Below, piece by piece: positions 1-35,923 of a stretch of 35,923 nt of DNA (position 1 is the stretch's first letter; each line of letters starts with the position of its first letter). A program made the translations under genes and the position numbers. The notes below the pieces were generated by a model. The model searched no databases, was not told the DNA's origin, and was given only the letters and a program-made list of their open reading frames with translations. Location: assembly GCA_016180585.1 (NCBI GenBank), contig JACPAX010000010.1, positions 1 to 35,923 on the forward strand, written 5' to 3'. This DNA is from Candidatus Omnitrophota bacterium (GTDB lineage: Bacteria > Omnitrophota > Gorgyraeia > 2-02-FULL-51-18).

Positions 1-321
1 GTAGAGGGCTTGGCCGGGTTTTTTTGTTCCCGGGAGGTGAAGCAGGGGAGCGACCGGCCAGAGGAGCGGCAGGAGGACGCTGATCCGGCGAAACGCCAGA
101 AACCCTCCGTTTAGCGTCCCGTTTTTTTCAAGCAAATGAATCTGGCTGTGGCAGAGCTTGCGCGTGAGCCGGGGGTCGAGCGCCGACAGATTTTCCACCG
201 TGTGGTAGTTCACAAGCGCGAGCCGGTCAAAAAGGTCGAGTGTTTTGAGCCTTTGCGCGTTCGCGGCGCAAAACCGGCAATTCCCGTCGTAGAGCAGCGT
301 CGGACGCGTGATCTTTCCCAT
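1..321 (-). CDS. DCC family thiol-disulfide oxidoreductase (DUF393/YuxK-like), 3' end truncated by window edge
   Basis: Reverse complement of 1-321 is open: MGKITRPTLLYDGNCRFCAANAQRLKTLDLFDRLALVNYHTVENLSALDPRL...; DGNCRFC motif typical of DCC proteins. Not in supplied ORF track because it runs off the edge. Confidence 0.8.
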   Translation of the reverse strand, partial: MGKITRPTLLYDGNCRFCAANAQRLKTLDLFDRLALVNYHTVENLSALDPRLTRKLCHSQIHLLEKNGTLNGGFLAFRRISVLLPLLWPVAPLLHLPGTKKPGQALY

Positions 322-342
322 GGATTCGATTATACTGGGGAC

Positions 343-981
343 ATGAGACTCTATCCACTTGAAAACAGGCGTGTCCTGAGGGTGAAGAACCAGGCGGCCG
401 GGTTTTTGAGGGCGTACGCGACCAACACGCCCGACCGGCCGAGGACCGCTTTTGTCGACCTCCAGGGGAAAATCGTCGCCGTGGCGGATCAGTTTCTCCT
501 GTCGGAGGATGAGGCGAGGATCGCGCTTGAGGCCCAGTTTGTCGAGAGGATCCTCGCTCATTTGGATAAATACCTCAAGCTCGGCGATACCGTGATCGAG
601 GCGGATGAAGGGATGAGCGCGGCTTTTGATCTGGACGAGGGATCGGTTCTTCTGGGCCCCGGGAAATTTGCAACCGACGTGTCCGACGGGGAGTATCTCT
701 TGTACCGGGTGAAGAACCATCTGCCGCTGCAAGGCGTCGACTTCGACCGGGAGCTTCTTCTGGGCGTCTTCGACGAGGAGCTTGTCTCCTATACAAAGGG
801 CTGTTATCTGGGGCAGGAGATCATCGCCAGGGTTCATTACCGCTCGAGGCCTCCCAGGAAGCTGGTCGTGAGACGCGAGAGTGAGTGCGGCGCCCGGGAG
901 AGGGCCGCGATGAGCTCCCGGGTGTTTGACCCCGGGGCCGGGGAACACGTCGGGTTTGTGTTTGTGACCGATTCGGTGTAA
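343..981 (+). CDS. ygfZ: YgfZ/CAF17-like folate-binding protein
   Basis: ORF 136-981; conserved motif TKGCYLGQEIIARVHYRSRPPRKL. Likely start ATG at 343 (MRLYPLENRRVLRV) rather than 136. Confidence 0.82.
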   Translation: MRLYPLENRRVLRVKNQAAGFLRAYATNTPDRPRTAFVDLQGKIVAVADQFLLSEDEARIALEAQFVERILAHLDKYLKLGDTVIEADEGMSAAFDLDEGSVLLGPGKFATDVSDGEYLLYRVKNHLPLQGVDFDRELLLGVFDEELVSYTKGCYLGQEIIARVHYRSRPPRKLVVRRESECGARERAAMSSRVFDPGAGEHVGFVFVTDSV

Positions 982-991
982 AATCCGGCCC

Positions 992-2659
992 ATGAGCCTT
1001 TGCTGGGTCGCTCTTTTGGTCGGCGCTCTTTTTTGCCTCGCCTATTTTTCTTACGGAAAATTTCTCTCCCGCCATTTCGGTCTGGACGATCGCGAGGTGA
1101 CTCCCGCCGTCAAGGTCAACGACGGCGTCGATTTTGTCCCCGCCGGCAAGGGATTTTTGCTCGGCCAGCATTTTTCGGCCATCGCGGCCGCGGGGCCTAT
1201 CGTGGGGCCGATCCTCGCGGCGCTGTGGTTCGGGTGGTTTCCGGCGCTCCTTTGGATCGTCGGGGGATCCATTTTCTTCGGCGCCGTGCATGATTTCTCA
1301 AGCCTCGCGGGGTCGGTGAAGCACCGCGCCGAGTCCATCGTCGAGATCGTGAAGGATTATCTGGGGCCGCGCGGCCATCTTTTTTTTCTCGTCTTCGTCT
1401 GGTTGTCCCTTCTCTACGTCATCACCGCGTTTACGGATCTGACGAGCAGTTCTTTCGCGAATCCGGAGCTCGGCGGCGGCGTCGCCAGCGCCTCGATGCT
1501 TTACCTTCTCATCGGCGTCGCGATGGGCGTGGCGATGGTCCGCTTCAAAATGCCGCTGGGATTGGCGACCGCCGTGTTTTTGCCGCTCGTCCTTTTGGCG
1601 ATCGGGTACGGCCAGTCCCTGCCGCTGGTCCTGCCGGCGCGCTGGTTTTCGGAGCCGCAAAAGGCGTGGAACGTAATCCTCCTGGCCTACTGCTTTATCG
1701 CGTCCCTGGCGCCGGTGTGGCTCCTCCTTCAACCACGGGGGTATCTGGGCGGTTTTTTTCTCTACGGCACTCTGGCCGTCGGGCTCATCGGCCTTTTTCT
1801 CGGCGGAGAAAAAATCCAGTATCCCGCGTTCACGGGGTTTACCGGGCCGCAGGGCTTTCCGCTTTTTCCGCTTCTTTTTGTGACGGTCGCCTGCGGCGCC
1901 TGCTCGGGGTTTCACGGGATCGTCTGCTCGGGGACGACCTCCAAGCAAATCGCCCGGCAGACGGACTGCCGGCTCGTCGGCTACGGCGGCATGCTGCTTG
2001 AGGGGGTTGTGGCGCTTGTGGCGCTGTCGACTGTGATGATTCTGGCCAAGTCGGACCCGCTCACCGGGGCCTCGCCCGACCGGATCTATGCCGAGGGACT
2101 GGCGCGTTTCATCCGCCACTTCGGTATCCCGAGAGAGTTCGCGAGGTCTTTCGCGCTTTTGGCGTTCACGACGTTCATTTACGACACGCTCGACGTGGCG
2201 ACGAGGCTGGCGCGCTACATTTTTCAGGAACTGGCCGGCTGGAAATCCGCATGGGGGAGGGTCGGGGCCACCGCGGCGAGTCTGGTGATTCCTTTTTTCT
2301 GCGTGAGCCTGACGATCACGGACGCGGCCGGCCAATCGGTCCCCGCGTGGAAAGTGTTCTGGACGATTTTTGGCACTTCGAACCAGCTTCTGGCGGGGTT
2401 GACGCTCATGATTCTCTCGCTCTGGCTCAAAAAAACCGGCAAGTCGTGGTGGGTGAGCCTCGTCCCGATGTTTTTCATGATGGGCATGACGATCTGGTCG
2501 CTTCTGATTTTGATGCGGCCGATGCTCGCCGGATTTCTCTCGGGGGGCGCGGCCTGGGACATGATCGGCATGGTGTCGGCGTTTCTTCTGGCGCTGGCCT
2601 TGCTGCTGATCGCGGAGGCCGCGCGCGTCATCCGCAAACCTGCGCGGGAGACACGATAA
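992..2659 (+). CDS. cstA: Carbon starvation protein CstA family (peptide/pyruvate transporter)
   Basis: 555 aa multi-TM ORF; YFSYGKFLSRHFGLDD, GQHFSAIAAAGPIVGPILAALWFGW, HDFSSLAGSVKHRAESIVEI, CSGTTSKQI are CstA-typical. Confidence 0.92.
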   Translation: MSLCWVALLVGALFCLAYFSYGKFLSRHFGLDDREVTPAVKVNDGVDFVPAGKGFLLGQHFSAIAAAGPIVGPILAALWFGWFPALLWIVGGSIFFGAVHDFSSLAGSVKHRAESIVEIVKDYLGPRGHLFFLVFVWLSLLYVITAFTDLTSSSFANPELGGGVASASMLYLLIGVAMGVAMVRFKMPLGLATAVFLPLVLLAIGYGQSLPLVLPARWFSEPQKAWNVILLAYCFIASLAPVWLLLQPRGYLGGFFLYGTLAVGLIGLFLGGEKIQYPAFTGFTGPQGFPLFPLLFVTVACGACSGFHGIVCSGTTSKQIARQTDCRLVGYGGMLLEGVVALVALSTVMILAKSDPLTGASPDRIYAEGLARFIRHFGIPREFARSFALLAFTTFIYDTLDVATRLARYIFQELAGWKSAWGRVGATAASLVIPFFCVSLTITDAAGQSVPAWKVFWTIFGTSNQLLAGLTLMILSLWLKKTGKSWWVSLVPMFFMMGMTIWSLLILMRPMLAGFLSGGAAWDMIGMVSAFLLALALLLIAEAARVIRKPARETR

Positions 2660-2732
2660 AAACATCATGTCGGCGGCTAATCTGCTATACTGGGCACGTT
2701 CGAATCACGTGCTTATTCAAAGGGGGGAATCC

Positions 2733-3644
2733 ATGAGAGAAATGACCAAGGGCACCGCTATGGGCGTTTTGACCGTGGCGGGGATGGTTTATTTTTGTTC
2801 GTGGGGCGCGCCGCTTTGTCTGGCCCAGCCCGACGGGGGCATGCGGAACATTGAGGAAAAACAAAACCTCGAGCATCTGAAGGAGGTCCGGCGGGACAAA
2901 CGCGAGGACTTCCGGGAAGCCGGCGACGGCGGCCATCCCAAGAAGGAGCATCTCCGGCGGTTGAAACAGGAGAATCCGGAGAAGTTTCACGAAATGATGG
3001 CGCACCGGAAGAAAAAACTTTTATGGATGAAAGAACACCATCCCGAGCGCTACGAGCAGTTCCTCAGGAACCACCCGCGGCTTGCCGATCGGATTGCCAG
3101 GCGGGAGGACGGCGCGGAAGACTATGAAGAGGACGCCGACGAAATGGACGGGGAGACAGAATACTCCGGGGGTCAGGAATCCGGCGGCCAAGAGGTCATG
3201 CCGCCGCCCCTGCCTCCGCCGTTTGCCGACAAGGCGGAAGATATCCGCGATCATCGGGAGAACGTCCGCGACCATCGCGAGGATATCCGCGACCGCAGGG
3301 AAGACCGGTGGGACCGCAGGGAAGATATTCGCGACCGCAGGGAAGATGTCCGGGACGCGCGGCATGACGGGGGCAAGCGGGACCGCATGGAAGACAAGTG
3401 GGACCGCCGCGAGGACCGCATGGACCGGCGGGAAGACAAAGCGGACCGCAGGGAAGACCGCCGGGACAAAAGGGAAGACTACCGCGACAGGCCGGGGCAT
3501 CCGAAAATGAACGGCCCGGCGCATGCGCAGGCGCACCATGACCATGGGGTGCGCGACTACGGCAAGGGCGAAGGACGTGGAAAAGGCCAGGGCGGCGAAC
3601 ACCGGGCCGGCGGCCCAGGTCCCAGAGGCCGCAAGAAGGGCTGA
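2733..3644 (+). CDS. Secreted highly charged repeat protein ([RW]DRRED heptad repeats)
   Basis: Start ATG 2733 with signal-peptide-like MREMTKGTAMGVLTVAGMVYFCSWGAPLCLAQ and AAAGGGGGGAA upstream; repeats RDRREDRWDRREDIRDRREDVRD. Confidence 0.7.
   Translation: MREMTKGTAMGVLTVAGMVYFCSWGAPLCLAQPDGGMRNIEEKQNLEHLKEVRRDKREDFREAGDGGHPKKEHLRRLKQENPEKFHEMMAHRKKKLLWMKEHHPERYEQFLRNHPRLADRIARREDGAEDYEEDADEMDGETEYSGGQESGGQEVMPPPLPPPFADKAEDIRDHRENVRDHREDIRDRREDRWDRREDIRDRREDVRDARHDGGKRDRMEDKWDRREDRMDRREDKADRREDRRDKREDYRDRPGHPKMNGPAHAQAHHDHGVRDYGKGEGRGKGQGGEHRAGGPGPRGRKKG
3236..3490 (+). repeat. Imperfect 21-nt tandem repeat encoding 7-aa [RW]DRRED[x] heptads
   Basis: Recurring GACCGCAGGGAAGA(C/T) words in frame. 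Confidence 0.75.
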
Positions 3645-3650
3645 GTTTTA

Positions 3651-3724
3651 GGGCGGTTAGCTCAGTCGGTTAGAGCGTCTGATTTACATTCAGAAGGTCC
3701 ATGGTTCGAATCCATGACCGCCCA
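3651..3724 (+). tRNA. tRNA-Val (anticodon UAC)
   Basis: GGGCGGT...ACCGCCC acceptor stem, TCTGA-TTTACAT-TCAGA anticodon arm (anticodon TAC), CATGG-TTCGAAT-CCATG T arm, discriminator A. Confidence 0.95.
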
Positions 3725-3750
3725 GGTTCGTATGACAAAAAGGAGCATTC

Positions 3751-4971
3751 GTGTCGTTTGACAAGCTAGGGCTTCATCCGGATTTACTCAAGGGAATTCA
3801 TGATTTGGGTTTTTTACGTCCGACGCCGGTACAGGCGGAGAGCATTCCGCACATTCTGGCCCGGCGCGACGTGATCGCGACCGCGCAGACCGGCACCGGC
3901 AAGACCGCGGCGTTTGTGCTGCCGATTCTTCATCTTTTGCTTTCCGAAAGAAAGAAAAAGGGGATCCGCGCGCTGATCCTGGCGCCCACGCGGGAGCTGG
4001 CGCTGCAGTCCATGGACCATTTAAAGAGTCTTTCGCGCTACGTGCCGCTCCGGGGGCATCCCATTTTCGGCGGGGTCCCGATGGACCCGCAGATCCGCGC
4101 GTTGGCGCATGGGCTCGACATCATCTCGGCGACGCCGGGCCGGCTCCTGGACCATGTGTACTCCGGGCGCATCGATTTCGGGGCGCTGGAGATCCTCGTC
4201 CTGGACGAAGCCGACCGCATGATGGACATGGGTTTTCTGCCGGACATCGAGCGTATTATTTCCCTTTTGCCTCCGAAGCGCCAGAGCCTTGTGTTCTCCG
4301 CGACGATGCCCGATGAGATCATGAAACTGACCCACAAGGTTTGCCATGACCCGGTGCGCGTGCAGATCGGCTTTAAGACCTCGACGCCGACCGGCATACG
4401 TCACGCGGTTTATCCGGTCCCGTTTCATCAAAAGACGGAGCTTCTTTTGAGACTTTTGAACGATGTCAAAATGTCCTCCACGCTTGTGTTTACACGCACC
4501 AAGTCGCGCGCCGAAAAGCTCGGCCATACGCTTGAGCGGGCGGGCATGCGTATCTCCCTGATCCATGGGGACCGCAGCCAGGGACAGCGGCTCCGCGCGC
4601 TCGAACAGTTCAAGCGGGGGAAGAATCCGATACTTGTCGCCACCGACGTCGCCGCGCGGGGGATAGACGTAAAGGACATTTCCCACGTGGTCAATTTTGA
4701 CGTGCCCCAGACGCCGGAGGACTACATCCACCGCATCGGACGTACCGCGCGCGCCGAGGCGACCGGCGATGCCTTCAGCCTCGTCGCGCCGGACGAGGAG
4801 GAAATGATCCGGGAGATCGAGCGCGTCATCAACCAAAGGTTGCCGCGCGTCACCCTGCCCGATTTTAATTACAAGAAGGGCGCCCCTCAACAGGCGCACA
4901 GGCCGCATCCCCGTCCGTTTCACCGGGGTCCGCACGGAAGTCATCAACACCGCCCACCCAGACATCACTGA
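3751..4971 (+). CDS. DEAD-box ATP-dependent RNA helicase (RhlE-like)
   Basis: AQTGTGKTA, PTRELALQ, DEAD, SAT, ATDVAARGIDV, HRIGRTAR motifs. Confidence 0.95.
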   Translation: MSFDKLGLHPDLLKGIHDLGFLRPTPVQAESIPHILARRDVIATAQTGTGKTAAFVLPILHLLLSERKKKGIRALILAPTRELALQSMDHLKSLSRYVPLRGHPIFGGVPMDPQIRALAHGLDIISATPGRLLDHVYSGRIDFGALEILVLDEADRMMDMGFLPDIERIISLLPPKRQSLVFSATMPDEIMKLTHKVCHDPVRVQIGFKTSTPTGIRHAVYPVPFHQKTELLLRLLNDVKMSSTLVFTRTKSRAEKLGHTLERAGMRISLIHGDRSQGQRLRALEQFKRGKNPILVATDVAARGIDVKDISHVVNFDVPQTPEDYIHRIGRTARAEATGDAFSLVAPDEEEMIREIERVINQRLPRVTLPDFNYKKGAPQQAHRPHPRPFHRGPHGSHQHRPPRHH

Positions 4972-4978
4972 GCATCCG

Positions 4979-5614
4979 ATGGTTCCGCAAAAACCAAAGT
5001 CCATCCATCAGCTCGAGGAACGCATGGAGGGCCTTGAGCCCGGCTCTTTTCGTTACAAGGCGCTCGACGCCGCCAGGGGATTCAAGAGCTCCTGGATTGA
5101 GCTCGGCCAATGCCTCTTCTCCGTCTACAGGGACAAATCGTACAGGGAATGGGGCTACCTTACCTTCGAGGCGTACTGCGCCAAAGAGATCGGCATCCGC
5201 CAACCTACGGCGGTGAAGCTTCTCAAGTCCTACGCTTTTTTGGAGCGCGAGGAACCGGCCTTTCTGAAGCGGGAGGCGTTGGAGGAGAGGCAGCCCAGCC
5301 GCATCCCCGGCTACGAGTCCGTCAACGCGTTGAGGCTCGCCAAGGACAATAAAGACCTCTCTCCGACGGATTACGAAGCCATCCGCGAAGAGGTGCTCGA
5401 CCACGCCAAGGAAGACGGCGAGGTCAAGAAGAAAATCCGCTATATCTTAAAGGGCGGCGCGAAGAAGAGCCCCGGAAGCGACCAGGAGGAAAGGGCCCTC
5501 GCGATCAAGGGCCTGAGGGACGGACTGGAGCGGCTGAAGCGCCGGATGGCTGAGCTCGGGCTGCCGGAAAAGGCCGTGAGGAAAATGGAGGAGATTCTTG
5601 AGATCATCCGTTAA
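4979..5614 (+). CDS. Conserved hypothetical protein with possible HTH-like segment
   Basis: 211 aa ORF with ATG start just after the helicase stop; YLTFEAYCAKEIGIRQPTAVKLLKSYAFLE. Confidence 0.6.
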   Translation: MVPQKPKSIHQLEERMEGLEPGSFRYKALDAARGFKSSWIELGQCLFSVYRDKSYREWGYLTFEAYCAKEIGIRQPTAVKLLKSYAFLEREEPAFLKREALEERQPSRIPGYESVNALRLAKDNKDLSPTDYEAIREEVLDHAKEDGEVKKKIRYILKGGAKKSPGSDQEERALAIKGLRDGLERLKRRMAELGLPEKAVRKMEEILEIIR

Positions 5615-5963
5615 ATATTTCACGCCCGAAGAAGCCAACCAGACCCTGCCTTTGGTCCGCCGGATTGTGAGCGATATTTTGAAAACCGGCAAAGAGATCC
5701 GCGGTCTTTCGCTGGAAGGTTCCAAGCGTCCGGGGGCCGAGACCGAGCTTCACCGGTTCATGGACCAGCTCGATGAGCTTTTTGAAGAGCTGGAGTCGCT
5801 GGGGTGCTCTTACAAAGATTGGAACTTTTCGGAGGGGCTTGTGGATTTTCCGGCTCTCGTCGGCGGCCAGGAGGTGTTTCTTTGCTGGAGGAGCGACGAG
5901 CCTGAGGTCCGGTACTACCACGACCTCGAGTCGGGGTTCGCGGGACGCAAACCGATCCAGTAG
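5598..5963 (+). CDS. DUF2203 family protein
   Basis: YFTPEEANQTLPLVRRIVSDI ... LGCSYKDWNFSEGLVDFPALVGGQEVFLCWRSDEPEVRYYHDLESGFAGRKPI is DUF2203-like; TTG start overlapping the upstream gene. Confidence 0.8.
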   Translation: MRSSVKYFTPEEANQTLPLVRRIVSDILKTGKEIRGLSLEGSKRPGAETELHRFMDQLDELFEELESLGCSYKDWNFSEGLVDFPALVGGQEVFLCWRSDEPEVRYYHDLESGFAGRKPIQ

Positions 5964-5971
5964 CATCCAAT

Positions 5972-6027
5972 AAAAAACCCCGCTCCGCTTGCCCCGTCGA
6001 ATGACGGGGTCACGGAGCGGGGGTTTT
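5972..6027. terminator. Bidirectional intrinsic terminator between convergent genes
   Basis: AAAAAACCCCGCTCCG...CGGAGCGGGGGTTTTT with a nested CCCCGTC-GAAT-GACGGGG hairpin. Confidence 0.9.
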
Positions 6028-6035
6028 TGCCGTGC

Positions 6036-6290
6036 TTACGACAGGTGCTTCGAGATGAGCTTGGTCATTTCGAACATCGACACCTGCGGCTTGCCGAAGA
6101 TCGGCTTGAGGTTTGCGTCGGCGTTGATGTTTCTTCTGTTCTTCTTGTCCTGCAGATCGTTTTTCTTGATGTAGCTCCAAAGTTTCTTCACGACTTCCGT
6201 GCGGGGAATCGCTTTGATCCCCACCACTTTTCCGAGCGCTTCGCTCGGCTGTAACGGCTTCATGAACGCTGCGTTCGCTTTCTTTGCCAC
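6036..6290 (-). CDS. SWIB/MDM2 domain-containing protein
   Basis: MAKKANAAFMKPLQPSEALGKVVGIKAIPRTEVVKKLWSYIKKNDLQDKKNRRNINADANLKPIFGKPQVSMFEMTKLISKHL. Confidence 0.9.
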   Translation of the reverse strand: MAKKANAAFMKPLQPSEALGKVVGIKAIPRTEVVKKLWSYIKKNDLQDKKNRRNINADANLKPIFGKPQVSMFEMTKLISKHLS

Positions 6291-6408
6291 TGGGTACCCC
6301 CTTCGTTAAAAGACAGAGTTGCTTTTCACCAAGACGTCAGACCCCATACTTCTATCATAAAATAGGACAAAAGGAAACAATTTTGCATTCTCGCGAAAGA
6401 GCGAGTTT

Positions 6409-6510
6409 GTTTGACCCCTCCGGTCGCCGAAGGCGACCACCTCCCCTTCGTAAGGGGAGGAATGTTTAGTCCTCCCCTCCTTACGAAGGAGGGGAACGGG
6501 GAGGTTAAAC
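6409..6510. repeat. Long imperfect inverted repeat (GTTTgACC...GGTtAAAC ends) with nested CTCCCCTTCGTAAGGGGAG hairpins
   Basis: The ends pair, and internal CCTCCCCTTCGTAAGGGGAGG and CTCCTTACGAAGGAG are palindromic. The right half recurs inverted at 23099-23137. Confidence 0.75.
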
Positions 6511-6527
6511 TTTGGTATAATTCCCGG

Positions 6528-7646
6528 ATGGCCGGTCTTTATCTCCACATCCCTTTCTGCGCCAAAAAATGCCACTACTGCAATTTTGTCGTCACGACCT
6601 CGGACTCGCCTGGTGAACGCGGAGAATTTCTCGATCGCCTTGGGAGGGAGGCCGCGCATTATTCGCCGCGGTTTCGCGGCGTATCGTTCGACACGCTGTA
6701 TCTGGGAGGCGGCACGCCGTCGAGACTTCATCCGCCGGAAATAGAGGAAGTCTTTCGGGTCCTGCGGAGTTATTTCAGCTTCCGCGAGGACGCGGAAGTG
6801 ACTTTTGAGGCCAACCCCGGCGATACCGGCCCCGGAAAGGCGCGTTTATGGCGCGCGCTCGGCGTCAACCGCGTGAGTCTGGGCGTTCAATCTTTCCAAG
6901 AGGAGACTTTGAAAAAAATCAACCGCTCCCACGGCGCGCGGGAGATCGGGGAATCTTTTTCCGCCCTGCGGGAAGCCGGGTTCGACAATATCAGCGCGGA
7001 CCTCATGCTGTCCCTGCCCGGGCAAACGGTGTCGGACACAAAAAATTCACTCGAGGCGCTGCTGCGGTTCGGACCGGAGCACGTGTCGCTGTATGAGCTC
7101 GTCGTCGAGGAGAAAACCGTCTTTGGGGCCCTTCGCCGGCAGGGGAGGCTTGATCTGCCCGACGAGGAGACTCAGGTCGACAGTCTGGGGCTGGCGCGGA
7201 GCACGCTCAAAGACGCGGGCTACCGGCACTATGAGCTTCTGAGCTACGCGCGGCCGGGGCGCGAGTCACGGCATAACCGGATTTACTGGGACAACGAAGA
7301 ATACCTTGGTCTTGGGCCCGGGGCGTTTTCGTATCTGGACGGACGGCGGTACCGGAACTCACGCGGCGTGGATGAGTATCTGGACAAAATCCGAAAGGGG
7401 GATTGGACGGCCTCCGAAGAAGAAACGCTTACCGCGGAAAAGAAGGAAATTGAGTCCCTCCTTTTGGCGCTTCGCCTCGAGGAGGGGGCCGATATCCGGC
7501 GCTTCAGCCGGCTCGTGGACCGGTTCGCCGGGCCGATAGGGGATCTCCGGGAGAAAGGCCTGTTGGAGTCCGCCGGCGACCGTCTGCGCCTAACCCCCCG
7601 CGGCCAGCTCTTCGCCGAGACGGTTTTCGCGGAGCTCTCCGGATGA
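6528..7646 (+). CDS. hemW: Radical SAM HemW-like protein (coproporphyrinogen III oxidase-like)
   Basis: MAGLYLHIPFCAKKCHYCNFVVTTS (CxxxCxYCxF), LYLGGGTPSRL, ANPGD, RVSLGVQSF, YELL. Start ATG 6528 preferred over 6411, which would read through the repeat. Confidence 0.85.
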   Translation: MAGLYLHIPFCAKKCHYCNFVVTTSDSPGERGEFLDRLGREAAHYSPRFRGVSFDTLYLGGGTPSRLHPPEIEEVFRVLRSYFSFREDAEVTFEANPGDTGPGKARLWRALGVNRVSLGVQSFQEETLKKINRSHGAREIGESFSALREAGFDNISADLMLSLPGQTVSDTKNSLEALLRFGPEHVSLYELVVEEKTVFGALRRQGRLDLPDEETQVDSLGLARSTLKDAGYRHYELLSYARPGRESRHNRIYWDNEEYLGLGPGAFSYLDGRRYRNSRGVDEYLDKIRKGDWTASEEETLTAEKKEIESLLLALRLEEGADIRRFSRLVDRFAGPIGDLREKGLLESAGDRLRLTPRGQLFAETVFAELSG

Positions 7647-7691
7647 ATTTACAAGCTCTTGAAATTTAAAAAAGATCGTGTATACTCCCCG

Positions 7692-7707
7692 ATGAAAACG
7701 TTTTCAT
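7692..7707. promoter_or_regulatory. LacI-type operator (O1)
   Basis: Perfect 16-bp palindrome ATGAAAACGTTTTCAT just downstream of TATACT (7681-7686), upstream of the LacI-family gene. Confidence 0.75.
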
Positions 7708-7730
7708 TAAGAAGCGGCGGAAGTTAATCA

Positions 7731-8777
7731 ATGAAAAAGTTAGATAATCAAGCGACCATTACTGATGTTGCGCGCATGGCCGATGTTTCGATTGCCACGG
7801 TGTCGCGCGCGCTGGACGAGGAGACACGGAAGCTCGTGGCCCCTGAAACCCTCAACCGCATCGAGACTGTTGTCCGAAAGTGCGGCTATACCCCGAATCT
7901 CGCGGCGAGGAATATGCGGGCCCGGAAGCTCAAAACCATCGGGATCCTTCTGCCGCATGTGCCGAACGTTTTTGTGAGCGACTACTATTCAAAAATTTTC
8001 TCGGGCGTTTCAAACGCGCTTCTCGACTCGGACTACCGCTTCAAGCTGATCGCGTTTAAGCGCTTCTCGGAAAAGCTGGACGGACATCAGTTCAGATCCG
8101 CGGACGGAGTGGACGGGCTCATTGTCACCGACTGGCCGATTTTCTTTTCCTTGAAAAAGGTTTTTGAAAAGGTGGACGTCCCTTGCGTGATTGTCGGGGA
8201 CCCGGAGGAAGGAGTACGCGCCCATTTTGTCTGCGGGGACAACCTCAGGGGAGGGGAACTAGCCGCAAAGTATCTTTATGAGAACGGGCACGAACGGATC
8301 GCGGTTTTATCGGGGCTTTCCTGGTCCACGGACAGCCGGCTCCGGATCGAGGGTTTCAAGCGTTTTTTCCGTCGCGTGGGCACGGCGATCCCGAATGAAA
8401 TGATTTTTCAAGCCAACTACGAGGAGGAAGACGCCGCGCGGATCGTCGAGCGGCTTGTCTTGGAAAAGAAAAAAGTAACCGCGATTTTTTGCTGTAACGA
8501 CAACATGGCCATCGGCGCGATCCATAAGCTGAAACAGCTCGGGGTCCGGTGTCCCGGAAAAATTTCGGTGGTCGGTTATGACGATGAAGCGCGCGGTCAG
8601 CACCTCCAGCCGGCCCTTACGACGGTGCATGTCGGCACGCAGGAATTGGGGCAAGCCGCCATCACGAAACTGCTCGAATTTTTGAAAGAAGGAAAAAAGG
8701 ACAAGTTTTATGGAGAGCGTACGGTGTTACCGGTGTCCCTGATAGAGCGACAGTCCGTAGGGTCCTGCCAAAAGTAA
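7731..8777 (+). CDS. LacI family transcriptional regulator
   Basis: ATITDVARMADVSIATVSRALD HTH, periplasmic-binding-like domain, VVGYDDEARGQHLQPALTTVHV. Confidence 0.95.
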   Translation: MKKLDNQATITDVARMADVSIATVSRALDEETRKLVAPETLNRIETVVRKCGYTPNLAARNMRARKLKTIGILLPHVPNVFVSDYYSKIFSGVSNALLDSDYRFKLIAFKRFSEKLDGHQFRSADGVDGLIVTDWPIFFSLKKVFEKVDVPCVIVGDPEEGVRAHFVCGDNLRGGELAAKYLYENGHERIAVLSGLSWSTDSRLRIEGFKRFFRRVGTAIPNEMIFQANYEEEDAARIVERLVLEKKKVTAIFCCNDNMAIGAIHKLKQLGVRCPGKISVVGYDDEARGQHLQPALTTVHVGTQELGQAAITKLLEFLKEGKKDKFYGERTVLPVSLIERQSVGSCQK

Positions 8778-8792
8778 TTTTTTTATGCCTAA

Positions 8793-8808
8793 ATGTAAAC
8801 GTTTTCAT
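8793..8808. promoter_or_regulatory. LacI-type operator (O2), upstream of or overlapping the start of the 1316-aa gene
   Basis: ATGTAAACGTTTTCAT, one substitution from O1. Confidence 0.65.
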
Positions 8809-8811
8809 AAG

Positions 8812-11800
8812 ATGCTTAAAAAGACTGAATCCCGCTTCACAAAAGCCGTCGCGGCAGTGTTGACGCTGGGACTGGCTCTGCAGCCGGCAAGCATGGCCGC
8901 GGGCTTGCCTGCGCCCGCAGGTGTCTCCGGATGCGCCGGACAGTTTCTTCGATTAAAAGAGACTATTCGAGGGACCAATGGTAAACGGATTGTGCATATT
9001 CAGGATGCTCACGCCAACTTATCGGGCCAGGAGAACCTGGCCAACGGTTTGAGCGAACTGATGAAAGAATACGGCGTCCGGCCGGTGCTGGTCGAGGGCG
9101 GCGAGGGCGATGTGTCGCTCGACCGGTTTAAGCAAAACGCGCCCCGATCGGCTGTTGAGAGGGCGGCGAAAAGTCTCCTCATCGAAGGCAAGCTTGCGGG
9201 AGAGGAATATCTGAGCCTCGTTTCGGACGAAAAAATTCCGCTCGTCGGCATCGAGGACCTGACGCTTTACCGAGAAGGTTTGGTTCGTTATCGCGCGATG
9301 GCCGAGCGGCGCGAAGAGACGCTTGTCTATCTCGCCGAAATCCGGGGCGCTGTTGAGCGATTAAAAGAAAGGTTTTATCCGAAAGAGCTGTTGGGCTTTG
9401 AACGGGCCAAGCGGCGCAGTGCCGGAGAGGGCTTCGAAAATCTTTTGAGGCTTACCCACAAAGGCTTGCCTAGCCATCAGGACGGAGAGAAACTCCTTAA
9501 AGAGTTCGAAACCCTCGAGCATCATGTTTATGTCGTCTCTTTAAAAGGAGAGAGCAAGCGGTTGAGAGACATTGATGTTTATCTTGAGCTTTTTGAAAAA
9601 GCCTGCCAGCTGCGTCTAACTGCGAAAGAGTTCCGATCATGGAAAGTTGTAGCCGGGGATTTTTCAACCGCTCCAATGCTCGCCTTCCTCAACCGCCGGC
9701 TGGCCGACTATGGTTTCGCAGACGGCTATGTTCCCTACCAAGATATTTTGGAAGCGGCCAAAGGACCGATCACCGCATTTTATATTTCGGCAAACGATAG
9801 AGACGAGGCCTTTCTCGCCAACACAGAGCAGGTTTTGGCCCGGACGAACCAAGACACCGCCTTTCTCATCGCCGGAGGTTATCACACCGAGCACTTGAAA
9901 GAGCTTTTTACCGCGAAGGGCTATTCTTTTATCATTTTCACGCCGGTCGTCCATAACGAAACGAACTTCGCCAAGTACGAAAAGCTCCTGCTTTCTCCGG
10001 AGGCCGTACAAACTGGCACAATCCGCATGATGGCGGCCGCCCTGCGGCCGGAGACGCCAAACGAGTTTTATCGGAAGACCGGAGTCCGATTTGCCAACGA
10101 AAGCGATGAACTAAAACTACAATTTCACAAGCTTTGTTCGCGCATGAAAGGGCCCTATCGCTATGCCGATACGAAATATGCGGCCCTTTTCGGAGAGAAA
10201 TGGGAATTCGTCAAGCAAATCGTCCGCAGCGAAGATGTCAACGTGGCGCCAAGCTTTGTCGAGATCCATCCGGACGAGCGTTGCCACAACGACTGCGCGT
10301 ATTGCCGGATCAAAGGTGGAATAGGTCTTAGGAACGTACCTGAGAAGGAAGAAAGCATGAGAGCTGAGCATCTTTTGGGGCTGATTGACGACATCCACGC
10401 CCTCGACCCGAAAGCGTTTATCCGGTTCAGTGGGACCATCGGAGAGCCACTCCTTCATCCCGACATCGCGCGGGCGTTTGAAAGGGTGAAGGAATACGGG
10501 ATGCCTTGGGGAATCACGACCAACGGGCTTTCGATACGCAAAGAAGGCGTCCCCGAGCTTCTTTTGAGCGCCGACTATGTCCACGTGAGTCTCGACGCGG
10601 GAGATGACGAAACGTATGTGCGCTTAAAAAGGGGCAAGCCCGGGTATTTTAAAACAGTCCTCGAAAATATCCGCTTTTTAACGCAGGAGCGCGACCGGGC
10701 TGGAGCCAAGACAAGGATCGTAGTCAGTTTTTTGATTCAGGAGGAGAATTACCGGCAAATCGCGAGTATTAGCGAGCTTTTGAAGGCGATCGGGGTCGAC
10801 TCGTTTGAGATCAAAATGCAGCACTATGACGCCCGTCGCGGCATGACCGACGACGCGGTCCGCGAGGCGTACCAACTCATTGAAACCATTGAGCGTGAAC
10901 ACCAAACCGACCGTTACCGGATTGTCCACGTGCAGGATGAGACTGAGGCCCTGGAAAAAGCAAAGGGCCAGCCGGCCATCGCTTTCCATCGTTGCTATGC
11001 CAACCAGCTGGGTTTGAGCCCGACCATCACACCTCGCCATGAAATCAAGCCCTGCTGTCAGCATTACACCAGGACACTGCCGACTCAGGGCCATTTGGAA
11101 CACAAAAGTTTTTTTGACATCTGGCACAGCCAAGAAAGAAAAGCGGCGCTGGCCCTGGATCCCTCGAAGATTTGCCAGACGTGCTCTCCTTCGGATCTCA
11201 CAATCAATCAGGTGGTGCATTTTCTGGAAGAGGCGAACCGAAAAGATCCGGCGTTTCTTGATTGGGTGGAGGAAAATTTTGTGACTCCGACTGGCGTGCG
11301 GTCGGCGGCAACCATTCAGTACACTTCCGATTTTCCGCTCACCCCTATTTTGCAGGCCCGCAGGGACTGGATAGACGCTTATTTGACGGTGTTCGTGGCC
11401 ACTCACGGTCGCGAAGAATTTAAAGGGCTCGGGACGGCTTTTCTCTATCTTTTAAATGCACCGGTTCCTGAAGTCGGCACTGGCGAATTTGAACCCGACA
11501 GACAATTCGCCCAAGGCATGTATGACAGCTTTTATCGTGAAGCACTCGAACGAAATTTTGAAGACCCGGATTCGAACTACCGGACCCTGCGGCTTCTGCT
11601 GTGGACGCTGGTAGAGCAATACAAAGACCAATTTCGTGAAGCCCAACCGAGCGACGCGCAGGCGCTTGCCGCCTATTTATCGACCGCAAAGCCAATAAAG
11701 CCTCACCCCAAGAAAAATCAAAGCGGCGGACGACTGGCAAAGTCTGTGGACGTGCCTTTTGGCGGCTCAGCGGACCTGAGTTCTTCGGATTTAGAGATGA

Positions 11801-12735
11801 TCCGGTTTATGGGAGTTGAGAGGGCTCTGAAAGAAGACGAATCCTATTCGTTTCTTTTTGAAAAGGGTTGGGGGTTTGTGCGGGTTTCCCCCAAAGACTC
11901 CAACGAAATTTATTTTCGAGGCGCGGAAAACGAAGCGGAGAAAAAAATTAAACTGACGGAAGCGCAAGCTCAAGACGCAAGGCAAAAAGCCTCCGAACGG
12001 AGAAAGGCAACGGTTTCTACCGTTTTGAGGGAGAGAGAAGGGGCGGGTCTCATCGGAGTCCAGGGGATTTTGTCTTTGGATCGCCGGATCCGGGCGGAGG
12101 TGAAGGAAGGCGCTTCCGTCGGGCAGGTGGTATGGGCGCTCGATGGGCTTAGCGCCGAACCGTCTCGCGTGACCCCTGAATTCCGCGGGGCATTGCTGAG
12201 ACTGAAGGAGATTGAGCGCTTTGTCGACGGCTTGGGCGGGCATTTTTCCGTGGAAGTTTTGGATCCCGCGAAAAACAACGTGTTACTCAAGTACGCCCAG
12301 AAGTCCGGTTTTTCCGAACCGGCGGACGGCATGAAAACCACCGTTGTGATTCCCAGCTTCGTGGGGGCCGGCTATGTTTTGGGTCCTGATCGGTCCGCGG
12401 TGATGTACCCGGCCGCCTCGAAAGACGGTGGTCGGATCGAATTGGCCAGGCATCGCCTGACCTCACGGTTGGCTGTGATCGTGAACATGCAGTCTTTGGC
12501 GCTTGGCCATGATCCGGGAAGCAAGCTCCATCCGCAGATTGCCTCGCATCTGGCGGGGATTACCCATTGCTCAAGAACGGAAGCGGAAAACTACGTCAAC
12601 GAGGCTGCGACGCTCAAGACCATCACGCTCTCTTTCCTTGAACGATCGAAGCGTTTCCTCTTCACTTTCAAAATCCTCCTTCAGGAAATCAGCCGCTGGG
12701 CCCGCGCGTCCGAGGCGGTGGATTTGAGCGCATAA
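8812..12735 (+). CDS. Large multidomain protein: signal-peptide-like N-terminus, TIKI/ChaN/EreA-like region, radical SAM domain with SPASM-like Cys region, uncharacterised C-terminus
   Basis: ORF 8785-12735; MLKKTESRFTKAVAAVLTLGLALQPASMAAG; HIQDAHANLSGQENL...LVEGG...IAGGYHTEHLKEL; HPDERCHNDCAYCRIKGG (Cx3Cx2C); EIKPCCQHY...ICQTCSPSD. Start 8812 is an inference because the upstream codons overlap operator O2. Confidence 0.75.
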   Translation: MLKKTESRFTKAVAAVLTLGLALQPASMAAGLPAPAGVSGCAGQFLRLKETIRGTNGKRIVHIQDAHANLSGQENLANGLSELMKEYGVRPVLVEGGEGDVSLDRFKQNAPRSAVERAAKSLLIEGKLAGEEYLSLVSDEKIPLVGIEDLTLYREGLVRYRAMAERREETLVYLAEIRGAVERLKERFYPKELLGFERAKRRSAGEGFENLLRLTHKGLPSHQDGEKLLKEFETLEHHVYVVSLKGESKRLRDIDVYLELFEKACQLRLTAKEFRSWKVVAGDFSTAPMLAFLNRRLADYGFADGYVPYQDILEAAKGPITAFYISANDRDEAFLANTEQVLARTNQDTAFLIAGGYHTEHLKELFTAKGYSFIIFTPVVHNETNFAKYEKLLLSPEAVQTGTIRMMAAALRPETPNEFYRKTGVRFANESDELKLQFHKLCSRMKGPYRYADTKYAALFGEKWEFVKQIVRSEDVNVAPSFVEIHPDERCHNDCAYCRIKGGIGLRNVPEKEESMRAEHLLGLIDDIHALDPKAFIRFSGTIGEPLLHPDIARAFERVKEYGMPWGITTNGLSIRKEGVPELLLSADYVHVSLDAGDDETYVRLKRGKPGYFKTVLENIRFLTQERDRAGAKTRIVVSFLIQEENYRQIASISELLKAIGVDSFEIKMQHYDARRGMTDDAVREAYQLIETIEREHQTDRYRIVHVQDETEALEKAKGQPAIAFHRCYANQLGLSPTITPRHEIKPCCQHYTRTLPTQGHLEHKSFFDIWHSQERKAALALDPSKICQTCSPSDLTINQVVHFLEEANRKDPAFLDWVEENFVTPTGVRSAATIQYTSDFPLTPILQARRDWIDAYLTVFVATHGREEFKGLGTAFLYLLNAPVPEVGTGEFEPDRQFAQGMYDSFYREALERNFEDPDSNYRTLRLLLWTLVEQYKDQFREAQPSDAQALAAYLSTAKPIKPHPKKNQSGGRLAKSVDVPFGGSADLSSSDLEMIRFMGVERALKEDESYSFLFEKGWGFVRVSPKDSNEIYFRGAENEAEKKIKLTEAQAQDARQKASERRKATVSTVLREREGAGLIGVQGILSLDRRIRAEVKEGASVGQVVWALDGLSAEPSRVTPEFRGALLRLKEIERFVDGLGGHFSVEVLDPAKNNVLLKYAQKSGFSEPADGMKTTVVIPSFVGAGYVLGPDRSAVMYPAASKDGGRIELARHRLTSRLAVIVNMQSLALGHDPGSKLHPQIASHLAGITHCSRTEAENYVNEAATLKTITLSFLERSKRFLFTFKILLQEISRWARASEAVDLSA

Positions 12736-12773
12736 GGCTCGCTTTATGATAGAATCAAAACAAAAAGGGAAAA

Positions 12774-13625
12774 ATGAAAATCGGTCTTATTCAAATGGCC
12801 TGCGGGCCCAGTCCAAAGGCGAACCTGACCCGGGCGGCGTCGCTGGTCGGGCAGGCGGCGGCCAAAGGCGCCAGGATCGTCTTGCTTCAGGAGCTCTACC
12901 GCACCGAGTATTTCTGCAAGACCGAGGACCCGCGGAACTTTGACCTCGCCGAACCCATTCCAGGGCCGAGCACGGATTTTTTCTGCCGGCTCGCGAAATC
13001 CGGACGAATCGTTCTCGTGGCGCCGCTTTTTGAGAAGCGCGCCAAAGGGATTTACCACAACACCGCGGTCGTGATCGACGCCGACGGGAAAGTCCTCGGC
13101 AAGTACCGCAAGATGCACATCCCGGACGATCCCGGGTTTTATGAGAAATTTTATTTTGTGCCGGGCGATCTGGGTTTCAAGTCTTTCAAGACGCGGTACG
13201 CCGAGATCGGCGTTTTGATCTGCTGGGACCAGTGGTTCCCCGAGGCGGCGCGCCTGTCCGCTCTTTCGGGCGCGGAGATCCTTTTTTATCCCACGGCGAT
13301 CGGCTGGAAAACGGGCCGCCGCCGGGAAGCGGAGAGCTACCGCGACGCGTGGGAGACCGTCCAGCGGGGGCATGCGATCGCCAGCGGCGTTTTTGTCGCC
13401 GCCGCCAACCGGGTCGGGCGCGAAGGCGGCTTCGAATATTGGGGGAGCTCTTTTGTCGCGGACCCGTTCGGCAAAATCATCCGCCGGGCCAGCGCCGTCA
13501 AAGAAGAAGCGCTCGTCGTCGACTGCGACCTTTCACAGGTCGAAAAAATCCGCCGCGAATGGCCTTTCTTGCGAGACAGGCGTGTGGATGCGTACAAGGG
13601 AATATTGTCCCGCAGTTCGGAGTAG
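12774..13625 (+). CDS. aguB: N-carbamoylputrescine amidase
   Basis: Nitrilase-superfamily: KIGLIQMACG, LLQELYRTEYFC, GKYRKMHIPDDPGFYEKFYF, LICWDQWFPEAARL. Confidence 0.9.
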   Translation: MKIGLIQMACGPSPKANLTRAASLVGQAAAKGARIVLLQELYRTEYFCKTEDPRNFDLAEPIPGPSTDFFCRLAKSGRIVLVAPLFEKRAKGIYHNTAVVIDADGKVLGKYRKMHIPDDPGFYEKFYFVPGDLGFKSFKTRYAEIGVLICWDQWFPEAARLSALSGAEILFYPTAIGWKTGRRREAESYRDAWETVQRGHAIASGVFVAAANRVGREGGFEYWGSSFVADPFGKIIRRASAVKEEALVVDCDLSQVEKIRREWPFLRDRRVDAYKGILSRSSE

Positions 13626-14130
13626 GGAGTTCAGAGTTCGGAGACAGTTAAGAGTTGGTGAGTTCGGAGAAATAGGAGACGGAAATTGGGAGACGTGAAA
13701 TTTCAGTTTGAAGACTTGATGGTTTATCGGAAGTCACTTGATTATGTGGATTTCGTTTATCAGGTAAGCTCCAAATTCCCCTCGGAAGAAAGATTTGGTT
13801 TGGCGTCGCAGTTCCAACGTGCCGCCCAATCCATAGCCTTGAACATTGGCGAGGGCAGCGGAGGCAGTAAGACAGAATTTAAACAATTTTTAAGAATAGC
13901 GAGAAGATCCGTCAGAGAATGCGTTGTGTGCACGGCCATCGCCAGAAGAAGAGAATTCATGACGAGCCAGGAAGAGGCGACGTCAAGAGAGCGGTGCGCT
14001 GAGATATCCAAAATGTTGAGTGGTCTGCTTGGTTCCTTGGATTGATGCCCCCTTCTTCTTTTACTCCCCCTCCCCGCTCTAAACTTTCTTTGCTGTCTCC
14101 GAACTCCGAACTCCAAACTCCCAACTATAG
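13614..14130 (+). mobile_element. Element E: inverted-repeat unit (GAGTTCGGA words) enclosing a four-helix-bundle ORF
   Basis: Left arm GGGAGTTCAGAGTTCGGAGACAG (13625-13647); right arm CTGTCTCCGAACTCCGAACTCCAAACTCCC (14093-14122) is its approximate reverse complement. The ORF lies between them. Confidence 0.6.
13686..14045 (+). CDS. Four-helix-bundle protein (23S rRNA intervening-sequence/S23-like family)
   Basis: FQFEDLMVYRKSLDYVDFVYQVSSKFPSEERFGLASQFQRAAQSIALNIGEGSGGSKTEFKQFLRIARRSVREC. TTG 13686 or GTG 13695 start. Confidence 0.88.
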   Translation: MGDVKFQFEDLMVYRKSLDYVDFVYQVSSKFPSEERFGLASQFQRAAQSIALNIGEGSGGSKTEFKQFLRIARRSVRECVVCTAIARRREFMTSQEEATSRERCAEISKMLSGLLGSLD

Positions 14131-14131
14131 A

Positions 14132-15163
14132 ATGCCAGCAGAGTGGGAGCCGCACGAAGCGACTTGGCTCGCTTGGCCGGAAAATGCCGTGACCTGGCCG
14201 GGTAGGCTTCTGGCCGAAGTGCGGTCCGTTTATCTCCGGATGATCTTCGAACTTCTTAAGGGCGAGAAGGTCCATCTTCTCGTCAAGGACGAGGCGACGG
14301 CCGAATCGGTGTTGAAAGCCGCGCTGTTGGCTCGCGCGGAGACTTCCCGCCTTGTTTTTCACTGTGTCCGCGCCGGGGACGCCTGGATCCGCGACTACGG
14401 GCCTATATTTGTTACGGGAAGATTAAGGGGTCAGACCCCTCTGACCCCTGGCCAAGTGGGGTTCACCAAGTGGACTTTTAACGCTTGGGGAGGCAAATAC
14501 CGGGACCTCGCGCGCGACAACGGCGTTGTGGACCAAATTCCATTTCTCAAAAAGTATCGACGACTGAATGCCGGAATGGTGCTAGAAGGCGGGTCTATTG
14601 ACGTGAATGGACGGGGGACTTGTCTCACGACTGAGCAGTGTCTCCTGATCTCGACTCGCAACCCCAAGCTCTCGCGACGTGATATTGAGCGTCGGCTTGG
14701 GCGGTATCTTGGAATAAAAAAGGTGATCTGGCTGGGCGAGGGGATAGAAGGGGACGATACGGACGGGCATGTGGACGACATCGCGCGTTTTGTCGGGTCG
14801 AATACCGTCGTGGCCGCCGCGGAAGAGGACCGCGCCGATTCGAACCATGCCGTTCTGAAGAAAAATCTTGAGATTTTGCGCGCCTCGCGGGACTGTCAAG
14901 GAAAACGCCTAAGAGTCATTGAGCTTCCGATGCCCGGACGTGTCATCGGGGCTCGCAAGCGCAGACTTCCCGCCAGCTACGCCAATTTTTATGCCGCCAA
15001 CGGTCTTGTCCTCGTCCCGGTCTACAGCCACCCCAACGACCGGATTGCCCTGAGCATCCTCCGCCGGGCTTTTCCCGGCCGCCGGGTCGTCGGAATCGAA
15101 TGCACCTCGCTCGTTTTCGGCCTCGGCGCCATCCACTGTATTACTCAGCAGGAACCCGCCTAG
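14132..15163 (+). CDS. aguA: Agmatine deiminase
   Basis: MPAEWEPHEATWLAWPENAVTWPG, RDYGPIFV, FNAWGGKY, DTDGHVDDIARF, GAIHCITQQEP. Start 14132; upstream frame 14042-14131 is repeat-derived. Confidence 0.9.
   Translation: MPAEWEPHEATWLAWPENAVTWPGRLLAEVRSVYLRMIFELLKGEKVHLLVKDEATAESVLKAALLARAETSRLVFHCVRAGDAWIRDYGPIFVTGRLRGQTPLTPGQVGFTKWTFNAWGGKYRDLARDNGVVDQIPFLKKYRRLNAGMVLEGGSIDVNGRGTCLTTEQCLLISTRNPKLSRRDIERRLGRYLGIKKVIWLGEGIEGDDTDGHVDDIARFVGSNTVVAAAEEDRADSNHAVLKKNLEILRASRDCQGKRLRVIELPMPGRVIGARKRRLPASYANFYAANGLVLVPVYSHPNDRIALSILRRAFPGRRVVGIECTSLVFGLGAIHCITQQEPA
14427..14448. repeat. In-frame hairpin GGGGTCAG-ACCCCT-CTGACCCC within aguA
   Basis: Perfect 8-bp stem; encodes extra residues RLRGQTPLTPGQ; core shared with 15200-15230 and 15287-15317. 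Confidence 0.75.
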
Positions 15164-15199
15164 AGCTCTGTTGACGTTCTGTGGACACCAGAGGTATTA

Positions 15200-15317
15200 G
15201 GTGCCAGAGGGGTCAGACCCCCCTGGCACCGGATGTTCTGGCACTGGATGTTTAGGGGGTGCGGATGGGGGTAAAGGGATAAAATAGGTGCCAGGGGGGT
15301 CTGACCCCTCTGGCACT
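15200..15317. repeat. Pair of inverted 31-bp copies of GGTGCCAGAGGGGTCAGACCCCCCTGGCACC
   Basis: 15200-15230 and 15287-15317 are reverse complements except the last base; 56 bp apart. Confidence 0.85.
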
Positions 15318-15455
15318 TGAAAGAAATAGTTAGAATTGTTAATAAATTTTAATAATTTTTAGCAAGAAATTTTCGATTGACTCTTGAATATTTCCCTCTC
15401 AGAATGTACACTCTAACCAATCCACAAACCTTGATGAAGCAAGCGGTTAGGGTCT

Positions 15456-15470
15456 ATTAAAACGTTTAAT
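15456..15470. promoter_or_regulatory. Possible LacI-type operator (O3) upstream of the 2528-aa gene
   Basis: ATTAAAACGTTTAAT, near-palindrome centred on AAACGTTT as in O1/O2. Confidence 0.4.
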
Positions 15471-15505
15471 TAACCGGTATTCAAACAAACATCCCAAAAA
15501 GAAAA

Positions 15506-18500
15506 ATGCCCGGAAAATTTCGTCTTTTAGGAAGGGCCGTCGCGCTTTTTTTATCGGCGAGCCTTCTGATTCAAGACCTCTCCGCCGCGGCGGCGCTTGA
15601 AACGACGCTGTGGGCGAACCCGCCGGCGACCGATCCGGCGCTCGTGAAGTTTTCCCCTTCGGTTGCCGGCACGCGCGAATGGCACAAGGGTCCCCGCGGC
15701 CGGCTTCTCATCCATATCCAGGACGCGCATACCAACCTCAGCGCCCAGGAAAATCTGGCGGAGGTCCTCAAAGCGCTCATCCGCCGCTACCGGGTCAAAA
15801 CGCTTTTCGCCGAAGGCGGCAGCCGCAACGAGTCGCTGGCGTTCTTAAGGCCGCTCGCCGGAAAAGACGCCCGCGAGCGCGTCGCCAAGAAGTATCTCCT
15901 CCGCGGCCGGATGAACGGCGCCGAGTATTTCAGTCTCGCCTCGGACGAGGAATTGGCGATCGAGGGGGTGGAGGACCCCGCCCTTTATGAGAAAAATTTA
16001 AAGAGCTACGCCGCGATCGTCAAAAAAAGAGAAGGCGTCCTCGCGTATCTGGACGAGATCGCCGAAAGAATTTCCATCGTGAAGCGCCGGCTCTATCCCG
16101 AGGCGATCGTGGCGTTCGACGATTTTCTGGAGCGGTTCAGGGCGGGCGAGGAGGATTTCACGGAGTACGCCGGGCGGCTCGAGGAAGGCGCGGCCCGTTA
16201 TCGCGTGAGTCTTTTGGGTTTCCCCAATTTTCTCTCGCTTCGCAATTTAAAAGCCCGGGAAGCGACGATTGATTTCCCCCGCGCGAACGAGGAGCAGGAC
16301 CGCCTGATCCGTCTCCTCGTCTCCTCCGGCGCGGTCCGGGCCGAGGAAATCCGGAATCTCGCCGGGCCGGTCGATCGGGTGAAGTCCCGGACCTACAACC
16401 CCTACGGTTTCTACCGGACCCTGATGGACACGGCCAAATCCGCGGGGATCGACCTCTCCGGATTTCCCAATCTTGAGCGCTACGCCGAATACCTGAAAAT
16501 TTACTCCGGCGTCCAGGCCGAAGACCTTCTCGAAGAGACGGATCTTCTCACGGAGATGATTTACCGCGCGGCGCTCACCGACCCCGACGCGGTCTATCTC
16601 CGCCAAATCGCCGACCACACCGAAAACCTGAAGGGCCTTTTCTCGCTCCGGATCTCAAGCGGTCATTTCGAAAAATACGCCGCGCGCAAGGACGATCTGC
16701 GCTTCAAGACGGTGGTGTGCCTGGCTTTCCTCAATCAGAAGCTCATGGAATACGGAAACGTCTCGGACGTGATTCATTACCTGCCGCTGGTGAGCGACCA
16801 CGAAAAAGAAGTCGAGGATTTCTACCGCACCGCGCGCGAAAGAGACGAGGTCTTTGTCCGGCGCGCGCTCGCCCGGATGGAGGCAAAAGACATCCCGGCC
16901 GCGGCGCTTCTGGCCGGCGGTTATCACACCGACCACCTCAAGGAGCTTCTCAAACAAGAAGGCGTCTCCTACGTCGTCGTCACGCCCAACGTCACGCAGG
17001 AGACCAACCTCAAGCGCTACGAGGAAATCCTTCTCGGTGGCTTAAAAGACAAACCCCGTTTTTCGACCATACCGAAAGCCGTTACCGCCGGACAGACAGA
17101 TGGTTTGATGCCGCGTTGGGTCGCCGAGCAAGTCGCAAACGTCGATCGTTTGCAGTCGGATCTGACGGTTGGTGCGGGTGTGCGGTTGACCAAACCCAAG
17201 ACTAGTGTCCGGCCGGCGGGATTGGCTCCATTACCCGCTGAAAGTGTCGCGCAGCTTTTGGAGAATCAAGGACATCGTATCGCCGGAGAGGGCACCGAGT
17301 TTTCTGTGAACAAGGCGCTTATCAATCGTGACTATTTTCCCGAGCTTAACGATGGACGCTTTTGGAAGGCCGGCATGTCGAATATCTCCGGCGCTCAATC
17401 GAACATCGCTCAAAGAGAGCTTCGAGGGAATGTGCGAAGTGATCGCGGCGACAATCACATCCTGATGGACGCCATTGAATCTGTCGGAGGAAATAACGAG
17501 AGCTGGGCGCCGTTTAAACGTGGAGAAATCAGTGAAAGGAAACGGGATAAGAACGACGTCGGCTTGTCTAAAACCGGTCATACACCAAGTCGTCGGGATT
17601 ATTCCAGAAGTCAAAGGACTTCTCCGCGGACTTTAAAAGTCCCAAATCAGCCCTGGAGATTTTCAGAAGATGAGGCAAATCACGCAGAAGCTTCCGCTGT
17701 TCGGCAAGATCCGCATTCGAGATCGCCTCTTCAATCGTTTTTAAAGACAACTCGCTTTTTATCATCGTTCCGGTCTCCAAGCGGGACTATACCACATTTT
17801 ATTTTTCTTATCAATTCTTCCGCTGTTAAGCCGGCAAGCGGCCTGATGCAGGGCTGGGTCCTTGAGGGCGACAACCCGGGCCTGGTGAGCCCCGCGCGCC
17901 TGCGGTCGGATCTGGCCGCGGGACCCGGCACGCGGGCGGTGACCGAAGGCGGAGGGCGGAGGGCGGAGGGCGGAGGGCAGGCGGCTGAAGGCGGGGAGCT
18001 TATTCGCCTGCGGGAGGAGGTCAGAGTATGGGGCGGCCGTGTCACCGAAAAGATCAATGCAGGGAATTTGGAGGGCGCGGAAGATGATTTCCGGGAGTTG
18101 GAGTCCGCGCTTGATCGCTTGCTTCGCTCTCCCTCGGCGGGCGCACTTGAAGACCTTCACCACGAGATCAAAAACGTGATCGGTCGCGCCAACCGGCTTG
18201 CGGCCAAGCATCTTGACCGGGCAAGGGATGTCCGGAGCCTGCCGGATTTGGACAGGGCTTTGGCCTACCTGAAGATTGCCGGAGAAATGTTGAAGCGGCA
18301 CGAATCGACCAACATACAGCTGGAGGCGTTTTTCTTTCTGGTAGCCTGCGCCAAGGCCCCCGGCGTTTCCTTGCTGTTTTTTGAGGAGATGGGTGTCTTG
18401 ATGCGGGCGCCGCTCCTTGAGCGGCTCGGCGGGCTTTTGGATCAGGCCAGAGGTTTTTACGAGTCGGGGGAATTCAGCTCGTTTTTGAAGGGCAATGACA

Positions 18501-21500
18501 ACAAAAAAGACCGGGGGCCTTTTCTGGCCGATGCTTACCGAATGATGAGGAGTCTATACAGCCAGGCCGATTTCGACACTCTCTCCCAAGCGGCGGGAGA
18601 AACCGCAGGGAGGCTGGAAGCCCTGTGGGACCCCGGAACGAGAGGGGGCGGCGGCCGGTCCGCGCTGGGTGGAATCGAGCGGGCGGTAGGCACGGTCACC
18701 ATTTTTTTGCACCCGCATGGCAAAGGGTATTTGAAGGAGGATCTTTCCGTCACTTCGCTGCCTGTGCCAGCGGGCGCCGACCCTAATGACGAAACAGCTC
18801 AAGACCAAATCGCTCAAATAGTAAAAGATCGTCTCGAGGTTTTAATTCAAGAGCAGAATCCTGATAAGGTACGTCTTGCGATCGCGGACGCTTCGGGAAG
18901 AGTGGACCTTGACGGATCGCAAGAGATCCTCCTGAAAGCGGCGAACGCTTTGCTGGATGGACTTTCTCCGGAACAAAGTGAAGCGCTGGGCAAGATTGAT
19001 TTTGCCGCCGGGGTGCTCGGAACCGAAGAGTCCGCGGCGCTGCCCGCGTCGCCTCTCGCGCGCTCGAATCCGGCGCCGATCGTCCGCATTCCCGGGCCCG
19101 GCGCCCCGCGCGAAAATGGGTCTCCCCCTGCTGCCATTAGAGTCGAATCCCCGGATCAGAAGGTCGAGCTGCCCGAGGGCAAGGATAGGGACTGGCTGGT
19201 TCGTAGGGGACAACCGTTTGAGGAAGAACTTCGGGAGACGCTGAGGTTTGTCAGGTCCGGCTTTAAACCGAACGGGGTAAGAACAACAGAAGCGCTTGTG
19301 CGGCAAGCCGGGAAACACTTGAGGACGGCCTGGCAGGCGGAAGATTTGTTGAACGGGGCCATTCAGAAGCTAAGAGCGGCGGATTCCAATTCTTGGGGTT
19401 GGACGAGCTCCGCTACTAATGACCTTGAAAAATTCATCGCAAAACCGGCAAACGTAGAAGGCGATCAAAGTTTCAGGACAAAGCTTTCTCCGCCGGCCTT
19501 GCCGGCGGCCCTCCGATGGCTTGACGATTTCATCTCCAGATACTCCAGCGGCGCTTCCCATTTTCCGGAGGCCTCCTATAGCGATATTCAAGAGGCCCGG
19601 AAGCTTATCGCCGATTTACTCGCCGATTACCGCGCAAAAGAATCCACCGGCGGAGGTTTGCAGTCCACGGGGAATGGAGTTCGACTCGCCGGGTTTGAGG
19701 CGCCGGACGAGGCGCAGGCCGGCAGGCTGAGGGCCTGGCTGGAATCGCTTTCTTATGTGCGCGATAGCCGGCTGGTGAATTTCCTTTTTCAGCTGACCTC
19801 AAGAAACGAATCCGCGGCCAAAACTTTTGCGGGGAAGCGCTCCAACGGGTCTCTTGTCTCGGCGGCGTCGACGGCTGCGTCAAGAAACGGCGTGGATTTG
19901 GATGAGCTTGTTCCGGCGCAGGAAAATCTTTCGCCCATCATTCGCTTGCGCCGGGCCATCCTCGACAACGGGCTCCGAGACATCCTGGGGCAGAAAAGGT
20001 CCTCGAGAAGAAATTCCGAGGCCGGAAAGGGGACGGCCTGGAAAAACAATACGGATCTATTTGGCTTGGCTCGCCGTTCTTCCCGCCCCGGTCTCTCCGG
20101 CGGGCGGGCCGCGGAAAGTCTTTCGGAGCTCCTGAGTCTAGCCGAAGACGCGGCATTCCGGGAGATCGTCATCGCCGAAGATAGGCCGTTTACGCGCCAA
20201 ACATGGAAAGAATGGTCGTCGCTTGCATTGCCGCCAAACCTCAAGGTCGTCATTCTGGAGAATGGCCAAAAAGCCCTGGATTATTGGTCAGCCCATCGGA
20301 GTCGGGTGGGGCTGATTATTTCCGACAACGGGATGCCCAAGATGAGCGGGAAGAAATTGTTAGAAAAGATCCGGGAGTCGGGGTCCCATGTCCCTTTTAT
20401 TCTTACCAGCGGAGAAAGAGTTTTGATCGGGCCGGATGAAAATCTTGTGGTAGCCAACCGGTCCTTGGCCTCATCCAGGAACGTGATCGAAGTGCCGAAA
20501 ACGATCCCTTTAGATTATTCTATGGGCGTTATCATAGATGTGGCCGCCAAACTCTTCGGGCGTTCGCTGGGACAAGCCCGCCCCTCTCCAAAAAATGCTC
20601 CCGCCGGAGTCGCCGGCAGGCCGGAAAACCCCGCCGGCGGCCGGGCGGCAGTTGAGGAGTTCGGAGCAGGGAGTGCGGGGAGTCTGCAAGAAGAGATGGA
20701 GAGAAATCAGATCACCCATCGCCGGCCCCCGGAGGGAGGCCCGGATTCCAGGCCGGCGCCGCGTTTTTCCGGCGGTAGTCACAACGGCGGTCCCATCCAT
20801 TCCTTGTCGGTGAACCGAAAAACGGGGGCCTTGCCCCTCAAAACACTCCATCCCCTGGCCGAAGATCAAATTCGGGAGGCGGGACTCCTGATGGTGCAAG
20901 CGCGAAGGGTCTCGGAGGATTTGTCAAGGCTTACCTCCGATTCCTCTTTGTCGACGATGGAAGATTTGTTGAATAAACAAGCGGCTTCGCTGTCGAGAGC
21001 CATGAGGCTTCTTCGGCAGGCGCTACCAAACGCGTCCCAAAACCAGCTTCACACGGCAAAGCCGGTTTTGGAAGGGATCGCCGCGGTTGCCGGTGAGCTG
21101 GCGGGGAACTACCGCATTTTGTCGGCGGCCTACCATGAGGTGAACGGTTCAAAAGAGACGACCTACGCGAAGCAGTCGGCCAAGTTTTCGGATTGGGCGA
21201 GTGAGAATTTTGAGCCGTCCGGCGGGCGGTTTGCGACGAGCCTAGCGCAGAACAGGCTTATTGCGGTCAACCTAGCAATGAACCCCGGGAGTTCATTGGT
21301 ACCAATGAACTCCCGGGGTTCATTGGGGTCGCGGTTGGGGATCATCCCCCAATCGGCTGTTTCCGGTCCCACAGCCAAACCGGCCTCCGAGGTTGGCATG
21401 CAGCCAGCCTCTCCCGAGGATCAAGCAGCCGCTGTGGCGTTGTATCTTGAATTTGTTCAGAGAAGTCAGGTTTATCGAAGCGAGATAGTAAAAGCTATTG

Positions 21501-23092
21501 CTTCAAAAGGACGCTTTGTTGACTTATTGATAGACAATTATTCAGGATTGAGAGTGGAAAGTTTTGATATTACCAGCCGCGACGATATTGAAACTTTGAC
21601 CGGTTTTTTTCGGATTACTCCGGCGGATATTTTGCATGCTATACAGACGGAATTTGGCACTAAACCAAATAAAAAGTTTTTGCATGGTCAAAACAATATG
21701 GGCGCATATTTTTATTTGAGAAAGCATCCAGGTGAAAAGATTTATACGTCTAGAACGAACGGAAGAAAGGGTATTATCGTTGTCTCCTCACGAGAAATCC
21801 TTCAAGAATTACTGTTATGGTCAAAGAGCGGTCTCTTACCGGCGGGGTTGACTTTTAAGGTCACAGAACAAACCAACAAAGGCGCTTACCAAGGCGCCAC
21901 CCTTTCGTTTCAGAATCAAGATGAGACAGCCGAAGTATTTGCTAGTGACGCCGAAGCCATTGTAAACGCTCTGAATCGGTTGGCTGGCTGGCGGTCGGCG
22001 TTGTCCCCAGAATCGGAGACGAGCTTGAGCTTGGACCAAGTGAAAGCTGTCAACGCGCAGAACAGGCTTATGGCGGTCAACCTGGCAATGAACCCCGGGA
22101 GTTCATTGGTACCAATGAACTCCCGGGGTTCATGGGGGTCGGTGATTGTGGTCCCGACTTCTCTTGGGACGTTGACCGCGCCGGGCGTGTCGCCACCGAC
22201 GGTAATTGCTAATTCGTTTAGGGTGACTCCGGACGGCGCGTTGTACCGCAGCGCGAGCGTGTTTGATTTCGAAGCGGATCGGCCGGGGCCGGAGTTTTTC
22301 AAGGAAGGACCTTTGAACAAGAGTCAAATGCTTGAGGAGGTCAGACACGAAAGGCGGAAGGCAACGCCTCTGCCAATACCAACCTACGAGGTTGGTAAAG
22401 GCGAAGGCTCGGGATTTATCTCCGACATCCGGGAATCGGTCGCCCGACTCGGGGCAGGAGAAACAGGCGTGGTCGCCATTGACGTGAACGCTTTCTTTGA
22501 TTCAAACGGCGATCTCCGGGCCTCGGACTTTTCCGGAATCCTGCAGAGGCTCAACAGCTCGCTCGCGTTTGAGCGTTTGAAGGAAAGAAACATCCGCGTT
22601 CTCTTCTACGGCGAGCACCCCCATCCGCAGGCGATTGAAAGAAAACTTCAGGGAATAGGCCGTCTCTTCGGCGGGAATTTTACCTTAAGCTTCGCCGGGG
22701 CCCTCGAGCCGGGGGTCGGCCTCACCGAGGCCATTGAAAAAGCGCAAGTCTCTCCGGGCGTCCACGACCCCAAGCTGATGTCCGTGATTTACGCCGAGAA
22801 AAACGCCGGGGAGCTGGCCCTCAGGCCCGGCATCTCCTACGTGCAGATGAAGTCTTCCGCGCGGCCGGGGGAGACCCTCTCGGCCATGCCGCTTCTTATC
22901 GGCTTGGCGCTGTGGTCCAACCCCGATGTTCAGAGCCTGCCGTTTGAGCTCAGGAAATATCTCCAAACTACCCTCGTCTTTACCGTCGCCGGCAAACAGA
23001 TCAGCATCCCCGTTTTCATGCCCATACCCATCTCCGAAGCGGACCTTTTCTTCACCGCCCTTTCCCGCAAGGCCGTCCTCAGCTCGGTATAA
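15506..23092 (+). CDS. Giant multidomain protein (2528 aa): signal-peptide-like N-terminus, TIKI/ChaN/EreA-like region, helical regions, receiver-like domain, palindrome-encoded linkers, HAD-like C-terminal region (low confidence)
   Basis: Continuous ORF; FRLLGRAVALFLSASLLIQDLSAAAALE; LIHIQDAHTNLSAQENLAEVL...LLAGGYHTDHLKELL parallels the 1316-aa protein; REC-like LIISDNGMPKMSGKKLLEKIRES. Contains an antisense TA module and could be fused or disrupted. Confidence 0.7.
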   Translation: MPGKFRLLGRAVALFLSASLLIQDLSAAAALETTLWANPPATDPALVKFSPSVAGTREWHKGPRGRLLIHIQDAHTNLSAQENLAEVLKALIRRYRVKTLFAEGGSRNESLAFLRPLAGKDARERVAKKYLLRGRMNGAEYFSLASDEELAIEGVEDPALYEKNLKSYAAIVKKREGVLAYLDEIAERISIVKRRLYPEAIVAFDDFLERFRAGEEDFTEYAGRLEEGAARYRVSLLGFPNFLSLRNLKAREATIDFPRANEEQDRLIRLLVSSGAVRAEEIRNLAGPVDRVKSRTYNPYGFYRTLMDTAKSAGIDLSGFPNLERYAEYLKIYSGVQAEDLLEETDLLTEMIYRAALTDPDAVYLRQIADHTENLKGLFSLRISSGHFEKYAARKDDLRFKTVVCLAFLNQKLMEYGNVSDVIHYLPLVSDHEKEVEDFYRTARERDEVFVRRALARMEAKDIPAAALLAGGYHTDHLKELLKQEGVSYVVVTPNVTQETNLKRYEEILLGGLKDKPRFSTIPKAVTAGQTDGLMPRWVAEQVANVDRLQSDLTVGAGVRLTKPKTSVRPAGLAPLPAESVAQLLENQGHRIAGEGTEFSVNKALINRDYFPELNDGRFWKAGMSNISGAQSNIAQRELRGNVRSDRGDNHILMDAIESVGGNNESWAPFKRGEISERKRDKNDVGLSKTGHTPSRRDYSRSQRTSPRTLKVPNQPWRFSEDEANHAEASAVRQDPHSRSPLQSFLKTTRFLSSFRSPSGTIPHFIFLINSSAVKPASGLMQGWVLEGDNPGLVSPARLRSDLAAGPGTRAVTEGGGRRAEGGGQAAEGGELIRLREEVRVWGGRVTEKINAGNLEGAEDDFRELESALDRLLRSPSAGALEDLHHEIKNVIGRANRLAAKHLDRARDVRSLPDLDRALAYLKIAGEMLKRHESTNIQLEAFFFLVACAKAPGVSLLFFEEMGVLMRAPLLERLGGLLDQARGFYESGEFSSFLKGNDNKKDRGPFLADAYRMMRSLYSQADFDTLSQAAGETAGRLEALWDPGTRGGGGRSALGGIERAVGTVTIFLHPHGKGYLKEDLSVTSLPVPAGADPNDETAQDQIAQIVKDRLEVLIQEQNPDKVRLAIADASGRVDLDGSQEILLKAANALLDGLSPEQSEALGKIDFAAGVLGTEESAALPASPLARSNPAPIVRIPGPGAPRENGSPPAAIRVESPDQKVELPEGKDRDWLVRRGQPFEEELRETLRFVRSGFKPNGVRTTEALVRQAGKHLRTAWQAEDLLNGAIQKLRAADSNSWGWTSSATNDLEKFIAKPANVEGDQSFRTKLSPPALPAALRWLDDFISRYSSGASHFPEASYSDIQEARKLIADLLADYRAKESTGGGLQSTGNGVRLAGFEAPDEAQAGRLRAWLESLSYVRDSRLVNFLFQLTSRNESAAKTFAGKRSNGSLVSAASTAASRNGVDLDELVPAQENLSPIIRLRRAILDNGLRDILGQKRSSRRNSEAGKGTAWKNNTDLFGLARRSSRPGLSGGRAAESLSELLSLAEDAAFREIVIAEDRPFTRQTWKEWSSLALPPNLKVVILENGQKALDYWSAHRSRVGLIISDNGMPKMSGKKLLEKIRESGSHVPFILTSGERVLIGPDENLVVANRSLASSRNVIEVPKTIPLDYSMGVIIDVAAKLFGRSLGQARPSPKNAPAGVAGRPENPAGGRAAVEEFGAGSAGSLQEEMERNQITHRRPPEGGPDSRPAPRFSGGSHNGGPIHSLSVNRKTGALPLKTLHPLAEDQIREAGLLMVQARRVSEDLSRLTSDSSLSTMEDLLNKQAASLSRAMRLLRQALPNASQNQLHTAKPVLEGIAAVAGELAGNYRILSAAYHEVNGSKETTYAKQSAKFSDWASENFEPSGGRFATSLAQNRLIAVNLAMNPGSSLVPMNSRGSLGSRLGIIPQSAVSGPTAKPASEVGMQPASPEDQAAAVALYLEFVQRSQVYRSEIVKAIASKGRFVDLLIDNYSGLRVESFDITSRDDIETLTGFFRITPADILHAIQTEFGTKPNKKFLHGQNNMGAYFYLRKHPGEKIYTSRTNGRKGIIVVSSREILQELLLWSKSGLLPAGLTFKVTEQTNKGAYQGATLSFQNQDETAEVFASDAEAIVNALNRLAGWRSALSPESETSLSLDQVKAVNAQNRLMAVNLAMNPGSSLVPMNSRGSWGSVIVVPTSLGTLTAPGVSPPTVIANSFRVTPDGALYRSASVFDFEADRPGPEFFKEGPLNKSQMLEEVRHERRKATPLPIPTYEVGKGEGSGFISDIRESVARLGAGETGVVAIDVNAFFDSNGDLRASDFSGILQRLNSSLAFERLKERNIRVLFYGEHPHPQAIERKLQGIGRLFGGNFTLSFAGALEPGVGLTEAIEKAQVSPGVHDPKLMSVIYAEKNAGELALRPGISYVQMKSSARPGETLSAMPLLIGLALWSNPDVQSLPFELRKYLQTTLVFTVAGKQISIPVFMPIPISEADLFFTALSRKAVLSSV
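17231..17581 (-). CDS. PemK/MazF-like toxin (type II TA), antisense within the giant ORF
   Basis: MTGFRQADVVLIPFPFTDFSTFKRRPALVISSDRFNGVHQDVIVAAITSHIPSKLSLSDVRLSAGDIRHAGLPKASIVKLGKIVTIDKRLVHRKLGAL; ATG overlaps antitoxin stop by 14 nt. Confidence 0.87.
   Translation of the reverse strand: MTGFRQADVVLIPFPFTDFSTFKRRPALVISSDRFNGVHQDVIVAAITSHIPSKLSLSDVRLSAGDIRHAGLPKASIVKLGKIVTIDKRLVHRKLGALSGDTMSLILQKLRDTFSG
17568..17765 (-). CDS. Probable cognate antitoxin
   Basis: MIKSELSLKTIEEAISNADLAEQRKLLRDLPHLLKISRADLGLLKSAEKSFDFWNNPDDLVYDRF; directly upstream of toxin; GGAG SD about 9 nt before ATG 17765. Confidence 0.75.
   Translation of the reverse strand: MIKSELSLKTIEEAISNADLAEQRKLLRDLPHLLKISRADLGLLKSAEKSFDFWNNPDDLVYDRF
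17786..17814 (-). promoter_or_regulatory. Sigma70-like promoter of the antisense TA operon
   Basis: On minus strand TTGATA (17814-17809), 17-nt spacer, TATAGT (17791-17786), then GGAG and ATG 17765. Confidence 0.75.
17949..17986 (+). repeat. GGAGGGC tandem repeat (G-rich)
   Basis: GGCGGAGGGCGGAGGGCGGAGGGCGGAGGGCAGGCGG encodes EGGGRRAEGGGQAAE-type linker. Confidence 0.85.
19490..19508. repeat. In-frame hairpin CCGCCGGC-CTT-GCCGGCGG
   Basis: Perfect 8-bp stem inside the giant ORF. Confidence 0.7.
21245..21330 (+). repeat. Copy 1 of in-frame palindromic repeat (48-bp perfect palindrome 21277-21324)
   Basis: AATGAACCCCGGGAGTTCATTGGT|ACCAATGAACTCCCGGGGTTCATT; encodes NRLIAVNLAMNPGSSLVPMNSRGSLGS. 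Confidence 0.95.
22055..22140 (+). repeat. Copy 2 of in-frame palindromic repeat (46-bp perfect palindrome 22088-22133)
   Basis: Near-identical to 21245-21330; encodes NRLMAVNLAMNPGSSLVPMNSRGSWGS. Confidence 0.95.
22378..22396. repeat. In-frame hairpin ACCAACCT-ACG-AGGTTGGT
   Basis: Perfect 8-bp stem inside giant ORF. Confidence 0.65.
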
Positions 23093-23098
23093 CATCGC

Positions 23099-23137
23099 GT
23101 TTAACCTCCCCGTTCCCCTCCTTCGTAAGGAGGGGCG
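23099..23137. repeat. Half-copy of the 6409-6510 repeat (GTTTAACCTCCCCGTTCCCCTCCTTCGTAAGGAGGGG)
   Basis: Matches reverse complement of ~6474-6510. Confidence 0.8.
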
Positions 23138-23337
23138 TGCCCATTCCTCCCCAGCGTGAGTTCAGGCCAAGCTCATCACCAGCGACGCCGATTTCAAGGG
23201 CCTTCCCGGAGTGTTATACCTTTAGTCCCGGCGAATGACCGCCGGATCGGCGCCAACCCCATGCGAGCGATAAAAACATCGTGTCCCCGGAACGCAATAT
23301 GATATAATTGCCTTTCCTTTGGGAGAGTTTTTCATCG

Positions 23338-24642
23338 TTGATTAGCCGATACACCCTGCCCGAGATGGGCAAGATTTGGACCGAGGAGAACCGGTTCAAG
23401 ACGATGCTCGACGTGGAGGTCGCCGCGTGCGAGGCGATGGCGGCCCTTAACCTGATCCCCAAAGAAGCCGCCCGCAAAATCCGCCGAAAAGCCGGGTTCG
23501 ATATCTCGCAAATCAATAAATACGAGCAAGTTACAAAGCACGACGTCACGGCTTTTTTAAAGAGCGTCGGCGATTCCGTCGGACCCGAAGCCCGCTTTAT
23601 CCACAAGGGGCTCACCTCGAGCGACGTCCTGGATACGGCCCTCAGCCTCCAGATGCGCGAGGGGCTGGACCTCCTCATTTCCTGCGCCGAAGCGCTTATT
23701 TTCCTTCTCAAAAAACAGGCCTTGAAATATCAAAATACCCCGATGATGGGCCGCACGCACGGGGTGCACGCCGAGCCCACGACGCTGGGGCTCAAGTTCC
23801 TTCTTTTTTACGACGAGTTTCGCCGGAATCTCGCCAGGCTCCGCCGAGCCCACGACGCGATCGCGGTGGGGAAGCTCTCGGGAGCGGTCGGGACCTACGC
23901 GAATCTCGACCCCCGCGTGGAGAAAAAGACGCTTAAAATTTTAAAGCTCGCGACGGCGCCGGTCTCCACGCAAATTCTTCAGCGCGACCGGCACGCGCAG
24001 GTGATCGCGGTGCTCGCGATCCTCGGCGGGTCGCTGGAGAAGCTCGCGACCGAGATCCGCCATCTCCAGAAGACCGAGACGCTCGAGGTCGAAGAGCCGT
24101 TCGCCGAGGGGCAGACGGGGTCGAGCGCCATGCCGCACAAAAGAAACCCCACCAACTGCGAACGCGTCGCGGGCCTGGCGCGCGTGCTGCGGGGCAACGC
24201 CGTCGCGGCGCTCGAGAACATCGCGCTCTGGCACGAGCGCGACATCACCCACTCGTCGGTCGAGCGCGTGATCGTCCCGGATTCTTTCATCGTCGCGCAT
24301 TTCATGATTCGCGAGATGACCGCGATCCTCGGCGGCCTTCAGGTCTACCCCGAGAACATGCGCGAAAACATCGGGAGGACGCGCGGTCTCGTATTTTCCC
24401 AGCGCGTCTTACTCGCCTTGATCGACAAAGGCCTCTCCCGCGACGCCGCGTACCGGGCCGTCCAGCGGAGCGCGATGCGGGTGTGGAAAGACAGGAAATC
24501 AAGCCTGGGAGACCTTTTGTCGCGCGACGCGGAGGTCTCGTCGAAGTTGTCCAAGAAAGAAATCGAGGGGCTCTTCGACCTCGGGCATTGCCTGAGGCAC
24601 GTGAAAACGATTTTTAAAAGAGTCCTGGGGCAGGAAGCATGA
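23338..24642 (+). CDS. purB: Adenylosuccinate lyase
   Basis: [69 protein letters not shown] start at 23338 with GGGAGAG upstream; TATAAT at 23303. Confidence 0.95.
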
Positions 24643-24887
24643 AAGCCAAAGTTTACGTGACCTTGAAGCAATCGGTGCTCGATCCGCAGGGCAAGGCGGT
24701 CCAGCACGCGCTGGCCGCGCTCGGATTCAACGAAGTCCAGGGTGTGCGCGTCGGCAAATACATCGAGGTGGACCTCGGCGCCGTCGACAAATCCAAGGCC
24801 GAGCAAAAGATCAAGACAATGTGCGAGAAGCTTCTGGCAAACACGGTCATTGAAGAATATAGATTTGAAATAAATAATTCATGCTAA
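24639..24887 (+). CDS. purS: Phosphoribosylformylglycinamidine synthase subunit PurS
   Basis: [45 protein letters not shown]; overlaps purB stop. Confidence 0.95.
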   Translation: MKAKVYVTLKQSVLDPQGKAVQHALAALGFNEVQGVRVGKYIEVDLGAVDKSKAEQKIKTMCEKLLANTVIEEYRFEINNSC

Positions 24888-25359
24888 ATCCGAAATCCGA
24901 ATTACGAAATCCGAAACAAATTCGAAATTCTAATGACAGAAATTCAAAACGGTAAAAAGTATGATTTAGAAAACCGGACGCTTAAATTCGCTCTGGAAGT
25001 TAGAAGCTTTGTCAAACGATTACCCAAAACAGTAGCGATTATTGAAGACACTAAACAGTTAGTGAGATCGTCGGGATCGGTAGGCGCCAATTACATCGAA
25101 GCCAACGAGTCTTTGAGCAAAAAAGATTTTGTAATGAGAATTAAGATTTCCAGAAAAGAAGCTAAAGAAAGTCGTTATTGGTTAAGTCTTATAAACGTTG
25201 ATGGTAATGATTCGATTGAGAAACAAAGAGGTCTCCTGACGCAGGAATCGCAGGAATTAATGAATATCTTTGGAGCTATTTTGAAAAAGTTTGAAGCGGG
25301 AGTTTAGAATTTTGTATTTGGAATTTTGAATTTGTTTCGGATTTCGAGTTTCGAATTTA
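24881..25359 (+). mobile_element. Element A: AAATCCGAA-type inverted repeat enclosing a four-helix-bundle ORF
   Basis: Left arm ATGCTAAATCCGAAATCCGAATTACGAAATCCGAAACAAATTCGAAATTC; right arm reverse complement TAAATTCGAAACTCGAAATCCGAAACAAATTCAAAATTCC; 19 nt CGAAATCCGAAACAAATTC identical. Confidence 0.7.
24933..25307 (+). CDS. Four-helix-bundle protein (23S rRNA intervening-sequence/S23-like family)
   Basis: LENRTLKFALEVRSFVKRLPKTVAIIEDTKQLVRSSGSVGANYIEANESLSKKDFVMRIKISRKEAKESRYWLSLI. Confidence 0.92.
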   Translation: MTEIQNGKKYDLENRTLKFALEVRSFVKRLPKTVAIIEDTKQLVRSSGSVGANYIEANESLSKKDFVMRIKISRKEAKESRYWLSLINVDGNDSIEKQRGLLTQESQELMNIFGAILKKFEAGV

Positions 25360-25377
25360 TGCGGAGTTTGATTAAAA

Positions 25378-26067
25378 ATGATGCGTTTCAGCGTTGTTGT
25401 TTTTCCCGGTTCGAATTGCGACCATGACTGTTACCACGTGCTCAAGCATGTGCTGGGACAGCCCACGGAATTTGTCTGGCATAAAGAACGGGAGATCTCA
25501 AAATTTGACTGCGTGGTTCTCCCGGGCGGATTCAGCTACGGCGATTATCTGAGGACGGGGGCCATCGCGCGCTTCTCGCCGGTGATGGAGGCGGTCCAAA
25601 AGCACGCCGAGCGCGGGAAGCTCGTGATCGGGATCTGCAACGGCTTCCAGATTTTGACCGAGTCCGGCCTTCTGCCGGGCGCGCTTCTCCGCAACGCGTC
25701 GCTTCAGTTTGTCTGCCGCTTTGTCCACGTCCGCGTCGAAAACACCGACTCGCCGTTTACCCGCAAGACCTCCAAGAGCGAAGTGCTTGAGATCCCGATT
25801 GCGCACGGGGAAGGCAGCTACTTCGCCGACGACGACACGCTCGCGGAGCTTAAAAAAAACGACCAGATTCTCGTCCGCTACACCGACCGCCGGGGCCTTT
25901 TGACCCCCGAGTCGAACCCGAACGGGTCGCTTGAGAGCATCGCCGGGATTTGCAACAAAAGGCGCAACGTCTTCGGCCTCATGCCCCACCCCGAGCGCGC
26001 CTCGGAGCGGGAACTGGGCTCAGTGGACGGGATCAAAATTTTTAAGTCAATTTTAGAAATGAACTAA
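25378..26067 (+). CDS. purQ: Phosphoribosylformylglycinamidine synthase subunit PurQ
   Basis: [72 protein letters not shown]. Confidence 0.96.
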
Positions 26068-26071
26068 GTAG

Positions 26072-26169
26072 GCATTCGCGGGTGACGCCGAAGGGGAGGC
26101 CTCCGACGCGCGGAGTGCAAATTGACACGAGCACGTCGGAGTCCCGCAGGCGGCAGGCCCTGCGAATGC
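26072..26169. repeat. Imperfect inverted-repeat hairpin between purQ and purL
   Basis: GCATTCGCGGG...CTCCGACG (26072-26108) pairs with CGTCGGAG...CCTGCGAATGC (26134-26169). Confidence 0.8.
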
Positions 26170-26188
26170 AAGGCACGAAGGGTTTACA

Positions 26189-28426
26189 ATGCAAACAGTT
26201 GAGATAACACCCGAAATCATCCAACGACACAACTTGACTTCCGAGGAGTACGATCGGATCCGGGAGATCCTCGGCCGCGAGCCGAATATCACCGAGCTCG
26301 GCATCTTCAGCGTGATGTGGAGCGAACACTGCTCCTATAAAAATTCGAAGCAGGTCCTCAAGCTCCTGCCGAAAGAGGGGAGCCGGATCCTGGTCAAGGC
26401 CGGCGAGGAAAACGCGGGCGTCGTCGACATCGGCGACGGCTGGGTGATCGCTTTTAAAATCGAATCGCACAACCACCCTTCGGCGGTGGAGCCCTTTCAG
26501 GGGGCCGCGACCGGCGTCGGCGGGATTTTACGGGACATCTTCACGATGGGGGCGCGGCCGATCGCCTCGATGAATTCGCTCCGCTTCGGGAAACTGGACT
26601 CCGGCGATGTCGCGACGACGAAGCGGCTCCTGTCGGGCGTTGTGGCCGGCATCGCGCATTACGGCAACTGCATCGGCGTCCCCACGATCGGCGGCGAAGT
26701 GTATTTTGACGAAAGCTACGAGGGCAATCCGCTCGTCAACGCGTTCGCGCTGGGATTGGCCAGGCGCGAGGAGATCGTGAGGGCCAAGGCGGAGGGGGTC
26801 GGCAACCCCGTTTTTTATCTCGGCGCGGCGACGGGCCGCGACGGCATGGGGGGCGCCAGTTTTGCGTCGCGCGACCTCACCGAAGAGTCCGAGAAGGACA
26901 GGCCCGCCGTGCAGGTCGGCGACCCTTTTCTCGAAAAATTGCTTCTCGAAGCGGTGCTCGAGCTCCTCAAAAGCGGCTGCGTCGTCGGCATTCAGGACAT
27001 GGGCGCGGCCGGGCTGACCTGCTCGACCTGCGAGACCGCCTCGCGGGGCTCGACCGGCATCGAGATCGACGTCGCGAAAGTCCCCCAGAGGGAAACGGGG
27101 ATGGTCCCCTACGAGATCATGCTCTCCGAATCCCAGGAGCGGATGCTCGTGATCCTCAAGAAGGGGCGCGAGGCCGAGGCCAAAAGGATTTTTGACAAAT
27201 GGGACCTCCACGCCGAAGCGATCGGGAGGGTGACCGGCGATTCGCTGATGCGCGTGAAAGACAACGGCGTCCTGGCCGCCGAGATCCCGGCGCGCAGTCT
27301 CGCCGATGACGCGCCGGTGTACGCGCGCGAAGAAAAAGAGCCCGCCTATTTAAGGAAAGTCCGGGCCTTTGACCCGAAATCCCTGGGAGACCCGGGAGAC
27401 CTCAACGCGGTCCTCCTGAAGCTCCTGGATTCCCCGACGATCGCCAGCAAAGAATGGGTCTACCGGCAGTACGACCACATGGTGCGCACCAACACGGTCG
27501 TCCTGCCCGGCTCCGACGCGTCGGTGATCCGGGTCAAAGGCACGGGAAAAAGCATCGCGATCTCGCTCGACTGCAATTCGACCTACTGTTATCTGGACCC
27601 CTACGAGGGGGGGAAGATCGCGGTCGCCGAGTCCGCCCGCAACGTCGCCTGCTCCGGCGCCGAGCCGCTCTCGGTCACCAACTGCCTTAACTTCGGCAAT
27701 CCCTACAATCCCGAGATCTTTTGGCAGCTCAAAAAATGCGTCGAGGGGATGCGGGACGCGTGCGACGCGTTTGGGACGCCGGTCTCGGGCGGAAACGTCT
27801 CCCTCTACAATCAGAGCCCCAAAGGCGCCATCGACCCGACGCCGACGATCGGGATGGTCGGCCTGATCGAGGGCCGGGAACCCGTAACCTCTTTCTTCAA
27901 GGAAGAAGGGGACGTGATTCTTCTCCTCGGAACCACGCGGGAGGAGCTCGGCGGCTCCGAATTTTTGAAAACGATTTTTAACGTCAAGGCCGGCCTGCCG
28001 CCACGCCTGGATCTGGGCGAGGCCGGGCGGTTGGTGAATCTCCTCCTCGGGCTTTCGCGCGCGGGGATTCTCAAATCGGCGCACGACTGCGCGGAGGGGG
28101 GGCTGGCGGTGGCGCTGGCCGAGTCCTGCCTATTGGGCCGGCGCGGGGAAATCGGCGCGTCCGTGAAAATGCCGAAGGGCGCTTTGTCTTCCGAGGCGCT
28201 TCTTTTCGGCGAGACCCAGTCGCGCGTCGTCCTCTCCGTCGCCGAGGAAAATTTAAAAAAGGCCCAAAGGATGATAGAATCATATCCCTTCGAAGTGATC
28301 GGCCGTGTCGGCGGCGATCGCCTGAAAATCAGCCTGTCGGCGGGACCGGGCGACCTCATCGACGCGCCCCTCAGGGTCCTGTCGCACGCGTGGCGAAACG
28401 CGATCGGGCGGAGGATGGGCGTTTGA
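26189..28426 (+). CDS. purL: Phosphoribosylformylglycinamidine synthase subunit PurL
   Basis: [58 protein letters not shown]. Confidence 0.96.
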
Positions 28427-28674
28427 CGGTGATCGGAAGTCTGGAGGCCATCGGGCGCGGGGCCCGGGAGTCCGACGCGGCCAAGACGCGCCTGGCCATC
28501 GGGGCCGCCCGCGCGGGGCTAAAGAACGCCAAAGACGCGCTCCTGAAAACGTTGGACGCGGAGCTTGCCGTGTGGGAAAGCAAATTGGACGTCATTTTCA
28601 GCGAGCCCGCCGGGCGGGAGGGGATGTCGAGGCATGCGGGATACTGGAAGGAAAAACTTGAAAATTCTATTTAA
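28423..28674 (+). CDS. Hypothetical small protein translationally coupled to purL
   Basis: TTG 28423 overlaps purL stop; [59 protein letters not shown]. Confidence 0.55.
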
Positions 28675-28727
28675 CTGGTCCCTGGTCCCTGTTGCTCTGG
28701 TCCCTGGTCCCTGTTGCTCTGGTCCCT
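28675..28727 (+). repeat. 22-nt tandem repeat CTGGTCCCTGGTCCCTGTTGCT x2.4
   Basis: Two exact copies plus partial, ending 3 nt before the purF ATG; same words as the 32638-32816 element. Confidence 0.9.
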
Positions 28728-28730
28728 CTA

Positions 28731-30143
28731 ATGTCTGAACTAAAAGATAAATGCGGCGTGTTTGGAGTCTTCGGCCATAAGGACGCCGCGTATCTGGCGT
28801 ACCTGGGGCTTTATGCGCTCCAGCACCGGGGCGAGGAGTCGGCGGGGATCATCGTCTCGGACGGAAAGACCATGTCCGCGCATCGCGGGATGGGACACGT
28901 GCAGGAGGTCTTTGAGGGAAACCGTCTGGAAGTCCTTAAAGGCGACCGCGCGATCGGGCACGTGCGTTACTCGACGACGGGTTCGAGCAATCTAAAAAAC
29001 GCCCAGCCGATCCTCGTGGATTATTCCCACGGCGAGATCGCGATCGGCCACAACGGAAACCTCGTGAACGCCGATATCCTGCGTTCGGAGCTCGAGGCCT
29101 ACGGTTCGATTTTTCAGACGACCACCGACAGCGAGATTATCATTCATCTCATGGCCAAACCCTCGCTGCGGAACATCGAGGAGGGCGTCGTCGACGCGCT
29201 CGGCCGCGTGAAGGGCGCCTATTCGCTGGTGTTTCTCACGCACAACACCCTCATCGCCGCGCGGGACCCCCAGGGGTTCCGTCCGCTTTGGCTGGGCAAA
29301 GTCGGCGGGGCCCACGTCGTTTCTTCCGAGACCTGCGCGTTTGACATCATGGAGGCGGAGCCGGTCCGCGAGATCGAGCCCGGCGAGGTGGTGTTTATCT
29401 CGGCCTCGGGGATACGGTCCCAGCGGATCCCCTCGAAAGACGCGCGCCCGGCGCATTGCGTCTTCGAGCACGTCTATTTCGCCAGGCCCGATTCGAAAAT
29501 TTTCGGCGAGACGGTGCATCTGGCCCGCGAGCGTTTCGGCCGCCAGCTCGCCAAGGAGCGGCCGGTAAAGGCCGACATCGTGATCCCGGTGCCCGATTCG
29601 GGAAATTCGGCGGCGCTGGGTTTCTCCCAGGAATCGGGGATCCCGATGGAAGCGGGGATCATCCGCAACCACTACGTCGGGAGGACCTTCATCCAGCCGA
29701 GCCAGGGGGTGCGCGATTTCAAGGTCCGCGTGAAATTCAACTTCGTGAAAGAAGTGCTCGCCGGCAAACGCGTCGTCATCGTCGACGATTCGATCGTGCG
29801 CGGCACGACGTCGAAGATCCGCGTAAAAGGCTTAAGACAGGCCGGGGCCAAAGAGGTGCACCTGCGAATCAGCTGCCCGCCGCACAAGTACGCCTGCGCC
29901 TACGGCATCGACTTTCCCACGCGCGAGGAGCTGATCGCCAATAAATATTCTCCCGACGAAATCAAAAAGTATTTTGACTGCGACTCGGTCGGTTACCTTT
30001 CGCTGGAGGGGATGCTCGGCTGTCTCAATCTTCCGAAGGAAAACTACTGCACGGCCTGCTGGAGCGGAAAATATCCCGTCCCGTTCGAGGGCAATGACAA
30101 ATTTCACGCGGAGAAGGACCGCAAGGCGGCGACGAAATGCTAA
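28731..30143 (+). CDS. purF: Amidophosphoribosyltransferase
   Basis: CGVFGVFGHKDAAYLAYLGLYALQHRGEESAGI, VVIVDDSIVRGTTSK, GVDF-like GIDFPTREELIA. Confidence 0.96.
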   Translation: MSELKDKCGVFGVFGHKDAAYLAYLGLYALQHRGEESAGIIVSDGKTMSAHRGMGHVQEVFEGNRLEVLKGDRAIGHVRYSTTGSSNLKNAQPILVDYSHGEIAIGHNGNLVNADILRSELEAYGSIFQTTTDSEIIIHLMAKPSLRNIEEGVVDALGRVKGAYSLVFLTHNTLIAARDPQGFRPLWLGKVGGAHVVSSETCAFDIMEAEPVREIEPGEVVFISASGIRSQRIPSKDARPAHCVFEHVYFARPDSKIFGETVHLARERFGRQLAKERPVKADIVIPVPDSGNSAALGFSQESGIPMEAGIIRNHYVGRTFIQPSQGVRDFKVRVKFNFVKEVLAGKRVVIVDDSIVRGTTSKIRVKGLRQAGAKEVHLRISCPPHKYACAYGIDFPTREELIANKYSPDEIKKYFDCDSVGYLSLEGMLGCLNLPKENYCTACWSGKYPVPFEGNDKFHAEKDRKAATKC

Positions 30144-30360
30144 ATCCGAAATCCGAAGCACGAAATTCGAAACAAATTCGAAATTCGAATATCGAAATCC
30201 CCGCCTGTCCGGCAGGCAGGCGAAACAAATCCAACATTCTAAATTCAAATAACCAAAATACTGTTTTGAATTTCTGTCATTTGGATTTCGGATTTGTTTA
30301 GAATTTCGTGCTTCGAATTTCGGATTTGTTTCGTATGTCGATATTCGGATTTTGTTCCAA
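30137..30360. mobile_element. Element B: ORF-less derivative of element A (inverted-repeat, MITE-like)
   Basis: Begins with the same 21 nt as element A (ATGCTAAATCCGAAATCCGAA). Reverse complement of 30263-30280 is ATGACAGAAATTCAAAAC, identical to the first 18 nt of the element A ORF. Confidence 0.7.
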
Positions 30361-30368
30361 AGGATTTT

Positions 30369-31367
30369 ATGTCTAGTAAGAGTTTCACTTATAAGAAGAG
30401 CGGCGTCGACATCGACAAGGCCAATGGGTTTGTCGGCGCGATCAAGCCGCTGGCAAGAAAGACGGACCGGCCCGAGGTGGTCGCCGGCATCGGCGGCTTT
30501 GGCGCGCTCTGCCGCATCCCCAAAGGCTACAAGCATCCGATCCTCGTCAGCTCCACCGACGGCGTCGGCACAAAACTCAAGCTCGCCAAGCTGGCGGGGC
30601 GTTTTGAGGGGATAGGCATCGATCTGGTCGCGATGAACGTGAACGACATCCTCACGCTCGGCGCCGAGCCGCTTTTTTTTCTCGACTACTTCGCGGTCGG
30701 CAAGATCGACACGCGGATGATGGAGGAGGTGCTCCGGGGGGTGGCTAAAGGCTGCCAGGACGCCGGCTGCGCGTTGATCGGAGGCGAGACCGCCGAGATG
30801 CCGGGTCTTTATCTGCGCGGTGATTTTGACCTCGCCGGATTTTGCGTCGGCGTCGTCGAAGAAGGCGAAGTCATCGACGGCCGCAAGGTCGGACCCGGCC
30901 AGGCGATCGTCGGCATCGCCTCGAGCGGCATCCACTCCAACGGTTTCTCCTTCGTCCGGAAGGTATTCAAGGAGGAATTTGTATTGGCGCACGCCGGCGA
31001 GATCCTCGCGCCGACGAAGATTTACGTGAAATCGGTGCTGCCCCTCCTCCGCAAAGAGCCGGTATTCGCGATGGCCCACATCACCGGCGGGGGATTTTTC
31101 GACAACATCCCGAGGGTGTTGCCCAAAGATTGCGGGGCGAAGATCCACATGGGCAGCTGGCCCGTCCCGCGGGTTTTCCGTTGGATCGAGCAAAACGGGA
31201 AAGCGCAGTCCAAAGAGATGTACCGGACCTTCAACATGGGGCTGGGGATGGTGTTGGTGACCCCGAAGGAAAACGCCCTGAAAGTCATTTCCCATCTGAC
31301 CAGGCACGGCGAACGCGCCTGGGTGGTCGGGGAGATCGTGAAGGGGGAAGGAGTGTCCATCCAGTGA
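30369..31367 (+). CDS. purM: Phosphoribosylformylglycinamidine cyclo-ligase
   Basis: YKKSGVDIDKANGFV, VSSTDGVGTKLKLA, VAMNVNDILTLGAEPLFFLDYFA, GGETAEMPGLY. ATG 30369 preferred over 30294, which lies in the repeat. Confidence 0.95.
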   Translation: MSSKSFTYKKSGVDIDKANGFVGAIKPLARKTDRPEVVAGIGGFGALCRIPKGYKHPILVSSTDGVGTKLKLAKLAGRFEGIGIDLVAMNVNDILTLGAEPLFFLDYFAVGKIDTRMMEEVLRGVAKGCQDAGCALIGGETAEMPGLYLRGDFDLAGFCVGVVEEGEVIDGRKVGPGQAIVGIASSGIHSNGFSFVRKVFKEEFVLAHAGEILAPTKIYVKSVLPLLRKEPVFAMAHITGGGFFDNIPRVLPKDCGAKIHMGSWPVPRVFRWIEQNGKAQSKEMYRTFNMGLGMVLVTPKENALKVISHLTRHGERAWVVGEIVKGEGVSIQ

Positions 31368-32680
31368 AGGTCCTGGTGATCGGCAGCGGCGGCCGCGAGC
31401 ACGCGATCGCCTGGAAGCTCTCTCAAAGTCCGAGGCTTGAAAAACTTTATGCCGCCCCGGGGAACGCCGGGATCGCGGAGGTCGCCCAGCTCGTCGACAT
31501 CGCGGCGAAGGACCAGGCGGGTCTTCTGAAATTTTGCAAAAAAGAGTCGGTGGACCTCGTGCTCGTCGGTCCCGAGGCGCCGCTCACGGAGGGGATTGTC
31601 GACCGTTTCGAGAAGGAGGGCTTGACGATCTTCGGCCCGACGAAGTTCGCGGCCCAGTTGGAAGGCTCCAAGGTCTTCGCTAAAACCATGATGAAAAAGC
31701 TTTCCATCCCGACCGGTGAATTCGAGGTCTTCACCTCCGCGGAAAAGGCGATGGATTATGTCGCCAAAAAAGGAATCCCGATCGTGGTCAAGGTGGACGG
31801 GCTCGCCGGGGGCAAGGGGGTCGTCGTCGCGCATTCGCTGCCCAAGGCGATGGAGGCGATCCATCTGGATATGGTGAAAAAAGTATTCGGGAAGGCCGGG
31901 GAAAAAGTGGTGGTCGAGGAATGCCTGGAGGGGGAAGAGGCGTCGGTCATCGGGATCACGGACGGGACGACCGTCCGCCTGTTCGCCTCGAGCCAGGACC
32001 ACAAAAGGATATTCGAGGGCGACCATGGCCCGAACACGGGGGGCATGGGGGCCTATTCGCCGGCGCCCGTCGTCACGCCGGAGATCGAGAAAGAAATCCT
32101 GGAAAAAGTGTTTATGCCGATCGCGCGTGAATTCAGGGAGCTGGGACATCCGTTTAAAGGTTTTCTCTACGCGGGGATCATGGTCACTCCCCAGGGAGTC
32201 CGGGTGCTCGAATTCAACGTGCGGCTCGGAGACCCCGAGACCCAGGTTTTGCTGCCGCGCCTGAAAAACGATTTGCTCGAGGTGCTTCTGGCCGCCGCCG
32301 GCGGGCGCTTGTCGGAGGTGAAGCTCGAGTGGAAAGACGAGGACTGCGTCTGCGTCGTCATCGCTTCCCAGGGCTACCCCGAAGAATACGAGACCGGGAA
32401 AAAGATCGCCGGGGTCTCCACCGCCAGGGAAAATCCCGATATTCAGGTGTTTCACGCCGGCACCAAACAGAAGGACGGCCACCTGGTCACCGCGGGCGGA
32501 CGGGTGCTCAACGTCGTCGGCTCCGGGCGCGGGATCTTTGAAGCGCTTTCCAAAACTTATCATGCGGTGGACAAGCTGTTTTTTGATAAGATGTATTACC
32601 GAAAGGACATCGGCTATAAAGCGGCCAGTGTGAGTAGAAGAGCACCAGGGACCAGGGCACCAGAGCACCAGAGTACTTGA
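31364..32680 (+). CDS. purD: Phosphoribosylamine--glycine ligase
   Basis: KVLVIGSGGREHAIAWKLSQSP, VVKVDGLAGGKGVVVA, DHKRIFEGDHGPNTGGMGAYSPAP; GTG start overlaps purM stop. Confidence 0.95.
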   Translation: MKVLVIGSGGREHAIAWKLSQSPRLEKLYAAPGNAGIAEVAQLVDIAAKDQAGLLKFCKKESVDLVLVGPEAPLTEGIVDRFEKEGLTIFGPTKFAAQLEGSKVFAKTMMKKLSIPTGEFEVFTSAEKAMDYVAKKGIPIVVKVDGLAGGKGVVVAHSLPKAMEAIHLDMVKKVFGKAGEKVVVEECLEGEEASVIGITDGTTVRLFASSQDHKRIFEGDHGPNTGGMGAYSPAPVVTPEIEKEILEKVFMPIAREFRELGHPFKGFLYAGIMVTPQGVRVLEFNVRLGDPETQVLLPRLKNDLLEVLLAAAGGRLSEVKLEWKDEDCVCVVIASQGYPEEYETGKKIAGVSTARENPDIQVFHAGTKQKDGHLVTAGGRVLNVVGSGRGIFEALSKTYHAVDKLFFDKMYYRKDIGYKAASVSRRAPGTRAPEHQST

Positions 32681-32816
32681 AGAGCACCAGGGACCAGAGC
32701 ACTTGAAAGAGCACCAGAGACCAGAGCACCAGGGACCAGTCAAATAGGATTTTCTGGTGTTCTGGTGCTCTGGTGCCCCGGTCCCCGGTCTCTGGTGCCT
32801 TGGTCCCTGGTGCTCT
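32638..32816. repeat. Inverted repeat built of GAGCACCAGGGACCA words between purD and purE
   Basis: Left AGCACCAGGGACCAGGGCACCAGAGCACCAGAG...; right TCTGGTGTTCTGGTGCTCTGGTGCC...GGTCCCTGGTGCTCT. Confidence 0.88.
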
Positions 32817-32834
32817 AACCAAAAGGAGAACCAT

Positions 32835-33320
32835 TTGAAACCTACGGTCGCCGTTCTCATGGGGAGCGATTCGGACGCGCCCTCGCTCAAGCCCTGCGGC
32901 GATACCCTGCGCGGGCTCGGCATCCCCTTCGTCGCGAAGGTGCTCTCCGCGCACCGCACGCCGGATGAGACGGTCGCGTTTGTCAAATCGGCGAAGGCGA
33001 GGGGTTTCAAGGTGATTATCGCCGCCGCCGGCGGGGCGGCCCACCTGGCGGGAGTCGCCGCCGCGCACACCCCGCTCCCCGTGATCGGGATCCCGGTCGA
33101 GACCCCGTCGTTCAAAGGGATCGATTCTCTTCTTTCCACGGCTCAGATGCCGGCCGGGACCCCCGTCGCGACGGTGGCCGTCGGCCCGGCCGGCGTGAAA
33201 AACGCCGCGTTCCTGGCGGCGAGGATATTGGCTCTCGGAGACACGAAGCTTGGAAAGGCGCTGGAGAAATACAAGAAAGAAACTAAGGAAAAGATACTGG
33301 GAAAGAAAATAAAATTATAA
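32835..33320 (+). CDS. purE: N5-carboxyaminoimidazole ribonucleotide mutase
   Basis: VAVLMGSDSDAPSLKPC, VLSAHRTPDETV, IIAAAGGAAHLAGVAAAHT; TTG start with AAAGGAG. Confidence 0.93.
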   Translation: MKPTVAVLMGSDSDAPSLKPCGDTLRGLGIPFVAKVLSAHRTPDETVAFVKSAKARGFKVIIAAAGGAAHLAGVAAAHTPLPVIGIPVETPSFKGIDSLLSTAQMPAGTPVATVAVGPAGVKNAAFLAARILALGDTKLGKALEKYKKETKEKILGKKIKL

Positions 33321-33330
33321 GATGAATGCG

Positions 33331-33456
33331 TTAAATCCGAAGCACGAAATCCGAAACAAATTCAAATGACAAAAATTCGAAACGGTTATTGTTTCTGTCA
33401 TTAGGATTTAGAATTTCGAATTTGTTTCGAATTTCGATATTCGGATTTCGGATTTG
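33331..33456. mobile_element. Element C: ORF-less AAATCCGAA-type inverted repeat
   Basis: Left TAAATCCGAAGCACGAAATCCGAAACAAATTCAAATGACAAAAATTCGAAACGG; right arm complementary; hairpin core at ATGACA. Confidence 0.7.
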
Positions 33457-33473
33457 AAAGAACAAGGGTTTTA

Positions 33474-33932
33474 ATGAAAAACATTCTTTTCGTCTGCACC
33501 GGCAATAGCTGCCGTTCGGTGATGGCCGAGGGGTTATTTCGCAAGATGACCGCCGATCGGCCGGGCGAATTCACGGTCGGCTCCGCCGGCATCAGCGCGG
33601 TGGATGGTTTTGCGCCGACGCCGGCGACGATTGAGGCGATGGAGCGGGAGGGGGTGGACGTCTCGGACCATCGCAGCCGGCGGCTCACGGCGGACATGAT
33701 TTGCGTGGCGGACAAGATTTACGTGATGGAGGAGATACACCGGCGAGCGGTGTTGCGTCTGGCGCCGCAGGCGGGGCCGAAAGTTTTCCTCCTCGGCCAG
33801 TTTGCGCCGGCCGGAGGAAATGCGCCCGATCTCCGGGACATTCCGGACCCGATCCGGATGTCGGAGGATTTTTACCGGAATGTGCTCGCGGTGATCCGCG
33901 ACTGCATGACAAAACTGGTGGAGCGACTATGA
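33474..33932 (+). CDS. Low molecular weight phosphotyrosine phosphatase / arsenate reductase-like
   Basis: NILFVCTGNSCRSVMAEGLFRKM P-loop; DIPDPIRMSEDFYRNV. Confidence 0.9.
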   Translation: MKNILFVCTGNSCRSVMAEGLFRKMTADRPGEFTVGSAGISAVDGFAPTPATIEAMEREGVDVSDHRSRRLTADMICVADKIYVMEEIHRRAVLRLAPQAGPKVFLLGQFAPAGGNAPDLRDIPDPIRMSEDFYRNVLAVIRDCMTKLVERL

Positions 33933-34399
33933 AAATCGCGTTTGGGGCCGACCATGGGGGATTTACGTTGAAATCGGAAATCAAGGAATTCGTGTCTTCA
34001 AAGGGCTACGGGGCCGTCGACTTCGGGACGAATTCCGCCGAGCCCTGCGACTATCCGCTCTACGCATACAAGGTAGCCAAGGCCGTCTCCGACGGCCGCG
34101 CGGATCGGGGAATACTCATCTGCAAGAGCGGGAACGGGATGGCGATCGTCGCCAACAAGCTTCCGAACGTCCGCGCCGCGATCTGCTTTGACAAGGACGT
34201 GGCCGCGCTTTCCCGCCGGCACAACAACGCGAATATTCTGGTGCTGGGCTCCGAGCATCTCCTCGACGATCCCGAGGACATCGTGAGCGTGTGGCTGGGC
34301 GCGCCGTTTGAAGGCGGCCGGCACAAGCGGCGCGTGAATCAAATCGCGGGCATTGAAAAAAAAATGGGCCCGGCGCGGAAAGGAAAAAATAAAAAATGA
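33929..34399 (+). CDS. rpiB: Ribose 5-phosphate isomerase B
   Basis: [71 protein letters not shown]. Confidence 0.95.
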
Positions 34400-35688
34400 G
34401 TTTTTTGAAAAAGACGGACCCCGAGATCTATGACGCCATTCTGAGAGAGACCCACCGCCAAAACGACAACCTCGAACTCATCGCGAGCGAAAATTTCACG
34501 AGCCTGGCGGTGATGGAAGCGGTCGGGTCGGTGCTGACCAACAAATACGCCGAAGGGTATCCCGAGAAGCGCTGGTACGGCGGCTGCGAATATGTCGACA
34601 TCGCCGAGACCCTCGCCCAGGAACGCGCCAAAAAGCTTTTCGGCGCCGAGCACGTGAACGTCCAGCCGCATTCCGGATCGCAGGCCAACGCGGCCGTTTA
34701 TTTCTCGATGCTCACGCCGGGGGACACGGTGCTGGCGATGAACCTGTCGCACGGCGGCCACCTGACCCACGGCCACCCGATGAATTTCTCGGGCAAGTTT
34801 TTCAAGATCGTGCCCTACGGCGTGAGCCCGAAGGACGAGCGCATCGATTACGCCGAGGTCGAGTCGCTGGCGCTCGAGCACAGGCCCAAAATGATTCTGG
34901 CCGGCGCCTCGGCCTATCCCCGGGTGATCGATTTCGAACGTTTCCGGAAAATCTGCGACAGGGTGGGCGCGATTTTTTTCGTCGATATGGCGCACATCGC
35001 GGGCCTGGTCGCCGCGGGCCTTCATCCGAACCCCGTGCCTTACGCGGAGTTCGTGACGACCACGACGCATAAAACGCTCCGCGGCCCGCGCGGCGGCCTG
35101 GTGTTCTGCAGGAAAGAGTTCGCCAAAAAAATCGATTCCGAGGTTTTCCCGAGTCTTCAGGGAGGGCCGCTGATGCATGTGATCGCGGGCAAGGCCGTCG
35201 CGCTCAAGGAGGCGCTCGAGCCCGCGTTCAAGGAGTATCAGGCCCGGATCGTAAAAAACGCCAGGTCCCTGGCGGCCGGGCTCATGGACAGGGGACGGCG
35301 CCTGGTCTCCGGCGGGACCGACAACCACCTGATGCTTCTCGACGTGCATCAGAAAGGCCTGACCGGCAAGGACGCGGCCGAGGCGCTCGATCGCGCCGCG
35401 ATCACCGTCAACAAAAACGCGATCCCCTTCGACACGCAAAGCCCGTTCAAGGCAGGCGGCGTGCGCCTGGGCACGCCCGCCGTGACGACGCGGGGGATGG
35501 GGGAAAAAGAGATGACCGAGATCGCCGCCTGCATTGACGAGGTGCTCTCCGATCCCGGGTCGGAGGAAAAAATCAGCCAAGTGCGCGAAAAAGTGAAGCG
35601 TCTTACGGAACGGTTCCCGTTGTATCCGGAACTGATGAAATCCGAAATCCGAAATCCGAAATCCGAAACAAACTCGAAATTCAAATGA
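34396..35688 (+). CDS. glyA: Serine hydroxymethyltransferase with repeat-encoded C-terminal tail
   Basis: [53 protein letters not shown]; tail [16 protein letters not shown] encoded by element D. Confidence 0.95.
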
Positions 35689-35772
35689 CCAAAATTTCAA
35701 ACCGTGTTTGGTTTTTTCGAATTTTAGATTTAGGATTTGTTTCGAGTTTCGATATTCGAATTTCGAATTTTC
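35638..35772. mobile_element. Element D: ORF-less AAATCCGAA-type inverted repeat
   Basis: ATGAAATCCGAAATCCGAAATCCGAAATCCGAAACAAACTCGAAATTCAAATGACCAAAATTTCAAACCG and complementary right arm. Confidence 0.65.
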
Positions 35773-35788
35773 AAGAAAGGGGTGTCTG

Positions 35789-35923
35789 ATGAAGTGTCCT
35801 TTCTGCGGCCATATCGAAGACAAGGTCATTGATTCCCGCTCGTCCAACGAAGACAAGAGCGTCAGGCGCCGGCGGGAATGCAGCAAATGCAAAAAACGGT
35901 TCACGACCTACGAATACATCGAA
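35789..35923 (+). CDS. nrdR: Transcriptional repressor NrdR (partial, truncated by window end)
   Basis: [45 protein letters not shown] zinc ribbon. Confidence 0.95.

Follow-up and report, generated by a model that had tools for sequence, protein, structure and literature searches.

Toxin–antitoxin operons appear to reside antisense within giant genes of Omnitrophota

Type II toxin–antitoxin operons (PemK/MazF, HicAB, PIN/VapBC and DUF433/DUF5615) and HEPN/MNT modules (type VII) are two-gene operons in which a family-typical toxin is paired with its antitoxin. The cassettes described here share this build, but each is nested antisense within a different gene, in whose phase it avoids stop codons. 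Chromosomal superintegrons gather many unrelated toxin–antitoxin modules as cassettes in a long variable array, which the cassettes may stabilise. The giant genes studied here likewise gather many unrelated modules in a long variable array that the cassettes may stabilise, but this array is one giant reading frame with SSPV or GARLA linkers, to which the cassettes run antisense. In Rickettsia palindromic elements, inserted DNA stays in frame and is translated within the host protein. Here too the insert is in frame with its host and would be translated within it, although it comprises a promoter and two genes of its own over ~0.6 kb, whereas theirs is a short palindrome; Rickettsia palindromic elements in protein-coding genes are named in PMC3767692 and PMC2694212. 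Giant ORFs of Omnitrophota, which resemble ours in phylum, great length and poor conservation, have been described in a paper whose main text makes no mention of toxins or antisense genes (PMC10066038). A search of the literature outside preprints for toxin–antitoxin systems together with Omnitrophota, giant genes or antisense returned no report of the arrangement. Little is understood about the giant genes of these bacteria, which are uncultured and probably symbiotic. Stop-free antisense toxin–antitoxin operons would be an independent line of evidence that each giant ORF is translated as one frame. They would also hint at a way for genes of this size to withstand deletion, and would present a natural example in which both coding strands are selected at the same time.

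The PemK operon and its host gene

The window, meaning the whole 35,923-nt stretch of Candidatus Omnitrophota DNA that was analysed, carries a PemK/MazF-like toxin gene and an overlapping antitoxin gene on its minus strand (Table 1). The first-pass annotation had described this pair together with its own promoter and a GGAG Shine-Dalgarno sequence, and we recovered every element. The toxin matches PF02452 with E=2.6e-20 and 73.1 bits (cut-off 23.1) over profile positions 1–107 of 109, and its PDB matches are MazF6, MazF, EndoA and PemK chains. By the PF02452 match over its length, the protein is a member of the PemK/MazF toxin family with predicted sequence-specific endoribonuclease activity. 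The antitoxin matched no Pfam family above cut-off. Toxin homologues were found in genomes G042, G144 and G125, with an antitoxin homologue upstream (56% identity in G125, 52% in G144 and 72% over 29 aa in G042, where a contig edge cuts the copy), and because the same pair recurs in all three, conservation indicates a genuine operon. As is typical of type II operons, the overlapping antitoxin is conserved with the toxin, which it is predicted to neutralise. The other complete PemK cassettes also have a similar promoter directly upstream of the antitoxin. Within the window cassette, GC is 0.46–0.54 compared with about 0.6 on either side.

Table 1. Coordinates of the operon, its flanks and the host giant gene in the window
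Feature	Position	Strand	Remarks
Host giant gene, 2528 aa	15506–23092	+	stop-free ORF
Conserved N-terminal domain of giant, about residues 1–545	15506–17140	+	matches in 42/59 relatives
Left linker-like flank, GLMPRW...GVRLTK	17102–17194	+	weak similarity to right flank
PemK/MazF-like toxin, 116 aa	17231–17581	-	PF02452 PemK_toxin
Antitoxin, 65 aa	17568–17765	-	14-nt overlap with toxin; conserved partner of homologous toxins
Shine-Dalgarno, GGAG	17778–17775	-	9 nt before antitoxin ATG
Predicted promoter, TTGATA-N17-TATAGT	17814–17786	-	upstream of antitoxin ATG at 17765
Right linker-like flank, GLMQGW...PARLRS	17840–17908	+	weak similarity to left flank
87-nt repeat with 50-bp palindrome, copy 1	21245–21331	+	in frame in giant
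Second copy of the palindrome-bearing 87-nt repeat (97%)	22055–22141	+	in frame in giant
Conserved C-terminal domain of giant, about residues 2316–2525 (last 210)	22451–23080	+	homologues in relatives

The plus-strand giant ORF stays open through the entire minus-strand pair, in agreement with the earlier reading of this region. The toxin gene is in register with the giant's codons, and TTA, CTA and TCA are absent among its 13 leucine and 12 serine codons, which bears out the codon avoidance proposed for it at first pass; the antitoxin stands in a different phase relative to the giant. Identity in the giant's N-terminal domain is 69% within the same genus and 33–50% across most of the family, and the homologues of its C-terminal domain in G004, G012 and G006 stop 1–13 residues short of the stop codon. 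Because both ends match a single 3117-aa ORF in the relative G006, the window giant is, by homology, one gene. The middles of giants are highly variable between relatives, which align with the window giant to about residue 545–602 and diverge beyond. A search for relatives without residues ~570–770 had been suggested as a check, and no relative has a counterpart of residues 576–770 except in other antisense PemK cassettes.

Further along the giant, both 87-nt repeats contain a near-perfect palindrome of 50 bp, and the low-GC stretch that they bracket (~21400–21900) is possibly another in-frame insert. Elsewhere in the window, a second long ORF (8785–12735, 1316 aa) has an N-terminus paralogous to the N-terminal domain of the giant, and two 30-nt palindromic repeats of the GTGCCAGAGGGGTCAGACCCCCCTGGCAC type lie upstream of the giant gene (15198–15316).

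Openness of the host phase and recurrence of the cassettes

To compare the open host phase with chance, we made synonymous recodings of each toxin–antitoxin stretch, with codon weights chosen to match its GC3, and counted stops in the three antisense phases. For the window operon, 8.1 host-phase stops were expected and none was present; not one of 5000 GC3-matched recodings left this phase open, while the other two antisense phases held 4 and 11 stops (6.1 and 10.7 expected). The host phase was open in nine PemK cassettes including that of the window, with simulated probabilities between 0/5000 and 0.048 and with the other phases near expectation. The recoding model is simple, and its tendency to overestimate stops is gauged below on HicA. 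The open host frame across the operon is not due to chance; dual coding would imply that both strands are expressed.

The window operon had been treated as a single case; it is now one of many. A class-wide PemK search yielded several loci with antisense frames running across the entire fetched locus. Clade B, a second PemK clade, combines an AF2212-like antitoxin with PemK, and a profile of it picked out seven strong members from four families. Each of the seven is antisense within a long ORF or at its edge, and in every one the same antisense phase is fully open, including two with a GC3 of only 0.32–0.34. In G138 the host spans 6600 codons of the part that was read and 8721 codons on the contig, and the host in G057 6021 codons; weaker clade-B cases are G288 (an ORF of 368 codons at a contig edge), G278 (508 codons) and G364 (likewise at a contig edge). 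When the hosts were compared all against all, similarity was found almost only across the cassette, and the cassettes therefore occupy different places. More distant PemK toxins (L094–L099 and L103) had stops in every antisense phase. These results describe the best-scoring loci in fragmented genomes of one class. Five contigs (L077, L081, L106, L107 and L084) end ~80–530 bp from a PemK cassette, as if cassettes were repeated or varying in the population.

HicA provided a sample chosen regardless of setting, consisting of 30 of the best loci. HicA lay antisense in an ORF open through the whole fetched locus of 2.1–3.2 kb in 9 of the 30, and in sense within such an ORF in none; at the remaining loci no frame except HicA's own exceeded 200 codons. 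ORF lengths through HicA were bimodal (<=200 or >=720 codons). Embedded HicA genes had 0 host-phase stops where 25.2 were expected. Non-embedded ones also fell below expectation (41 stops against 69.9), which indicates that the model's expectation is somewhat too high, yet ~15 stops would still be predicted in the embedded genes after scaling by 0.59. In larger stretches, HicA hosts extended to 6633 codons or more, and one that was complete had 2762 codons. In a tree of these short proteins, embedded HicA fell mainly into two groups spanning many families, consistent with giant-resident lineages.

Cassettes were located with Pfam, since scanning codon usage by itself overlooked those in G000, G057 and G125. 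Antisense ORFs in giants matched DUF5615/DUF433, HicA/HicB, HEPN/MNT, DUF2283 with weak DUF4258, and AF2212-like/PemK. Among 120 antisense ORFs in four further giants, twelve Pfam families were matched, each of them either a toxin–antitoxin component or a model overlapping another on the same protein, and NCBIfam matches in these giants were VapB15, a PIN toxin, VapC and MntA. No Pfam match was obtained for 90 further antisense ORFs or for 97 same-strand off-frame ORFs in giants. More than one cassette was present in several giants. On the host strand, a deacetylase precedes and PfkB follows the cassette in G057, and TPR, GAF and HD precede the cassettes in G138. The arrangement recurs with several unrelated toxin–antitoxin types, and addiction modules thus seem to reside opposite the coding strand of Omnitrophota giants.

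Flanking repeats and the origin of the arrangement

The two linker-like flanks of the window cassette are weakly similar, as 2 of 500 codon shuffles score as high, and GVRL in the left flank resembles the GARLA linker of the family. Giant proteins repeat a short, lineage-specific linker motif many times (GARLA in L022, L018, L020, L021 and L061; SSPV in L077, L078, L080 and L107), and cassettes often adjoin these linkers. In G138, the linker DNA CGCCTCCTCGCCGGT recurs to the left and right of the cassette. The insert in G057 is flanked by a perfect 66-bp direct repeat, with its copies 906 bp apart. Our search for empty sites found no joined flank in GTDB genome contigs or in the relatives of G057 and G138; we attribute the lack of an empty site for any insertion to the fast divergence of the giants. 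The left flank, searched in G000 and G001, found only itself. Two candidates from G001, of the same genus, were rejected: a short 538-aa orthologue, whose contig stops just before the site, 18 bases beyond the match, and G001:C166, which matches the region right of the cassette but has unrelated sequence upstream.

The anatomy of the cassettes, their antisense orientation, their recurrence in unrelated hosts and the depletion of host-phase stops make it probable, in our assessment, that the window holds a complete type II toxin–antitoxin operon lodged antisense between the domains of a real giant gene and kept stop-free because translation of the giant passes through it, as one case of an arrangement that recurs in this Omnitrophota class with autonomous cassettes of several toxin–antitoxin families. 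The first-pass annotation had left two origins open, a cassette inserted and retained as a translated linker, or two genes fused across it. The former is supported by the G006 ORF, by the divergence of relatives past residues 545–602 and by the unrelated open hosts. A fusion of neighbouring genes across an intergenic operon, after mutation had removed its antisense stops, would agree with the highly variable middles of giants and with the outcome of the empty-site searches. Yet ~8 stops would have had to vanish, both ends of the giant lie in one ORF of the 3117-aa relative, the same clade-B cassette sits in unrelated hosts and the insert in G057 is bounded by its 66-bp direct repeat, so that we regard fusion as quite unlikely.

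Chance is an extremely improbable explanation; long antisense frames would simply be common, and translation of the giant ORF would not cross the region. GC near 0.6 does lengthen spurious ORFs, and the locus was picked at first pass because it was open, but the simulations were matched for GC3 and amino acids, every clade-B member is open even at low GC3, ORF lengths through HicA are bimodal and a conserved C-terminal domain follows downstream of the cassette. The cassette could also serve to regulate the giant gene, whose expression would be tuned by antisense transcription or by an RNase toxin, as the predicted cassette promoters point against the giant and many of the toxins belong to families that target RNA. 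This role appears unlikely to account for the arrangement, as many unrelated families occupy non-homologous positions in non-homologous hosts, which suggests that there is no conserved regulatory site.

If the operon is indeed a cassette lodged in a translated gene, the giant would be read through it, and cassettes would move between giants, probably via the short repeated linker sequence, where recombination would preserve the frame. An antisense orientation would let a cassette keep its own promoter and escape the transcription of the giant, and would leave a phase that synonymous changes can hold open. Loss of a cassette-bearing segment would free the toxin; cassettes may thus be maintained as selfish passengers, with a possible stabilising effect on the giant gene. 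Addiction, stabilisation and regulation are proposed functions of the cassettes. Only tentatively do we extend this to a general picture, in which Omnitrophota giants would be nests of antisense toxin–antitoxin operons of many families, dual-coded for their own proteins and for giant linker, moving as cassettes with an open antisense phase and protecting the giants from deletion.

Among the antisense ORFs in giants, the only candidate other than a toxin–antitoxin part is L106:144–551 in the G374 giant, with a weak aspartyl-protease-like match. Counting against the proposed arrangement, the giant ORF of G150 terminates within a HicB-like/PIN-like cassette on its antisense strand (L079:3846–4494), a possible case of an insert that cut its host ORF.
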